Made by a program: the position numbers and the translations under genes
Shown here: one piece after another, positions 1 to 64,000 of the stretch
Position numbering within the stretch: position 1 is the stretch's first letter
Layout of the letters: each line of letters begins with the position of its first letter
Assembly (NCBI RefSeq): GCF_007830255.1
Contig: NZ_VLKG01000015.1
Coordinates: 1 to 64,000 of the forward strand
Direction: 5' to 3'
Origin: Azomonas agilis
Lineage (GTDB): Bacteria > Pseudomonadota > Gammaproteobacteria > Pseudomonadales > Pseudomonadaceae
Length of the DNA stretch: 64,000 bases
The notes under the pieces: generated by a model
Told to the model about the DNA's origin: nothing
What the model saw: only the letters and a program-made list of their open reading frames with translations
Database searches by the model: none

Positions 1-19
1 CTAGGGCCTGTTGACGTTT
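1..19 (+). repeat. Left terminal inverted repeat of the IS5-family element
   Basis: The 19 bases CTAGGGCCTGTTGACGTTT are the exact reverse complement of 845-863, counting the palindromic CTAG target. The match breaks at base 20 (C here, T expected from the other end). Confidence 0.92.
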
Positions 20-859
20 CGTCATGAAGGTATTGAGAAACAAAAGCAAACCCGCAGAATTGAGGTTCCTACACCCATAACCCTGCGGATTTGCAATGCC
101 CCGATTACTGCTCAGCGACGAGCTTTGGTCGAAGCTGGAAAAAATTCTGCTTCAGCACGCCATTTACCACAAGCCCAATCTCCGAATGACCGTCGAAGGC
201 ATGCTTTACCGGATGCGTGTCGGCTGCCCTTGGCGAGATTTGCCTGACCTCTTTGGAGACTGGAACTCGATCTACAAGCGCTTCAACGCTTGGTCAGCTA
301 CGGGTAAGTGGTTCAAAGTCTTTCAAGCCTTGCTTGAGGAACCTGACTTTGAGTGGTTGTTTATCGACGGCAGTTATGTAAAAGCCCATCAACACAGTAC
401 CGGAGCGGCCAGTGGTCATACTGAGGGGCTGGGTAAAAGTCGCGCTGGGCTGACAAGCAAGATTCATTTGGCTGTTGACGCACAAGGCCTGCCAGTGGCC
501 TTTGAAGTGACAGGAGGCGATGTTCACGACAGCTGCGTCGCTTCCAAACTGATCATGCAGCTGCCCTGTGCTGAAGTGATTGTCGCGGATAAAGGTTATG
601 ACAGTGAATGCATTCGAGATCAGATCAGGCAGCAGGGAGGACGTCCTGTTATTCCCCGAAAGCGCAACTCAATTAAGGGTAATGCGGATCTGGACAGAGG
701 TTTATACCGCTACCGGCATTTGGTTGAGAATGCCTTTGCACGGCTTAAACACTACCGAGCGGTGGCTTTTCGATACGACAAACTGAAATGCAATTATGAG
801 GCAGTGGTTGCCATGGCCTGTGCCGTTCAATGGCTACCCATGTAAAACGTCAACAGGCC
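5..859 (+). mobile_element. Complete IS5-family insertion sequence
   Basis: An 855-bp element with one full-length transposase gene, bounded by near-perfect terminal inverted repeats and flanked on both sides by CTAG (1-4 and 860-863). IS5-family elements commonly target CTAG or a related YTAR sequence. Because CTAG is its own complement, a target duplication cannot be told apart from an extension of the terminal repeat. The window starts exactly at the left CTAG, so the gene or spacer interrupted on the left is not visible. The element looks intact and potentially active. The family is assigned from the DDE transposase type, not from a database match. Confidence 0.9.
96..845 (+). CDS. IS5-family DDE transposase
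   Basis: A 249-residue transposase that would cut and paste the surrounding element. A DUF4096-like N-terminal region (about 1-75, with the Cys-Pro-Trp-Arg-Asp-Leu-Pro stretch) precedes a DDE domain. The probable catalytic triad is D91 (in FIDGSYVKA), D165 (in VADKGYD) and E211 (in HLVENAFARLKHYR). The C-terminal HLVEN...K/R...R...Y region is the usual IS5 signature around the glutamate. The reading frame is single and unbroken, whereas some IS5 subgroups split it by a programmed frameshift. A different ATG lies upstream in another frame (position 11), but only this frame carries the family motifs. Confidence 0.92.
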   Translation: MPRLLLSDELWSKLEKILLQHAIYHKPNLRMTVEGMLYRMRVGCPWRDLPDLFGDWNSIYKRFNAWSATGKWFKVFQALLEEPDFEWLFIDGSYVKAHQHSTGAASGHTEGLGKSRAGLTSKIHLAVDAQGLPVAFEVTGGDVHDSCVASKLIMQLPCAEVIVADKGYDSECIRDQIRQQGGRPVIPRKRNSIKGNADLDRGLYRYRHLVENAFARLKHYRAVAFRYDKLKCNYEAVVAMACAVQWLPM

Positions 860-863
860 CTAG
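845..863 (-). repeat. Right terminal inverted repeat of the IS5-family element
   Basis: Reverse complement of 1-19. It starts at the last base of the transposase stop codon, so the coding region runs right up to the element's end, as is common in compact insertion sequences. Confidence 0.92.
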
Positions 864-913
864 ATATGAGTTAAAATCATAACTCAACCCAACATAAAGA
901 GATAAGTTTAGAA

Positions 914-1411
914 TTGAAAAACACCCTATATATTGCCGTATTATCCCTATCCCTTACGGCTTGTTTATCTTATAAACCAAGCGCATTAAAAGACCCAAAC
1001 AACTTATATCAACTCATTTCATCATACCCAAAAACAACAAGCTGCAATGAAGCAATAAAAAAGTGCGATCTACAACTAAACGAAGGCACAGCCATAAGTT
1101 TGAAAGTGCTTTCTGAACACAGTGGAAATATGCTGATTCTAAACTACGATAAGAATACATTAGCCACAAATACAGCAGCCATACAAAATACCAGCAATTT
1201 ACTGAATTACTTAGGAATCAGTCATACGGATAAAATAATCGAACTCATAACGACGGAGCAGGAAAAACTTAATACCCCACTGAACTCTAACGTAAGAGCA
1301 CATAAGAATTGTACCCAGCAACTCACAGCAAACACTAAATTAGACACTTCTATAATTATTTCCGTTAATCCAGGAGCTAACTGCAATATTATAATGGGGC
1401 ATATTTTTTAA
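914..1411 (+). CDS. Putative small lipoprotein of unknown function
   Basis: A 165-residue protein beginning at a TTG codon. Its first 17 residues form a lipoprotein signal peptide: K at position 2, a hydrophobic core, and a lipobox L-T-A-C ending at C17. The residue after the cysteine is Leu, so an outer-membrane destination is plausible. I recognise no conserved domain; the mature part is rich in Asn, Thr and Lys and has several cysteines. It is clearly AT-richer than mutS downstream, and it sits immediately next to the insertion sequence, which suggests acquired or poorly conserved DNA. No ATG start is in frame near the signal peptide, so the TTG is favoured. That it is a gene is fairly sure; the function is unknown. 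Confidence 0.6.
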   Translation: MKNTLYIAVLSLSLTACLSYKPSALKDPNNLYQLISSYPKTTSCNEAIKKCDLQLNEGTAISLKVLSEHSGNMLILNYDKNTLATNTAAIQNTSNLLNYLGISHTDKIIELITTEQEKLNTPLNSNVRAHKNCTQQLTANTKLDTSIIISVNPGANCNIIMGHIF

Positions 1412-1826
1412 CAGCGCTTTTAAATATTCTATCCAGATTCATTGGATCTCCAAGAAATCTGAACATTGTCATCAGGTTAAAATAACGCATAGGTAGCACT
1501 GAGATTGTTCATCAAGGGAGCTAAAATCCTCCCTAGAAAAACGCGCAACATGACACGCCTTTGCAGTCAGAAGGCGGCTAAGCAGGTATCATTAGCCCCT
1601 TAAGGCTCGCTTTGCAAAAGCATGAATTGCAGCCAAGATAGAGAGCCCAAGCCCAGCTACGAACCAAATTTTTGACGGGAACCCATACCGCAGAGGAAAG
1701 GAACTCAAAATCAGATGGGTATACCGATAGGTGCAGAATTTCTGCCGCACCACATCTAAGGAAAATCATTCATACCTCTGCTTCCCAAGTACCCCGGATA
1801 ACAGAAATACTATTAGATAAATCTCA
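1412..1826. other. Intergenic stretch with an open, ATG-less minus-strand frame (1592-1765)
   Basis: This 415-bp stretch between the lipoprotein gene and mutS holds no convincing gene. On the minus strand, 1765 down to a TAA at 1592-1594 is open for about 57 codons. It has no start codon and is preceded in frame by a TGA (1766-1768). Its translation ends in a hydrophobic, membrane-like segment (KIWFVAGLGLSILAAIHAFA) and then basic residues, which looks like the C-terminal tail of a decayed gene or part of a repeat. An ATG-initiated frame over the same bases (1769 to 1578) has no protein-like features. I could not identify either. Confidence 0.4.
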
Positions 1827-4418
1827 ATGTCAAAAAGACAACCCGAAAAAATTCACAGCAATAACAATCTGTTAGCGCACACTCCAATGATGCAGCAATA
1901 CTGGAGCCTGAAAAAGCAGCATCCAGATCAGCTGATGTTTTACCGCATGGGCGACTTTTATGAGCTGTTCTACGAAGATGCCAAACGAGCCGCTCAATTA
2001 TTGGATATCACGCTAACCGCTCGAGGTCAGTCTGCTGGACAACCCATTCCAATGGCGGGCATTCCCTTTCATTCGGTCGAAACCTATCTGGCCCGTCTGG
2101 TGAAATGCGGAGAGTCGGTTGTTATCTGTGAGCAAGTAGGAGATCCGGCCACTAGCAAAGGGCCCGTAGAGCGGCAAGTGGTGCGCATCATTACGCCCGG
2201 CACCGTCAGTGACGAAGCCTTACTGGATGAGCGTCGTGACAATCTTATCGCTGCGGTGGTGGGTGATGACAAGCTGTTCGGGCTATCGGTGCTGGACATC
2301 ACAGGCGGACGCTTTAGCGTGCAAGAGCTAAAAGGCTGGGAAAACCTATTAGCCGAGCTAGAGCGCCTGAATCCGGCGGAACTACTGATTCCCGACAACT
2401 GGCCTTTAGGTGTCCCCTTAGAAAAACGGCCCGGAGTACGTCGTCGCGTCCCTTGGGACTTTGATCCAGAAACGGCCTACAAAAACCTCTGCCAACAGTT
2501 TGGTACTCAAGACCTCAGAGGCTTTGGTTGTACCAAACTCAGCCTAGCTATTGGGGCTGCCGGTTGCTTACTGGGATACGCCAAAGAAACTCAACGCACG
2601 GCTCTGCCCCACTTGCGCAGCCTACGCCACGAGCGTCTGGACGATACGGTTATTTTAGACGGAGCCAGTCGCCGTAATTTAGAGCTGGATACCAACCTAT
2701 CTGGCGGTCGGGAAAACACCCTGCAATCCGTTATTGATCGCTGCCAAACCGCGATGGGTAGTCGCTTACTCAACCGTTGGCTTAATCGCCCCCTAAGAGA
2801 TCGTAAAGTCCTCGAAGCCCGCCAACAGGCTATCCACTGCCTATTGGAACACTATCAGTTTGAGCATATTCAACCGCTACTTAAAGAAATTGGCGACATC
2901 GAACGTATTTTGGCGCGCATTGGCCTACGCAATGCTCGTCCCCGCGATTTAGCACGGCTGCGAGATGCTTTAAAAGCTTTACCCAGCCTACAAAGCGCCC
3001 TACAAGGCATTAGCGCTACACACCTCAAAACTCTGGCCAATAGCATCTGCACCTACCCGCAATTGGCTGAGCTGCTGGAGCGAGCCATTGTCGATAACCC
3101 ACCCGCGGTGATCCGCGAAGGTGGCGTGCTGAAAATGGGCTATGACGCAGAGTTGGATGAACTGCTCAACTTAAGCGAAAACGCCGGCCAATTTCTACTG
3201 GATCTGGAAGCCAAAGAAAAAGCCCGCACGGGTCTACCTAACCTCAAGGTGGGTTATAACCGCATTCACGGCTACTTTATTGAATTACCCCGCGCCCAAG
3301 CGGAACAAGCCCCCATCCATTACCAACGCCGTCAAACCCTAAAGGGAGCGGAGCGTTTTATCACTCCAGAGCTCAAAGCCTTTGAAGATAAAGCCCTGTC
3401 GGCTAAAAGCCGCGCCTTAGCACGGGAAAAGTATCTATACGAAACGCTGTTGGATCTACTGATTGCCGAGTTAGCTCCCTTACAAGAAACCGCCGCCGCG
3501 CTAGCAGAATTAGATGTACTGGCTAACCTATCCGAACGAGCCCTAAGTTTAGACCTGCACTGTCCTGAGTTCGTTAAGGCTCCCTGCTTACGCATCCAAA
3601 ATGGCCGCCATCCGGTAGTTGAACAGGTGCTGGATGCCCCCTTTGTTGCCAACGATCTCATCCTTGATGAACAGACCCGGATGCTGATTATTACTGGGCC
3701 TAATATGGGGGGTAAGTCTACCTATATGCGCCAAACAGCTCTGATTGTGCTACTGGCTCAAATTGGTAGCTTCGTGCCGGCTAGCCGCTGCGAACTTTCA
3801 CTGGTAGATCGCATTTTTACCCGCATTGGCTCCAGCGATGATTTAGCCGGTGGACGCTCCACCTTCATGGTCGAAATGAGCGAAACTGCCAACATCCTAC
3901 ACAACGCCACAGAACATAGCCTTGTACTCATGGATGAAGTAGGACGAGGAACCAGCACCTTTGATGGCTTATCGCTAGCTTGGGCTGCTGCGGAACATTT
4001 GGCACACTTACAGGCTTTTACTCTATTCGCCACCCATTATTTTGAGCTCACCGTCCTGCCAGAAAGCCAACCCAAGGTGGCTAATGTCCACTTAACGGCC
4101 GCAGAACACCAAGAACGCATTATTTTTTTACACCACGTCATGTCCGGCCCCGCTAATCAAAGTTACGGACTGGCCGTGGCGCAGTTGGCTGGAGTTCCTT
4201 CTGAGGTTATTGTGCGGGCTCAAGCACACTTAGAGCGCTTAGAAACCAGCAGCCTAAGCCACTCGGCTGGAAAAAAACAACCGCCCCAACCTCAGCAAGC
4301 GGATCTTTTCGCCAGCTTACCCCACCCAGTTCTTGATATTTTGGGGCAAACAGACCCTGATATGCTCAGTCCACGGGCAGCCTTAGAGCTGCTCTATAAT
4401 TTGAAAGCTCAGCTTTAA
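1827..4418 (+). CDS. mutS: DNA mismatch repair protein MutS
   Basis: An 863-residue cytoplasmic ATPase that recognises mispaired bases and recruits MutL. The N-terminal mismatch-recognition domain carries the F-x-E element (GDFYELF, F44 and E46) that wedges into the mispair. It is followed by connector, lever and clamp domains, then the ABC-type ATPase with Walker [10 protein letters not shown] at 624-632 and the Walker B/signature region [15 protein letters not shown]. Length is normal for the family (E. coli about 850). The ATG at 1827 has a weak ribosome binding site, and the first 17 residues are not family-conserved, so an internal start is possible; homology begins at about AHTPMMQQY. 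fdxA follows in the same orientation, as in Pseudomonas. No frameshift or missing motif is seen. Confidence 0.97.
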
Positions 4419-4446
4419 GCAGCCCAGATAAAATCTGTTATAATTT

Positions 4447-4471
4447 TAGGTTCTTGATAAACCTATTTTTT
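4447..4471 (+). terminator. Possible weak terminator after mutS
   Basis: TAGGTT (4447-4452) pairs with AACCTA (4460-4465) around a 7-base loop and runs into a row of T residues (4466-4471). The stem is short and AT-rich, so the strength is doubtful. Confidence 0.4.
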
Positions 4472-4484
4472 AGCCTTGTAAAAT
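4454..4484 (+). promoter_or_regulatory. Possible sigma-70 promoter for fdxA
   Basis: TTGATA (4454-4459) could be a -35 box. The -10 would be TAAAAT (4479-4484, spacer 19) or the poorer TGTAAA (4477-4482, spacer 17). It overlaps the possible mutS terminator. The call is by consensus only. Confidence 0.3.
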
Positions 4485-4545
4485 ATATAACGGTTAACGG
4501 AGAGCCCTGTAAAATCGCGCCCCTCCCAATACCGAGGAGATCATC

Positions 4546-4869
4546 ATGAGTTTCGTTGTCACCGACAATTGCATCAAATGCAAATACACCGACTGCGTTG
4601 AAGTATGCCCTGTGGACTGCTTCCACGAAGGCCCCAACTTTTTGGTCATTCACCCCGATGAGTGTATTGATTGCGCCTTATGTGAGCCCGAATGCCCTGC
4701 CCAAGCCATCTTCTCTGACGATGAAGTCCCAGAGGATATGCAAGAGTTCATTGCACTAAACGCCGAGTTAGCCGAAGTCTGGCCCAGCATCACTGAGCGC
4801 AAAGAAGCGCTATCCGATGCTGAAGAATGGGACGGTGTTACCGGGAAAATCCAACATTTAGAGCGCTAA
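4546..4869 (+). CDS. fdxA: 7Fe ferredoxin FdxA ([3Fe-4S][4Fe-4S])
   Basis: A 107-residue electron carrier very close, as I recall it, to Azotobacter ferredoxin I. The cysteines follow that protein with the initiator Met retained: C9, C17 and C50 should bind the [3Fe-4S] cluster and C21, C40, C43 and C46 the [4Fe-4S] cluster. C12 and C25 are the extra conserved cysteines. The acidic C-terminal half (about 55-107) is the usual extension of this type. A GAGGAG ribosome binding site lies just upstream of the ATG. Position directly after mutS matches the Pseudomonas arrangement. Its role is general redox and possibly stress-linked electron transfer; the partner cannot be told from sequence. Confidence 0.96.
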
Positions 4870-5224
4870 GCGCCCAGCGATGCCTTATGGAAGAAGGCAT
4901 CGCAAAATAAAGGCACAGACACAGCCAAGGGTAGCAAGGAGGGAGGGGAACCCCCGGGGTCTGTGCAAAAACAAATCGCTGAAATGAACCTAGTACTTCT
5001 TCACCCAGTCACTCTAGTTCTGGGCTTTGAGCTATCTGATGATATTCATAAAGTATGCCAGTCGCCAAAAAGCCCATTAGGCATAGGAAACACAGCATTA
5101 GCGTAGGAAATCTAAAAACCTAGGCACCTAAGTAGTGCTAAATCCTAGCTCATCGCTACGCTTTGGTGCGTAAGGTATGGAGTAAGGTGAGCCACTTACT
5201 CCATAGAGGCTGCCTATACTCAAA
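4870..5224. other. Intergenic region between convergent fdxA and rmlC with three inverted repeats
   Basis: No gene is seen in these 355 bp. There are three hairpins. GCGATGCCTT (4877-4886) pairs with 4894-4903 in a perfect 10-bp stem without a T-run. GCACAGAC (4913-4920) pairs with 4959-4966 around a purine-rich loop. ATGGAGTAAG (5177-5186) pairs with 5195-5204 in a perfect 10-bp stem. The first may end fdxA transcription and the third may end the rml operon coming from the right. Neither has a clear U-tract, so termination is an inference. Confidence 0.55.
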
Positions 5225-5773
5225 TCAGGCAAAAACCTCAGCGTTACACAGCGGGATTCCCAACCGATCCTTAGCCGATAGCGTCGGCTGATCAGCAAAA
5301 TGCCAGTCCACACCAATCTGTGGGTCATCCCACAGAATGCAACGCTCATGCTCTGGTGAATAAAAATCCGTCGTTTTATATAAAAACTCGGCCGTATCAC
5401 TCAAAGTCACAAAACCATGGGCAAATCCGGGCGGAACCCACAACTGCTGCTTATTATCCGCAGACAATAATGCCCCAACCCACTGACCAAAGGTTGGCGA
5501 TGAGCGCCGAATATCAACGGCTACATCAAACACCGCGCCCTGCACTACCCGCACCAACTTACCCTGGGCTTTTGGTGCTAGCTGATAATGTAAACCGCGC
5601 AATACGCCATAGCTCGATTTCGAGTGATTGTCCTGCACAAAAGCAACCGACAATCCTGTAGCCTCTTGAAAAGCTCGCTCACTAAAGCTTTCAAAGAAGA
5701 AACCACGCTCATCACCAAAAACCTTAGGCGTGAACAAGACAACCTCAGGAATCGCTAAAGGCTGAGCCTGCAT
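5225..5773 (-). CDS. rmlC: dTDP-4-dehydrorhamnose 3,5-epimerase
   Basis: A 182-residue cupin enzyme for the third step of dTDP-L-rhamnose synthesis, epimerising C3 and C5 of dTDP-4-keto-6-deoxyglucose. The signature GVLRGLHYQ is present with the catalytic base H62; K72, H119 and the tyrosines Y132 and Y138 (in EFLYKTTDFYSP) sit where the family has active-site residues. Length is typical. It is the last gene of the run rmlB-rmlD-rmlA-rmlC on the minus strand and starts directly against the end of rmlA (0 bp gap), so the four are surely co-transcribed. It would act in the cytoplasm to supply rhamnose for the polysaccharide built by the upstream genes. Confidence 0.97.
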   Translation of the reverse strand: MQAQPLAIPEVVLFTPKVFGDERGFFFESFSERAFQEATGLSVAFVQDNHSKSSYGVLRGLHYQLAPKAQGKLVRVVQGAVFDVAVDIRRSSPTFGQWVGALLSADNKQQLWVPPGFAHGFVTLSDTAEFLYKTTDFYSPEHERCILWDDPQIGVDWHFADQPTLSAKDRLGIPLCNAEVFA

Positions 5774-6655
5774 TTAAAACACCTCATGTCGTAGAAGGCT
5801 TAATAAATATTGGCCATAACCGTTTTTGCTCAAAGGTTTTGCCAAGGCAGCAAGTTGTTCACGATCAATCCAATGCTGACGGAAGGCAATTTCTTCAGGA
5901 CAGGCCACTTTTAAGCCTTGGCGCTTCTCAATGGTCGCAATGTACTGGCCAGCCTCTAATAAAGACTCATGGGTTCCAGTATCCAACCAAGCATAACCAC
6001 GTCCCATGATCTCAACTTGCAGTTGGCCTTTTTGCAAATAGAGCTGGTTCAAGTCAGTAATTTCCAACTCTCCACGGGGTGAAGGTTTCAAACTCTTGGC
6101 CAAATCCACGACTTGTTCGTCGTAAAAATACAATCCGGTTACAGCATAGCTGGATTTAGGCTGATCGGGCTTTTCTTCCAAGGATAAAACCTTGCCTGAA
6201 TGATCAAACTCAGCGACACCATAGCGTTCAGGATCATGGACATGATAGGCAAATACCGTCGCACCTTCAGAGCGAGACTGAGCACTCTCCAATAACCGTT
6301 GGAAGTCATGGCCGTAAAAAATATTATCCCCCAACACCAAAGCACTGGGCGCACCCGCTAAAAAATCCTCTCCGAGGATAAAAGCCTGAGCTAACCCATC
6401 AGGACTAGGTTGAACGGTATAAGTCAAACGTAATCCCCATTGGCTGCCATCGCCTAATAGTTGCTCAAAGCGCGGCGTATCCTGAGGAGTAGAAATAATC
6501 AAAATATCCCGAATCCCCGCCAGCATCAAAGTGCTCAGCGGATAATAGATCATGGGCTTATCGAAAACGGGCAATAGCTGCTTGGAAACGGATAAAGTAG
6601 CGGGATGTAAGCGAGTACCGGCTCCACCAGCCAAAATAATTCCTTTGCGCATCAT
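5774..6655 (-). CDS. rmlA: Glucose-1-phosphate thymidylyltransferase
   Basis: A 293-residue nucleotidyltransferase that makes dTDP-glucose from dTTP and glucose-1-phosphate, the first and feedback-controlled step of the dTDP-L-rhamnose pathway. The nucleotide-binding loop [13 protein letters not shown] (about 8-20), the following [11 protein letters not shown] element (about 24-34) and the G-D-N-I-F-Y-G metal-binding motif are all intact. Length is normal. Two adjacent ATG codons open the frame; the second (6652) is equally plausible. It lies 18 bp after rmlD and directly before rmlC. Confidence 0.97.
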
Positions 6656-6673
6656 GTGCTTATAAAACCTGTC

Positions 6674-7564
6674 TTAAAGAATCTGCGATAAAATATGCGC
6701 TACCCCATGCTGCCAATCGGGCAGATGCAGTCCAAAGGTAGAACGCAGCTTTTGAGTATTCAGTCGGGAATTAGCGGGTCGAGCAGCCGGAACCGGATAT
6801 TCGGCCGTTGAAATCGCCTTGATCGCCTCTGGTGTTAGCTTTAGGGGTTTTCCAGCAGCTTGAGCCGCAGCCACTAAAGTTTTTGCGTAATCACACCAGT
6901 GCGTCACGCCCGAGGCCGTCAAATGATAAAGTCCAAAGGGAAAAGCTTTTGGATCATCCAGTCTTTGATACTGCCCCAAAATCTGGGCCGTCACATCTGC
7001 AATTAAGGCCGCAGAAGTCGGAGCTCCAAACTGATCGGCCACTACATTCAGCGATTCGCGCTCGGCGGCCAAACGCAAAATTGTTTTGGCAAAGTTATGC
7101 CCATGAGCCCCAACAACCCAACTGGTACGAAAAATTAAGTGCCGAGCTCCTGTTTGCGCTAGAGCTTGCTCACCCGCCAGTTTGGTTTGTCCGTACACAC
7201 TTTGAGGATCAACCTCATCTTCTTCCACATAAGCTCGCTCTTGGCGACCATTAAACACATAGTCTGTGGAGTAATGCACCACCAAAGCGTTTAAACGCGC
7301 GGCCTCAACCCCCAGTATCTCGGGTGCTTGGGCGTTAATCAGAAAAGCGCGCTCTTGATCTGACTCCGCTTTGTCCACCGCTGTATAAGCTGCAGGATTG
7401 ACAATAACCTCTGGATTAACACTACGGACGAGCGAGCGCAGAGCATCAGGATTGGCTAAATCGCACTCCGCTTGTCCAACAGCAATGACCTCCCCCAGCG
7501 GAGCCAAGGCTCGTTGCAACTCAAAGCCTACTTGCCCATTTTTTCCGGTTAGAAGAATTTTCAT
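6674..7564 (-). CDS. rmlD: dTDP-4-dehydrorhamnose reductase
   Basis: A 296-residue short-chain (extended SDR) reductase for the last step, giving dTDP-L-rhamnose with NAD(P)H. The N-terminal Rossmann motif G-K-N-G-Q-V-G (residues 7-13), the substrate-side S-T-D-Y-V-F, and the catalytic Y-x-x-x-K of VYGQTKLAGE are visible. The gene begins three bases after the rmlB stop codon. No abnormality is seen. Confidence 0.97.
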   Translation of the reverse strand: MKILLTGKNGQVGFELQRALAPLGEVIAVGQAECDLANPDALRSLVRSVNPEVIVNPAAYTAVDKAESDQERAFLINAQAPEILGVEAARLNALVVHYSTDYVFNGRQERAYVEEDEVDPQSVYGQTKLAGEQALAQTGARHLIFRTSWVVGAHGHNFAKTILRLAAERESLNVVADQFGAPTSAALIADVTAQILGQYQRLDDPKAFPFGLYHLTASGVTHWCDYAKTLVAAAQAAGKPLKLTPEAIKAISTAEYPVPAARPANSRLNTQKLRSTFGLHLPDWQHGVAHILSQIL

Positions 7565-7567
7565 CCC

Positions 7568-8626
7568 TTAGTTTCCGTATTGTTTACCCAGCCAATCCCT
7601 ATAAGCGCCTGTGGTGACATTAGTTACCCAGTCTTGATGATCTAAGTACCAGCGCACGGTTTTTCTAATCCCTGTATCAAAGGTTTCCGCCGGCTTCCAC
7701 CCCAGCTCACGTTCAATTTTCCGTGCATCAATGGCATAACGACGATCGTGGCCTGGACGATCTTTGACAAAGGTAACTTGCTCGGAATAAGAATGCCCAT
7801 CGGCACGTGGTTGTTCTTCATCCAAAATACGACATAGGGTTTGAACTACGTCAAGATTGGCTTTTTCATTCCAACCGCCCACGTTATAGGTTTCTCCCAA
7901 ACGCCCTGCCTCTAACACGCGACGAATCGCTGAGCAGTGATCTTCTACAAACAGCCAATCACGAATTTGCTGTCCATCACCGTAAATCGGTAAAGGCTTA
8001 CCCGCCAATGCATTATGGATGCACAGAGGAATTAGTTTTTCTGGGAAATGGTAGGGGCCGTAATTATTGGAGCAGTTAGTGGTGAGCGTGGGAAAACCAT
8101 AAGTATGGTGATAGGCACGGACTAAATGATCACTAGCCGCTTTACTCGCCGAGTAAGGACTGTTAGGCGCATAGGGCGTTGTTTCGGTAAAGGGTGGATC
8201 TTCAGGCTCTAAAGTGCCGTATACCTCATCGGTGGAAACGTGCAAAAAGCGAAAAGCCGCTTTTTCCGCATCACTCAGACTCCCCCAGTAAGCACGAGCC
8301 GCCTCTAACAGCCGGAAGGTTCCATTTACATTGGTATGCACAAAGGCTTCTGGACCGTGAATTGAACGATCCACGTGAGACTCAGCAGCAAAGTGTACTA
8401 CTGCTCTAGGTTGATACTTGCTAAACAGTGATGATAATAAATCTGCATCGGTAATATCACCGTGTACAAAAGTATGCTGAGCTGTATCTTTTAATGATTG
8501 GAGATTTTCTAGGTTTCCTGCATAGGTTAAAGCATCTAAATTGATAACTGGCTCATCGCTATTCAGGCACCACTGGAGCACAAAATTTGAACCGATAAAC
8601 CCGGCCCCGCCGGTGACTAAAATCAT
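7568..8626 (-). CDS. rmlB: dTDP-glucose 4,6-dehydratase
   Basis: An extended-SDR enzyme for the second step of the pathway: dTDP-glucose to dTDP-4-keto-6-deoxyglucose, using bound NAD. It shows G-G-A-G-F-I-G (residues 6-12), STDEVYG and the catalytic YSASK. I start at the ATG 8626 because the strong AAGGAG (minus strand, 8638-8633) is six bases from it. A longer frame to 8650 adds eight residues but would place that ribosome binding site inside the gene, and the ATG at 8629 is only three bases away. The resulting 352 residues begin MILVTGGAG, as is usual. It is the first rml gene in transcription order. Confidence 0.96.
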
Positions 8627-8659
8627 CATAAACTCCTTATTATTAACCAATAAACAAAG

Positions 8660-10567
8660 TTAGGCATTTAATCTATTTTTTACAACATCTTCAGCAAGAA
8701 TATCCAAAAGCATTTCTTGGATAACTTCTGACTTTATCGAATAACTAAGAAAACCTACTCCTCTTGTATCACTTTTTTCGTCAGGAATATCAGTAATATA
8801 CTCATCATCTACATGTCTTAAGTTTGGACACATAGCAAAATGCTCTGGAAGTGACTTCATTCCCTTACAGTTATGCCCTACGCCCGGCTTCTTAGCAAAA
8901 CGTGCTATATGTAAAACATCGGTACCTGAGTTTGCTACGAAACAATCTGCAAGCATTGCAAAAGCTATCTTACGCTTTGAGCTTGCACCAATTGTACTAA
9001 ATACACGCACCTGATCAGGAATAGTTTTTTCTATGAGGCTTACAAACTCTTCAAACTCTTTTACTCTGGCAAAATCTTTTTCAGTGGGGTTAATTGGCAT
9101 AGTCCAACCATCAAAAACAACCCCCGCTCCCGGAAATTTTTGTGCAATAAAACTAATAACCGAGGAAATAGCATCGGCTTGCTCAAGCCAAGATCTTTTT
9201 TCTATAGTGATGCCAAAAGAAATTAAGGGAAAACATTTTTTAGCCTCAGCTAACCCTAAGCTTTCTTTAAGCCCAATAGAGCGAATAGCATGACTTACTA
9301 AAAACTGATCAATTTCCTTTACATGGCTCGTATTTGCTAAAGAAAAACCAACACCAATCTGAACGACAAATTTTTTTGATAGGATGTTTTCATCCCTGAT
9401 AAGCCTAAGATCAGAAGTATTTTCTTTAGAAGTTAAGCTATATAACTCTTTAAATGAATAAAAAGCTGATCCTGGGCTATAAATTATTTCAGGCACTCGA
9501 TCTAATACACATTTTTTTTGAAGTAGATCCATACCATGGAGTATTTCATAATAAAAATGGTACGGACGTGGAAAAGAGGCCACTATGCCTCGAAATTTAT
9601 TTTCGCTAGCACTTCTTGAGTAAGATAAAAACTTAGAAAACTTGCTAAAGATCAAATGTAAAACATTCAAAAGTATATCTTCAGATGCATGTTTTATACG
9701 TACAGCAAGCTTTCTTTTTGGAAAGTAAACCAAATCAGCAGAAGTAACTTGCTGAATGACAAAAAACACTTCTTTTGATGAATCAACAAATCTTAACACT
9801 GTTAAATTTGGCAAATTAAAACTTTCGGAGCAAACTGACCATTCATTTCTATTGAACGGACTAGGTATATGGCAAGTTCCTTGGCTCAAGGCAGATGAAA
9901 CCAGCACATGAGGAAACTCACGAGAGCCTAATAACTCTAAAAAAAATTTAAACTCCGACTTTTCCTTTCCTATCGCTTTGCTAAGCAGGGCATCCTTAAT
10001 AGAAACTAAAGAGCTCTTAATAAAAAGTAATTTTTCAACTTCCTCTTTTTTTAACTTCTCCAACAAAGCTGCATCAGTAGTTGATATATTATCTAACTCA
10101 TTAGTTGAATAGCGCTCCCAAGTCACTCTCACAGGGTCATGATCAGACTCAACCTCAACAGGCTCAATAACAAAAGTCTGCCAAGGCGTAGTTTTCCCAT
10201 CAATGGATAAACTCAACTCTAAAGGCTTATTAATGCTCTTAGAAACATCAAAATCAAAAGAAAAACCGCACCTTAATTGTTTAACCCTTTCAGCATCATC
10301 ATTAATTATTTTATTAACAACATCCCTACGATCCTTATTTAAAGAAAACCCACCGCCTCCATTTACTAAAATTTTTATATTGGATAAGTCCAAGGGATTT
10401 TTAGCTAAAACCCAGCCTGAAATCCGAATGTTTTTTTTTGAAACCCCTCCTAACTTAGGACTATCAAGACAAAGTCTTTTTATTTTACTACTAATATTTC
10501 CTTTTTCTGAAATCAGAGTAGCTACTCTAAACAGACTGTGACTTTCTTTCCTAAGAGGAGGACGCAT
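8660..10567 (-). CDS. Unknown polysaccharide-locus protein, paralogue A (possible glycosyltransferase)
   Basis: A 635-residue protein of unknown function, clearly homologous along its length to the 637-residue product of 13517-15430. Shared blocks include SFPRPYHFYYEILHGMD versus SFPRPHHFYYEIIHGMD, and FPGAGVVFDGW versus FPGAGFIFDGW. The N-terminal ~120 residues (RISGWVL ... KDRRDVV ... CGFSFDF) look like the beta-sandwich domain often attached to surface-glycan enzymes. The C-terminal part, with D-x-F-V-A-N-S-G-T ... H-I-A-R-F ... G-H-N, is reminiscent of GT-B-type glycosyltransferase nucleotide-binding regions. No signal peptide is seen. It is AT-rich compared with the rml genes, as transferred surface-antigen genes often are. 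The start is uncertain because no good ribosome binding site precedes the ATG. Confidence 0.7.
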   Translation of the reverse strand: MRPPLRKESHSLFRVATLISEKGNISSKIKRLCLDSPKLGGVSKKNIRISGWVLAKNPLDLSNIKILVNGGGGFSLNKDRRDVVNKIINDDAERVKQLRCGFSFDFDVSKSINKPLELSLSIDGKTTPWQTFVIEPVEVESDHDPVRVTWERYSTNELDNISTTDAALLEKLKKEEVEKLLFIKSSLVSIKDALLSKAIGKEKSEFKFFLELLGSREFPHVLVSSALSQGTCHIPSPFNRNEWSVCSESFNLPNLTVLRFVDSSKEVFFVIQQVTSADLVYFPKRKLAVRIKHASEDILLNVLHLIFSKFSKFLSYSRSASENKFRGIVASFPRPYHFYYEILHGMDLLQKKCVLDRVPEIIYSPGSAFYSFKELYSLTSKENTSDLRLIRDENILSKKFVVQIGVGFSLANTSHVKEIDQFLVSHAIRSIGLKESLGLAEAKKCFPLISFGITIEKRSWLEQADAISSVISFIAQKFPGAGVVFDGWTMPINPTEKDFARVKEFEEFVSLIEKTIPDQVRVFSTIGASSKRKIAFAMLADCFVANSGTDVLHIARFAKKPGVGHNCKGMKSLPEHFAMCPNLRHVDDEYITDIPDEKSDTRGVGFLSYSIKSEVIQEMLLDILAEDVVKNRLNA

Positions 10568-10670
10568 AAAATAAAACCTATTTCATAGTAAACACATTAA
10601 CAGAAAAATCGACTCTACTAGAGCAGACTTTAAAAGCAAATACTTACAATTAAAAAATATAAAATATATT

Positions 10671-11321
10671 TTACTTAAATAGATTTTTATAAACAGCATT
10701 AGCAATAACAAAATCTATTGACTCATTTATATCTATAGCTTCTATTTTTGAAACTTCAACTAGAGATGGTTTCAACCCAATCCTTCTATTTTTATTTAAA
10801 AAAACATCCTTTGTATACACATATAACCCAGTCGTTTCAGCGTAAAGTGGATCTAAGTCTTGGGTTCTTGGAATACTGGATGGATCATAATTAAATGGCT
10901 CTTTATTTTTCCAAAGAAACTCTTGCAACTTAACCACAGAAAGTGCCGAATCATAATCACCAGAGCAAACATCAGATACAGCTTTAGCGATGGATGTGTG
11001 GGATATAAAAGGAGCTGTTGCATGGGCCAGCACATATATATCCGCATCAACATCTTTAGCAAAAGATAGCATTACTTCGTTTATTTTCGTTTCTGACCTA
11101 TCAAGTAATTTATCGCGAGACAGATACTTTATACCATCTGGAATATCTTCTACTATTTCCGGACTACTACAATAAACATACACTTCATCAATTTGAGAAA
11201 CTTTTAAAAGAGACTCAAGAATATAATTAAATAACGGCTTACCTGAATCAAATCTCTTAGTATTTTTCCCCGGCAATCGCTCGTTATTCAATTTCATTGG
11301 AACATAAGCAACCACTTTCAT
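10671..11321 (-). CDS. Acylneuraminate cytidylyltransferase family protein (CMP-sugar synthetase)
   Basis: A 216-residue nucleotidyltransferase of the NeuA/PseF/KdsB type, which activates a 2-keto-3-deoxy sugar acid with CTP. The N-terminal P-x-K-x-N-x-E-R-L-P-G-K-N loop (VPMKLNNERLPGKN) binds the nucleotide. AHATAPF and the late E-A-I-D-I-N-E-S-I-D-F motif (metal-binding aspartates) are typical. A ribosome binding site AGGTGA precedes the ATG. It lies 19 bp after a NeuB-like synthase gene, so together they probably make and activate a nonulosonic or related acid; which one cannot be told. The 103 bp between this gene and paralogue A are AT-rich and hold nothing recognisable. Confidence 0.85.
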   Translation of the reverse strand: MKVVAYVPMKLNNERLPGKNTKRFDSGKPLFNYILESLLKVSQIDEVYVYCSSPEIVEDIPDGIKYLSRDKLLDRSETKINEVMLSFAKDVDADIYVLAHATAPFISHTSIAKAVSDVCSGDYDSALSVVKLQEFLWKNKEPFNYDPSSIPRTQDLDPLYAETTGLYVYTKDVFLNKNRRIGLKPSLVEVSKIEAIDINESIDFVIANAVYKNLFK

Positions 11322-11340
11322 AGCTCACCTAAACTAAAAA

Positions 11341-12873
11341 TTATTTAAAATACTTATGATGCTCACTGGAGTTCACTTTCTTTTCTTCACTACCTAAAAT
11401 AATTTCAGTATCTCTAATCTGGTCAACATATTCCTTAAAGGCTGAAGTCGTCAAATCTACGGCAACTGCGTCAAAGTGAGCCCAGTCTGTATTTCCTAAC
11501 TTGACATGCTTTTCAAGCATTTTTGCTCCAGCGGCTACGGCTAAAGCAGAAGCTTTCCAACCAAAATCATGGCTAGAATAACCAGGGACTATATTTGAAT
11601 GTTTTTTAGATAGCTCATAATAGTGACGCACTACTGCAATATTACAATCGTGCAGAGGTGTTGGATAAGCAGAATTGCACTGTAATAAATAAAGCTCTGA
11701 GCAAGCAGAAAAGTTCTCTAAAACAAACTTCTCATACTGAGCATCTGTCATTCCAGTAGATAAAACAACTCCACCCTTATGATTATTAGCTACATATTTT
11801 AGATAATCAGTATGTTCAGAAATAGTCGATGGCAGCTTCACTAAGCCCAAGCCAACCTCTTGCATAAACATATATGAAGCTTGATCTAATACAGAAGCAA
11901 ACCAAGTTATACCCAGTTCATTACAGAGACGATCAACAAACTCAAAATCATCTGCAGACAACTCTAACTGATATCGGTAATCGGCAAATGTCGTACCAAA
12001 AGGAGATACATAAGGAGCAGATAATTGCTCCACAGTATAAAACTCTTTTACATCTCGCTTTTGCAGCTTAACCATATCGGCACCTGCTGCTTTACTAGCT
12101 CGAATCATTCGCTCTAAACGAGAGCGATCACCAAAGTGATTCGTTGTAAGCTCTGCAACTACCTTTACTCTTTCAGTATCCGAGCTACTTAAATGATGGT
12201 GTTGAACCAAAGAGTCATTTAACTCTTGTACAGTTAATAAGCTAAAATTTCTACCACCAACATGTTTTACATTTAGTGAACTACCTTGTAAAAAATACAG
12301 AGTATTTAAAAAGTAAAACTCTTGAATCGATATCCTAATAGCTGCTTCTTCAGAGCTTTCGTTACTAAAAGAACGTTTAATCTGGATACTTTGCCCACGG
12401 CTCGGATCAAAATCGAAGCCAACCATATAAACAGTTTGAGGACGCTTACGAAAAGCGGCTACTTTCTTAGCAATCTTCAGCGCTGTTAAAAATAAAATAT
12501 CCTCAACAACAATCTCATCAGACATGAAACGTTGCATAATCAAATCGGATGAGGACTGAGTTAAGGGTACATAGGGCGCTACAGAAACCGCTTTTCCTTT
12601 GGCATCAAAGGGAAAAGCAGAAACGTAAAGCTGAGAGCGAAACCCAGACTCAGCTAAAGCCTGAGGAACCCATGGAGCATGCAATACTGAAATATCAACG
12701 GGTGCGATTCGCTCCGCATCATTGATACCTATAACTAAAGACCCACTAAATACCTTTGGATTAATTTCATCTATACTCGGCCCCTTCCCCACAATAAATA
12801 TATTATCTGTTCCGTATATCGACGCGATATTTTCGAGTTGGGTCGAGAAGTTTTCCATCATAGGGTTTGTCAT
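11341..12873 (-). CDS. NeuB-like sialic/nonulosonic acid synthase with an extra N-terminal domain
   Basis: A 510-residue fusion. About residues 232-500 form a NeuB-type TIM barrel that would condense phosphoenolpyruvate with a hexosamine-type acceptor. It starts VKVVAELTTNHFGD, has GADMVKLQKR, then STGMTDAQYE, LLQCNSAYPTP, GYSSHDFG and LEKHVKLG. About residues 20-215 are a separate domain opening with IFIVGKGPSIDEI, like the V/A-G-N/K-G-P-S-L motif of MptE/DUF115 proteins and GT42 sialyltransferases. The usual C-terminal antifreeze-like (SAF) domain of NeuB is absent; the protein stops soon after the barrel. A GAGGT ribosome binding site 8 bp upstream supports the ATG at 12873, so a 71-bp overlap with the preceding gene is probably real. 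Confidence 0.8.
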   Translation of the reverse strand: MTNPMMENFSTQLENIASIYGTDNIFIVGKGPSIDEINPKVFSGSLVIGINDAERIAPVDISVLHAPWVPQALAESGFRSQLYVSAFPFDAKGKAVSVAPYVPLTQSSSDLIMQRFMSDEIVVEDILFLTALKIAKKVAAFRKRPQTVYMVGFDFDPSRGQSIQIKRSFSNESSEEAAIRISIQEFYFLNTLYFLQGSSLNVKHVGGRNFSLLTVQELNDSLVQHHHLSSSDTERVKVVAELTTNHFGDRSRLERMIRASKAAGADMVKLQKRDVKEFYTVEQLSAPYVSPFGTTFADYRYQLELSADDFEFVDRLCNELGITWFASVLDQASYMFMQEVGLGLVKLPSTISEHTDYLKYVANNHKGGVVLSTGMTDAQYEKFVLENFSACSELYLLQCNSAYPTPLHDCNIAVVRHYYELSKKHSNIVPGYSSHDFGWKASALAVAAGAKMLEKHVKLGNTDWAHFDAVAVDLTTSAFKEYVDQIRDTEIILGSEEKKVNSSEHHKYFK

Positions 12874-13501
12874 CTAGAATTACCTCACACTTATATTCCA
12901 AAGCTAACATTATTCCAGGCAATAAATCCCAGATATAAGCTCCCTTAGGATTCACAAAACGAGTAAAAGATCCGCGAATTACGTTATAAAGATTATACAC
13001 AGCACAACCAGTAACCCTATATTCAATAGCCTCACTAAGGCCTTGAGCAATAGCTGGGTCATAGGATGATGAGAACCCCGTAATACGCGACTCTAATTTC
13101 ACAAGCGAATCACCAGTAATCAAACACTCGCCCAACTCTGGCATCAATAACATACTGCCTAAAAATTGGCCGTTACACCACAGTCCAACAGAAACCCCCC
13201 ATTCTTTCAAGCCAGAACAGAAATTTTCGGTACCATCAATTGGGTCCAACACAGCCAGCATTCCTGGCCTTTCCTGCCAAGCAACTGCATCAAAAGACTC
13301 CTCCCCAACAAACTGAATTTCTGGATCTTGCTCACGCAAAAAATCTAAGATTGCTTTTTCTAAAAACTTATCTGCCTCAGTTACTGGACTTCCATCCTCT
13401 TTATACTCAATGTTGTAACGCAGCTTTTGTATATACTCCAAATTATTCATAACTAGCTCACGAATGGATGCTAGAGTAGATCGTGCCTCTACAGTATTCA
13501 T
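12803..13501 (-). CDS. Inositol monophosphatase-family phosphatase
   Basis: A 232-residue Mg-dependent phosphatase of the IMPase/CysQ/FBPase superfamily. The metal-binding residues appear in order: V-T-E-A-D, G-E-E-S, the D-P-I-D-G-T-E-N-F motif, and a C-terminal G-A-Y-I-W-D-L-L-P-G motif with the last aspartate. A GAGGG ribosome binding site sits close to the ATG. It lies between the second paralogue and the NeuB-like gene and overlaps the latter by 71 bp, so it may dephosphorylate an intermediate of the sugar acid (for example a 9-phosphate) rather than act on inositol or PAP. That role is an inference from context. Confidence 0.85.
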   Translation of the reverse strand: MNTVEARSTLASIRELVMNNLEYIQKLRYNIEYKEDGSPVTEADKFLEKAILDFLREQDPEIQFVGEESFDAVAWQERPGMLAVLDPIDGTENFCSGLKEWGVSVGLWCNGQFLGSMLLMPELGECLITGDSLVKLESRITGFSSSYDPAIAQGLSEAIEYRVTGCAVYNLYNVIRGSFTRFVNPKGAYIWDLLPGIMLALEYKCEVILDDKPYDGKLLDPTRKYRVDIRNR

Positions 13502-13516
13502 TGATGCCCTCGAGCT

Positions 13517-15430
13517 TTAGCAGTTAAATAAATCAGCGGCCTCAAGTCTATTTTTTACACTACAACATTTCAATAGATCAAACAGCATTACGATGATAAT
13601 TTCTGGATCAATGGAATAACTAACAAACTCACTAGAAACACTGCCCATATTAACAGGCTTATCCTCGATATCTATAATATAGTCATCTGACACAAAATTA
13701 ATGTGAGGGCGCATATATGGATGCTCTAATATTTTTTTCATCGCCTTACAATTATGGCCAATACCGGGCCTTTTAGCAAAACGAGCAACATGTAGGGATC
13801 CGGTCACCGAATTTGCTATAAAGCAATCAGCAGCTCGTGAAAAAGCAATTTTTTTAATACTATCCGCACCCACGATATTAAAAAACTTAACCGACTCACA
13901 AGAAATTTTTTCTTTTATGGAGTCAATAACCTCATTATGCTGTTTAATTTGATTTTCATCATACTTTGTTGGAGTAATTGGTGAAGTCCAACCATCAAAT
14001 ATAAAGCCTGCACCAGGAAATACATTTGATACTCTATTGATAATCTCTGCTAGGCCATCCACTTGCTCTACCCACTTACGCTTCTCAACAGTGACACCTA
14101 GCAAAATCAGCGGAAAACAAGATCTCGCTATATCAATCTCAGCTTTTGTTTCAACATTTATAGACTTTAAACTATGATTAACCAAATGTGCGTCTATTTC
14201 CAATAGAAAATCATCGTATTCTAGCTTGTGGCCAACTCCTACGTGAATGACAAACTCTCTTTTCTCCAAAACCTCCTTACTAAGCATTTTTAAATCAATT
14301 ACTGTTTCAGTACAGTTTAATTCATACAAATTTTTAAAAGAGTAAAAATCAGCCCCAAGTCCATAAATAATTTCTTCTATATTAGTTAAGGCTCCAGACG
14401 TGTTCAGTACATCCATGCCATGGATTATTTCATAATAAAAATGGTGCGGCCTAGGGAATGAAGCAATAACTCCTCTAAAGGTATTCAAAAATGAATTTTT
14501 AGAATACCTTAATACGCTAGAAAAATTTTTAGCCAACTCAAAAAATGCATTTCTGAGCAACTCAAAAGATGCATGCATCAAGACTACCGCAAGCTTTCTG
14601 TTGGGAAAATATACTAAATCAGCAGAAGTTGCTTGCTGAATGATAAAAAAAGCTTCATTTGAATTCGTGGTAAACCTGAGAATCGTCAAGTTTGTTAAAT
14701 TAAAACTCTCCAAACACCTAGAAATCCCATCACTAAAAGGATCAGGTATTATACAAGCCCCATGGTCTATTGCCGAAGATACTAGAGCATCTGGAAAAAC
14801 CCTAGAGCAAAGCAAGTCTAAAAATATCTTAAAATAACTTTTCTCTGCTGGCTTAATAGATGGCTTTTCTGAGGCTTGCTCAATATTGAAATATACTATA
14901 TCAGGAGCCTCAATAGTAAATCCATGTCCCTGATGTGCAATAGTCTCCACAAACAACGCTTCATCGGAAGAAATTTGATCAAGATTATTTTTTATATACT
15001 TATCAAAAATAAAACCGGCTTTATATTTATCATCTTTGGCATCAATTAACTTAATGCGTTTCCAAGGAACTATTTCCTCTCCTACTGCGAAATTCAAATC
15101 AAACTCTGTATCTCCACTTTGAACACTGACCTCGAATAAAAAACCACACATCAACTGACTAGAGTCTTCGGGTGACGTGCTTAAAATGGTAGAAATTACA
15201 TCTGGCCTATTTCTGTTAAGTTCAAAACTTTTATTTCCTACCAGAATCTTAGTATTGGGATGATAAGCCTTCAGAATGACCCAACCAGAGATAGCAATCC
15301 TGTCTTCTTTTGCTGTGCCTACACTTGGAGTGTCTAGGCAAGAAGCCAAAACCTTAGATGATGTAGCTAAGCTAGCTGTATCAACTATTGCTGAAACAAT
15401 TAAAGTATTACTGTCGGCTTCGAATACCAT
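13517..15430 (-). CDS. Unknown polysaccharide-locus protein, paralogue B (possible glycosyltransferase)
   Basis: A 637-residue protein homologous over its full length to the product of 8660-10567. Conserved points include I-S-G-W-V in the N-terminal beta-sandwich-like domain, FPNRKLAV, the SFPRPHHFYYE block, FPGAGFIFDGW and the C-terminal AKRPGIGHNCKAM. The two copies differ at many positions, so the duplication is old or the two were acquired separately. They flank the three sugar-acid genes, which suggests that each handles a different linkage or acceptor; this is inference. No transmembrane helix or signal peptide is evident. Glycosyltransferase activity is a guess from the C-terminal motifs and the locus. 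Confidence 0.7.
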   Translation of the reverse strand: MVFEADSNTLIVSAIVDTASLATSSKVLASCLDTPSVGTAKEDRIAISGWVILKAYHPNTKILVGNKSFELNRNRPDVISTILSTSPEDSSQLMCGFLFEVSVQSGDTEFDLNFAVGEEIVPWKRIKLIDAKDDKYKAGFIFDKYIKNNLDQISSDEALFVETIAHQGHGFTIEAPDIVYFNIEQASEKPSIKPAEKSYFKIFLDLLCSRVFPDALVSSAIDHGACIIPDPFSDGISRCLESFNLTNLTILRFTTNSNEAFFIIQQATSADLVYFPNRKLAVVLMHASFELLRNAFFELAKNFSSVLRYSKNSFLNTFRGVIASFPRPHHFYYEIIHGMDVLNTSGALTNIEEIIYGLGADFYSFKNLYELNCTETVIDLKMLSKEVLEKREFVIHVGVGHKLEYDDFLLEIDAHLVNHSLKSINVETKAEIDIARSCFPLILLGVTVEKRKWVEQVDGLAEIINRVSNVFPGAGFIFDGWTSPITPTKYDENQIKQHNEVIDSIKEKISCESVKFFNIVGADSIKKIAFSRAADCFIANSVTGSLHVARFAKRPGIGHNCKAMKKILEHPYMRPHINFVSDDYIIDIEDKPVNMGSVSSEFVSYSIDPEIIIVMLFDLLKCCSVKNRLEAADLFNC

Positions 15431-15485
15431 CTATCTACCTATTTACTACGCTTGTTCAATTGGCACCTCACCCCCCTTTAGAGAG

Positions 15486-17369
15486 CTAATCTCCTAAAAA
15501 TGGCGTACGACCAATATTACTGATCAAACCACCCCATTTAAGAATCTCTGCTTCATCTAAAGCTGAATCCCCCTTCAAAACTACTGGGAACCCTAGTGCC
15601 TGCCACTTATCAATAGGATGTAAAATATGCATAGTGGCCAAACCAAGATCTCCAGGAAGTTGGGCATCGGCTACGACATTATCACCTATATGCAGGTAAG
15701 AGGTAATACCTTCGCGCTTCAAATCCTCTTTGACCATTTGCCACATACTTCCATTGTCTTTACGCTTTTGCTCAGCGCTGGAAACCAATAAGCGATAAGG
15801 TACAGATATGCCTACTTTACGCAGCATAAGACCCACTTGCTTACAATTGTAATAGGTATCCGAAATTACCCACAAGATATGCCCTTTGGCTCCTAAATAA
15901 TTGAATAAATCAACCATTTCTTGCTTTGGCTGAATCATTTCAAAATCGAGCTCAAACTCCCTATTCATAAGCAGTTGACCCTGCTCTTTAGATAAATTTA
16001 GTCGCTCTGCAAGCTCGACATAAATATCCTCAATACGAACATCACCCTGAAATTTAGCTTTTTCTCTTAAAGAAAACTCTGCAGTATTACGAGTGCTAAC
16101 GAAATCCTTCGGATTAGCGATAACTCCTTGTTTCACTAATTCTTGCCCTAACTTTAACTTGGCATAATCAGGTACAGTAAATTTCCGTCTTACCAAAGTA
16201 TCAAAAACATCAAAGCTTAATAGATGGATACGCTCAAGATGCGGTAACATCTTATCAAGGCTATTTTGATAGTTAGCCACTACATAGCTTTGATCCTTCG
16301 TAAAACGTCCAGAGGCCGGATGATAAAATAACTGGCTGTATCCATTATGCTCCGCTAACAACCCTAAAACCCGCTCCAATGCATGAAGCATAGATCCATC
16401 ATTAGGAAGAGGCTCGTCTGGAAAGTTTTCGTAAGTATAGGTTTTATCCAAAATACCTTTTAAAGCTTTAGGTCGAGCCCAGAACATGCCACCAGCAGGG
16501 TAACTTAAAAAATCAGTACTTTCAGGCAAGCCTAACTTTTCGTACCAACTTTTCATATAACCCTTATTACAGGTCACATGATTAACCCAAGAAGGCATCA
16601 TCCAAAACGTGGTCGGATAATAAATACCTATATCTGGATCTTTTAAAAACGCATTTAATATTTTTGTAACTACTGCGGGGTCTCTAAGCAAATACTCCGT
16701 CAGGTAGTCGCTCCACTGGGTCTGCTCTCTTCCCGAATATAGGGACTTTTTAGAGTGTAAATGGCAAAACAGATCATAATCTGATAAGCGATTCGCAAAC
16801 TCGACCAATAATGGCCCAAAATTTCTTCCTTTGTTAGGAACACACTTTAAAAAAACATTATTAACTTTCGGATGTTTAGAAAATCTCTCTATAGCCTTCT
16901 TTTTATTTTTTTCATCAGCTAAAGTGATAAACACATCTACCTTGACAGGCAACTGCTCTAAGGCTTCATAAAATCTGTCAATGTAATCGGCATAATAGAT
17001 GTGCAAACATACCGCGATTTTTAATAAGTAAGCTTTAAGAGGTAAAGAATTTTCATAATTAAGATTATCGCTTGGCGACCACTTATGAGAAACCGCGGTG
17101 TAACCTCTCCCCTCTTTTTCCCCATGACTTAAAAAATGAACTAGAGGGCTTTGTTGAGAGTGATATACATCAACATACATCCGATGATAACTTTCATTAT
17201 CAAACTTTGGTGATGGATTCACAGGCGAAAAATTTGATTTCTTCACATAATCGCTGAATGACTCAAAATCATTCTTAAATTTTCCACCATAGGTATTAAC
17301 ATACCAATTATGTGAAAATAATCCCTTATTTTTTGCTAAAACAAAGAGATCTTCAATTTTCATATTCAT
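15486..17369 (-). CDS. RgpF-like rhamnan synthesis protein fused to a HAD hydrolase domain
   Basis: A 627-residue protein with a short N-terminal module (about 1-100), an RgpF-family glycan-synthesis domain (about 115-370) and a HAD-superfamily domain (about 380-600). The RgpF part contains CLHIYYADY, NKGRNFGPLL and DYDLFCHLHSKKS. The HAD part has the nucleophile motif F-D-V-F-D-T with D387, then a later S-D-T-Y and H-I-G-D-N. RgpF proteins take part in rhamnose-glucose polysaccharide assembly, which fits the rml genes in the same run. The HAD domain could be a phosphatase or a non-catalytic module. ATG codons at residues 1 and 3 are both possible starts. It is probably co-transcribed with its neighbours (30 bp and 55 bp gaps). 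Confidence 0.82.
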   Translation of the reverse strand: MNMKIEDLFVLAKNKGLFSHNWYVNTYGGKFKNDFESFSDYVKKSNFSPVNPSPKFDNESYHRMYVDVYHSQQSPLVHFLSHGEKEGRGYTAVSHKWSPSDNLNYENSLPLKAYLLKIAVCLHIYYADYIDRFYEALEQLPVKVDVFITLADEKNKKKAIERFSKHPKVNNVFLKCVPNKGRNFGPLLVEFANRLSDYDLFCHLHSKKSLYSGREQTQWSDYLTEYLLRDPAVVTKILNAFLKDPDIGIYYPTTFWMMPSWVNHVTCNKGYMKSWYEKLGLPESTDFLSYPAGGMFWARPKALKGILDKTYTYENFPDEPLPNDGSMLHALERVLGLLAEHNGYSQLFYHPASGRFTKDQSYVVANYQNSLDKMLPHLERIHLLSFDVFDTLVRRKFTVPDYAKLKLGQELVKQGVIANPKDFVSTRNTAEFSLREKAKFQGDVRIEDIYVELAERLNLSKEQGQLLMNREFELDFEMIQPKQEMVDLFNYLGAKGHILWVISDTYYNCKQVGLMLRKVGISVPYRLLVSSAEQKRKDNGSMWQMVKEDLKREGITSYLHIGDNVVADAQLPGDLGLATMHILHPIDKWQALGFPVVLKGDSALDEAEILKWGGLISNIGRTPFLGD

Positions 17370-17399
17370 TTTACTTTTCTTTCACCAAAATTTGCTTAA

Positions 17400-18470
17400 T
17401 TAAAGTCCGAATAGTTGTAATGGATTGATTACTCCGTTCCCAGAAAAATCATCGTCCATATTAAATAAATAATAAGCAGATTTTGGAATGGCACTGGGCG
17501 AAACAGCAAAGGCTTCATAAATCTTACAAATCTCTCCATGTTCGTATTTGACATTATTTTTTAGCCCTTCCTTAACACCATCCAATGCCCCCTTAATGAT
17601 TACCTCTAAATCCTGATAGTAGCGCTGGGTGGCTGTTTCTCGACCATATAAAAACTCAAACTTTCCATCCGAACATTTTCTAATATCAACAACTTGCCCG
17701 TGGGGTGCAGTCATCAAAGTCTCAAGTAATAAGGAGCGCTCTAGCATCAAGCACCCTTGAGTCCAGTCAGGACTTCCAGACCAACTGACATTCTCATGAA
17801 ATACTCCTGTCATATGCGCATTTTTTCCTTTAACAAGAGTATCTCCTGATTGTGTGGTGATAAAGTACAGCCCCTCTGTATCGACTTCTAATATGAGTGT
17901 CAGTAATTTTTGTATCGTCCCTGCATACCCAAGATCTAACATAACAGGGGTAACATTTTGATCCAGTAACAGTTCAGCTTTCAGATAGTCGTAAAAACTG
18001 GATCTAGTTTCTTCAAGATAATCAAGTAAGCGCTTTTGGTGAGGCTCAAACCACTGCTTAACTTTTCCAGCATCCTCTGGTAAAGAGGCTTTAAACCCAA
18101 GCAGCTCAGAAGGTAATATCTGATAAGCTTCATGTAATTGTAAACCGAAGCGTTTCATTAATAACTCTAATACAGTTCCTTGAAACTTATTTTTTAATGC
18201 AACATCTAAAGCATCTGGATTCCCTAAAAGAGTTTTAAACAATAAGGTTCTGGACACTTTTAAGTATACAGGCTTATGTTTTACCTTTAACAAATCATCT
18301 TCAATTAAGGCATTGAGTAACACATAAAAAAACCAACCCTCTCGTGCTAAACAAACCGGTCTACGCTCGCCTTCGTTTAACTTAGTCTCCAAAGCTCTTA
18401 CATAATAATTTAGCATTGGAGATAAAAAGCTATGTCCAAATTCATATAAAGAGCAATAAGAGCTTTTCAA
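17400..18470 (-). CDS. Unknown protein, first gene of the polysaccharide locus
   Basis: A 356-residue soluble protein that starts at a TTG codon, with GAAGGAAG well placed upstream. I do not recognise a named family. The opening region (YEFGHSFLSPMLNYYVRAL, then PVCLAREGWFF) resembles the segment found after HAD domains in some surface-glycan proteins, where an L-x-R-D/E-G element is usual. The central VTPVMLDLGYAGTIQKLL is another likely conserved motif. Such regions are known next to RgpF/HAD proteins like the one encoded directly downstream, so a joint role in glycan assembly is plausible but unproven. Confidence 0.7.
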   Translation of the reverse strand: MKSSYCSLYEFGHSFLSPMLNYYVRALETKLNEGERRPVCLAREGWFFYVLLNALIEDDLLKVKHKPVYLKVSRTLLFKTLLGNPDALDVALKNKFQGTVLELLMKRFGLQLHEAYQILPSELLGFKASLPEDAGKVKQWFEPHQKRLLDYLEETRSSFYDYLKAELLLDQNVTPVMLDLGYAGTIQKLLTLILEVDTEGLYFITTQSGDTLVKGKNAHMTGVFHENVSWSGSPDWTQGCLMLERSLLLETLMTAPHGQVVDIRKCSDGKFEFLYGRETATQRYYQDLEVIIKGALDGVKEGLKNNVKYEHGEICKIYEAFAVSPSAIPKSAYYLFNMDDDFSGNGVINPLQLFGL

Positions 18471-18501
18471 AATAACTTCCTTCGATCAAATAAGCTTTAC
18501 G

Positions 18502-18529
18502 AAAAAAAACGACTCTAAAATAAAGAGTC
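18502..18529 (-). terminator. Rho-independent terminator or attenuator ahead of the polysaccharide locus
   Basis: On the minus strand GACTCT (18529-18524) pairs with AGAGTC (18516-18511) around a 7-base loop, followed by G and eight T residues (18509-18502). It lies after phoH and only about 32 bp before the TTG start of the first polysaccharide gene. It may simply end the phoH transcript. A third copy of the half-site upstream (GAGTC, 18539-18535) could pair with the terminator's left arm and form an alternative hairpin. Confidence 0.7.
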
Positions 18530-18689
18530 CAAAAGACTCAAAATAAAACAATTCCATAAAGCCATCCCAGTGATGGCAAAATAATTTTCTCTATTCAAAT
18601 ACATATTGCGAATAACAGCTTGAATTTTCGATGTGATTCTATCTAAAAAAAAATACAAGAGAAGCCTTTTCGAGCCATTTAATGCCATT

Positions 18690-20081
18690 TTACAAAAATC
18701 TTTCTGCATACTCAGCCAAGACTGATCGTGGTACTCCCTGTAAAGTCAAATGCACTCCTTGTGGAAAATCTTTAAAACGCTCTGTTAAGTAGGTTAGGCC
18801 CGAACTTGTTGCTGATAAGTAAGGCGTATCAATTTGCGCTAAGTTCCCTAAACAAACCACTTTAGAGCCAGTGCCGGCCCGAGTAATGATGGTTTTTATC
18901 TGGTGCGGCGTTAGATTTTGGCATTCATCAATAATGATGAAGCTGTGTTGGAAGCTTCGGCCACGGATATAGTTCAGGGATTTAAACTGCAAAGGCACCT
19001 TTTGTAAGATGTAGTCAATGCTACTAGGCACATGCTCATCTTCCGAATGCAGAGCCTCCAAGTTGTCCGTTATAGCGCCGAGCCAAGGCTCCATTTTTTC
19101 TGCCTCCGTGCCTGGTAAAAAACCGATGTCTTCATCTAACCCCTGAATACTACGGGTTACGATAATCCGCCGATACCCCTTACTTACCATAGTTTGTTCA
19201 ATGGCTGCCGCTAGCGCCAGAATAGTCTTACCTGAGCCTGCCGCACCACATAAGCTTACCAAATGAATCTCTGGATCTAAGAGTGCATGCAGCGCCAAGG
19301 CTTGGTAGATATCCCGGGGCACCAGCCCCCAAGCCTCGCGATGCATCAAAGGCTCTTGGTGCAAATCGAGCACTAATAGGCTATCGACCTCTACAGCCTG
19401 AATCCATCCCACAAAGCCCGTATCATCTAAAATGAACTCGTTGAGGTGTACAGAGAGGCCTATTTCGTCCTGCATCCAGACTTTATGCAGTGTTTGACCT
19501 TGGCCTTGTTGTGTTTCTACACGCGCTACTTGATCCCAAAACGAGCCATGTATCCTATGGTAGCCCTGAGTCAACAGGCCAATATCATCCAGTAGCTGAT
19601 CGGTTTGATAATCCTCGGCAGCTATGCCACAGGCCCGCGCTTTGAGGCGCATATTGATGTCTTTACTGACCAGTACAACAGGGGTATTCAGGTGACGGGC
19701 TTTTAACTGCATCAACTGATTAATGATGCGATTGTCGTTAGAGTCTTGGGGTAAATAGGTCAAAACCTCTGTCCGTTGACTCATCAGAATAGACAGCCAA
19801 CCACAGGGGGGATTTTTACCACGCGCTATGGGCACACCCTGTTCTACTTGCTCTGGGCTAGCCTCTCCTAAAACCGTATCGATCAAGCGAATAGCTTGGC
19901 GACTCTCCGCAGCCACTCCTTGCTTGCTAGTTTTCAGTCGATCTAACTCCTCCAATACGGTCATGGGGATGATGACGTGGTGTTCCTGAAAATTAAGTAA
20001 CGCGTTGGGATCGTGTATCAGGACATTGGTGTCAAGAACATACAGAGTTGGCCGATGGCCAGCAGTGCCATAATTATCCAT
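18690..20081 (-). CDS. PIN-PhoH family ATPase
   Basis: A 463-residue PhoH2/YlaK-type protein. An N-terminal PIN ribonuclease domain (starting LYVLDTNVLIHDP, with conserved acidic residues and E-E-L-D-R-L) is joined to a C-terminal PhoH P-loop ATPase with Walker A GAAGSGKT and a Walker B I-I-D-E-C-Q-N. Such proteins are proposed to unwind and cut RNA. I start at the ATG 20081, five bases after AAGGTGA; the frame also opens at an in-frame GTG (20090), but that codon lies within the ribosome binding site. Transcription is away from yaaA. The neighbourhood gives no further clue to its role. Confidence 0.93.
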   Translation of the reverse strand: MDNYGTAGHRPTLYVLDTNVLIHDPNALLNFQEHHVIIPMTVLEELDRLKTSKQGVAAESRQAIRLIDTVLGEASPEQVEQGVPIARGKNPPCGWLSILMSQRTEVLTYLPQDSNDNRIINQLMQLKARHLNTPVVLVSKDINMRLKARACGIAAEDYQTDQLLDDIGLLTQGYHRIHGSFWDQVARVETQQGQGQTLHKVWMQDEIGLSVHLNEFILDDTGFVGWIQAVEVDSLLVLDLHQEPLMHREAWGLVPRDIYQALALHALLDPEIHLVSLCGAAGSGKTILALAAAIEQTMVSKGYRRIIVTRSIQGLDEDIGFLPGTEAEKMEPWLGAITDNLEALHSEDEHVPSSIDYILQKVPLQFKSLNYIRGRSFQHSFIIIDECQNLTPHQIKTIITRAGTGSKVVCLGNLAQIDTPYLSATSSGLTYLTERFKDFPQGVHLTLQGVPRSVLAEYAERFL

Positions 20082-20347
20082 AGCGATCACCTTATGCGAG
20101 CATCAAGACTGCGGGTCTAAAACAGCCTTACCTTCGCCGTACTACCCCAAGGTTAGTGCCGGATCAAAAAGCCCAGAGCAATGAACTTTTTAGAACCGCC
20201 ACCTGTGCAGCAGGGCTCGGCGGTCTCTTGGTAATACTCTATAAATTATGACACTAAGGTGATCCTCCTTGCTCATAATTGCAAATAGGCCAGAGAAACT
20301 ACTACAACCAAGCCTATTGGCCACAAACACTTTTAGGACACTCTTGA

Positions 20348-21115
20348 ATGCTGATGCTACTTTCCCCCGCTAAAACACTCGACTACCAAACCGAAGTGAG
20401 CACCCACGAGTACACTCAGCCTCAGTACTTAGATGAAGCCGAGATATTGGTTCGTCAGCTACAAGGCTTGTCACCAAATCAACTGGCTCAGTTGATGAAG
20501 CTTTCAGACAAATTAGCCGCCTTAAACTTAGCCCGATACGCCAGTTGGAGCCGCCCTTTCACTCCAGATAACGCACGGCAAGCCATTTTGGCCTTTAAGG
20601 GCGATGTGTACATCGGATTACAGGCCGAAGACTTTAGCCCAGAGCATTTTGAGTTTGCCCAACAGCACCTGCGGATACTGTCCGGCTTATACGGGATTTT
20701 GCGCCCATTAGATCTGATGCAAGCCTACCGTTTGGAAATGGGGACACCCCTCACAAGGCTCTTGGGCAAGGATCTGTATGCATTTTGGGGAGAGCGCATT
20801 ACTCAATGGATTAACGAGGAATTAGAGGCTCAAAATGAGCCGTTCTTGCTTAATTTGGCCTCTAATGAATACTTCAAAGTCATTAAGCGGCCTCTGGTGC
20901 GGGCGCAAATTATAGATACTGAATTTCGCGACCAGAAAGATGGCCAGTACAAAATCATCAGCCTGTACGCCAAACGAGCCCGCGGCTTGATGGCTCGATA
21001 TGTCATCGAGCACCAGCTCACCCACCCCGATGATTTGTGCTCGTTTGACAGCGAAGGCTACTACTACAGCGCTAAACACTCCTCAACCGAACGCATGGTG
21101 TTTTTACGAGATTGA
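20348..21115 (+). CDS. yaaA: Peroxide-stress protein YaaA (DUF328)
   Basis: A 255-residue cytoplasmic protein of the YaaA/UPF0246 family. It has the opening M[11 protein letters not shown], the L-N-x-A-R-Y region, [35 protein letters not shown] and the C-terminal [12 protein letters not shown] with FDSEGYYY. In E. coli the protein limits intracellular iron and oxidative DNA damage under peroxide stress; that role is known from the family, not seen here. The length is exactly typical. The gene converges on the MFS exporter gene with a 5-bp gap. The 266 bp upstream contain only short inverted repeats (for example AATAGGC near 20285 with GCCTATT near 20315). Confidence 0.95.
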
Positions 21116-21120
21116 GAAGT

Positions 21121-22329
21121 TCAGCGATTTGGCTGGGGCTGCGGTAATGTCGATAAACGTAGTGCAATCAAAAGGGCTGCAATCAAAAGTACGGCAATAA
21201 ACAACACCACGCCCTTCCAGTGCCCTGCTTGCCAAAACAGGCCAGCCAGCGTCCCCGCCACACTGGAGCCCAAGTAATAACTGAACAGATACAAAGCAGA
21301 AGCTTGGCCACGCGCTTGATGGGCACGGCTACTGACCCAGCTACTGGCTAAGGAGTGTCCAGCAAAAAATCCGTACGAATACAGCAAGAGCCCCAACAAA
21401 ATCGCCCACAACTGGCTCGATAAGGTCAGCCCTAATCCCAATAACATGATGAGGATAGAGGGCCAAAATACGCGCTGCCGCCCCCAACGATCGGCCATAG
21501 CGCCGGCTTTAGTGGCGCTGTAGGTTCCGGATAAGTAAGCCAATGACAGTAAACCTATCCAAGCCGGGCTCCAGTCATAGGGCGGTTGCAACAGTCGATA
21601 GCCAATGTAATTAAATAGGGCGACAAAACTCCCCATCAGTAAAAAAGCTTCGGCAAATAGCCAAGGTAGACCTGCATCACGAAGATGCAGACGCAATCCG
21701 CCCAACACATTAGCTATGCTCCAAGGGCGTGCGTGAAAATGTTTGGAAGAAGGTAGCCAACACCAAAACAATAGGGTGGCTAATCCGGCCAGTAGTGCCT
21801 GAATCGCCAAAGCCCACATCCAAGAAGATACCTCAACCACAAAACCGCTTAACAAACGGCCACTCATTCCACCTAAAGAATTACCGGAAATATACAACCC
21901 CATCGCCAGTCCCAAATGACTGGGCTCCATTTCCTCCCCCAGATAAGACATGGCTACCGCAACCAGGCCACTCAGTGCTAAGCCACTTAAGGCGCGCATC
22001 AGCAGCAAGCCCTCCCAAGTGGGCATTAGGGGAGCCAGCAAGCTAAACAGGGTGGCACTCCACAGAGCAACCAGCATCATCGGTTTACGGCCTAGGGCAT
22101 CGGATAAAGGCCCAGTCACCAACATCCCCAAGGCTAAAGTTAAGGTTGAGACTGAGAGCGCCAAACTGCTTTGAGTAGCGGTAATCCCAAAGTCTTGGGA
22201 AAACAGGGGCAATAAGGGCTGCACCACATACAGCAAACTGAAACTGGCAAATCCGCCCAAAAATAAAGCTTGATTGGTGCGCTGAAAGGCTAAGGTGCCT
22301 TTTTGCAAAAACTCGTGTGTCTGCTCCAT
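21121..22329 (-). CDS. MFS efflux transporter, YnfM-like
   Basis: An inner-membrane major facilitator with 12 predicted hydrophobic segments. The loop 2-3 signature G-P-L-S-D-A-L-G-R-K-P and the equivalent G-A-M-A-D-R-W-G-R-Q in the second half are visible. Wording such as FALLY/FSLLYVVQPLLP resembles E. coli YnfM (arabinose-polymer/drug-type exporter group). I choose the ATG 22329, which follows GGGGGAAG; the frame opens further upstream at 22389, but that ATG lacks a ribosome binding site. The resulting protein has 402 residues. A LysR regulator is encoded divergently 145 bp away and probably controls it. The substrate cannot be told. Confidence 0.9.
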   Translation of the reverse strand: MEQTHEFLQKGTLAFQRTNQALFLGGFASFSLLYVVQPLLPLFSQDFGITATQSSLALSVSTLTLALGMLVTGPLSDALGRKPMMLVALWSATLFSLLAPLMPTWEGLLLMRALSGLALSGLVAVAMSYLGEEMEPSHLGLAMGLYISGNSLGGMSGRLLSGFVVEVSSWMWALAIQALLAGLATLLFWCWLPSSKHFHARPWSIANVLGGLRLHLRDAGLPWLFAEAFLLMGSFVALFNYIGYRLLQPPYDWSPAWIGLLSLAYLSGTYSATKAGAMADRWGRQRVFWPSILIMLLGLGLTLSSQLWAILLGLLLYSYGFFAGHSLASSWVSSRAHQARGQASALYLFSYYLGSSVAGTLAGLFWQAGHWKGVVLFIAVLLIAALLIALRLSTLPQPQPNR

Positions 22330-22474
22330 TACTTCCCCCAAACAGGACGAGGCATTTTGCCGCAGCCCCTGATGCTTTGAGGGCAGCATAGGGAGGCTTT
22401 ATTATTCTTTCCAATATATTATTCATCTTATTTAATAGGTAAAACAGATTATTACCCAATAGGAGCGAATAAAC

Positions 22475-23398
22475 GTGGAGTTACGGCATTTGCGTTACTT
22501 CATCGCTGTTGCTGAAACCCTGCATTTTGGCCGTGCGGCTATTCAATTGGGGATTTCTCAACCGCCTTTGAGCCAACAAATACAGGCTTTAGAAGAGGAA
22601 CTTGGCGTTACCCTATTTGAACGCACCAACCGCAAAGTCAGCCTCAGCCGAGCCGGTCAATTATTCTTGCCTGAAGCACGCCAAGTATTAACCCAACTGA
22701 ATCAGGCCATTGGGGTAGCTCAGCGCGCTCAACGTGGAGAATTAGGTGAACTCAGAGTGGGCTTTACTTCTTCTGCGCCTTTCACCCCCACCATTCCACG
22801 AGCCATTTTGGCCTTTCGCAGAGCCTGCCCAGAAGTACATTTAGAACTACGCGAGTTTTGCAGCCGCAACGTGGCCCAAGCGGTCTACGAACGCCAATTG
22901 CATGTGGGGTTGCTCCGCCCACTGGGTGATCTTTCTGATGAGCTGGAAACCTTGGAGCTGTTTAGTGAGCCCCTGAGCGCTCTCTTACCTACAGGACACC
23001 TTTTAGCCCAATACACAGGGCCGATATCCCTATCCATGCTGGCTGGGGAATCCTTTGTATTCTTTCCACGCACCTACGGTACAGGGCTCTATGATCAACT
23101 CCAAAACTTGAGTCGGGCCGTAGGCTTTGTTCCACACATCGTACAAGAAGCCAGTGAGGCTATGACCTTGATTGGCTTAGTTGCTACAGGACTTGGTGTT
23201 ACGGTACTGCCTTCATCCTTCGGGCGCATGCACATTGACGGGGTGGTATGTCGCCCCTTACAGGATGCCGGAGCGACAACGGCCATCTGTCTGGTACGCC
23301 GCCGAGATGAGCAGTCTCCCTTAGTGCAGCGTTTTATGAAGCTCCTACAGTACGAGACCCAACAACAGACTGAAAGAGCTCTTAACCCCGTTAACTAA
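22475..23398 (+). CDS. LysR-family transcriptional regulator
   Basis: A 307-residue regulator. The N-terminal winged helix-turn-helix (about 1-60: MELRHLRYFIAVAET ... ISQPPLSQQIQALEEELG) is followed by a periplasmic-binding-like effector domain (about 90-295), close in wording to the BenM/CatM branch. It starts at a GTG nine bases after AGGAG. It is divergent from the MFS exporter gene, so it probably regulates that gene and itself in the shared 145-bp spacer, in the usual LysR way. Its last four bases overlap the end of the convergent helicase gene. Confidence 0.93.
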   Translation: MELRHLRYFIAVAETLHFGRAAIQLGISQPPLSQQIQALEEELGVTLFERTNRKVSLSRAGQLFLPEARQVLTQLNQAIGVAQRAQRGELGELRVGFTSSAPFTPTIPRAILAFRRACPEVHLELREFCSRNVAQAVYERQLHVGLLRPLGDLSDELETLELFSEPLSALLPTGHLLAQYTGPISLSMLAGESFVFFPRTYGTGLYDQLQNLSRAVGFVPHIVQEASEAMTLIGLVATGLGVTVLPSSFGRMHIDGVVCRPLQDAGATTAICLVRRRDEQSPLVQRFMKLLQYETQQQTERALNPVN

Positions 23399-24711
23399 TT
23401 TGACTCAGGGGTTGGCTTACGGCGTTTTAAAGGAGCCATACCGTCCTGACTGGCTAATGGCTTGGCTGGGCGCGTTTTTTTGGCCACCGACTTGCCTGTG
23501 GAGGCTTTTTTAGTGTCTGGTTTTTTCTTTTTACTGCCTACCGCCTTTCCTGAGGCTTTAAGGTTTTTCGGCCCACGATAGTGGCCTTTGAGTCCGGGAA
23601 TTAGCCGCTGTTCAAAACGCTGCTTTAAATAGCGCTCAATACTGGACATTAGATTCCAATCGTTATGGCAAATGAGGGAAATAGCCAAGCCTTCCGCACC
23701 GGCACGCCCTGTACGTCCCACTCGATGCACATACTCATCCCCCGAGTGGGGCATATCAAAGTTAATCACTAAATCTAGGCCATCAATATCTAAACCACGC
23801 GCCGCCACATCGGTGGCCACCAGTACCTTAGAACTGCCTTGCCGAAAGCGCTCCAAGGCTTGCTTGCGGTCTTTTTGATCCTTTTCACCGTGCAGTACAA
23901 AGGCCTTTAAGTCACGCGCCACTAGATGTCCATATAAACGATCAGCTTGGACACGGGTATTGGTAAAGATGATGGCACGCTGATAAGTCTCATGGGCCAA
24001 CAACCAAAAGACCAATTCTTCTTTATGTGCAGGATCATCAGCGGTAATGATTTCTTGCCGCAGTTGCTCACTCAGCTCACTGACGGAGTTCAACATTAAA
24101 TGTTGTGGCTCTTTAAGCACTTTGAGCGCCACTTCACGCAGCGCGGCTCCGCCGGTTGTAGCAGAAAACAAGAGGGTTTGCCGCTCAGCAGGACACTCAG
24201 CCACTAAGCGCAATACCGACTCGCCCAAGCCCATATCCAGCATACGATCGGCTTCGTCCAGCACCAGCGTGGTCACATCACGCAATACCAAGTGTCCGGC
24301 CTCCAGATGCTCCAGCAAGCGGCCCGGTGTTCCAATCAGAATATCGGGCACTTTACGCAGTTGAGCCGCTTGTACTTTGAAGTCTTCACCACCTGTCACT
24401 AGGGTAGCCTTCAAAAAGGTGTAGCGTGCAAAGCGCTCAACCTCGACGAGGGTTTGACGTGCCAATTCACGAGTCGGAAGCAAAATCAGAACCCGTACAT
24501 CAGTGTCTTTTGTTGGATTTTCTAGCAGTCGTTGCAGAGTGGGTAGTAAAAAAGCCGCCGTTTTACCACTGCCAGTACGTGCTGTGGCTCGCACATCCTT
24601 TCCTGCCAATACGAGGGGAATAGCAGCCTGTTGAACGGGTGTGGGCTCGGTTAAATTCAACTCCGCCAGCGCTTTGAGCAGACGTTCGTGTAAGGCAAAG
24701 GCAGTGAACAA
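23395..24711 (-). CDS. DEAD-box RNA helicase (SrmB/RhlE-like)
   Basis: A 438-residue ATP-dependent RNA helicase. Motifs run in order: Q motif TPVQQ, motif I ARTGSGKT (44-51), Ia PTRELARQ, TPGRL, motif II DEAD (152-155), motif III SAT, then the C-terminal RecA domain with ATDVAARGLD and HRVGRTGRAG. The last ~65 residues are a lysine-rich basic tail (KKKK, KKT), a probable RNA-binding extension. Its layout suggests ribosome assembly or cold-related RNA remodelling, but which DEAD-box subfamily it belongs to is not certain. It is transcribed alone; the genes on both sides are opposed or divergent. Confidence 0.95.
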   Translation of the reverse strand: MFTAFALHERLLKALAELNLTEPTPVQQAAIPLVLAGKDVRATARTGSGKTAAFLLPTLQRLLENPTKDTDVRVLILLPTRELARQTLVEVERFARYTFLKATLVTGGEDFKVQAAQLRKVPDILIGTPGRLLEHLEAGHLVLRDVTTLVLDEADRMLDMGLGESVLRLVAECPAERQTLLFSATTGGAALREVALKVLKEPQHLMLNSVSELSEQLRQEIITADDPAHKEELVFWLLAHETYQRAIIFTNTRVQADRLYGHLVARDLKAFVLHGEKDQKDRKQALERFRQGSSKVLVATDVAARGLDIDGLDLVINFDMPHSGDEYVHRVGRTGRAGAEGLAISLICHNDWNLMSSIERYLKQRFEQRLIPGLKGHYRGPKNLKASGKAVGSKKKKPDTKKASTGKSVAKKTRPAKPLASQDGMAPLKRRKPTPESN

Positions 24712-24932
24712 GGGAACACCTCAAACAGGATAGGACGCAAGGTGGCATAGCTTAACCTGTCTGGGGAAGACACCCTAGCATTCACTCAGCCAGCCTTAAG
24801 CTGATGCCTCTGAAGGGGCTAGATTCGGGTAAAATAGGCCAATGCTGGCTATAAACCATCCGATAAAAATTTGGAACTTTAAGTCCCAAAGCTCCTTCTT
24901 ATCTCAGCCGTTAGGTTCGTGGAGATACACTC

Positions 24933-25499
24933 TTGGTCATGCTCAAAACCCTTTTTATTAGCCTGTGCAGCTTATTACTCAGTACTCAATTATGGGCAGA
25001 ATCCCCAAATCCACACGTCATCCTAAAAACCGACTTAGGGGAAATTGAGATTGAACTGGACGCAAAACGAGCGCCCATCAGCGTCAAAAACTTCCTTCAG
25101 TATGTAGATAGCGGCTTTTACGATAACACCCTATTTCACCGTGTGATTCCCGGATTTATGGTGCAAGGAGGCGGCTATAACGAACAACTAGAACTAAAAA
25201 CTCCCAGCGCACCGATCAAAAACGAAGCCAACAATGGTTTGCATAACGTGCGAGGCACGGTAGCGATGGCGCGCACTCAGGCAGCGGACTCGGCCACTAG
25301 CCAGTTTTTCATCAATCATCGGGACAACAACTTTCTCGACCAAGGCCCACGTGGCCCAGGTTATGCCGTGTTCGGACGTGTAGTGCGCGGTATGACCGTA
25401 GTAGACCAAATTGCCCAAGCGCCTACGGAGCGGCGCAGCATTCAACTGCAAAATATCCCCCGCGATCCGATACGGCTTATTTCTGCCCGCCGACGCTAA
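24933..25499 (+). CDS. ppiA: Periplasmic cyclophilin-type peptidyl-prolyl isomerase
   Basis: A 188-residue cyclophilin with an N-terminal signal peptide ([20 protein letters not shown], cut likely after the last Ala). The mature domain has [14 protein letters not shown] with the catalytic arginine, [17 protein letters not shown], and the late [11 protein letters not shown]. It catalyses cis-trans isomerisation of proline bonds during folding in the periplasm. The frame opens at a TTG (24933) eight bases after GGAG; an ATG two codons later (24939) is also possible. The name ppiA is used because the protein is exported; the domain alone would not separate PpiA from PpiB. Confidence 0.92.
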
Positions 25500-25599
25500 A
25501 AATATTCTGGCAAACTCAGAAAAAACTCCCTTATCTTCATGCATCAAGGCATATTTTCGGGTAAAAATTCAATACTACGGCCCTATCAAAGGACATACT

Positions 25600-27621
25600 T
25601 TGAAGAAATGCCCACTTTGGCTCTGCCGATCCGCTTACTATTACTACATCCTTTTGATGTTGCTCAGCCACTCGCCCCTAGTTTGGGCCGTAGAGCCACC
25701 GCTGGAGCTAGGACGGGTTAGCCTGCAACTGAAATGGACACACTCGTTTCAATTTGCAGGCTACTACGCCGCTAAAGAATTAGGATTTTATCGACAGCTA
25801 GGGCTGGATGTAGAAATCCTAGAAGCCTATCCCAACCAAAATACTGATCCTGTCGAACAGGTAATCAGCAATAAAGCCCAATACGGAGTGGGCTCTAGTA
25901 GCTTGCTGTTATCCCGTCATGCCGGAAAGCCCGTTGTCGCTTTAGCCGTTATTTTTCAACACTCGCCCTTGGTGCTGATCAGTCGCCAAGACTCAGCCAA
26001 CCAATCCATCCATTCGTTGGCAGGCAAACGCTTGATGCTGGAACCCCATGCGGATGAGCTATTGGCTTATCTGCGCTTATCTGGGATTTCACCCGAGCAG
26101 TTAACAGTGCTTCCCCACAGTTTTAATACCACAGACTTGGTGGAGGGGCATACCGATGCTATCTCAGCCTACATCAGCCACGAGCCCTATTACCTCACTC
26201 AAGCGGGTTTACCCATACAAATCTACACCCCCAGAGCCAGCGGAATTGACTTTTATGGGGATAACCTATTTACCAGCGAACATGAATTGCATAACTACCC
26301 AGATCGGGTACACGCCTTTCGTGAGGCCAGCTTAAAGGGTTGGCAATACGCGTTGCAGCATCCTGAAGAGATAGCACAACTGATTCAGGATAAATACACT
26401 CAAGAACACAGCCTTGATTTTTACCGCTACCAAGCCTTCCAAATGGGCTTTTTACTGCAATCTGAGTTGATTGGTTTAGGCTACATGCATGCAGGTCGCT
26501 GGCAACACATAGCCCAAGTTTATGCTGATTTAGGCCTACTGCCCCAAAATTTTGATTTGGACGGCTTCCTCTACGAATCGAAAATCCTATCCCCCGATCC
26601 TACTTGGATTTACCTTGGCACCCCCTTGGCCCTTTTAGCCTATGGCTTGGCACTCTACACTTGGAACATCAATCGTCAGTTAAAAAGCAGCTTAGAGCAC
26701 AGTATTGAGGCTGAACGCGCATTACGTTTAAGCGAAGAACGCTACCGACTGGTAGCCGACAATGCGGGAGACGTTATTTGGACGCTGAACCTAGCGGGCC
26801 ACTGTACTTACGTCAGCCCTTCAATTTTAAAACTGCGCGGCTACACAGCCACTGAGGCATTGCAACAGCAGCTTGACCTTCTACTCTGCTCCGATCCCCA
26901 AAGCCCAAGCCGGATAATGCTAAACCAAGCCTTAGCCCAACTGAATGCAGGTCAAGGCGGCGATAATCTGCGTCTGGAATTACGGCAAATCTGCCAAGAT
27001 GGTAATAGTATTTGGACAGAGACCACCTGCTCTAATATGTTCAACCAGACAGGCCAACCCGTTGGTCTACTCTGTATCACCCGTAACATCACCGAGCGTC
27101 GCCATATAGAGGCTCAACTTCGTCATATGGCACGCCATGATCAATTAACCGGCTTACCCAACCGAGCGTTTTTTAGCGAACATTTACAGCAAGCCTTAAC
27201 CCAAGCCCATCAAAGGCAACATGCGCTGGCCGTTCTGTTTCTCGACTTCAATCACTTTAAGCCCATTAACGACAACTATGGACACGAGATAGGCGACCTG
27301 CTTTTAAAAGAAGCAGCCAAACGCATGCAAAACTGCCTCATCGCCCCGGACACTCTGTCCCGCATCGGCGGTGATGAATTCGTCATCCTGCTTACTGAAG
27401 TTGAAGATGAGCAAAAAGCCCATCAAACCGCGCAAAAACTCCACTTAACCTTGGCGACGCCCTTTTTTCTCCAAGGCCATGTGTTAAAGACTTCATGCAG
27501 TATCGGTATTGCATTGTATCCTGAGCATGGCTGCAACGAGCTCGATCTTTGCCGGTACGCAGATCAAGCTATGTACCAAAAAAAACGCGATCGGACTGAT
27601 GTTCCCTCCCAGCCCATGTAA
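25600..27621 (+). CDS. Diguanylate cyclase with periplasmic THI5/NMT1-like sensor and PAS domain
   Basis: A membrane signalling protein that should make c-di-GMP. Order: signal peptide; a periplasmic THI5/NMT1-like binding domain (about 30-310, starting LQLKWTHSFQFAGYYAAKELGFY); a transmembrane helix near 340; PAS (about 380-500); GGDEF with the intact motif R-I-G-G-D-E-F at 590-594. The RxxD inhibitory site five residues before the motif is missing (A-P-D instead). No EAL domain follows. I start at the TTG 25600, six bases after AAAGGA, because it gives a good signal peptide (KKCPLWLC ... VWA). The frame opens much earlier, at 25411, but that part overlaps ppiA and has no signal character. 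The product is 673 residues. The ligand is unknown; pyrimidine-like or similar small molecules are possible. Confidence 0.85.
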   Translation: MKKCPLWLCRSAYYYYILLMLLSHSPLVWAVEPPLELGRVSLQLKWTHSFQFAGYYAAKELGFYRQLGLDVEILEAYPNQNTDPVEQVISNKAQYGVGSSSLLLSRHAGKPVVALAVIFQHSPLVLISRQDSANQSIHSLAGKRLMLEPHADELLAYLRLSGISPEQLTVLPHSFNTTDLVEGHTDAISAYISHEPYYLTQAGLPIQIYTPRASGIDFYGDNLFTSEHELHNYPDRVHAFREASLKGWQYALQHPEEIAQLIQDKYTQEHSLDFYRYQAFQMGFLLQSELIGLGYMHAGRWQHIAQVYADLGLLPQNFDLDGFLYESKILSPDPTWIYLGTPLALLAYGLALYTWNINRQLKSSLEHSIEAERALRLSEERYRLVADNAGDVIWTLNLAGHCTYVSPSILKLRGYTATEALQQQLDLLLCSDPQSPSRIMLNQALAQLNAGQGGDNLRLELRQICQDGNSIWTETTCSNMFNQTGQPVGLLCITRNITERRHIEAQLRHMARHDQLTGLPNRAFFSEHLQQALTQAHQRQHALAVLFLDFNHFKPINDNYGHEIGDLLLKEAAKRMQNCLIAPDTLSRIGGDEFVILLTEVEDEQKAHQTAQKLHLTLATPFFLQGHVLKTSCSIGIALYPEHGCNELDLCRYADQAMYQKKRDRTDVPSQPM

Positions 27622-27625
27622 CCCC

Positions 27626-28555
27626 TTAGCGCTCACTGACCCGTCGAGCGGTCATAGGGTACAAACGCTTCAGCTTTTGTTGACGGTAGCTGCGTAACTC
27701 GGGGCTTAGAGTCGAAATTTTCCCTGTTTCTACCCAACGTCTTAAGCGGTTCGCATCGGCAAAACGACTGGACTTCCCTAAAGAGTCCAACAACACAATG
27801 GCCATGGGGCTACGCCCTATCTCAGCAACCATCACCAGACAATGACCGGCATCATCGGTAAATCCTGTTTTGCTTACTTGAATTTGCCAATCACCATTAC
27901 GCACCAAAGGATTGGTGTTGAAAAAACTCTGGCTGTAATTAGGGGAGCGGAAATGTACGTCATCCGTTACCGTGGTACTAAGCTCACGAATCAGTGGATA
28001 TTGGCGTGCTGCCCTCAACATCGACACTAAATCGCGGGCCGTCGAGGTATTTTTAGCAGACAACCCCGTAGGCTCAACGAAACGACTTTTGCGCATACCC
28101 AGCGCCCTTGCCTTAGCATTCATAGCCGCCACAAACGCTTTATGTCCTCCCGGATAATGGTGGGCCAAACTGGAAGCTGCCCGATTCTCTGAAGACATCA
28201 AGGCCAAACGCAGCATTTCCAGCCGAGTTACTTCACTGTTTACCCTAACGCGGGAAAACACCCCCTTTAACTCCTGAGTGTCCTTGATTTGTACCGGGAG
28301 TTGCTGATTCATCGGTAACTGAGCATCCAGTACCACCATGGCTGTCATCAGCTTAGTAATGGACGCAATGGGTAGCACGACATCAGGGTAACTGGAAAAA
28401 ACCTCTCGCCCGCTGGCCAGATCCACCACCAAAGCACTGACCGAGGCCAGCTCTACGGAAGGGGGTATGCTTTGAGCCTGTACATCAGAGATTCGAACCA
28501 CCATCAGCAGCCCAACCAGTAGACTGCCAAAGACAACGGATATTTGAGAGCGCAT
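27626..28555 (-). CDS. pbpG: D-alanyl-D-alanine endopeptidase, PBP7-like
   Basis: A 309-residue penicillin-binding protein of the S11 peptidase family, exported to the periplasm by a signal peptide (about 1-27, ending V-Q-A). The serine-protease-like motifs are present: S65-I-T-K68, S122-E-N124 and K229-T-G231. It would cut cross-links between peptidoglycan stems. It is convergent with the cyclase gene (4 bp gap) and divergent from the phosphatase gene. Confidence 0.93.
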   Translation of the reverse strand: MRSQISVVFGSLLVGLLMVVRISDVQAQSIPPSVELASVSALVVDLASGREVFSSYPDVVLPIASITKLMTAMVVLDAQLPMNQQLPVQIKDTQELKGVFSRVRVNSEVTRLEMLRLALMSSENRAASSLAHHYPGGHKAFVAAMNAKARALGMRKSRFVEPTGLSAKNTSTARDLVSMLRAARQYPLIRELSTTVTDDVHFRSPNYSQSFFNTNPLVRNGDWQIQVSKTGFTDDAGHCLVMVAEIGRSPMAIVLLDSLGKSSRFADANRLRRWVETGKISTLSPELRSYRQQKLKRLYPMTARRVSER

Positions 28556-28699
28556 GTAACAGACTCACGCCAATGTGAAATATAAAGTTATATTTTAATT
28601 CAAAGTATTCAAAGGGATAAAGTTGCCTAATCCAGATTACCAGCGAATCTACATCCCTTATTCCTACCTTAAATCAATACATCCAACACTAAGGACACC

Positions 28700-30685
28700 A
28701 TGACGGATAACCAGCATTCGAGGCCGCCTGTGAGCTCTGATACATCCACACAGGAATGCAAGGATCTTCCCCCAGTTTTAGCTGGGCCCATACTCAGACG
28801 CTCAGAGCCGAAGCGCTTGGTATTATGGCTTTTAGCCAGTCGCCCCCTCTCCCTGCAATTACACCTTAGCTACAAGCAACACTTTCAAGATCGCGTGGAG
28901 TACCAGCTTACGCTGGATACTGACCGTTGCCAGCAAATTCCGCTGGGACAGCACGCTTGGTTGCATCTAATTGAGGTTCACTTAGAGCGTCCTTTACCTC
29001 AGGATGAGGTTATTGAATACGACTTAGAAATTCTTGACTCAGAACCTCATAGCCTCATCGCCCAATGGGCTCCTCATCTTCTTTACCCCGGCCAACAGCG
29101 CCCAAATTTTTGCCTTAGAAGTCGCGTCGATCACCTGCTTCACGGGTCTTGCCGCAAACCACATCATCCCAGTGGGGATGGCTTACTTCAGGTAGACCGC
29201 ATCTTATTTGAGCACCAGCACCATCCCCAAACACGCCCCGCTTTATTGATGATGAGTGGTGATCAAATTTACGCCGACGATGTAGCAGGCCCTCTGCTGG
29301 CAGCCATTCACGAATTAATCGCCGTACTGGGCTTATACGATGAGTATCTAGAGGGTGCCTGCATCCATACCAGTCAAGCACTGTACCAACATCCGGCCAG
29401 CTACTATCGGCGGGAAGATTTACTACCGGCTTATCAATCCAGCGAGGAAGTCCGAGAGCGATTTTTCGGCGGTGTACGCAAACCTATTTTCACCACCGCT
29501 AACGCCCATAACCACTTGATTAGCCTTGCCGAAGTCATTGCCATGTACTTGCTGGTATGGTCTCCCATACCTTGGCAATTGATTTCACAACGCCCCCCTC
29601 AATTACCTAAAAAATTGCAGCACCAATATCAACAAGAACAACAAGAGATACAGCGTTTTGTATCCGGCCTGCCTCAAGTGGCTAGAGCCTTGGCACATAT
29701 TCCCTGCTTAATGATTTTTGACGACCACGATGTCACTGATGATTGGAATCTTTCCGCCAGTTGGGAACAAACGGCGTACCAACACGCCTTTTCCCGACGA
29801 ATTGTGGGCAATGCCTTGCTGGGGTATCTGCTGTGTCAAGGCTGGGGTAATGCTCCTGAGCACTTCACATCAGACCTTAAAGCCGTCAAAACACTGTTTT
29901 CTACCCAAGATGGGTATTTAAATCAGTCCGCACAGGATCAATTAGTGGATCGTTTACTGAAGGTTAAACACTGGCATTACAGCCTTCCCACTCAACCTCC
30001 GATCATCGTCTTAGATACCCGCACCCGACGTTGGCACGACGACGACTATCTTTCACGCCCTTCCGGACTGATGGACTGGGAAGCCCTGTGCGAACTACAA
30101 AATGAACTCTTGGATCAACCCAACGCCATTATCATTTCCGCGGCTCCCATGTTTGGGGTCAAGCTGATTGAAGCGGTACAAAAGATTTTCACCTGGGCAG
30201 GCTATCCCCTACTGGTTGATGCCGAAAACTGGATGGCTCATTCTGGGGCCGCTAAGGTGATGCTCAACATTTTTTGCCACTCACGCACCCCAGCTAATTA
30301 CCTGATCCTCTCTGGAGATGTGCATTATTCTTTTACATACCAAGTACTGATCCGACGGCGTGATCTGGAAGGCCCGCATATTTGGCAAGTGACCAGCAGC
30401 GGAATCAAAAATGAATTCCCAACCCGATTATTGGCCTGCTTCGATCATCTAAACCGCTGGCTCTACTCTCCCCGCTCGCCACTCAACTGGTTTACTAAGC
30501 GCAGACGTTTAGAAGTAAACCCATGCCCCCCAGACTCAGCCCCCTCAGGGCGGCGATTATGGAACCAAGCAGGTATAGGCCAAGTACACCTTGATACTGA
30601 AGGTTGCCCTATCCAGATACACCAGTGCAACACGGACGGCACCAAAACCAGTTTCATACAAAATATTTCAAAAAAATGTCATTAG
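28700..30685 (+). CDS. PhoD-like metallophosphatase
   Basis: A 661-residue protein of the PhoD-like phosphatase group. Metal-binding motifs are visible: SGDQIYADD (D188), FDDHDVTDDW (D341, D342, H343) and SGDVHYSF (D540, H542). No signal peptide or Tat motif is seen at the N-terminus, so unlike secreted PhoD it is probably cytoplasmic. An N-terminal beta-rich region (about 25-140) precedes the catalytic domain. AAGGACACC is well placed before the ATG. The substrate is not known; phosphodiesters or phosphomonoesters are the family's range. A strong terminator follows. Confidence 0.85.
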   Translation: MTDNQHSRPPVSSDTSTQECKDLPPVLAGPILRRSEPKRLVLWLLASRPLSLQLHLSYKQHFQDRVEYQLTLDTDRCQQIPLGQHAWLHLIEVHLERPLPQDEVIEYDLEILDSEPHSLIAQWAPHLLYPGQQRPNFCLRSRVDHLLHGSCRKPHHPSGDGLLQVDRILFEHQHHPQTRPALLMMSGDQIYADDVAGPLLAAIHELIAVLGLYDEYLEGACIHTSQALYQHPASYYRREDLLPAYQSSEEVRERFFGGVRKPIFTTANAHNHLISLAEVIAMYLLVWSPIPWQLISQRPPQLPKKLQHQYQQEQQEIQRFVSGLPQVARALAHIPCLMIFDDHDVTDDWNLSASWEQTAYQHAFSRRIVGNALLGYLLCQGWGNAPEHFTSDLKAVKTLFSTQDGYLNQSAQDQLVDRLLKVKHWHYSLPTQPPIIVLDTRTRRWHDDDYLSRPSGLMDWEALCELQNELLDQPNAIIISAAPMFGVKLIEAVQKIFTWAGYPLLVDAENWMAHSGAAKVMLNIFCHSRTPANYLILSGDVHYSFTYQVLIRRRDLEGPHIWQVTSSGIKNEFPTRLLACFDHLNRWLYSPRSPLNWFTKRRRLEVNPCPPDSAPSGRRLWNQAGIGQVHLDTEGCPIQIHQCNTDGTKTSFIQNISKKCH

Positions 30686-30692
30686 AATAACG

Positions 30693-30720
30693 AAAAGGCC
30701 CTATGCATAGGGCTTTTTCG
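30693..30720 (+). terminator. Rho-independent terminator after the PhoD-like gene
   Basis: A perfect 16-base palindrome GCCCTATGCATAGGGC (30698-30713) is flanked by AAAA on the left and TTTTT on the right. The T-run supports termination of plus-strand transcription. The A-run means it could also work on the other strand. Confidence 0.85.
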
Positions 30721-30835
30721 CATAGGGAATAAGTTTATGTACTAAGCAGAAAAGAATTGAAAAGAATTATTCTTCGTAGCAAGAAGGTGGGCTCGATAGC
30801 ATCAGCAAGAAACACGCCCTCCTCATGAGAAAGAC

Positions 30836-31330
30836 ATGAAAAAATCGAAGCAACTTGCAGCTCTTTTGACTGGCCTCAGTTTTTCCTTAGTTTTTTCTGC
30901 ACAGCTATCCGCAGAAACAAACCAACAAAACACTGTGCCTCAATGCAAGCAAGCCTCTCAGGAAGAGATCGCCCAACTGTTTGACCGCTGGAATGCGGCA
31001 CTACAAACAGGCAACCCAGATACTGTTGTAGAACGCTATGCAGAACAGTCCATTTTATTACCTACTGTATCCGGTAAAGCACGCCTAACTCCGGCGGAGA
31101 AAAAGGATTATTTCGAGCACTTTTTGGCTAAAAAACCCGTAGGTAAAATCGACCACCGCCAAATCCAAGTGAGCTGCAACACGGCTGTGGATACCGGGCA
31201 CTACACCTTCACCCTAAAAGATGGTGATAAAACCCAAGAGGTCGCCGCTCGCTACAGTTACGCTTATCAATGGAACGGCAAAGACTGGTACATCATCAGC
31301 CATCACTCGTCTGTCACTCCAAGCCATTGA
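30836..31330 (+). CDS. Secreted NTF2/SnoaL-like protein (SgcJ/EcaC type)
   Basis: A 164-residue protein with a clear signal peptide (about 1-26, KKSKQLAALLTGLSFSLVFSAQLSA). The mature part is an NTF2-like fold of the SgcJ/EcaC/CaMKII-association type: QLFDRWNAALQTGNPDTVVERYAEQSILLPTVSG, then a C-terminal W-N-G-K-D-W-Y-I-I-S-H-H-S-S. Members of this group are often of unknown function. It is monocistronic, between two terminators, and it probably acts in the periplasm. Confidence 0.85.
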   Translation: MKKSKQLAALLTGLSFSLVFSAQLSAETNQQNTVPQCKQASQEEIAQLFDRWNAALQTGNPDTVVERYAEQSILLPTVSGKARLTPAEKKDYFEHFLAKKPVGKIDHRQIQVSCNTAVDTGHYTFTLKDGDKTQEVAARYSYAYQWNGKDWYIISHHSSVTPSH

Positions 31331-31363
31331 TATAAATTCTTTTTTAGCACTAGAAACACTCAA

Positions 31364-31391
31364 AGCCGCTCTCTTGTAGGGCGGTTTTTTT
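31364..31391 (+). terminator. Rho-independent terminator after the NTF2-like gene
   Basis: The stem CCGCTCT/AGGGCGG (one G-T pair) with a short loop runs into seven T residues, 35 bp after the stop codon. Confidence 0.8.
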
Positions 31392-31482
31392 ATGCTAATG
31401 CTCCTCCCTTAACTCAAACTTAACATTGGAATTAGATATTCGGCCCAACAATGTATTTTTATACCGACAAGCTGCGCCCATT

Positions 31483-31512
31483 AAAAAAGGCCGGAAATTC
31501 CGGCCTTTTTTA
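31483..31512. terminator. Bidirectional terminator between feoC and the NTF2-like gene
   Basis: The stem GGCCGGAA/TTCCGGCC has A6 on one side and T6 on the other, so it can terminate on either strand. It lies three bases from the end of feoC and most likely closes the minus-strand iron operon. Confidence 0.85.
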
Positions 31513-31514
31513 AA

Positions 31515-31748
31515 TTAGGGTGCTGAATCTACCCACTCGTAAATCACTAACGTCGCTGGATTGCAGCTACAACAGGGTTTATTACAACTTGTACCCTCTG
31601 GAAGCTTGCGGGCTCTGCCTTTACGCTCCAGATGCTGCAACATGGGCTCAACGGCTTCGGGCGTGCTGTTCAGCGCATGGGCAAGATCCACTAAACTGGC
31701 TCGGCCTTGTTGACGTAAGGTCTCATTCAGCGCTGAAAGCATGCTCAT
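31515..31748 (-). CDS. feoC: FeoC-like regulatory protein of the Feo iron transporter
   Basis: A 77-residue winged-helix protein. The N-terminal helix-turn-helix (LSALNETLRQQGRASLVDLAHAL) and a C-terminal cysteine group C-N-K-P-C-C-S-C fit FeoC, which is thought to modulate FeoB stability or sense iron/oxygen through an Fe-S cluster. Its ATG shares a base with the feoB stop (TAATG), a tight coupling typical of feoABC. It is the last gene of the operon. Confidence 0.88.
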   Translation of the reverse strand: MSMLSALNETLRQQGRASLVDLAHALNSTPEAVEPMLQHLERKGRARKLPEGTSCNKPCCSCNPATLVIYEWVDSAP

Positions 31749-34054
31749 TAGATTTCCCCTTTCACTTTATTGAAGCTCAAAATATTTTGAGCTTCCCGAT
31801 GCCCTGCAAACCAAAGCATAACAAAGGCTAATACAAAGCCCGCTGACATGCCTAACGTCCACAACAGTGAGCTAAAGGGATGCTTGGCCCAGGTAGCGAT
31901 CTGATAAAAGAGTGTTGCCAAGCCATAAGCCACCCCAGTGGTCCAAGCAGCCACAAAAGCAGTCCAACGTCCACCGGCTTCCTGATAGATAGCCGCAGTA
32001 GCTGCGGTACAGGGAAAGTAAAGCAAGATAAACAGCAGATAAGCAAAGGCCCCCGCCATACCGTCAAAACGCTCTACCATCGCCCCGAAGGTGCCTGAAG
32101 TCACTTCATCGCCTAGGGTTTCCGACTGATCATCGGTAAGTCCTAGGGGATCAGCCCAATGCCCTAAAGCATCCACTAAATTCGCAGGAATCGTAGCAAA
32201 AGCCTCCGCTAAGGCAGCACCTAACGCAAAAGGTGTTTCCTCTGACGCATTGCCAGTCTCTTGAGCTGCCATAGCACCGTAGGTAGCACTCAGGGTTCCC
32301 ACTACTACCTCTTTAGCCAAGATGCCGGTAAAGATACCCACCGCTGCGGGCCAATTTTCAGCATCTAAGCCAAAAGGAGAAAACGCTGGGGCCAGTACTC
32401 GCCCCGTTGCTGCTAATACGGAGCTTTCGGTATCTTCATGACCAAAGGTGCCGTCCGTTCCAATGGAGCCTAATACGTTCAGCACCAATACCATCGGCAC
32501 AATGACGCGCCCTGCACGGAAGATGAACCCCTTCAGGCGCGACCACGTATGGATCAATACCCCTTTCAAGGTCGGGAGGTGATAAGGCGGTAACTCCATG
32601 ATGAACGGAGTGGCATCACCCTCTAACAGCGTCTGCTTCAGCACCAGACCGGTCAGAATGGCGATCAGAATACCGATCAGATACAGACCGAAAATGATGT
32701 TTTGCCCACTCTCAGGGAAAAACGCGGCCACAAAGAGCACATAAACCGGCAGACGTGCACCGCAGGACATAAAGGGGGTCATGGCAATCGTCATTAAACG
32801 ATCGCGCCGATGCTCTAAAGTTCGGGTTGCCATAACTGCTGGGACGTTACATCCAAAGCCCACAATCAGCGGTACAAAGGATTTCCCCGGCAAACCGACC
32901 CAGCGCATAAAACGATCCATCACAAAGGCAGCTCGGGCCATATAACCCGAGTCCTCTAGCATGGACAAAAATAAATACAAAAAGCCAATTACAGGAACAA
33001 AGGTCAAAATAACCTGAATACCACCGCCAATGCCCTGTGCCAGCAAAGCGGTTAGCCAATCGGGAGCACCTAACCCCGTCAGTAACTCACCAAAACCATC
33101 TACTAATAAAGCAGCTGCGGCTAGATCAAAAAAGTCGATAAATGCCCCACCAATATTGATGGTGAACATAAACATTAGGTACATCATTAAGAAGAAAATC
33201 GGGATACCCAATATCCGATTGAGAACTACACGATCCAGTAAATCAGAAATGTCCCGAGTCACACGCCCTGAGTGAGTTACCGTAGCACCCGCCATACGGT
33301 TGGCAAAGCCGTAACGGGCATCGGCCACCATAATATCCAAGTCATCGCCTAATTCGGCTTTTAGCTTAATGGCTAAGTCTTGAGCCTCTGCGCTGGCAAC
33401 TGTACGGGCCAGATCATCCCCCTCCAGTAAACGCACCGCTAACCAGCGTGAGGAGAGTTTTTCGGTGGGAAGTTTGGGCGCTAATTGGGTGACAGCTTGT
33501 TCTAATGAGTCTTCGTAGGTAATGGTCAAGCTGGAACGTACAGGCTGTTCTAAGGCTTGTTGAATAAAACCTTTTAGATCCTCTATCCCTTTACCTACCG
33601 ATGCCACGATCGGAACCACCGGACAGCCCAACTGGGCCGACAACTGAGCAGGCTCGACCTTCATGCCTTTGGCATCGGCCACGTCCACCATATTCATTAC
33701 GACTAGTAGAGGTACCTGCATTTCACACAACTGGGTGGTCAAATACAGGTTACGTTCTAGGTTAGCTGCGTCTACGATGTTGACGATAAGGTCTGCTTCA
33801 TTTTCGTGCACATAGTCGCGGGCGACTCGCTCATCCAAAGAGACCTCATGCTCCACCACATCTAATGAATAGGTGCCGGGTAGATCAATAACTTCGACTA
33901 AAACATCACCCCGGTGGTATTCGCCACTTTTGCGCTCTACGGTTACGCCGGGCCAATTACCTACTTGCTGTTTTGAACCGGTCAGCGCATTAAAAAGGGT
34001 GGTTTTTCCACAGTTCGGATTGCCTACAAGCCCTATAGTATAACGCCGTGTCAT
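31748..34054 (-). CDS. feoB: Ferrous iron transport protein B
   Basis: A 768-residue inner-membrane Fe(II) transporter. The N-terminal GTPase has G1 GNPNCGKTT (residues 11-19), G3 D-L-P-G-T-Y-S-L and G4 N-M-V-D. A helical linker and then two Gate/core membrane domains follow, with the conserved G-C-N-V-P region (VGFGCNVPAVMATRTLE). Full length, no frameshift. It shares single bases with feoA and feoC at its two ends, so translation of all three is coupled. It would feed Fe(II) to the iron-storage genes upstream in the same run. Confidence 0.97.
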   Translation of the reverse strand: MTRRYTIGLVGNPNCGKTTLFNALTGSKQQVGNWPGVTVERKSGEYHRGDVLVEVIDLPGTYSLDVVEHEVSLDERVARDYVHENEADLIVNIVDAANLERNLYLTTQLCEMQVPLLVVMNMVDVADAKGMKVEPAQLSAQLGCPVVPIVASVGKGIEDLKGFIQQALEQPVRSSLTITYEDSLEQAVTQLAPKLPTEKLSSRWLAVRLLEGDDLARTVASAEAQDLAIKLKAELGDDLDIMVADARYGFANRMAGATVTHSGRVTRDISDLLDRVVLNRILGIPIFFLMMYLMFMFTINIGGAFIDFFDLAAAALLVDGFGELLTGLGAPDWLTALLAQGIGGGIQVILTFVPVIGFLYLFLSMLEDSGYMARAAFVMDRFMRWVGLPGKSFVPLIVGFGCNVPAVMATRTLEHRRDRLMTIAMTPFMSCGARLPVYVLFVAAFFPESGQNIIFGLYLIGILIAILTGLVLKQTLLEGDATPFIMELPPYHLPTLKGVLIHTWSRLKGFIFRAGRVIVPMVLVLNVLGSIGTDGTFGHEDTESSVLAATGRVLAPAFSPFGLDAENWPAAVGIFTGILAKEVVVGTLSATYGAMAAQETGNASEETPFALGAALAEAFATIPANLVDALGHWADPLGLTDDQSETLGDEVTSGTFGAMVERFDGMAGAFAYLLFILLYFPCTAATAAIYQEAGGRWTAFVAAWTTGVAYGLATLFYQIATWAKHPFSSLLWTLGMSAGFVLAFVMLWFAGHREAQNILSFNKVKGEI

Positions 34055-34278
34055 TACAGCCGCTCCACTGTCAAGGCCTCAGCCTCTGCCTTGCGTAACG
34101 AAAGCGCAAAGCCACGCACTTTAATTTCAATCGGATCTCCCATAGGGGCGACACGGGTTACACTCAGCTCAACACCCGGGGTTAATCCCATAGACAGAAG
34201 TTTGCGCCGGTAAGCACTACTGCCCTCACTAAAACCGACAACCCGGGCACGATCACCCACCGACAGGTTTTTCAACAT
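34054..34278 (-). CDS. feoA: Ferrous iron transport protein A
   Basis: A 74-residue SH3-like cytoplasmic partner of FeoB. It has G-D-R-A-R-V-V-G-F and L-S-M-G-L-T-P-G-V-E-L, then I-E-I-K-V-R-G-F-A-L-S-L-R-K-A-E-A. GAGGA precedes the ATG. It lies directly before feoB and shares its last base with the feoB start. Confidence 0.95.
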   Translation of the reverse strand: MLKNLSVGDRARVVGFSEGSSAYRRKLLSMGLTPGVELSVTRVAPMGDPIEIKVRGFALSLRKAEAEALTVERL

Positions 34279-34328
34279 TGGTGTTCCTCACTTGCAACGG
34301 ATGGGCTACCAAAAAGCCCCGGTGATTT

Positions 34329-34577
34329 TCACACTGGACAAACCAGAATCTTACTTGCCATACCAAAACCTAGGGCAAAACGGGTTTCTCCCCGCGAAAT
34401 CACCAGCCCACCGGCTCCTTGGCGCTGGCGAACCCAGATTTCACTACCCACATTGAGACCCATTTCAGTCAGGCGTTTGGTTAAACTAGCACCTCCCTGT
34501 AGGGAAATGATACGCACTGCGGTATCTTCGCTAGCCATAGCTAGGGGAAAACCCGACGTCTGGGATGTCGTGCTCAT
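34329..34577 (-). CDS. feoA: Second FeoA-domain protein
   Basis: An 82-residue FeoA-like protein (ATG at 34577, preceded by GAGG). It has LQGGASLTKRLTEMGLNVGSEIWVRQRQGAGGLVISRGETRFALGFGMA, the same fold signature as the 74-residue FeoA next door but with low identity. The frame continues upstream to 34685, but that part runs into the ATPase gene and adds nothing family-like, so I exclude it. Two FeoA proteins before one FeoB is not rare, but here one of them sits between the P-type ATPase and the feo genes. It may serve the neighbouring metal ATPase system rather than FeoB; that is inference. Confidence 0.88.
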   Translation of the reverse strand: MSTTSQTSGFPLAMASEDTAVRIISLQGGASLTKRLTEMGLNVGSEIWVRQRQGAGGLVISRGETRFALGFGMASKILVCPV

Positions 34578-34596
34578 GTAGTGGAACCTCACAGTT

Positions 34597-36711
34597 CTAA
34601 TGGGCGATTTCTTTAGTCTTTCTGGAGTACCGAGGCAATCCGGCTCCCACCAAAGCCCTAAGTAGGATGGCAATGGTGGTTCCATTATGCAGCATAGAGG
34701 CGGAAACGGGTTTTAATAATCCGAAAGCAGCCGCTGTTAATATGCTGGTATTCAATCCCAGAGTCAGATTGAAATTGGTGTTTATCAAACGCTGAGTCGA
34801 TAAAGCCAAGGCTCTGGCCTCAGCCACCAAAGAAAGATCATCTTCCAGCAGGGTGACATCCGAAGCCAGACGCGCAATATCTGCCCCATTATGCATGGAG
34901 ATGCCCACTTGAGCACCTGAAAGGGCCGGTGCATCATTAACGCCATCGCCGATAAAAGCAATCTGTGCCCCCTGAGCGGCAAGTTCTTGTAACACACCGG
35001 CCTTTTCATGGGGCAACAAACCGGCTTTGAAATCATCCAAGCCCAAATCCTCGGCTAGGGCTTTAGCCCGCTCGGGATGATCGCCCGTCAACATGATGAG
35101 GCGCTTAACGCCCAAGGTGCGTAAACGCTTCAGAGTTGCCGCTGCATTGGGACGCTGGGTGTCTTTTAGAGCCAATACACCAATCAGTTCGCCACCAAAG
35201 CCGATGTACAGCAGCGTTTTCCCTTCCTGATTTAGCCGATTAATCACTTCAGCATGGGCTTTAGTGGAGATGCCTTCATCATCCTCAATAAAATGCCGTG
35301 AGCCCACCAAAATACGCTGACCATCAATGACGCTGGCCACACCGTGGGCAACAATGAACTCCACCTCTTTGTGATTGAAATGTTGATGATGCTTAAGCTG
35401 TCTCGCCGCCTCCACCACAGCCAACGCGAGCGGATGAAAATAATGTTCCTCCACAGAAGCAGCCAGATTGATCAAATCTTCTGAGCTGTAGCGGGTGGAA
35501 AAGGTGATGGAGTCCGTGACCTGCAACAAGCCGCTGGTTAAGGTGCCGGTCTTATCGAACACAAAGGTATCAGCGGCGGCTAAACGCTCTAAAGCCGTTG
35601 CGCTCTTAACCAGAATACCCGCCTGTCCTCCCTGATACATGGCAGATTTGAAGGCTACCGGCGTAGCCAACTTCAGCGCACAGGAATAATCCGCTTGCAA
35701 TACCGCGCTGGTTCGCTCCCAGTCTCGGGAGAATAACCAAGTCACTCCGGCTAATCCCAGCACCATAGGCACTAAACGGTCAGCTAACTGAGCAGCCTGA
35801 AGTTGCGTAGTGCTTTTAGCATCCAGCGATTGCTCGACGAAATCGGCAATTCGAGCCGCCGCTGCGTGGCTCCCCACTTGCTCGGCATAAATCCGAATAC
35901 GTCCTTCCTCGACTAAGGTTCCCGCCAAGACACGGTTTTTGCGGCGGCGAACAACAGGCACACTTTCGCCGGTCATGGTCGCTTCATTGACCAAAGCCTC
36001 ACCGCCCAAAACCGTGCCATCCACGGGGATTACTTTTCCCGTCGATGCAATAACGATATCACCTACTTGAAGATCGCGAGCTTCTACAGTCACCTCTTGG
36101 CCATCGCGCTCAACCCAAACCTCTCCGGTATCGGGGCGCAGCAGTTGCTTGAGCAAATTATCCGAACGTCGCTCAATGGAATGCTCCAAATACTCGCCCA
36201 AGGCCAGTAAAAACGAGGTGGTATTCGCCGCTAGAAAGTCTTTACGTCCGATAGAGATAGCAACGGCCAAAGCCTCTAACACATGGGAGGTAATGCCTTT
36301 ATTGATGAAGTTTTCCGTTGCCTCACTAAACAGCGGTATCGCGGTTAGCAGCGCTAAGGGTGCGCGTAAAGAAGGTTGAATACTACGGGTAGCTAAAAGT
36401 GTCGCTGCACTTAAAGCCACTCCACCCAACAAAGCATCCTCCGTTTCTGCCTTAGGCGCATGCTGGGTACGAACAGGTGGCTTAAGTGCCAAAATGGCAG
36501 CGCCCAGTTGTTCTACTGTGGTTTGCTCAGGCTCAAACTCAACAACCAGCATATGGATGGCCGAGTTCACCCGTACCGAACGAACACCCTTTAAAGCACC
36601 AATCGCCTGTTGAATAGCCACCGCCGTCCGAGGAGCACCACATTGATAGCTGTAACGGATGCGCTGGCCGGTAGCGTGTTTTCGCTCAAGTCGGGAGAAC
36701 CAGACCGCCAT
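34597..36711 (-). CDS. fezB: P1B-type metal-transporting ATPase, FezB-like (possible P1B-6)
   Basis: A 704-residue heavy-metal ATPase. A degenerate N-terminal HMA-like domain (about 15-75) has GVRSVRVN but no CxxC. Then come membrane helices, the actuator loop T-M-T-G-E-S, the phosphorylated D386 in DKTGT, T-G-D-H-P and GDGVNDAP. The metal-site helix reads Y342-S-C344-A-L-K-L-A-T-P rather than the usual C-P-C. As I remember it, an S-C-A motif marks the P1B-6 group, whose members (FezB) are needed for ferrosome iron granules; this and the neighbours are why I suggest fezB. The start is ATG 36711 (GGAGG nine bases away); the frame's TTG at 36717 is too close to it. Confidence 0.75.
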   Translation of the reverse strand: MAVWFSRLERKHATGQRIRYSYQCGAPRTAVAIQQAIGALKGVRSVRVNSAIHMLVVEFEPEQTTVEQLGAAILALKPPVRTQHAPKAETEDALLGGVALSAATLLATRSIQPSLRAPLALLTAIPLFSEATENFINKGITSHVLEALAVAISIGRKDFLAANTTSFLLALGEYLEHSIERRSDNLLKQLLRPDTGEVWVERDGQEVTVEARDLQVGDIVIASTGKVIPVDGTVLGGEALVNEATMTGESVPVVRRRKNRVLAGTLVEEGRIRIYAEQVGSHAAAARIADFVEQSLDAKSTTQLQAAQLADRLVPMVLGLAGVTWLFSRDWERTSAVLQADYSCALKLATPVAFKSAMYQGGQAGILVKSATALERLAAADTFVFDKTGTLTSGLLQVTDSITFSTRYSSEDLINLAASVEEHYFHPLALAVVEAARQLKHHQHFNHKEVEFIVAHGVASVIDGQRILVGSRHFIEDDEGISTKAHAEVINRLNQEGKTLLYIGFGGELIGVLALKDTQRPNAAATLKRLRTLGVKRLIMLTGDHPERAKALAEDLGLDDFKAGLLPHEKAGVLQELAAQGAQIAFIGDGVNDAPALSGAQVGISMHNGADIARLASDVTLLEDDLSLVAEARALALSTQRLINTNFNLTLGLNTSILTAAAFGLLKPVSASMLHNGTTIAILLRALVGAGLPRYSRKTKEIAH

Positions 36712-36713
36712 AA

Positions 36714-37247
36714 TCAAATACCTCCGTTCTGCTCGGCATCCAATTCGGCACGAACGTCAGCCACTTGCTCCTTTAACTCTTCTAAGCCACCCATCAGGCC
36801 CGAATAAAGCTTTAAGCCTGTTTTTAATAACTTATTGCGCAACTCTTCATCGGTTAAAACCCAAGCAGCGGCACCACCAATCACCAAGCCCAGTAAGAAT
36901 TGCTCGGTATGTCGAGACCGCAGTAGATTTGGCAATCCCTGTAGTAGGCCTGCATCCAAACCCGCTGCATTCAAGTAAGCGGCCGTAGGATCAGGATTTT
37001 GCGCCCCACCTAATCCAGCGTTTAGGCCAGCCATACCCGGCTGATTAAAAGCAGGGCCTGCTCCAGCAGGCGCACCGGCATAGCCGTAGCCTGTTGCAGC
37101 CGGATTTGGAGTCGCCATACTGGGCTGTTGGGATGCAGCTAAGTCTGCTGGTGGATAACCATAGGCTGTATAGGGAGTACCGGCAGGGATTCCCTGTCCC
37201 ATGTACGCAGCGGCGGGGGGCGGGTTCTTTTTACGCTTCTTGGCCAT
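36714..37247 (-). CDS. Small membrane protein with a Pro/Ala/Gly/Tyr-rich N-terminus, iron-locus
   Basis: A 177-residue protein of unknown function. Residues 1-105 are a low-complexity run rich in Pro, Ala, Gly and Tyr (YGYAGAPAGAGP and similar). Then comes one membrane segment (FLLGLVIGGAAAWVL, about 117-132) and an amphipathic, acidic C-terminus (EELKEQVADVRAELDAEQ) like YtxH-type proteins. It ends two bases before the start of the ATPase gene and overlaps the previous gene by 17 bp. A membrane-shaping or scaffold role in an iron compartment is a guess from context. Confidence 0.7.
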   Translation of the reverse strand: MAKKRKKNPPPAAAYMGQGIPAGTPYTAYGYPPADLAASQQPSMATPNPAATGYGYAGAPAGAGPAFNQPGMAGLNAGLGGAQNPDPTAAYLNAAGLDAGLLQGLPNLLRSRHTEQFLLGLVIGGAAAWVLTDEELRNKLLKTGLKLYSGLMGGLEELKEQVADVRAELDAEQNGGI

Positions 37248-37575
37248 TGATCAACTCCGGAGCAGAGGTAGAAGATTCCTGTAATAAACGCTCGACGGCC
37301 AATACACTAGCCGCGCCTAACGCGGTAGCCAGTACTGCGCCCAAGTAGTTGCCTTGCTTCACGGCAATGGCTGCATGAGTACCGGCTGCTAGAGCAGCAC
37401 CACCTTGTAAGGCATGGCGTAACACACGTTTAAATTGCTTGGGTGAGCTAGGCACCCTCTGCTCTTGAAAGGCCGATAAACAAGCAGTAGCGATAAAGCC
37501 ACGCGTAAAGCTGCCATCGCTCTCAAGGCCTTGGACTTTAGAACGCGCAGGATAGGCAGAGTTTGGAACATACAT
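37231..37575 (-). CDS. Small hydrophobic protein, iron-locus, unknown
   Basis: A 114-residue protein with two Ala/Gly-rich hydrophobic segments (about 56-72 and 77-93) and no recognised domain. AAGGAG precedes the ATG. It starts five bases after the upstream gene and overlaps the next by 17 bp, so it belongs to the operon. Function is unknown. Confidence 0.65.
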   Translation of the reverse strand: MYVPNSAYPARSKVQGLESDGSFTRGFIATACLSAFQEQRVPSSPKQFKRVLRHALQGGAALAAGTHAAIAVKQGNYLGAVLATALGAASVLAVERLLQESSTSAPELINGQEA

Positions 37576-37580
37576 CGCTT

Positions 37581-37871
37581 TTACTCCTTAGTCTTAGGCT
37601 CAGCAGTGGGCGGTATCAGCGCTGGCTGAACCGAAGCGGGTACGGCCAAATCCTTTTCCATAGGCTCACCAGCATCTATGACGGGATCTGGCTCTAAGCG
37701 AGCCCTTATTTTATCGGACACCTTAGACACACCCTCTAAACCAGAGCGTGTAGCCTCCCGTAACTGATCTTGAACCTTATCTAAAGCCTCTTGAGAGGTT
37801 TTAGTTTTAAACAAACGCACAGCCACAACACCCGTTGCAATACCTAAAACAAAAGGGATAAGCGGTAACAT
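37581..37871 (-). CDS. Single-span membrane protein, iron-locus, YtxH-like
   Basis: A 96-residue protein: one N-terminal membrane helix (PLIPFVLGIATGVVAVRLF), then an amphipathic charged helix (about 25-62) and a Pro/Glu-rich tail. It resembles small YtxH-type stress or organelle membrane proteins but is too short to assign. AGGAG lies before the ATG. It is one base from the ferritin-like gene. Confidence 0.65.
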   Translation of the reverse strand: MLPLIPFVLGIATGVVAVRLFKTKTSQEALDKVQDQLREATRSGLEGVSKVSDKIRARLEPDPVIDAGEPMEKDLAVPASVQPALIPPTAEPKTKE

Positions 37872-37872
37872 G

Positions 37873-38568
37873 TTACGACTCCTTCCGGCCTAACCCGGTT
37901 TTTTTCTTGAGCAGATAGACACCAGCTCCGCCTACTACCAGTCCACTCAATAGAGCGGGATGGCTATTGCGCAACAAGGGACTGACCAAACCCAATACCC
38001 CGCCTCGTCCAACCATCTGGGCCAAAGCGCGCTCCAATAAATCAGAAAAAGGCCCATGCTTTACATAGGCTTGCTGAGGCGGAATTCCCATAGCCGCATG
38101 GTAACGCTCCTGCTCTAAAGCACTGAGGGCCGCTTCGCGAAATGCAGGTAAATGCTGCTCATACGAGGCCGCCTGCAAATTCAGAAAAACCTGCCGAACA
38201 TCTGGCTCTGCTACTGTTGTCAATAACTGCCCATACAGACGTATATTAGCTATCTCACCGGCTATAGCCCTATTACAGTTCGCTAGCCATGTGGGCTCAA
38301 GGGTAGTTTCTGCGGGAAAAGGATCTAAAGGACGTGCAATCCCTAACCGCGTACAGAGATTAGACAAAGCCTCTATATGGCGCTCTTCTGAAGCCAATAT
38401 GTTAGAAAAAGGAGCACGAGCACCAAACCCCTCCACTACCCGAGCATAAAAACTACGCGCAGCATACTCATCAAACAGAGCAATACGCACCGCTTGATGT
38501 ACGAGCGGATAAGGAGCTTGCGGGTTTAGCATCCGGCTTCGCAAAATTTGTTCATCATAATTTTGCAT
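37873..38568 (-). CDS. Membrane-anchored ferritin-like protein
   Basis: A 231-residue protein whose first 150 residues are a ferritin-like four-helix domain. Likely metal ligands, counted from the ATG 38568, are E34, E61-x-x-H64, E105, E137 and H139. A hydrophobic segment near the C-terminus (about 205-222, SGLVVGGAGVYLLKKKTG) should anchor it in the membrane. The ATG 38568 is six bases from GGAGG; a TTG two codons earlier is less likely. Iron oxidation or binding at a membrane compartment would fit the P-type ATPase and Feo genes beside it. DUF2202-like ferritins are the nearest group I can name; that is tentative. Confidence 0.78.
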   Translation of the reverse strand: MQNYDEQILRSRMLNPQAPYPLVHQAVRIALFDEYAARSFYARVVEGFGARAPFSNILASEERHIEALSNLCTRLGIARPLDPFPAETTLEPTWLANCNRAIAGEIANIRLYGQLLTTVAEPDVRQVFLNLQAASYEQHLPAFREAALSALEQERYHAAMGIPPQQAYVKHGPFSDLLERALAQMVGRGGVLGLVSPLLRNSHPALLSGLVVGGAGVYLLKKKTGLGRKES

Positions 38569-38929
38569 GTACAACCTCCTGATAGCTGTCGTACAAATGA
38601 GTTATTAGAAGCTGAGCTGCTGTAGAGTCCTTACTAGCCAATAAATCCCCCCATGCCTCAGAAGGAATTATCTTAGGGTCGTACTCCAGTACGCAGGATC
38701 GCGCTAAGGGATTTACCCGTACAGAACGCACTCCAAGGGTGCGCTCTAATAACTGCGTCAACAGATTAATGCACTCTAGCCACTCATCGGAGGATAAGCC
38801 CGCTAATGAAAGAGTGGTATCCAGTTTTAAACGAACCCTACCCGGCACTTGATGAGCAATCCGCACGGCAGCCAAGCCTGCCTGCCATTGTCCGCTCTGC
38901 CAAAGCGCTAGGAGTCTGCTATCTAGCAT
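38555..38929 (-). CDS. HMA-like domain protein, first gene of the iron operon
   Basis: A 124-residue protein whose central part (about 25-90) matches the degenerate heavy-metal-associated domain V-P-G-R-V-R-L-K-L ... G-V-R-S-V-R-V-N-P ... Y-D. It has no CxxC pair, so it may bind metal differently or be structural. The N-terminus of the ATPase in the same operon carries a similar domain. The gene overlaps the ferritin-like gene by 14 bp. GGAGGGGGA sits just before the ATG. Upstream there is no further gene on this strand for ~480 bp, so this is the likely head of the operon. Confidence 0.75.
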   Translation of the reverse strand: MLDSRLLALWQSGQWQAGLAAVRIAHQVPGRVRLKLDTTLSLAGLSSDEWLECINLLTQLLERTLGVRSVRVNPLARSCVLEYDPKIIPSEAWGDLLASKDSTAAQLLITHLYDSYQEVVHAKL

Positions 38930-39414
38930 AGCTCCCCCTCCTTAAAACCAACCTCAGACTATGCTCAGTAACACCCGAAAACTCAGCGCTCTATAATGGT
39001 TTTATATATACCATAAGGACACAAAGGCCACATGACCTACATCTCAATAAGCGCCTATTCTGCTCAATCTTCTTCACCCAAGAACCCCTTAACTAAAAAT
39101 ATGACTTGGCTACGGCGATGACCCACCCCAAAGCCATTGAAAGGTTCAGCTTTATTCAAGATTAAATTTACATCTTCTTACCTGACGAAAAGCTTATAAA
39201 GTAGTAAAATCCTTCCATGCATATGTCAGAAGCTCATCTTAAATACGCATTAAGAAGGAAACACCTCATATGCAACCTCAGCAATACAATGCATGAGCAT
39301 TTTTAGCCAATGCCTCTTCTCTCCTTTTGCGTATATAAAAATAGCCGTAATCAAAGTCTGTCGCCGCTTAATGCTCAGGCTTTTTACATCCATAAGCACA
39401 ACATAGGTTAAATT
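38930..39414. other. Intergenic region upstream of the iron operon
   Basis: No convincing gene in 485 bp. It should hold the promoter of the minus-strand iron operon. AT-rich DNA surrounds a dyad ATGGT (38996-39000) with ACCAT (39010-39014), 9-base spacer. I looked for a Fur box and found only a partial likeness around 38991-39009, so Fur control is not established. A minus-strand frame at 39250-39468 exists but has no coding character. Confidence 0.5.
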
Positions 39415-39630
39415 GTGACTAAAGACGAACTGCGAAACGAGCTTGAGCGCCAAGCTCAACGCTATCAAAACCTTTATGGTGGTGATGTAACTTTATATGC
39501 CGCCCAGCCCGATCCTGAGCGTAAACCTTGGCGTAAACGCGCAAGCTTATTAGATAAAGCCTTCCAGAAGGAGCTGGAGAAAATTGAAAAGGAAAAAGAA
39601 AAATCGGCTGCACAAACGCACCAAGATTAA
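39415..39630 (+). CDS. Small charged protein of unknown function
   Basis: A 71-residue protein from a GTG start, rich in Lys, Glu and Arg, with an N-terminal helix (TKDELRNELERQAQRYQNLYGG) and a C-terminal charged helix (KAFQKELEKIEKEKEKS). The amphipathic pattern and base use look coding, and no other frame competes. The ribosome binding site is weak (AGG). I do not recognise the family. Confidence 0.5.
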   Translation: MTKDELRNELERQAQRYQNLYGGDVTLYAAQPDPERKPWRKRASLLDKAFQKELEKIEKEKEKSAAQTHQD

Positions 39631-39739
39631 ACATCAGGTGTTATTCGTTACCTAGGGTAAGAATGGCGATGACCAAAATACTCCCAGCCATTCTTATCCT
39701 CATATCTTGTTGAATGATCCAAGCTAGCGCTAATAGAGC

Positions 39740-40591
39740 TTAGTCAAATACAACCGTTTTATTGCTATGCACCAGTACCCTATCTTCCAAGTGATAACGC
39801 ACCCCGCGCGATAAAACCATTTTTTCCACATCCTTACCTAAGCGCACCATGTCTTCAACACTATCACGATGACTAATACGCACTACATCCTGTTCAATAA
39901 TGGGGCCTGCATCAAGCTCCTCGGTAACATAGTGACAAGTTGCTCCGATCAACTTAACACCCCGCTGAGCTGCTTGATGGTAGGGTTTAGCACCCACAAA
40001 GGAGGGTAAGAAACTATGATGTATATTGAGAATACGCTCGGCAAACTCCTGACATAAAGCCGAAGGTAGAATCTGCATATAACGCGCCAATACAATGCAG
40101 TCTGCATCATGCTCACGCACCAACTGAGTCACGCGGTTAAATGCATCCTCTTTACACCCAGCCACGACAGGAACATAGAAATAAGGAATGCCATGCCAAG
40201 CCACCATACTGTGCAAATCATCGTGATTGGAAATAACACAGGGAATATCGCAATCTAACTCTCCACTGTGCCAACGGTGCAATAAGTCGGCTAAACAATG
40301 GGATTCTCGGCTGGCCATCAAAATTAATTTTTTGCGCTGAGCCGAATCGGAAACCCACCATTGCATAGAAAACTCTCGAGCAATGGGAGAAAAGGCTTGC
40401 TTAAACCCCTCTAAATCGAAGGGTAATGAATCTGCCCGAATTTCGTGGCGCATAAAAAACCAGCCACTTTGAGTATCTGAATGGTGGCTTGCTTCGGTAA
40501 TCCAACCATTGTAAGTGGCTAAGAAATTGCTCACCTTAGCCACAATACCTACTCGGTCAGGGCAGGCAATAATCAGCCTGAAAGTACGCAT
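39740..40591 (-). CDS. purU: Formyltetrahydrofolate deformylase
   Basis: A 283-residue enzyme that hydrolyses 10-formyl-THF to THF and formate, balancing one-carbon pools. An N-terminal ACT regulatory domain (about 1-85) is followed by a formyltransferase fold with the catalytic triad N189, H191 (in LNIHHSFLPSF) and D227 (in EELDAGPIIEQD). GAGGT lies nine bases before the ATG. The gene is single, convergent with the small charged-protein gene. Confidence 0.95.
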   Translation of the reverse strand: MRTFRLIIACPDRVGIVAKVSNFLATYNGWITEASHHSDTQSGWFFMRHEIRADSLPFDLEGFKQAFSPIAREFSMQWWVSDSAQRKKLILMASRESHCLADLLHRWHSGELDCDIPCVISNHDDLHSMVAWHGIPYFYVPVVAGCKEDAFNRVTQLVREHDADCIVLARYMQILPSALCQEFAERILNIHHSFLPSFVGAKPYHQAAQRGVKLIGATCHYVTEELDAGPIIEQDVVRISHRDSVEDMVRLGKDVEKMVLSRGVRYHLEDRVLVHSNKTVVFD

Positions 40592-40877
40592 TTAATAGAA
40601 ACCTCACCCATAAAAATGCCCCATTCTAGCGCACTCTCACAGATAAGGCATTTGTAGCCTAGAACTGCGTTAGAAAAACTGCTTTCACCCATTAGAGGGT
40701 ATATAAAGCTCAGGCTTAGGCATTACAAATATCCAAGATTTTTGGTTATTAGATAAAGAAATCTCTGGCAACTTCTTAACCAAGAACTTTATATAGCTCC
40801 AACATTTACTTATTCTGTAGACCTATTTATTATCGTAGCTGGCCTAGCGGCCCCTTTAAAAACACAGGTGATTAATT

Positions 40878-41258
40878 ATGTCTATTGTTAATGAATACCG
40901 CTCAACAGAAGAAGAAATCAAAAAACTTCAAGAGCGCCTGAAGCAATTATCCCAAGATAGCAAGCTGCAACAAGAGCTTGAGTTTGAAGATAAACTACGC
41001 ACCCTAATGGGCGAGTATCAAAAATCGCTGCGTGACATCATTGCCTTGCTAGACCCTGATTCTCGTCTAAACAAACAACCTGCTGTTGCTAAAGTAGTTA
41101 CCACTACAAAACGAGCACGCCGCGTTAAACAGTACAAAAATCCACACACCGGTGAAGTGATTGAAACTAAAGGGGGCAACCACAAAACCCTCAAAGAGTG
41201 GAAAGCAACTTGGGGTGCCGATACTGTTGAAGGTTGGGCTGCGGTACTCGAAGCTTAA
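40878..41258 (+). CDS. mvaT: MvaT-family nucleoid-associated (H-NS-like) protein
   Basis: A 126-residue silencer of AT-rich DNA. The N-terminal coiled coil (about 5-60, EEEIKKLQERLKQLSQD) mediates oligomerisation. The C-terminal DNA-binding part has KQYKNPHTGEVIETKGGNHK and LKEWK. MvaT/MvaU proteins are characteristic of Pseudomonas and replace classical H-NS there, so this is a strong lineage marker. AGGTGA precedes the ATG. Likely targets include the AT-rich polysaccharide genes in this window, which is inference. The 286 bp upstream are AT-rich with no gene. Confidence 0.95.
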   Translation: MSIVNEYRSTEEEIKKLQERLKQLSQDSKLQQELEFEDKLRTLMGEYQKSLRDIIALLDPDSRLNKQPAVAKVVTTTKRARRVKQYKNPHTGEVIETKGGNHKTLKEWKATWGADTVEGWAAVLEA

Positions 41259-41322
41259 CCCTATGGGCTTATCAATCCAGCAAAACACTGGATTGCTTTA
41301 AGCTGTTCCACTACCACTGGAG

Positions 41323-42771
41323 TTATTTCAGATCAGGCTTAGGAAAATAGGCAGCGCGTAACTGCTGCCCATAGTTGCTCCACTGTTTTAATAGCTCAGC
41401 TTCAGTTGTTGTTAATGCAGTAGCCTGTAATTCATGAACAGCTTGCTCAAAAGCATCCAGTGTTATTGGTGCCCCCGCTTTAGGATCACTCAGGCGCGCT
41501 TGGCAAAACTGCAGCCACCTCTGATGTTCTGCTTTAGTAAGGCTGTCTGGTAGATTTCTGGCTCGATAGCGAAACAGTAATTCGGGTAAACGAGCATCCT
41601 CAAAAGCATATTGGGAGCTTATTAGACTGTTCGGGGCTCCCCGACGGATTTGATCACATAACCGTCGGTCTGCAGAGCCTAAAAAACCCGAATAAAGTTT
41701 TTGTTCAGGATCGGAAACAGACTCTAGGATGGAGTCTCCGATATAAAGCTCTGCTAACTTGGGTTGCCATACCGAAGCAGCCTCTCGCACGGCCTGCGCT
41801 CGCTGCATGCAAAGCTTTAGATCAACCCCTAACTCTATAGCGCGCTCGTTACTCAGTACAGATAAGGGGGCTAACATGGGACAGCGGTTGATGTAAGCTA
41901 ACTTTAAAGGTACGGGTAACTCTTCTGCCTCTAAATCACTGTAGCGTTGGTATAACCGCTGCTTTAAAACCTCAACAGACTCCTCCAATAAAGGCTGGGG
42001 ATCCTTCATTAAGTCGCACAAAATAACTGCATTACGATTCGTCGGATGCCAAGCTAAAGGTAACACTAAGGACAGGTAGCGGCGCTCCGCAGAAAATCGC
42101 CCCGATGTATGTACTAGCGGCGTAAGTAGACTAATCTGTTTAGCAACCTGCGCTTTATGGCGTAAAGCGTAGTAATAGGCATAAAGCTTAGGCTGGCGCG
42201 CACGAATTAAACGCGCCAAGGCCAAAGTAGCACGCACATCGGATAAGGCATCATGGGCTTGGTCATGTTCTAGGCCATTGGCTGCACTCAGATGTTCCAG
42301 CTTTAAACTAACGCGCCCTTCCACTTCCGGCCACTGAATGCCCTCGGGACGCAGCGCACAAGCTGCCCGCACTAAGTCAATCAAATCCCAGCGGCTATTA
42401 CCTCCTTGCCACTCACGGGCATAGGGATCGTATAGATTGCGGTATAGACTATAACGCACTACTTCATCATCAAAACGCAGGCTGTTATAGCCCAGGCTAC
42501 AGGTACCCGGTCTGATTAACTCATCGTGCAAACGGGCCATAAACTCAGCCTCAGGCAATCCCTGAGTCTTGAGCCGTTCGGGCGTGATACCTGTAATCAA
42601 ACACGCCGCTGGATGAGGTAAGATGTCGTCTGATAGCTGGCAGTACAGGTTTAAAGGAGGCTCTATTTCCTCTAAAGCTTCATTGGTGCGCACGCCTGCA
42701 ACCTGCATAGGGCGATCACGACTCGGTTGTATACCTGTAGTCTCGAAGTCATACCAAAATAGGGTATTCAT
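41323..42771 (-). CDS. sbcB: Exodeoxyribonuclease I
   Basis: A 482-residue 3'-5' single-strand exonuclease used in recombination and mismatch repair. The N-terminal DnaQ-like DEDDh domain begins FWYDFETTG (D8, E10), then SLGYNSLRFDDEV and HDALSDVRATL. The SH3-like and helical C-terminal parts follow. Length matches the family (~475). Mismatch repair also links it to mutS elsewhere in the window. Confidence 0.95.
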   Translation of the reverse strand: MNTLFWYDFETTGIQPSRDRPMQVAGVRTNEALEEIEPPLNLYCQLSDDILPHPAACLITGITPERLKTQGLPEAEFMARLHDELIRPGTCSLGYNSLRFDDEVVRYSLYRNLYDPYAREWQGGNSRWDLIDLVRAACALRPEGIQWPEVEGRVSLKLEHLSAANGLEHDQAHDALSDVRATLALARLIRARQPKLYAYYYALRHKAQVAKQISLLTPLVHTSGRFSAERRYLSLVLPLAWHPTNRNAVILCDLMKDPQPLLEESVEVLKQRLYQRYSDLEAEELPVPLKLAYINRCPMLAPLSVLSNERAIELGVDLKLCMQRAQAVREAASVWQPKLAELYIGDSILESVSDPEQKLYSGFLGSADRRLCDQIRRGAPNSLISSQYAFEDARLPELLFRYRARNLPDSLTKAEHQRWLQFCQARLSDPKAGAPITLDAFEQAVHELQATALTTTEAELLKQWSNYGQQLRAAYFPKPDLK

Positions 42772-42782
42772 TGAGGATTTTC

Positions 42783-43106
42783 CTACACAGCTTGTGGGCC
42801 TACGGGGCGCTTTTTCAAAATAGGATTACGAACTGCTCGCTGCTTACGAATTTCTTTAGGATCAACCCGTAACGGGCGATACAGCTCAAGGCGGTCTCCA
42901 TCTTGAACGCAATAATGCTCAGGCTTAATCAGACGACCAAAGACCCCAAAAGCACAGCCCTCCAGACTTTGATTAGGAAGGTGTTGCACCACCTGTGATA
43001 GATGCACAGCCTCCAAAGCCGTAGTGCCTGAAGAAAGACGCAAAGCACACAGCCATTGCTGTTCTGGAAGGGCATACACCACTTCAATGTGAACGGGGTT
43101 ATCCAT
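42783..43106 (-). CDS. rnfH: RnfH-family protein (UPF0125)
   Basis: A 107-residue ubiquitin-like (MoaD/ThiS fold) protein: I-E-V-V-Y-A-L-P, then D-G-D-R-L-E-L-Y-R-P-L and the basic D-P-K-E-I-R-K-Q-R. The ATG 43106 overlaps the end of ratA by 8 bp; the frame continues upstream to 43136, deeper inside ratA, and those 10 residues are not family-like. The pair ratA-rnfH next to smpB is a conserved gammaproteobacterial arrangement. The molecular role is not established. Confidence 0.9.
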   Translation of the reverse strand: MDNPVHIEVVYALPEQQWLCALRLSSGTTALEAVHLSQVVQHLPNQSLEGCAFGVFGRLIKPEHYCVQDGDRLELYRPLRVDPKEIRKQRAVRNPILKKRPVGPQAV

Positions 43107-43533
43107 AGAGCTGCTTGGCCCGCTCACAAAAAGCATCTACCAGCGTATTGGCCGCATGGTTAAATAAAGGCCCTAGTGTTACTTTGACCAAAGGCCCGGC
43201 ATAATCGAAGGTTAAATCCAAGCTAATTTTGCAGGCTTGATCGTTTAAGGGTTTAAACTCCCAAATGCCTTGTAACTGACGGAAGGGCCCTTCCTCAAGC
43301 TTCATCTCAATGCGTTGACCGGGGATAAGGGTATTAGAGGTCACAAAGCGCTGACTTAAACCCGCCTTGCCCACGGTCATACTGGCACGCATCTGAGTTG
43401 GCGTTTGCAGAAGAACTTCACTGGCAGAACACCAAGGTAAAAACTTGGGATAGCTGGCCACATCATTGACCATGTCAAACAAAGCTTGTGCTGGATAAGG
43501 CAGCAAGGCAGAACGGTGAATATGGGTTGTCAT
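43099..43533 (-). CDS. ratA: RatA-like START/COQ10-family protein
   Basis: A 144-residue protein of the SRPBCC/COQ10 superfamily. It has the conserved opening I-H-R-S-A-L-L-P-Y-P-A-Q-A-L-F-D-M-V-N-D-V-A and Y-P-K-F-L-P-W-C. In E. coli, RatA was described as a toxin that blocks association of the 50S and 30S ribosomal subunits, but homologues are also linked to ubiquinone function, so the toxin name should be used with care. It is followed by rnfH and divergent from smpB. Confidence 0.9.
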   Translation of the reverse strand: MTTHIHRSALLPYPAQALFDMVNDVASYPKFLPWCSASEVLLQTPTQMRASMTVGKAGLSQRFVTSNTLIPGQRIEMKLEEGPFRQLQGIWEFKPLNDQACKISLDLTFDYAGPLVKVTLGPLFNHAANTLVDAFCERAKQLYG

Positions 43534-43685
43534 CTATGGATCACTTTGTTGCAGGCCGGTTAATCTCAGCACCCACGGCAGAGCCATCAGCACCCGATGC
43601 CGATATTGTCCGGGATTCTTCCCTGCCTCTCAAGCATCCTTCCGCCTAGGTAGCTCAAGCCCTTTATTCTCCAAGACAGATTTTT

Positions 43686-44168
43686 ATGGCTAAACAAAAG
43701 AAACACCCTTCAGGAACCATCGCTCTCAATAAAAAAGCACTGCATGATTACTTCATTGAGCAGAAGTTCGAGGCAGGTCTTGCACTGGCTGGCTGGGAAG
43801 TAAAAAGCCTAAGGGCTGGCAAAGCGCAGTTAGTAGACTCTTACGTTTTACTCAAAGACGGCGAAGCTTGGCTACTGGGGAGTCATATCACACCACTGAC
43901 TACCGCCTCGACCCATGTGATCGCTGACCCAACGCGTACCCGCAAACTGCTGCTGCATAAACGTGAGTTAGGTAAGCTGTTTGGTGCAGTACAACAAAAG
44001 GGCTACACCTGTGTGGCCCTATCCCTGTACTGGAAAAAACACCTGATTAAGTGCGAAATTGCACTGGCTAAGGGCAAGAAAGAATTCGACAAGCGTGACT
44101 CTGAGCGTGAGCGCGATTCGGCCCGTGAGATTCAGCGAGCCATACGCAATAAGGGAAAGGAAGACTAA
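43686..44168 (+). CDS. smpB: SsrA-binding protein SmpB
   Basis: A 160-residue RNA-binding protein that delivers tmRNA to stalled ribosomes. It has [32 protein letters not shown] and VDSYV, with the C-terminal basic tail [14 protein letters not shown] that enters the decoding site. Its RNA partner, ssrA, lies 7 kb downstream in this window. The end overlaps lldR by 4 bp (convergent). Confidence 0.97.
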
Positions 44169-44974
44169 AGCTCCCGCCCTCCTTTGGCTAAGCGCCCTCC
44201 CGTTGTCTGACGACGCTGGGCGCGGGCCAAACGATGCGCTTCTTCAATGCCTTCAGCGAGAACTTCCTTAACGTAGTCAATATGCTGATTGGAAACCTCC
44301 CGCGCCCGCTCTGGATCACGCTCCATAATGGCCTGATAAAGAGCTTTGTGCTGTCGCATCAGCATATCCCGAGTTTCTTCACGCAAGGCATACATCCCTC
44401 CGATGTTGGTGGTTACATTGCGCTTTAATAGGTCAAATAAGCCTCGAATCGTATGCAGCAACACCGCGTTATGGCTGGCTTCTGCAATCGCTAAGTGAAA
44501 GCGAGCATCGGCGGCTCCTTCTTCGGTGCGACAGATGTTCAAGTGCTGAGCATAACAATCTTGCAAACGCTCAAAGGCTTCTGTCAGACGCTGGAGATCC
44601 ACCTCGGTGGCTCGCTGCGCTGCATAGTAGGCACAAGAGCCCTCTAAAGTATGGCGAAACTCCAACAGGTCACGCTGGGCCTCGGGGTTTTTTTCCAGTA
44701 GATGCAACAATGGATCGCTAAAGGTCGAGCCCAGTACCTCAGATACAAAGTTACCGCCCCCTTGACGGCTGACCAGTAACCCCTTAGCCACTAGCTTCTG
44801 AATTGCCTCACGCAATGAGGGGCGAGATACACCAAATTGTTCGGCCAAGGCGCGCTCGGCGGGCAGGCGATCACCCGCCTTAAATGAGCCTTCCAAAATC
44901 ATAGCCTCTAATTGAGCCACGATATCATCCGACAAACGGTGCTGCCGGATCTGTCCAAACCCCATTTCGTTCAT
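44165..44974 (-). CDS. lldR: GntR/FadR-type lactate regulator
   Basis: A 269-residue regulator. The N-terminal winged helix-turn-helix (about 10-75, [36 protein letters not shown]) is followed by an all-helical FCD ligand-binding domain (about 95-225). It is divergent from lldP; the shared spacer holds a perfect inverted repeat of the LldR/PdhR type. It probably represses lldPDE until lactate binds. Confidence 0.93.
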
Positions 44975-45112
44975 CCTCTTTAAGTTTTTGGCTGCTGTTA
45001 GGGTCTAACACGCCTTTTTGTCGAACGCTCCCCTGAAACAATGGGGACGCTGCATTGTGCCATGAACTTCCTCCTTCTTCGGATACTCGACCAAGGTCTG
45101 GCCAAAAGAGGT

Positions 45113-45140
45113 TTGACAGAAAAGTCTCTAGGCTTTTACT
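45113..45140 (+). promoter_or_regulatory. Probable sigma-70 promoter of lldPDE
   Basis: A perfect -35 TTGACA (45113-45118), 16 bp spacer, and -10 TTTACT (45135-45140). The LldR operator begins about 20 bp after the -10 box, which suits repression by blocking early elongation or RNA polymerase clearance. Confidence 0.5.
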
Positions 45141-45159
45141 CTGGGCTACCCGGATTGTA

Positions 45160-45176
45160 AATTGGTCTTACCAATT
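45160..45176. promoter_or_regulatory. LldR operator
   Basis: AATTGGTCTTACCAATT is a perfect inverted repeat with a 3-base centre. It matches the ATTGGT-N3-ACCAAT type of site bound by LldR and PdhR regulators. It is between the divergent lldR and lldP genes. Confidence 0.85.
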
Positions 45177-45236
45177 TTTTCAAGACCGCCATAATTCCGG
45201 CCTACTCACTCCAACAACAATCAGGGAGCCACCCCA

Positions 45237-46904
45237 ATGCAAACCTGGCAACAGCTCTATACCCCGCTCGGCAGTCTTTGGCTGTCCGCATTAGTTGCTT
45301 TAATTCCCATTGTGTTTTTCTTCTTGGCTTTGGCTGTATTTCGCCTGAAAGGTCATGTGGCTGGCACCATTACTCTGGCGTTGTCTCTAGCCGTGGCCAT
45401 CTTGGCTTTTGGTATGCCGGTGGAAATGGCGGCGGCGGCGGCAGGCTATGGCTTTGCCTATGGCCTGTGGCCCATTGCTTGGATCATTGTGGCGGCGGTA
45501 TTTCTCTACAAACTCACCGTAAAAAGCGGTCAGTTTGAAGTCATTCGCAGCTCGGTACTGTCCATTACCGATGACCAGCGCTTGCAGGTGCTGCTGATTG
45601 GCTTCTCCTTTGGAGCCTTTCTGGAAGGTGCGGCCGGCTTCGGTGCGCCGGTGGCTATTACAGCCGCACTGCTGGTCGGTTTGGGCTTTAATCCGCTGTA
45701 TGCCGCTGGCCTGTGCTTGATCGCTAACACCGCACCGGTAGCCTTCGGTGCACTGGGTATCCCGATCATTGTCGCTGGACAGGTTACAGGTATTGATGCC
45801 TTTAAAATCGGGGCTATGACCGGTCGTCAACTGCCTATCCTATCGGTCATCGTGCCGTTCTGGCTGGTAGTGATGATGGATGGCTGGCGTGGTGTGAAAG
45901 AGACTTGGCCTGCCGCTCTGGTAGCCGGTGTCAGCTTTGCCATTACCCAGTACTACACCTCTAACTACATTGGCCCAGAACTGCCGGACATCACCTCAGC
46001 ACTGGTCAGCTTGGTCTGCCTGACGCTGTTCCTGAAAGTCTGGAAACCTACCCGCGAAGTGGATCTGGTGCCCAATGCTGACGGTACAGCCAGCCTGAAG
46101 CCCAGCACGACCGAGCCTTGCCCTTACTCGGCCGGTCAAATCTTTAAAGCTTGGTCACCCTTCCTGATTTTGACTGCACTGGTCACCATCTGGACGCTGA
46201 AACCCTTTAAAGCCCTATTTGCTGCAGGCGGTGCTTTAAGCGACCTCGTTCTCCAGATTCCAATTCCTAATCTGGATAAACTGGTGGTAAAAGTCGCACC
46301 TATCGTCACCGATCCAACGCCTATTTCGGCAGTATTTAAATTTGATCCGCTATCAGCGACTGGCACCGCGATTTTCATCTCGGCGCTGATTTCCATGATG
46401 GTACTGCGCATCAATTTTAAAACTGGTATTACCACTTTAAAGGATGTATTCATCGAGCTGAGATGGCCGATTCTGTCCATTGGTATGGTGTTAGCCTTCG
46501 CCTTTGTCACCAACTACTCGGGCATGTCTACCACACTGGCTCTGGTACTGGCCGGTACGGGCGCGGCTTTCCCCTTCTTCTCGCCCTTCTTGGGTTGGTT
46601 GGGTGTGTTCCTCACCGGTTCCGATACTTCGGCGAACGCGCTCTTTGGTTCTCTGCAAGCCACGACCGCGCATCAAATTGGCGTGAGCGACACTCTGTTG
46701 GTGGCAGCCAATACCAGCGGCGGCGTGACCGGCAAGATGATTTCGCCCCAATCCATCGCTGTAGCTTGCGCGGCGACCGGTATGGTGGGTAAAGAGTCGG
46801 ATCTATTCCGCTTCACCCTGAAGCACAGTCTAATCTTCGCCACCATGGCCGGCTTGATCACCTTGGCACAAGCCTATGTGTTCACTGGCATGTTGGTGCA
46901 CTGA
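45237..46904 (+). CDS. lldP: L-lactate permease
   Basis: A 555-residue inner-membrane lactate:H+ symporter of the LctP family with about a dozen or more hydrophobic segments. The conserved region [30 protein letters not shown] and the C-terminal [14 protein letters not shown]...[21 protein letters not shown] are characteristic. It is the first gene of the lactate operon and provides substrate for the dehydrogenases lldD and lldE. GC content is higher here than in the iron and polysaccharide loci. Confidence 0.97.
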
Positions 46905-46925
46905 TCGCTTTAAGTGTCTTGGATG

Positions 46926-46948
46926 GGAAGGCTCTTAAGGGCCTTTCC
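46926..46948 (+). other. Hairpin between lldP and lldD
   Basis: GGAAGGC (46926-46932) pairs with GCCTTTCC (46941-46948) with one bulge. There is no T-run, so it is more likely an mRNA stability or processing hairpin than a terminator. Confidence 0.4.
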
Positions 46949-46980
46949 AGCCTCATCCTCCCGTCGAGGTCTGAAATTCC

Positions 46981-48123
46981 ATGATTATTTCTGCATCTAC
47001 TGATTACCGCGCCGCCGCTCAACGCCGACTGCCGCCCTTCCTATTTCACTACATCGACGGCGGCGCTTACGCCGAATACACCCTCAAGCGCAACGTCGAA
47101 GACCTGTCCGAAATCGCCCTACGCCAGCGCGTGCTGCGGGATATGTCTGAGCTGAATCTGGAAACCCAGCTCTTTAATGAGCGTCTGTCCTTACCTATCG
47201 CTTTAGCCCCTGTCGGTCTGACTGGCATGTATGCGCGTCGGGGTGAAGTACAGGCAGCCAAAGCAGCAGCGGCTAAAGGCGTGCCCTTTACGCTGTCCAC
47301 CGTTTCCGTGTGTCCGATTGAGGAAGTAGCGCCTGCGATCGACCGCCCCATGTGGTTTCAGCTGTATGTGCTGAAAGATCGTGGTTTTATGAAAAATGCC
47401 TTGGAGCGCGCCAAGGCCGCCGGTGTCACCACACTGGTGTTCACCGTAGACATGCCTACCCCCGGCGCTCGCTATCGGGATGCCCACTCCGGTATGAGCG
47501 GCCCTTACGCACCGGCGCGGCGTATTCTGCAAGCCATGACCCATCCCTTCTGGGCGTGGGATGTAGGCCTGCTCGGCAAACCCCACGATCTGGGCAATAT
47601 TTCCACCTATCGCGGCAATCCCACCGGCTTGGCGGACTACATCGGTTGGCTGACCAATAACTTCGATCCCTCCATTTCTTGGAAGGATTTGGAGTGGATT
47701 CGTGATTTCTGGGATGGCCCCATGGTGATCAAAGGCATCCTTGATCCTGAAGATGCTAAAGATGCGGTGAAATTTGGAGCCGATGGCATCGTGGTTTCTA
47801 ACCACGGCGGCCGCCAGCTAGATGGCGTACTCTCCAGCGCCCGTGCCCTGCCCGCCATTGCCGATGCGGTAAAAGGCGACCTGAAAATCCTCGCTGACTC
47901 CGGCATTCGCAACGGGTTAGACGTGGTACGCATGTTAGCCCTAGGTGCGGATACCGTGATGCTGGGCCGAGCTTTTGTCTACGCACTGGCCGCCGCCGGT
48001 GGAGCTGGCGTGAGCCACCTGCTGGATTTGATCGAGAAAGAAATGCGTGTGGCTATGGTGCTGACCGGTGCCAAAACCATCAGCGACATTACCCGCGACT
48101 CATTAGTACGCGCCGGCATCTGA
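46981..48123 (+). CDS. lldD: L-lactate dehydrogenase (quinone, FMN)
   Basis: A 380-residue FMN alpha-hydroxyacid dehydrogenase that oxidises L-lactate to pyruvate at the inner membrane. It has [30 protein letters not shown], the catalytic H275 in [10 protein letters not shown], and [25 protein letters not shown]. Full length. It follows lldP in the same operon. Confidence 0.97.
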
Positions 48124-48158
48124 CCTGATCGACCCTTAGTTTTTACATAAAAACCTGA

Positions 48159-48180
48159 CGGGCTGTCCCAAGGCAGCCCG
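48159..48180 (+). other. Hairpin between lldD and lldE
   Basis: A perfect 7-bp stem CGGGCTG/CAGCCCG with an 8-base loop and no T-run. It probably affects mRNA stability rather than ending transcription. Confidence 0.45.
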
Positions 48181-48205
48181 CGACTACTGATGATGGAGCC
48201 TGCCC

Positions 48206-51013
48206 ATGAGCCTGCCCGCCGCGTTCCTTACCGAAGTGCAGCGCCTAATTCCTGCCGAGCGCCGCTTTGATGACCCCCTGTCTACCCTCGCCTTTGGCAC
48301 CGATGCCAGCTTCTACCGCCTGATTCCCAAACTGGTAATCCGAGTAGAATCCGAAGCCGAAGTAATCGCCCTGATTAAACTGGCTCAAGCTGAACAGGTG
48401 CCCATCACCTTCCGCGCTGCCGGTACCAGCCTGTCCGGTCAAGCCGTCACCGACTCGGTATTGATCGTCCTTGGCGAGCATTGGAATGGCCGCGAAGTTC
48501 GGCATAAAGGGGCACAAATCCGCCTACAACCGGGGGTAATCGGCGCACAGGCCAATGCGGTACTGGCTCCCTTAGGCCGCAAGATCGGCCCTGATCCGGC
48601 TTCTATTGGCGCGGCCAAAATTGGCGGCATCGTCGCCAACAACTCCAGCGGCATGTGCTGCGGTACGGCGCACAATACTTATCACACCTTAGCGGGTATG
48701 CGCTTAGTACTGGCTGACGGTACTTTATTGGATACTGAAGACCCCCAGAGCGTGGCCATCTTCCGTCAAATCCAAGCCCCTCTGTTAGCACAGCTGGCCG
48801 AACTGGGCAGCCAAACCCGTGCTAATACTGAATTAGCCGCGCGCATTCGCCACAAATACCGGCTGAAAAACACCACCGGCTTGTCGCTGAATGCTCTGGT
48901 GGACTACGACGATCCGCTGGATATCCTGACCCATCTGATGGTCGGCTCCGAAGGTACGCTCGGCTTTATCAGCGCCGTGACCTACGACACCGTGCCGGAG
49001 CATCCACACAAAGCCAGCGCCCTGATCGTCTTCCCCAGCGTTGATATTTGCTGCCGCGCAGTCACAGTGCTGAAAACCCAGCCCGTTTCTGCCGTAGAGC
49101 TGCTGGATCGCCGCAGTTTGCGTTCCGTAGAAAATAAACCCGGCATGCCCGATTGGGTACGCGGCCTCTCTGAAGGCGCGTGCGCCCTATTGATCGAATC
49201 CCGCGCAGCGACCCAAAGCCTGCTCCACGAGCAACTGGGCCAAGTCCGCACGGCTTTGGCGGAATACCCCGTCGAACAGCAAGTGGACTTCAGCGAAGAC
49301 CCCAAGGTCTACAACCAGCTCTGGGCCATTCGTAAAGGCACCTTCCCCGCCGTCGGCGCAGTGCGTCCCACAGGCACGACAGTCATCATCGAAGACGTGA
49401 CCTTCCCCGTCGAGCAATTAGCCGAAGGCGTGAACCGTTTGCTGGAGCTGCTGGACAAACACCGCTACGACGAAGCCATCATTTTCGGCCATGCGCTGGA
49501 AGGCAACCTGCACTTCGTCTTCACCCAAGGTTTTGACGATCCTGCCCAAGTGGCGCGTTACGATGCCTTTATGCAGGACGTGGCGCAGCTGGTCACCGTG
49601 GAGTTTGGTGGCTCACTGAAAGCCGAACACGGTACCGGCCGCAACATGGCGCCCTTCGTCGAGCTGGAGTGGGGCAAAGACGCCTATCAGCTGATGTGGC
49701 AGATCAAGCGCCTACTCGACCCCAAAGGCATTCTGAACCCCGATGTGGTGCTGTCTGAAGACCCGCAAATCCATCTGAAAAACCTCAAACCCATGCCTGC
49801 CGCCGATGAACTGGTCGACAAGTGCATCGAATGTGGTTTCTGTGAGCCGGTTTGCCCGTCCAATGGTTTGACCCTCACCCCGCGCCAACGCATCGTGATG
49901 TGGCGTGATATTCAAGCCAAAGAGCGCAGCCAAACCGACAACCAAGCCCTCAAAGCCGATTATCAATACCGAGGCATCGACAGCTGTGCCGCTACCGGAC
50001 TGTGCGCCCAGCGTTGTCCCGTGGGCATCAATACCGGCGATCTGGTACGCAAACTGCGCAGCACCCAAACCCAAAGCCCTCGCCTAGCCCGCTGGCTGGC
50101 TGAGCACTTCGACACCGCCCTCAAAGGTTCGGTGTTGATGCTCAATTTGACCAATGCCGCACGCAAACTGATCGGCCAGCGTGCGCTGGAAAAAACCTCA
50201 GCCATTCTGAGCTGCATCAGTCGGGAAAAATTGCCACGCTGGACGCGCGCCATGCCGCAGCCCATTTCAGTGGTCAATCTCAGCAGCACGAATGCTTCTG
50301 AAAAGCCACGAGTCGTCTATCTGGCTTCCTGCGTTTCCCGCGCCATGGGCCCCAGTGCCACCGATCAAGAGCAAACGCCGCTGATCGATAAAACCCGCGC
50401 CCTGCTGGAGAAGGCCGGCTATCAAGTGGTCTTCCCCGATAACCTGAACAAACTCTGCTGCGGTCAGCCTTGGGCTTCCAAAGGCTATGCCGAACAGGCT
50501 GACCTTAAGCGCCAAGAGGTGCTGGAAGCCCTGCTTAAAGCCAGCCGTGGTGGACAAGACCCCATCTACTGCGATACCAGCCCCTGCACCCTGCGCTTGG
50601 TGAAAGACCTGAGCAACAGCCCGCTGGACATCTATGAGCCGGTGCGCTTTATCCGCAGTCATGTTCTGGATCGTTTGGAGATTACGCCGCAAGAAACCCC
50701 GATTGCCGTGCATGCCACCTGTAGCACCCAGCATTTAGGCCAAGCGGAAGCCTTGATCGAGATTGCCAAGCGCTGTGCCAAAACTGTCAGCGTGCCGGAA
50801 AACATCCACTGCTGCGGCTTTGCCGGTGACAAGGGCTTCACCACACCAGAGCTGAACCGCCATGCCCTGCGCACGTTGAAGGACAGCGTACAGGGTTGCA
50901 CTGAGGGCATTTCCACCAGCCGTACCTGTGAGATTGGTTTGACCCGTGAAAGCGGCATCGACTACCACGGCTTGGTGTACTTAGTCGATCGCGTTAGCCG
51001 CCCTAAAAACTAA
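48206..51013 (+). CDS. lldE: FAD/Fe-S D-lactate dehydrogenase (Dld-II type)
   Basis: A 935-residue fusion. The N-terminal half (about 1-480) is a GlcD-type FAD-binding oxidase (PCMH fold) with TFRAAGTSLSGQAVTDSVLI, NNSSGMCCG and GSEGTLGFIS. The C-terminal half is a GlcF-like Fe-S reductase: C540-I-E-C-G-F-C-E-P-V-C, a second four-cysteine group near C-A-A-T-G-L-C, and two CCG domains (LNKLCCGQPW and IHCCGFAGDKG). It oxidises D-lactate to pyruvate and passes electrons to the respiratory chain. It is the last gene of lldP-lldD-lldE, as in Pseudomonas (often named dld there). Confidence 0.93.
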   Translation: MSLPAAFLTEVQRLIPAERRFDDPLSTLAFGTDASFYRLIPKLVIRVESEAEVIALIKLAQAEQVPITFRAAGTSLSGQAVTDSVLIVLGEHWNGREVRHKGAQIRLQPGVIGAQANAVLAPLGRKIGPDPASIGAAKIGGIVANNSSGMCCGTAHNTYHTLAGMRLVLADGTLLDTEDPQSVAIFRQIQAPLLAQLAELGSQTRANTELAARIRHKYRLKNTTGLSLNALVDYDDPLDILTHLMVGSEGTLGFISAVTYDTVPEHPHKASALIVFPSVDICCRAVTVLKTQPVSAVELLDRRSLRSVENKPGMPDWVRGLSEGACALLIESRAATQSLLHEQLGQVRTALAEYPVEQQVDFSEDPKVYNQLWAIRKGTFPAVGAVRPTGTTVIIEDVTFPVEQLAEGVNRLLELLDKHRYDEAIIFGHALEGNLHFVFTQGFDDPAQVARYDAFMQDVAQLVTVEFGGSLKAEHGTGRNMAPFVELEWGKDAYQLMWQIKRLLDPKGILNPDVVLSEDPQIHLKNLKPMPAADELVDKCIECGFCEPVCPSNGLTLTPRQRIVMWRDIQAKERSQTDNQALKADYQYRGIDSCAATGLCAQRCPVGINTGDLVRKLRSTQTQSPRLARWLAEHFDTALKGSVLMLNLTNAARKLIGQRALEKTSAILSCISREKLPRWTRAMPQPISVVNLSSTNASEKPRVVYLASCVSRAMGPSATDQEQTPLIDKTRALLEKAGYQVVFPDNLNKLCCGQPWASKGYAEQADLKRQEVLEALLKASRGGQDPIYCDTSPCTLRLVKDLSNSPLDIYEPVRFIRSHVLDRLEITPQETPIAVHATCSTQHLGQAEALIEIAKRCAKTVSVPENIHCCGFAGDKGFTTPELNRHALRTLKDSVQGCTEGISTSRTCEIGLTRESGIDYHGLVYLVDRVSRPKN

Positions 51014-51020
51014 GGCTTTT

Positions 51021-51052
51021 GGGGACATCCTTTAAAAAAGGTACTTGTCCCC
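51021..51052. repeat. Inverted repeat after lldE
   Basis: GGGGACA (51021-51027) and TGTCCCC (51046-51052) surround an AT-rich loop. The GGGGACA...TGTCCCC form resembles REP-type intergenic repeats. A role as terminator is possible but there is no U-tract. Confidence 0.45.
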
Positions 51053-51093
51053 TTGAAAGAGCATGGATCATCCCCCATCTCTTACATAAGGCA

Positions 51094-51122
51094 ATGACAC
51101 CATGCACCATTTGGCGTACACT
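51094..51122 (+). promoter_or_regulatory. Probable ssrA promoter
   Basis: ATGACA (51094-51099), a 17-bp spacer and TACACT (51117-51122). Transcription would begin near 51129, giving a precursor with a short 5' leader before the mature tmRNA end at 51157. Confidence 0.5.
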
Positions 51123-51156
51123 GCCTACCATTCAGCGCCCTTACCCGGGTGCTGAC

Positions 51157-51536
51157 GGGGCCGATTAGGATTCGACGCCGGTAACAAAACTTGAGGGGCG
51201 TGCCGAGTGGGTAACAGAACTCGTAAATCCACTGTTGCAAACTTATAGTTGCCAACGACGACAACTTCGAAGGATACGCGCTAGCCGCCTAACCTTCACT
51301 CTGGTCGCTTCGGCGCCAGCGGTCACTAGGGGATGCCTGTAAACCCGAAATGACCGTCAGATAGAACAGGATCGTCGCCAAGTTCGCTGTAGACGTAACG
51401 ACTAAAACTTATACAGCTCGCCCTGAGCACCCTGCCCGTCGGGCGGCAACGGGTTAACGTAGTAGACTGGGATACGCATGTAGAACCGATAGCGGAGAGC
51501 TGGCGGACGGGGGTTCAAATCCCCCCGGCTCCACCA
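51157..51536 (+). ncRNA. ssrA: Transfer-messenger RNA
   Basis: A 380-nt tmRNA. The 5' end GGGGCCGA pairs (one G-U) with the 3' CGGCTCC just before ACCA; the T-arm GGGTTCAAATCCC is at the 3' end. The encoded tag starts at GCC (51251) and ends at TAA (51290-51292): A-N-D-D-N-F-E-G-Y-A-L-A-A, thirteen residues. The usual Pseudomonas tag, as I recall it, is A-N-D-D-N-Y-A-L-A-A, so three residues are inserted or changed. The ALAA end, recognised by ClpXP, is kept. Together with SmpB it frees stalled ribosomes. Its 3' end is a common integration site. Confidence 0.97.
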
Positions 51537-51543
51537 AATGCAA

Positions 51544-51573
51544 GTTTCCACATGTTCACACATGACTGGAAAC
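51544..51573. repeat. Inverted repeat just downstream of ssrA
   Basis: GTTTCCA (51544-51550) and TGGAAAC (51567-51573) with a 16-base loop, starting eight bases after the ssrA 3' CCA. It could be a remnant of an integration (att) site or part of tmRNA processing. No duplicate of the ssrA 3' end was found downstream. Confidence 0.4.
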
Positions 51574-51583
51574 ACCCCAAGAG

Positions 51584-51610
51584 GCCCGCCTAGTGCGGGC
51601 TTTCTTGTTT
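51584..51610 (+). terminator. Terminator downstream of ssrA
   Basis: GCCCGC/GCGGGC stem with a 5-base loop (CTAGT), followed by TTTCTTGTTT. Confidence 0.8.
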
Positions 51611-51653
51611 CTGGCTGCTTAGCGATATTTTGCACACGCCGCTCGCTTCAGTA

Positions 51654-51678
51654 GTTAAAAATGGATTTCACTTTTAAC
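51654..51678. promoter_or_regulatory. Dyad upstream of hsdM
   Basis: GTTAAAA (51654-51660) and TTTTAAC (51672-51678) form a 7-bp inverted repeat about 43 bp before the hsdM start. It may be an operator for the restriction operon; this is only a guess. Confidence 0.3.
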
Positions 51679-51720
51679 GTGTTGCTGTTGTTGCCATACC
51701 TCTGAGGAACAGACTGAACG

Positions 51721-54514
<2,794 letters not shown>

Positions 54515-54522
<8 letters not shown>

Positions 54523-55783
54523 GTGGGTTGAATCGCCCTTATCCCAACTGGCGACCTTTCAAAAAGGTCGGAAAGTTGACACATCACCGTTCAATGGTGA
54601 TGGGTACGCCCCTTACCTGGGTGCATCGGGCCTAGAGGGCGGTGACGATGGCTTTGCCGCTACCCGACTCGCGGTCATCGCAAAAAGCACTGACACCTTG
54701 ATGCTGTGGGACGGTGAGCGTTCTGGCTTGGTGGGCTATGGTCGCCAAGGGGTGGTGGCCTCGACGGTTTCCAAGCTCTCGCCGAGCGACAAGGTTGAGC
54801 CCAAGTATCTGTACTACGCACTCTCCGAACGGTTCGATTGGATTCAGCACCGCCGTACAGGCACCGGTGTTCCCCACGTTCCAAAGGATCTGGGGCGGCT
54901 GCTGAAGCTGCGCTATCCAAAGCAGCGAACGGATCAACAGCGAATCGCCACCATCCTCTCCGGCATCGACTCCGCCATCGAAAAAACCGAAGCCCTGATC
55001 GCCAAATACCAGCAGATCAAGGCCGGCCTGATGCACGACCTGTTCACCCGTGGCGTGCTGCCCAACGGCCAACTGCGCCCGCCCCGCGATCAGGCCCCTA
55101 AGCTGTATCAGGAAACGGCGATTGGGTGGATTCCGAGGGAGTGGCGCATCCTAGATTGTTCGGCTGTGCTCGATTCAATTGCAGACGGGCCGTTCGGTTC
55201 GAATCTAAAGACCGAGCACTACGTCGTCGACCCAGGGGTTCGCGTTGTTCGTTTACAGAATGTCACTGAGTACCAGTACAACGATACTGATCGAGCCTTC
55301 GTATCCGATCGGCATGCCGCCTATCTAATCAGAAACAAGATTGTAGGTGGCGATGTGTTGATCGCTGGCTTGGGCGAAGAGCGCTATCCAGTTGGCCGCG
55401 CTTGCACATATCCAGAGAATCTGCCTCCCGCAATTAACAAGGCTGACTGCTTTCGTGCACGATGCATCGCAGAGCTAATGCACAACAAGTTTTTGATGCT
55501 TTTCCTGAATAGCGAGTTGGCTCGCCAGCAAATCCGTCGATATGAACAAGGTGTTACCAGACCACGAATCAACACTGGCAATCTGAAGCGCTTGGTTGTG
55601 TGCGTTCCAGAACTGACTGAGCAAGTAGCTTTTATTTCAATGTTTGAGTCCGCTCAGGCGGCAATTCGAACGCAACAATCAATCGTTGAAAATCTCAAAT
55701 CTCAGAAATTCGGCCTGATGCACGACCTGCTCACCGGCAAAGTGCCCGTCAAGGTCGAAGAACCCGAGGTGGTCGATGGCTAA
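54515..55783 (+). CDS. hsdS: Type I restriction-modification specificity subunit HsdS
   Basis: A 422-residue DNA-recognition subunit with two target-recognition domains (about 1-140 and 205-360), each followed by a conserved helical spacer. The first spacer is [23 protein letters not shown] ... [11 protein letters not shown], and the second ends [13 protein letters not shown]. The two domains bind the two halves of a split recognition site; the site cannot be predicted here. The second recognition domain (about 55140-55690) is lower in GC than the flanking hsd genes, which suggests it was swapped in. It overlaps hsdM and darT by 8 bp each. Confidence 0.95.
55025..55042 (+). repeat. 18-bp direct repeat in hsdS, copy 1
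   Basis: GGCCTGATGCACGACCTG, identical to 55712-55729. The two copies mark the end of each conserved spacer in hsdS and are possible crossover points for exchanging a target-recognition domain. Confidence 0.85.
55712..55729 (+). repeat. 18-bp direct repeat in hsdS, copy 2
   Basis: Identical to 55025-55042, 687 bp downstream. It encodes the GLMHDL block at the end of the second spacer. Confidence 0.85.
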
Positions 55784-56426
55784 CCACTATCCCAACCTCA
55801 ACCCGGAGAAAGCGCTGATCTGGCGTATTGTCCACCTTGACAATCTGCCATGGATTCTGGACAACGGCCTGTACTGCGGCAACAGTGCGGTGAAGGCGCC
55901 GAACTGGATAAACATCGGCAACCCGGAATTGATCGACAAGCGGGCCAATCACCCGGTGCCACTGCCGCCGGGCGGCTTGCTGAACGACTATGTGCCGTTC
56001 TACTTCACGCCGTTTTCTCCAATGCTACGCAACATCCACACTGGCTGGGGCGGCATTCAGAGGCGGCCGAATGAGGAAATCGTGATTCTGGTGTCCAGCC
56101 TGCACCATATTGCCGGGCTAGGCTTGCCGTTTCTGTTCACCGATTGCCACGCTTATTACCAGTGGGCGGACTTTTACGCTGAATTGGTCGATCTCGACAA
56201 GATTGACTGGCCACTATTGCAAGCTCGGGACTTCAAGCGGGACCCGGAAGACCCGGCAAAATTCGAGCGCTATCAGGCCGAAGCGTTGATTCATCAGCAC
56301 TTGCCGGTCGGCGGACTTCTCGGCATCGTGTGCTATACGGAAGCATTGAAACAGCGCATTGAACAGGAGATTCAGGCCCGCAATCTGAGTCTGCCGGTTT
56401 ATGCCCGGACAGGGTGGTATTTCTGA
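55776..56426 (+). CDS. darT: DarT DNA ADP-ribosyltransferase toxin (DUF4433)
   Basis: A 216-residue toxin that should attach ADP-ribose from NAD+ to thymidine or guanosine in single-stranded DNA, blocking replication. Family features: the opening [17 protein letters not shown], the central [14 protein letters not shown] (71-84), TDCHA (122-126) and the catalytic glutamate probably E169 in RYQAEALIH. The gene overlaps hsdS by 8 bp and ends TGATG into darG. DarTG systems are reported to protect against phage. Whether the base is T (DarT1) or G (DarT2) cannot be settled from this sequence. Confidence 0.9.
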
Positions 56427-57502
56427 TGATTACATTCACTCAAGGCAATTTGCTGGAGGCACGCGCCGAGGCGCTGGTCAACACGGTCAACACCGTCGGG
56501 GTGATGGGCAAAGGCATCGCGCTGATGTTCAAAGAACGCTTCGACGAAAACTTCCGCCGTTACGCCGCTGCCTGCAAGGCCAAGGAAATGCAGACCGGCA
56601 AGATGTTCGTCACTCCAGTGCATGAACTCGACGGCCCACGATGGATCGTTAACTTTCCCACCAAGCAACACTGGCGCTCGCCGTCGCGCATGGAATGGGT
56701 GGTCGAGGGCCTGCATGACTTGCGACGCTTTCTGATCGAGCAACAGGTCAAGTCCATCGCCATCCCGCCGCTTGGTGCGGGCAATGGTGGCCTGGAATGG
56801 GCCGAGGTGCGCGAACAGATCGAGCGGGCTCTGGGTGATCTGGACATCGACATCCTGGTGTTCGAGCCCACCACGCAGTACCAGAACGTGGCCAAACGCG
56901 GTGGTGTCGAGAAACTGACTCCCGCCCGTGCGCTGATTGCCGAACTGGTGCGCCGCTACTGGGTGTTGGGCATGGAGTGCAGTCTGCTGGAGATCCAGAA
57001 GCTGGCGTGGTTTCTGGAGCGGGCCATCGAACGCTACAACCCCGGCGACAACCCGCTGAATCTACAGTTCGCGCCGCATAAGTACGGCCCCTACGCCAAC
57101 CGGCTCGATCATCTGCTGAACAATCTGGATGGCAGCTACCTGCACTCCGAAAAGCGCATCAGCGACGCGGACCCACTGGACGTAATCTGGTTCGACGACG
57201 AGCGTAAGGCTTTCATCCAGACCTATCTCAAGAGCGAGGCCAAGGCTTACACGCAAGCACTGGAATCCACCGCCGCGCTCATTGATGGCTTTGAATCGCC
57301 CTTCGGCATGGAGCTGCTCGCCACCGTGGATTGGCTGCTGGTTCGTGAAGGCGTAGCGCCCACCGTGCCTGCCTTGCGTAAAGGGCTGCGCCACTGGCGC
57401 GGCGGCGCGGACGCCGCTGCGCGCAAGGATCGCCTGTTTGATGACCGGGCGCTGGGCATTGCCTTGGAGCGCCTGACACAGCCAGCCACAGTGCTGGCAT
57501 AA
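56426..57502 (+). CDS. darG: DarG macrodomain antitoxin
   Basis: A 358-residue antitoxin. The N-terminal macrodomain (about 1-150; [17 protein letters not shown] and [12 protein letters not shown]) removes ADP-ribose from DNA. The C-terminal part (about 170-350; [26 protein letters not shown]) resembles the DarT-binding domain that also neutralises the toxin. The ATG shares a base with the darT stop codon (TGATG), so translation is coupled. The frame also opens at 56414 but that start lies inside darT and adds only four residues. Confidence 0.9.
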
Positions 57503-57511
57503 GAGGGCAAT

Positions 57512-60500
57512 GTGAGCGAATACACGGAGGTCGAGCGCCCCTTTTTGCAACAACTGGCCGAGCTGGGCTGGACGGTTATCGACCAGAGCGCAGGTATCCC
57601 ACAAGATGCTGCACCCAGTCTGCGCGGCAACTTTCGTCAGTGGCTGCTGCCGGACGTATTCGACAACGCCGTGCGTACTATCAACCGTACCGATGACGGG
57701 CATGAATGGCTGACCAATCGCCAATTGGAGGACTTGCGCAGCCAATTGCTGCGCCACCCGAACCGTACTCTGCTGGAAGCCAATGAGGCCGTGCAGTCGA
57801 TGCTGTTCAAGGCGCAGGCCGATGTAAACGAGCTGACGGGCGAAGCCGACCCGGTGGTGCGCCTGATTGACTTTCATAACCCTGCGAACAACCAGTTCCA
57901 CGCCATCAACCAGTTCCGCATCGACACGCCGAGCTGCGTCAAGGCGTTCATCATTCCAGACATCGTGCTGTTCGTGAATGGCATTCCGCTGGTGGTGGTG
58001 GAGTGCAAAAAAGGCTCAGAAACCTGTGCTAACCCCATGCAGGAAGCCTTTGTGCAGCTGCAGCGTTACATGCGCCGCCGCAAAGAAACGGAAGCCTCAG
58101 GCCTGAAAGAGGGTGAACCCAGGTTGTTCTACAGCAGCCTGATGTTGGTGCGCAGCTGTGGGTTGGAAGCCGACTACGGCACCATCACCTCGGGCGAAGA
58201 ACACTTCTATGCGTGGAAGACGCTCCACCCCGCCGACGATACTGGCTTGACCGGACTGAACGCCCAGCAGCAGTTGATTGCCGGGATGCTGAACAAGGCC
58301 AACCTGCTGCAGATCCTGCGAACCAGCTCGGTGTTCATGGATACCGACGGTGGCCCACGGGTGAAGGTGGTGTGCCGCTACCAGCAATTCCGTGCTGCCA
58401 GCAAGATTGTCGAACGCTTGCGTACCGGCGAAACTGCCACCGAACGCAGCGGCGTGGTGTGGCATACACAAGGCTCGGGCAAATCACTGACCATGGTGTT
58501 TCTGGCACGAATGCTGCGTGCCAGCCGTGACTTGTCCGATTACAAGATCGTGCTCGTCAATGACCGGCAAGACCTGGAAGAACAACTGGGCGACACCGCC
58601 ACGCTGATTGGCGGGCGGGTGAATGTGATCGAAACCCGGGCGGGTCTGCGCCAGCATCTATCGACCGACAGCTCGGACATCAGCATGGTGATGATTCATA
58701 AATTTCAGGAGCACAAGCAGACGCTGACCAATACAGTGGCGGAAGCGCTGGGCACTTACTTGGCCATGCCTGCGGGTAAGACCTTCGGGGTGGTCAACAC
58801 ATCGAACCGCATCATCCTGATGATTGACGAAGCCCACCGCACCCAAAGCTCGGACTTGGGCGACAACCTGTTTGAGGCTTTCCCCAATGCCACGCGCATT
58901 GCCTTCACCGGCACGCCACTGATCACTGAACGGCACGGTGAAAAGAAAACCCACAAACGCTTTGGCGAATACATCGACACTTATCGGTTGATGGACGCAG
59001 TGAACGATGGGGCCACGCTGCAAATCCTCTACGAAGGTAAAACTGCCGACAGCGCACTGAACGAAAAACACGCTTTCGACGAAGCCTTTGAAGACCTGTT
59101 CCGCGACCGCAGTGAAGAAGAGCTGCTGGCGATCAAGAAGAAGTACGGCGCGACCGGCGACATCCTAGAGGCAGAGAACCGTATCAACGCCATTGCGCGT
59201 GACATGGTGGCACACTACGTCGACAACATCCTGCCCAACGGCTTCAAGGCACAGGTGGTATGTCATTCGAAGCTGGCGTGCATTCGCTATCAGAACGGCA
59301 TCAAGTCTGCATTGGCCGAGCGCTTGGCCCGTGAGGAAGCCAAGGCCTCGCCGGATAGCGATCTGATTCAACATCTGCGTTTTCTCAAGACCGCTGTAGT
59401 GGTGTCGTCGGACGGCACCAATGAGGCGGCTTACATCACCCAGGCGCGCAAGGAAGCCCAGCGCATGAACGCGGTAGAGAACTTCTGCCGCAGCTTCGAT
59501 TTCAAAGACCCGGACAAGGAATATACCGGCATTGCCTTTCTGATCGTGTGCGACATGCTGCTGACGGGCTTCGATGCGCCCATCGAGCAGGTGATGTACA
59601 TCGACAAGAAGCTGCGCGAGCACACCCTATTACAGGCCATTGCCCGCACCAACCGCGTGAAGAAAGGCAAGCAACGCGGCTATATCGTCGACTACATCGG
59701 CTTGGCCAACCACCTGACCGATGCTCTGACCTTGTATGCGGCCAGCGACGAGTTGCAAGAACTACACGACGGAATGAAGAGTATTGCGTCGGAACTGCCG
59801 GTGCTGGAAGAACGTTACCAGCGACTGCTCCAACACTTCACAGGGCTAGGGATCAAACAGATCAAAGCCTTCGTGAATGGCAAATTGTCCAACCTGGATG
59901 CCGAGGCTGCCGTGGTGCACGAAGCGGTTAAGGCGCTCAAGGATGACAAGAAGCGCGCAGACTTTGAGGTGTACCTTAAGAAGTTCTTGATGAGCCTGGA
60001 CATCATCCTGCCCAACGCATCTGCGCAGCCCTACCGCGTGCCCGCAAAGCGCTTCGGCTACATCCTGCAGGTGACCAAGGAGCGCTATAAGGACAGCAGT
60101 CTTGATCTGGGCAGCGCTGGCGAAAAGGTGAAAGCGCTGATCAACGAGCACCTGATCAGTCTGGGTATCAACCCCAAGGTGCCACCGGTCGAGTTACTGG
60201 CAGAAGACTTCCTCGACAAACTGGCCGCGCACGCTGGGCAGAACAACGAGGCCAAGGCCAGCGAGATGGAACACGCCATCCGCAAGCACTGCACGGTTCA
60301 CCACGATGAAGATCCGGCCTTTTACAAGAGCCTGTCGGAAAAGGTCGATGCGCTGATCGAAAAACACCACGACGAATGGGATCTGCTGGCCGAAAAGCTG
60401 GCCGAACTGCGCAAAGAAGCCATTGCTGGTCGTCAGCAGGGTGAGGATGGCATGAGCAAGGAGGCGACGACTTTCTACGAGCACATCGTCCAGCTTGGCT

Positions 60501-60775
60501 TCGCCAGTGGTTCTGTCAATGATGCAGACAAACCTGCATTCAAAGCATTGATGGAGACCACCGTGGACATCTTGCAAGAAACCATTGCCAGCATCGATTT
60601 CTGGCAGAACCCCGATAAACAGAAGCGCGTGCGCGGTTTGATCAAGACCGAAATCGCCAAGACGGGCATCGAAGAGCTGAAGCTCAATCGTGAGCGTGTG
60701 GCCGTGGAGGTCATGAAGCTGGCCAAGAACCGCCACGATGAACTGGTCAATATGGCACGGTCAGGGGGAGCGTGA
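57512..60775 (+). CDS. hsdR: Type I restriction endonuclease/translocase subunit HsdR
   Basis: A 1087-residue motor-nuclease. The N-terminal PD-(D/E)xK nuclease has P-D150-I-V-L ... V-E164-C-K166. The SF2 translocase follows with Walker A in QGSGKS (G321-S325), DEAH at 439-442 and downstream IARTNRVKKGK. The C-terminal helical region docks to HsdM/S. It starts at a GTG (57512) with GAGGGC upstream, nine bases after darG. Unlike in most type I systems, two foreign genes (darT, darG) lie between hsdS and hsdR. It should cut unmodified DNA after translocation. Confidence 0.96.
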   Translation: MSEYTEVERPFLQQLAELGWTVIDQSAGIPQDAAPSLRGNFRQWLLPDVFDNAVRTINRTDDGHEWLTNRQLEDLRSQLLRHPNRTLLEANEAVQSMLFKAQADVNELTGEADPVVRLIDFHNPANNQFHAINQFRIDTPSCVKAFIIPDIVLFVNGIPLVVVECKKGSETCANPMQEAFVQLQRYMRRRKETEASGLKEGEPRLFYSSLMLVRSCGLEADYGTITSGEEHFYAWKTLHPADDTGLTGLNAQQQLIAGMLNKANLLQILRTSSVFMDTDGGPRVKVVCRYQQFRAASKIVERLRTGETATERSGVVWHTQGSGKSLTMVFLARMLRASRDLSDYKIVLVNDRQDLEEQLGDTATLIGGRVNVIETRAGLRQHLSTDSSDISMVMIHKFQEHKQTLTNTVAEALGTYLAMPAGKTFGVVNTSNRIILMIDEAHRTQSSDLGDNLFEAFPNATRIAFTGTPLITERHGEKKTHKRFGEYIDTYRLMDAVNDGATLQILYEGKTADSALNEKHAFDEAFEDLFRDRSEEELLAIKKKYGATGDILEAENRINAIARDMVAHYVDNILPNGFKAQVVCHSKLACIRYQNGIKSALAERLAREEAKASPDSDLIQHLRFLKTAVVVSSDGTNEAAYITQARKEAQRMNAVENFCRSFDFKDPDKEYTGIAFLIVCDMLLTGFDAPIEQVMYIDKKLREHTLLQAIARTNRVKKGKQRGYIVDYIGLANHLTDALTLYAASDELQELHDGMKSIASELPVLEERYQRLLQHFTGLGIKQIKAFVNGKLSNLDAEAAVVHEAVKALKDDKKRADFEVYLKKFLMSLDIILPNASAQPYRVPAKRFGYILQVTKERYKDSSLDLGSAGEKVKALINEHLISLGINPKVPPVELLAEDFLDKLAAHAGQNNEAKASEMEHAIRKHCTVHHDEDPAFYKSLSEKVDALIEKHHDEWDLLAEKLAELRKEAIAGRQQGEDGMSKEATTFYEHIVQLGFASGSVNDADKPAFKALMETTVDILQETIASIDFWQNPDKQKRVRGLIKTEIAKTGIEELKLNRERVAVEVMKLAKNRHDELVNMARSGGA

Positions 60776-61482
60776 TGCAACTCCGGCAAGTGCGTGATAT
60801 CGAATACCAGCTGCTGCCGGGCTCAGACCGCCAGACCACGGACATCGTAATCGAGCGCGATGGCCTCATTACCGTTCGCCCACCAAAGCGGATGACACCC
60901 GAGCAGGTGGATGAAACCGTATTGGCCAAGCGGATGTGGATTTACCGCAATTTGGCGGAATGGCGTGACCTCAATGCCACTCGCGTCACGCGCGAATGGG
61001 TCAGCGGCGAAACGTTTCTCTACTTAGGCAGTTGCTACCGGCTGCAACTGGTGGCAGAGCAAGACGAACCGCTCAAACTGAAAGATGGCCGGTTCTGCCT
61101 GCTGCGCGAGATCGTCGAGTGCGGCGGCCAGGACGCCGCCCGTCAAGTGTTCGAGGTTTTCTACAAGACCAAAGGCCTGCCCCGGATTCAGAAGCGCGTG
61201 GCGTACTTCGCAGCCAAGGTTGGCGTGACAGCGGGCGACATCCAGATCAAGGATCTTGGCTACCGATGGGCTTCCTGCACGAAGCGCGGTGACCTGCATT
61301 TTCACTGGAAATGCCTCATGGCCCCGCTGACCATCATCGACTACATCATCGTCCACGAGCTTTGCCATATGCACCATCGCAACCACTCGGATGCATTCTG
61401 GAACGAGGTCGATAAGGTGCTGCCGGATTACCGCGAACGAAAAGAATGGCTCCGAACTCGAGGTGCGGAGTTAGACCTGTGA
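60775..61482 (+). CDS. YgjP-like M48-type metallopeptidase (DUF45) associated with type I R-M
   Basis: A 235-residue zinc-metallopeptidase-like protein. H194-E-L-C-H198 forms the zinc site and H204 (in RNHSDAFW) is the third ligand. The region DIQIKDLGYRWASCTKRGDLHFHWKCLMAP is typical of the YgjP/WLM-like DUF45 family, whose members often sit next to hsdR. The ATG 60775 overlaps the hsdR stop (TGATG); a GTG one codon earlier is also open. A role in controlling the restriction complex (for example by proteolysis) is plausible but not shown. Confidence 0.85.
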   Translation: MQLRQVRDIEYQLLPGSDRQTTDIVIERDGLITVRPPKRMTPEQVDETVLAKRMWIYRNLAEWRDLNATRVTREWVSGETFLYLGSCYRLQLVAEQDEPLKLKDGRFCLLREIVECGGQDAARQVFEVFYKTKGLPRIQKRVAYFAAKVGVTAGDIQIKDLGYRWASCTKRGDLHFHWKCLMAPLTIIDYIIVHELCHMHHRNHSDAFWNEVDKVLPDYRERKEWLRTRGAELDL

Positions 61483-61534
61483 AGCAGCATACAGGAGCGT
61501 AACGGCAACGTTAAACCAGACTCATCATGAAGTG

Positions 61535-61557
61535 ACCCCATAAAGTACGGGGTTTTT
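61535..61557 (+). terminator. Terminator after the restriction operon
   Basis: ACCCC (61535-61539) pairs with GGGGT (61549-61553), 9-base loop, followed by T residues. The stem is only five base pairs, all but one of them G-C. Confidence 0.65.
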
Positions 61558-61629
61558 CGCGCAAAATTGATAAAGAAACTGAAGCTTATAGTGACTGATA
61601 ACCCCATTTGGGGTGCCACGTATGCCCAC

Positions 61630-61770
61630 TCAACTTCCCGTTGAACTTTTGATGGCGGCATTGCGGTACAGGTCAAAGAGAATCTCTTCGGTGGAGGTTT
61701 TTTCCAGTGCCCATAAGGCTTGCTCCAGCGTGGCCGCAGTACGCAGCAGGTGTTCAACACTCAGGGGCAT
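61630..61770 (-). pseudogene. Truncated HEPN/nucleotidyltransferase substrate-binding protein (HI0074-like)
   Basis: An ATG at 61770 opens a frame whose product (M-P-L-S-V-E-H-L-L-R-T-A-A-T-L-E-Q-A-L ... F-D-L-Y-R-N-A-A-I-K) looks like the N-terminal part of a HEPN-type nucleotidyltransferase substrate-binding protein, usually ~130 residues with R-N-A-A-I-K followed by F-E. Here it breaks off after I-K and stops five residues later. The break coincides with the edge of the defence island, so it is probably a gene cut when the island inserted or was deleted. Family assignment is from memory of the pattern. Confidence 0.5.
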
Positions 61771-61879
61771 GGTTAGGTTTCCAAGCGTGTTTGACCTGCA
61801 TTCTACCGACGTCACACCGGGAGACGCTTACATCGACAGCATTAGGTACTTTCCAGCAATTGGTCTCTTAAACACCAGC

Positions 61880-63967
61880 TCAAACATCCCCAGCGCAGGG
61901 TGCTTTCACCCTGTTTTCTTGAGTTTGAGTGCTGACGCAGACTTTATTTCGCCCAGTACGCTTTGCGGTATACAGCGCTTTATCCGCTCGCCGCAGGGGT
62001 TCATCTAAACCCTGATCCCCTTCGACCAGTGTCGTTACGCCAATGGATAGGCTGATGCTGAACCTCTCTACCCCTTCCAAGTGAATCAGATCCTCAGATA
62101 CCGCTCGGCGCAAACGCTCCGCGACTTCAATGGCTTGCATTTCCGCAGTTTCCGGCAGCAGGATGGCAAACTCTTCACCACCCAAGCGGCCCAGTAAATC
62201 AGCAGAGCGCAAACCCTGTTGTAAGAGCTGAGTAAGGTGCTGCAATACCCAATCGCCGGCTTTATGACCATAGCGATCGTTAACCTGTTTGAAGAAGTCC
62301 ACATCCAGCATCAATAGGGATAGGGGACGCGCATAGCGCTGACTGCGGGCTACTTCAGCCTCGGCGGTCTGCACAAAATAACGGCGATTAGCTACGCCGG
62401 TCAGGAAATCCATATGCGCCTGATACTCCAACCGCCGTCGGGCCAGATCGTGCTCTAAAGCAATGCTGGCTAAGTTGGCAGCATGGCCAATCTGGATAAT
62501 ATCCTCCGCAGTCGGCGCACAGGTTTGGCTGTGGTAGATGGCAAAGGTACCCAGCACCTGCCCATCACTGCTAAAAATCGGCTCTGACCAGCAAGCCCGC
62601 AAGCCAGAATCCAAAGCCATACGCCGGAAACGCCCACCCCAGAGCGGATCATGGGCAATATCCGCCACCACTACCCGCTGGCGTAAATAAGCCGCAGTGC
62701 CACAGGAGCCCACCTGTGGGCCGATCGCCACACCGTCCACGATTTGGTTATAGGCTTCTGGCAGGTTGGGGGCCGCGCCTAGTGTTAAGTGCTGCCCGTC
62801 CTTATCCAGCAGTAAGATGGAGCAGCGGGATGAAGGACTTTCAATTTCCACACCCTGCACAATGCTTTCCAGCACACGGCTTAGGGGATAACCCTTGGCA
62901 ATCAGCTCCAAGGTCTGCTCGCGCCGCTTTTCGCGCTGCTCCACCTGCCAGCGGGGGGTGATGTCGCTAAAGTTAGCCAACAGCCGATCGCCCACCCAAG
63001 AAGTGGTAATCAGCATCCGGCGCTGACTGCCGTCTTTGCACGTCACCAGAGTATCCAAAGGCGGTACGCTTTCACCGCTTTTATGAGCCGCCCCCACCTG
63101 AATGACCCAAGGCTTAATCAGATTTTGCTGCACCTGTGGGTCGGGACAGACCTGCCGATACCAGTCTTTGACCGTTGGCAGCTCTCCCAAACGGTAGCCA
63201 AACAACTCAGTGAACTTGCGGTTAACGTACTCGATTTGCCCATCCAAAGACGACCAGCTCACCCCTACCGGGGAAGCATCCAACAGTGCCTGCAATTTAT
63301 CTTGCTGATGGCGCAACTCAGACTCAATCCGGCCACAGAGCACAATGTCGGCCTGTAAGCGCTGATTTTTTTCGGCCAGCTCATGGGTTTGGGCTTCCAC
63401 TTGCTGCTTGAGGCGGGCATTGGCTTGAGCCAATTGTTGTTCGGCCTGCTTTAAACGCCAAAGTGCTAAACCCTTATCGGCCAACATACGCGCGGCATTG
63501 GCGTAAAGAGTCATAATGCTTTCGAGCTGTGGGCGCGGAATCACAGGTATTTTTTGGATCGCCGCTAAATACGGTTCCTCCTCAAACCCCAGCGCACGGG
63601 CCTGCTGCCGAAAAAACTCCAGATTGGGTGGCTCATTTAACACCTGCCCTACCACAATCGAGGCTAAATGCTGGCCTTCAACTACGATGGGCACGGCAAA
63701 ATCCATCAGTCCATTCAGACAGCAATGCCCCACGCTATTTCCAGCCTGTAAGAGTCGGTTTAACTCCAGATTGCTGGCTTTGCAACGGGCGGCAGCTACC
63801 GCATCCCCACGGTGAAAGACTCGGCAGGCTTCCTGCCAACCGATCTCACACAGCACGGTGTTACCGTTATCGACCAAACCGTGCGGAATCCCTGTGATGT
63901 TGTAGAGTGACAGCATCATCTTCTGGAGGTCTTCAAGATCCACCAGATCAGCGAAACGAACACTCAT
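61880..63967 (-). CDS. Diguanylate cyclase with PocR, PAS and GAF domains
   Basis: A 695-residue cytoplasmic c-di-GMP synthase. The N-terminal PocR domain (about 1-165, with cysteine-bearing VGHCCLNGLMDFAVPIVVEGQHLASIVVGQVL) is a ligand-sensing module seen in regulators such as PocR. A coiled coil (about 180-220) links it to PAS (about 220-330), GAF (about 355-520) and a GGDEF domain with G596-G-E-E-F600. The inhibitory site RxxD (R587-S-A-D590) is intact, so product feedback is likely, unlike in the cyclase encoded at 25600. The upstream end lies near the window edge (33 bp after the start). Confidence 0.9.
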   Translation of the reverse strand: MSVRFADLVDLEDLQKMMLSLYNITGIPHGLVDNGNTVLCEIGWQEACRVFHRGDAVAAARCKASNLELNRLLQAGNSVGHCCLNGLMDFAVPIVVEGQHLASIVVGQVLNEPPNLEFFRQQARALGFEEEPYLAAIQKIPVIPRPQLESIMTLYANAARMLADKGLALWRLKQAEQQLAQANARLKQQVEAQTHELAEKNQRLQADIVLCGRIESELRHQQDKLQALLDASPVGVSWSSLDGQIEYVNRKFTELFGYRLGELPTVKDWYRQVCPDPQVQQNLIKPWVIQVGAAHKSGESVPPLDTLVTCKDGSQRRMLITTSWVGDRLLANFSDITPRWQVEQREKRREQTLELIAKGYPLSRVLESIVQGVEIESPSSRCSILLLDKDGQHLTLGAAPNLPEAYNQIVDGVAIGPQVGSCGTAAYLRQRVVVADIAHDPLWGGRFRRMALDSGLRACWSEPIFSSDGQVLGTFAIYHSQTCAPTAEDIIQIGHAANLASIALEHDLARRRLEYQAHMDFLTGVANRRYFVQTAEAEVARSQRYARPLSLLMLDVDFFKQVNDRYGHKAGDWVLQHLTQLLQQGLRSADLLGRLGGEEFAILLPETAEMQAIEVAERLRRAVSEDLIHLEGVERFSISLSIGVTTLVEGDQGLDEPLRRADKALYTAKRTGRNKVCVSTQTQENRVKAPCAGDV

Positions 63968-64000
63968 GGCATACCTGTTGTCAGTCTTCTTAGCAGCCTT

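Follow-up and report, generated by a model that had tools for sequence, protein, structure and literature searches.

The question raised by this locus is whether a run of minus-strand genes in the window, by which we mean the whole 64,000-nucleotide stretch of Azomonas agilis DNA that was analysed, encodes a ferrosome, and what a ferritin-like gene would then be doing within it. We know of no settled account of how ferrosomes load, oxidise and release iron. Judged from homology and gene order, the run is likely to be a variant of the six-gene fez-type (ferrosome) operon of proteobacteria, one which has a membrane-anchored ferritin-like protein and continues into feoA-feoA-feoB-feoC. The fez-type gene set is already known; what is unusual here is the ferritin-like gene within the set.

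Organisation of the operon

The ORF list places ten closely packed genes on the minus strand from 38929 to 31515, in the order HMA-like, ferritin-like, three small membrane proteins, P1B ATPase, FeoA, FeoA, FeoB and FeoC:

38555..38929, minus strand: HMA-like protein, 124 aa, first operon gene; without CxxC, with an H-x3-G-R-x-R motif
37873..38568, minus strand: ferritin-like protein (DUF2202-related) with a C-terminal Gly-rich anchor helix and basic tail, 231 aa (alignment A4, AF2 model)
37581..37871, minus strand: small YtxH-like membrane protein, 96 aa (YtxH E=0.0045, below cut-off)
37231..37575, minus strand: small Gly/Ala-rich membrane protein, 114 aa (alignment A6)
36714..37247, minus strand: KK-rich protein with a Pro/Ala/Gly/Tyr tract, 177 aa; conserved C-terminal YtxH/DUF5132-like helix (alignment A7)
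34597..36711, minus strand: FezB-like P1B ATPase; TM4 motif YSCALKLATP, N-terminal HMA-like domain without CxxC
34329..34577, minus strand: FeoA-like protein, directly after the ATPase (FeoA E=2.8e-14)
34054..34278, minus strand: FeoA (FeoA E=5.8e-22)
31748..34054, minus strand: FeoB ferrous iron permease (FeoB_N E=1.7e-63; NF007105 849.9 bits, cut-off 683)
31515..31748, minus strand: FeoC (FeoC E=3.1e-19)

The ferritin-like ORF was listed as 37873-38574 and the ATPase ORF as 34597-36717, and better starts are the ATGs at 38568 and 36711. The start of the FeoA-like gene was moved to the ATG at 34577 because the listed ORF (34329-34685) begins inside the ATPase gene.

All of the genes named in a preliminary description of this DNA were found in this one run and in the order given there, on the basis of the ORF list and family matches, and the two FeoA proteins, FeoB and FeoC were each matched by their own family models. 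The cluster had been described as fused to feoABC, and the feo genes do adjoin it and are co-directional, but there is no gene fusion; its interval of 34329-38929 takes in the HMA-like to FeoA-like genes, but FeoA, FeoB and FeoC lie downstream, beyond that interval. The HMA-like protein and the three small membrane proteins, one with a Pro/Ala/Gly/Tyr tract, are also present, as ORFs with weak HMA_2 and YtxH matches. The HMA-like protein matches HMA_2 at E=1.5e-4, below the Pfam cut-off, and H26, G30, R31 and R33 are invariant in the 32 rows of its alignment (A8); its AF2 model has a pLDDT of 87.7, with weak Foldseek matches, of which the strongest (E 0.015) is with a copper HMA domain. For the protein at 37231..37575 there was no Pfam match of note, and no NCBIfam match for the window row. 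Members of the KK-rich family match DUF5132 (13/20) and YtxH (9/20) at E<=0.01, the window row matching neither, and the Pro/Ala/Gly/Tyr tract is the variable part of this protein, being short or missing in many of the 20 aligned rows.

Upstream of the window operon neither a Fur box (best 12/19) nor an FNR box was found above chance. The promoter scan gave three promoter-like matches, all on the plus strand, against 8.7 in shuffles, and the terminator scan 15 terminator-like matches against 10.5; the stretch separating the ATPase from the FeoA-like gene had no minus-strand match. Among relatives, Fur boxes of at least 13/19 were present in 7 of 71 loci where 1.7 were expected, and FNR boxes of at least 9/10 in 7 of 71 where 0.6 were expected; this apparent excess is a lead only. 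Fur control of fez is described for C. difficile in an excerpt of PMC12574912.

The ferritin-like protein

The AF2 model of the ferritin-like protein is a ferritin-type four-helix bundle, with pLDDT of at least 90 at 151 of 231 residues and below 50 over the last 47. Compared with the PDB it scores Z 16-17 against bacterioferritins, Dps-like proteins and MJ0754, and this predicted bundle would place it in the ferritin-like superfamily. The DUF2202 model (PF09968) gives E=0.0037 and 17.5 bits, short of the curated cut-off of 22; a match at E<=0.1 was obtained for 13 of 22 ferritin-like members, the best at E=1.7e-6. The membrane-anchored ferritin-like protein that had been proposed is thus upheld by the predicted fold and C-terminal anchor helix, with a DUF2202 score below the cut-off. 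MJ0754 (PDB 3q4n, 3q4r), which we take to be a DUF2202 protein, shares the four-helix bundle at an rmsd of 1.9 over 131 residues. Bacterioferritin and ferritin have the same fold (Z about 16-17) at 8-19% identity, but the window protein adds the anchor helix and has one helix-4 ligand position which is not Glu.

A ferritin profile run over 398 phylum genomes recovered the gene of A. agilis itself and five solitary DUF2202-like genes, which had no fez neighbours in the stretches fetched, one of these lying near a contig end. The three with readable ends stop after the bundle, whereas the window protein goes on into a C-terminal module and the anchor helix. The A. agilis genome also has three separate PF00210 ferritins.

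The alignment shows that the ligand-type residues E34, E61, H64, E105 and H139 are kept in the window protein; read from alignment rather than atomic superposition, five of the six bacterioferritin-type ligand positions are kept and the sixth is Y136, with E137 beside it. The most likely place of the protein is the ferrosome membrane, where it would deal with iron next to the FezB pump. Whether it would also oxidise iron is less clear-cut, and it is quite possible that the operon makes a ferrosome in which this protein is structural or serves in docking, its fold a scaffold and not an iron oxidase, which is a sub-case of the fez-type reading and not exclusive of it. All five residues are present in just 12 of the 22 aligned relatives (A4) and are lost in the other ten, both Azotobacter rows included, which argues against ferroxidase activity in those ten proteins, and E154, H157, H171 and E179 of the C-terminal module are invariant in all 22. 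Against a purely structural role, the window protein does keep the five, as does the ferritin-like protein of Arcobacter on a reading of its alignment, and the Arcobacter protein is without the C-terminal module and its four invariant residues.

The FezB-like ATPase and related loci

The P1B ATPase with Y-S-C-A-L-K-L-A-T-P and no CxxC is as first described, the motif being present and the protein matching the model ATPase-IB_hvy at 467.8 bits (cut-off 346). SCALK is found in 74 of 85 ATPase rows, one of them a duplicate, and ACALK in the other 11. The P1B-6 class, as Smith reportedly set it out in 2014, carries SCA instead of CPC in its metal-binding helix, and this SCA is present in the window ATPase. 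An excerpt of PMC7558416 (Table 4) gives Fe(II) as the substrate of that class. In a quick tree, which has long branches and was rooted on four paralogues from the A. agilis genome, three of them with CPC, the window ATPase groups with the Rhodopseudomonas cluster ATPase and apart from those of its own genome.

Among 369 class genomes searched at E<=1e-120, a threshold too strict for distant members, the ATPase was found in A. agilis alone. A DNA pattern for S-C-A-L-K-x-x-T-P matched in 22 of 398 phylum genomes, and by translation and BLAST three of these have true SCALK-type ATPases, namely A. agilis, G714 and G623 (39-40% identity for the latter two); the other matches, including G710, were due to chance.

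Loci L049-L128 are the best 80 of at least 575 confirmed relatives (from at least 595 pattern matches), ranked by likeness to the window TM4 region, so shares among them describe near relatives alone. Gene content was counted over 73 distinct loci, the window included, each with at least 3 kb upstream and with the duplicate L013 (identical to L054) removed. In these, hma is present in 71, ytxh in 72, sm in 66, pagy in 73 and the ferritin-like gene in 25. The order hma-[ferritin]-ytxh-sm-pagy-ATPase recurs across proteobacteria, in Azotobacter, Magnetospirillum, Azospirillum and Rhodopseudomonas, and as it does so in dozens of other genomes the operon is not a chance assembly. The same order is seen in another phylum, on two Arcobacter plasmids with hma, a DUF2202 protein, two small proteins, a YtxH protein and the ATPase, the ferritin-like gene being in the same place as in the window; homology was checked gene by gene on the first plasmid, in a search of eight proteins. 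The preliminary description called such a cluster with a ferritin-like anchor notable in a Pseudomonas-like genome. The ferritin-like gene is indeed the unusual part, but the same cluster is also found in Azotobacter, which belongs to one family with A. agilis.

Two further ideas about this gene were discarded. It is not a general replacement for HMA-TM, which lies within about 9 kb in 13 of 23 ferritin-bearing loci with both flanks. Its apparent tie to a directly following feoB (Fisher 11/23 against 4/42, p=0.0013) is not supported when relatedness among the loci is allowed for (4 independent pairs, median p=1). The link between fez and feo is in any case loose, as feoB directly follows the ATPase in 15 of 65 loci.

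We consider it unlikely that the locus serves Fe(II) balance at the plasma membrane, with the ATPase exporting excess Fe(II) to the periplasm, Feo importing it and the ferritin-like protein as a buffer, and with no organelle. In its favour, P1B ATPases as a group work in export, an excerpt of PMC4932525 links P1B-5 Nia to the export of Ni and Fe, feo lies directly downstream of the ATPase, and an efflux pump in the plasma membrane might be accompanied by much the same genes. However, a simple pump has no evident need of the HMA-like protein or of the three small Gly-rich membrane proteins that are conserved together, and R. palustris builds ferrosomes with a gene set like this one in size and type (excerpt of PMC12016538). 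That the ATPase simply confers Cu, Zn or Cd resistance, amid hypothetical neighbours, is highly improbable, for while the best general models are heavy-metal ATPases and, among solved structures, copper, cadmium and zinc pumps come closest in sequence, this ATPase is without CPC and CxxC, stands apart from the CPC ATPases of its own genome in the tree (though on long branches) and has iron genes as neighbours; the Cu or Zn reading was rejected on motif and gene context.

A proposed mechanism and comparison with known ferrosome systems

The FeoB family brings Fe(II) into the cytosol, and the FeoB of a fez-type operon here would do the same. A membrane vesicle may be shaped and crowded by the HMA-like protein together with the three small Gly-rich membrane proteins, and into the lumen of this vesicle the FezB ATPase would move Fe(II) from the cytosol, as suggested by its putative P1B-6 class and by fez genetics elsewhere. 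The ferritin-like protein, its C-terminal helix in the vesicle membrane, would bind Fe and probably oxidise it or hand it over beside FezB. We tentatively propose a hybrid iron store, in which the ferrosome membrane has its own anchored ferritin-like oxidase beside FezB, in some bacteria co-made with FeoB, so that Fe(II) import, oxidation and storage form one membrane-bound line. If so, these bacteria would store iron in a single machine that unites ferritin with the lipid-bounded ferrosome, instead of using one or the other, and the added ferritin may allow ferrosomes to function in cells exposed to oxygen. The operon itself suggests a combined ferrous iron import-and-storage unit, and its ferritin-like protein, which accompanies fez-type genes in two phyla, is a concrete candidate for the part of ferrosome iron chemistry still to be accounted for. 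Ferritin-bearing operons also occur in culturable Azotobacter vinelandii and Thauera species, which opens the question to direct test; in a Thauera the ferritin-like protein keeps all five ligand-type residues.

Excerpts of PMC12574912 and PMC11334425 describe fez operons with FezB and FezC in Desulfovibrio magneticus and with FezA and FezB in Clostridioides difficile; by these descriptions, a P1B ATPase (FezB) and membrane protein partners are common to them and the window. None of the ten window proteins matched DUF4405 (the FezC-type cytochrome) at E<=1, nor did any of six ORFs from the cluster of Rhodopseudomonas sp. BR0M22 at E<=0.1. As it is missing from BR0M22 too, FezC looks like a feature of another fez type.

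Rhodopseudomonas palustris CGA009 forms ferrosomes from six fez genes (excerpt of PMC12016538). The likeness of the window to its operon, RPA2333-2338, is by genus and gene number, through BR0M22 and Azospirillum brasilense. In BR0M22 six genes, HMA-TM, hma, ytxh, sm, pagy and ATPase, run in one direction, and five of these (hma, ytxh-like, small membrane, KK/YtxH-like and SCALK-type ATPase) are common to the window in the same order and strand; A. brasilense has the same five, ordered and oriented alike. It is this shared order in Rhodopseudomonas, together with the ferrosomes of CGA009, that leads us to read the window as a fez-type operon. The ferrosome cluster first suggested for this DNA is accordingly well supported at the level of homology, by the five genes in order in BR0M22, the SCA motif and an ATPase which appears distinct from those of its own genome. 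Where the window differs from the Rhodopseudomonas set is in its ferritin-like second gene, the feo genes afterwards and a cluster without HMA-TM as first gene. A profile search did not find HMA-TM elsewhere in the A. agilis genome, but the same profile missed a divergent copy in G714, so its absence is not certain.

A literature search found nothing joining Azotobacter with ferrosomes, and one on ferrosomes and ferritin-like proteins found two papers; Grant 2022 or Pi 2023 may mention the ferritin-like gene. In A. vinelandii CA, hma-ferritin-ytxh-sm-pagy-ATPase-feoA-feoB-feoC runs as in the window. This strain differs from the window by a gene for HMA-TM past feoC, encoded on the other strand, by a Gly instead of E61 in its ferritin-like protein, and by an upstream Fur-like box matching at 15/19, against the 12/19 of the window.

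Operon layout and conserved gene order

Ten tightly spaced genes occupy 38929-31515 of the minus strand in the ORF map of the window, which lies on contig 15 of the 3.28 Mb A. agilis genome; the gene order claimed in the preliminary description is thus borne out. Two FeoA proteins, FeoB, FeoC and the heavy-metal P1B ATPase are recognised by Pfam and NCBIfam among the window proteins, and the HMA-like, YtxH-like and ferritin-like (DUF2202, rubrerythrin) matches are weak and below the cut-off. Revised starts, chosen from in-frame ATG codons and relatives, are preferred at 38568 (ferritin-like), 36711 (ATPase) and 34577 (FeoA-like). As far as the ATPase, adjacent genes share up to 17 bases or are separated by at most 5, and the gap between the ATPase and FeoA-like genes is 19 bases, in which a terminator scan found no terminator-like site on the minus strand. 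The ten genes probably form a single transcript. A formyltetrahydrofolate deformylase-like gene and a small H-NS/MvaT-like gene, both named by eye, lie upstream of the operon (39740-41258), and a tmRNA gene with the tag ANDDNFEGYALAA is found at 51157-51536.

A search of 36 further genomes from the genus, family and order yielded three close relatives (E<=1e-150), and at least 575 confirmed relatives were recovered when the genome collection was scanned with the metal-binding helix region. The best 80 of these, together with three further relatives, genome G714 and the window, make up a set of 85 loci (one a duplicate), in which gene order was defined by iterated profile searches over the ORFs. 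The kept order across these loci is hma-[ferritin]-ytxh-sm-pagy-ATPase, where hma encodes a 124-aa HMA-like protein, ytxh a small YtxH-like protein, sm a small Gly/Ala-rich membrane protein and pagy a KK-rich protein with a variable Pro/Ala/Gly/Tyr tract. In the 73 distinct loci for which 3 kb or more of upstream sequence is available (best-ranked relatives and the window, duplicate removed), hma is present in 71, ytxh in 72, sm in 66, pagy in all 73 and the ferritin-like gene in 25. The fez-type cluster is thus shared with other bacteria, among them Azotobacter, Thauera, Azoarcus, Ectothiorhodospira, Aeromonas, Magnetospirillum, Azospirillum, Rhodoblastus and Rhodopseudomonas. feoB directly follows the ATPase in 15/65 loci, and this adjacency needs eight changes on the tree, which makes the link to feo a labile one.

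The ATPase and the HMA-like proteins

As previously described, the N-terminus of the ATPase is without CxxC. Its motif reads SCALK in 74 of the 85 ATPase rows and ACALK in 11; SCA is reportedly the mark of P1B-6 (attributed to Smith, 2014). The ACALK rows, which have no serine, are L077, L078, L100, L102, L104, L105, L107, L111, L112, L122 and L128, and several come from Azoarcus metagenome genomes. CPC is present in three of the four own-genome paralogues serving as outgroup, and in a quick tree the window falls among its genus relatives, while the 84 fez-type rows split from these paralogues at 99, the outgroup branches being long. The P1B-6 substrate is listed as Fe(II) in Table 4 of PMC7558416. 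The solved sequence relatives of the ATPase are copper, cadmium and zinc pumps, which points to the wider family only. An ATPase with the exact SCALK-type pattern is not common, as it was found in 3/398 sampled Pseudomonadota genomes, A. agilis counted. Elsewhere in this genome an ordinary PF00210 ferritin gene adjoins a CPC-type ATPase gene that runs on the other strand (G000:C10:64060-66184).

The 124-aa protein also has no CxxC, and its conserved element is H-x3-G-R-x-R (H26, G30, R31 and R33 invariant in 32/32 rows), which makes a metal site built on cysteine unlikely. A comparable P-G-R-x-R is seen in HMA-TM, an HMA-like domain with a C-terminal membrane helix, and these proteins may have a basic patch that meets phosphate or partner proteins. 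The HMA-TM gene is near a fez-type cluster in 62/85 loci (L048 to L127; two matches partial), at times beyond feoC on the opposite strand. It was not found in the A. agilis genome with a profile that detected the copy of genome G019 at 3.1e-51 and missed the divergent G714 copy.

The ferritin-like protein

The model of this 231-aa protein has four long helices, with 151 residues at pLDDT >=90 and the last 47, including the anchor helix, below 50. Structural matches are bacterioferritins and Dps-like proteins (Z 16-17), and MJ0754 superposes with an rmsd of 1.9 over 131 residues. By alignment, E34, E61, H64, E105 and H139 occupy what we take to be the bacterioferritin-type ligand positions, and the sixth is Y136, with E137 next to it. 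All five are retained in 12/22 relatives; at least one is missing in the other ten (both Azotobacter, three Aromatoleum/Azoarcus rows and five other genera or families), and proteins with such decayed residues may have turned structural. E154, H157, H171 and E179, which lie where helix four ends and past it, are the same in all 22 rows and, judged from the alignment, mark a C-terminal module, which is missing from the three solitary DUF2202-like proteins with readable ends. Mapped on the ATPase tree, the ferritin label requires seven changes (five or more by the starred branches), so the gene was gained or lost repeatedly. As three ordinary PF00210 ferritins are encoded elsewhere in the A. agilis genome, the operon's protein is an extra one. 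In Candidatus Dactylopiibacterium carminicum (L057:6371-7072) the ferritin-like gene spans two frames and appears broken.

Plasmids were searched with two separate queries: the ferritin-like protein matched 14 records and the ATPase helix region 2193, almost all of the latter below 60% identity and many of them other P1B ATPases. Among the matches listed, two Arcobacter plasmids were common to both, with 57% identity in the ATPase region:

L137:4537-8605 (CP134847.1 70536-74604), Arcobacter plasmid, complete ferritin-bearing fez-type operon
L140:1413-5482 (CP129951.1 128912-132981), Arcobacter plasmid, complete ferritin-bearing fez-type operon

Both are from chicken meat and look near-identical, and as near copies they count as one case. 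The order on L137 is hma, DUF2202 protein, ytxh, sm, pagy, a separate HMA-like ORF and a SCALK ATPase (respective profile E-values 2.4e-19, 1.3e-31, 3.2e-7, 8.9e-11, 1.7e-17, 4.2e-9 and 5.6e-254, in a search space of eight proteins). The annotation of the second plasmid lists six genes that follow this order (hypothetical, DUF2202, two hypotheticals, YtxH protein, one full-length P-type ATPase). The L137 operon has TonB receptors and a ChaN lipoprotein as neighbours. Arcobacter belongs to the Campylobacterota, a phylum other than that of the window. Its ferritin-like protein bears its own Gly-rich C-terminal helix and gave no match to the C-terminal module at E<=10; the ferritin-like/fez-type partnership therefore spans phyla and the four-residue module does not.

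Proposed mechanism and known fez operons

Our model builds on the observed gene set, order, homology, predicted fold and motif. FeoB is an Fe(II) importer, and P1B pumps carry metal out of the cytosol. The FezB-like pump would move metal from the cytosol into the lumen of a vesicle, which the small Gly-rich proteins may shape. The ferritin-like domain would act on the cytosolic face, where the domains of other C-tail-anchored proteins without a signal peptide lie; the charge of its basic tail, however, would favour the reverse orientation. At the pump, it could oxidise Fe or hand it over.

No description of a ferritin-bearing, feo-linked fez form was found in the literature searched, the two founding papers lying outside that search. 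A six-gene fez operon was reportedly described in R. palustris and in S. putrefaciens (attributed to Grant, 2022). The ferrosomes of R. palustris CGA009 are made from six fez genes (PMC12016538). At the level of homology, the earlier reading of the window genes as a fez cluster is supported. The cluster of Rhodopseudomonas sp. BR0M22 likewise consists of six co-directional genes, encoding an HMA protein with a membrane helix, hma, ytxh, sm, pagy and the ATPase, and an Azospirillum brasilense plasmid carries a similar set by annotation (HMA2 domain protein, cation transporter, two hypotheticals, YtxH protein and P-type ATPase).
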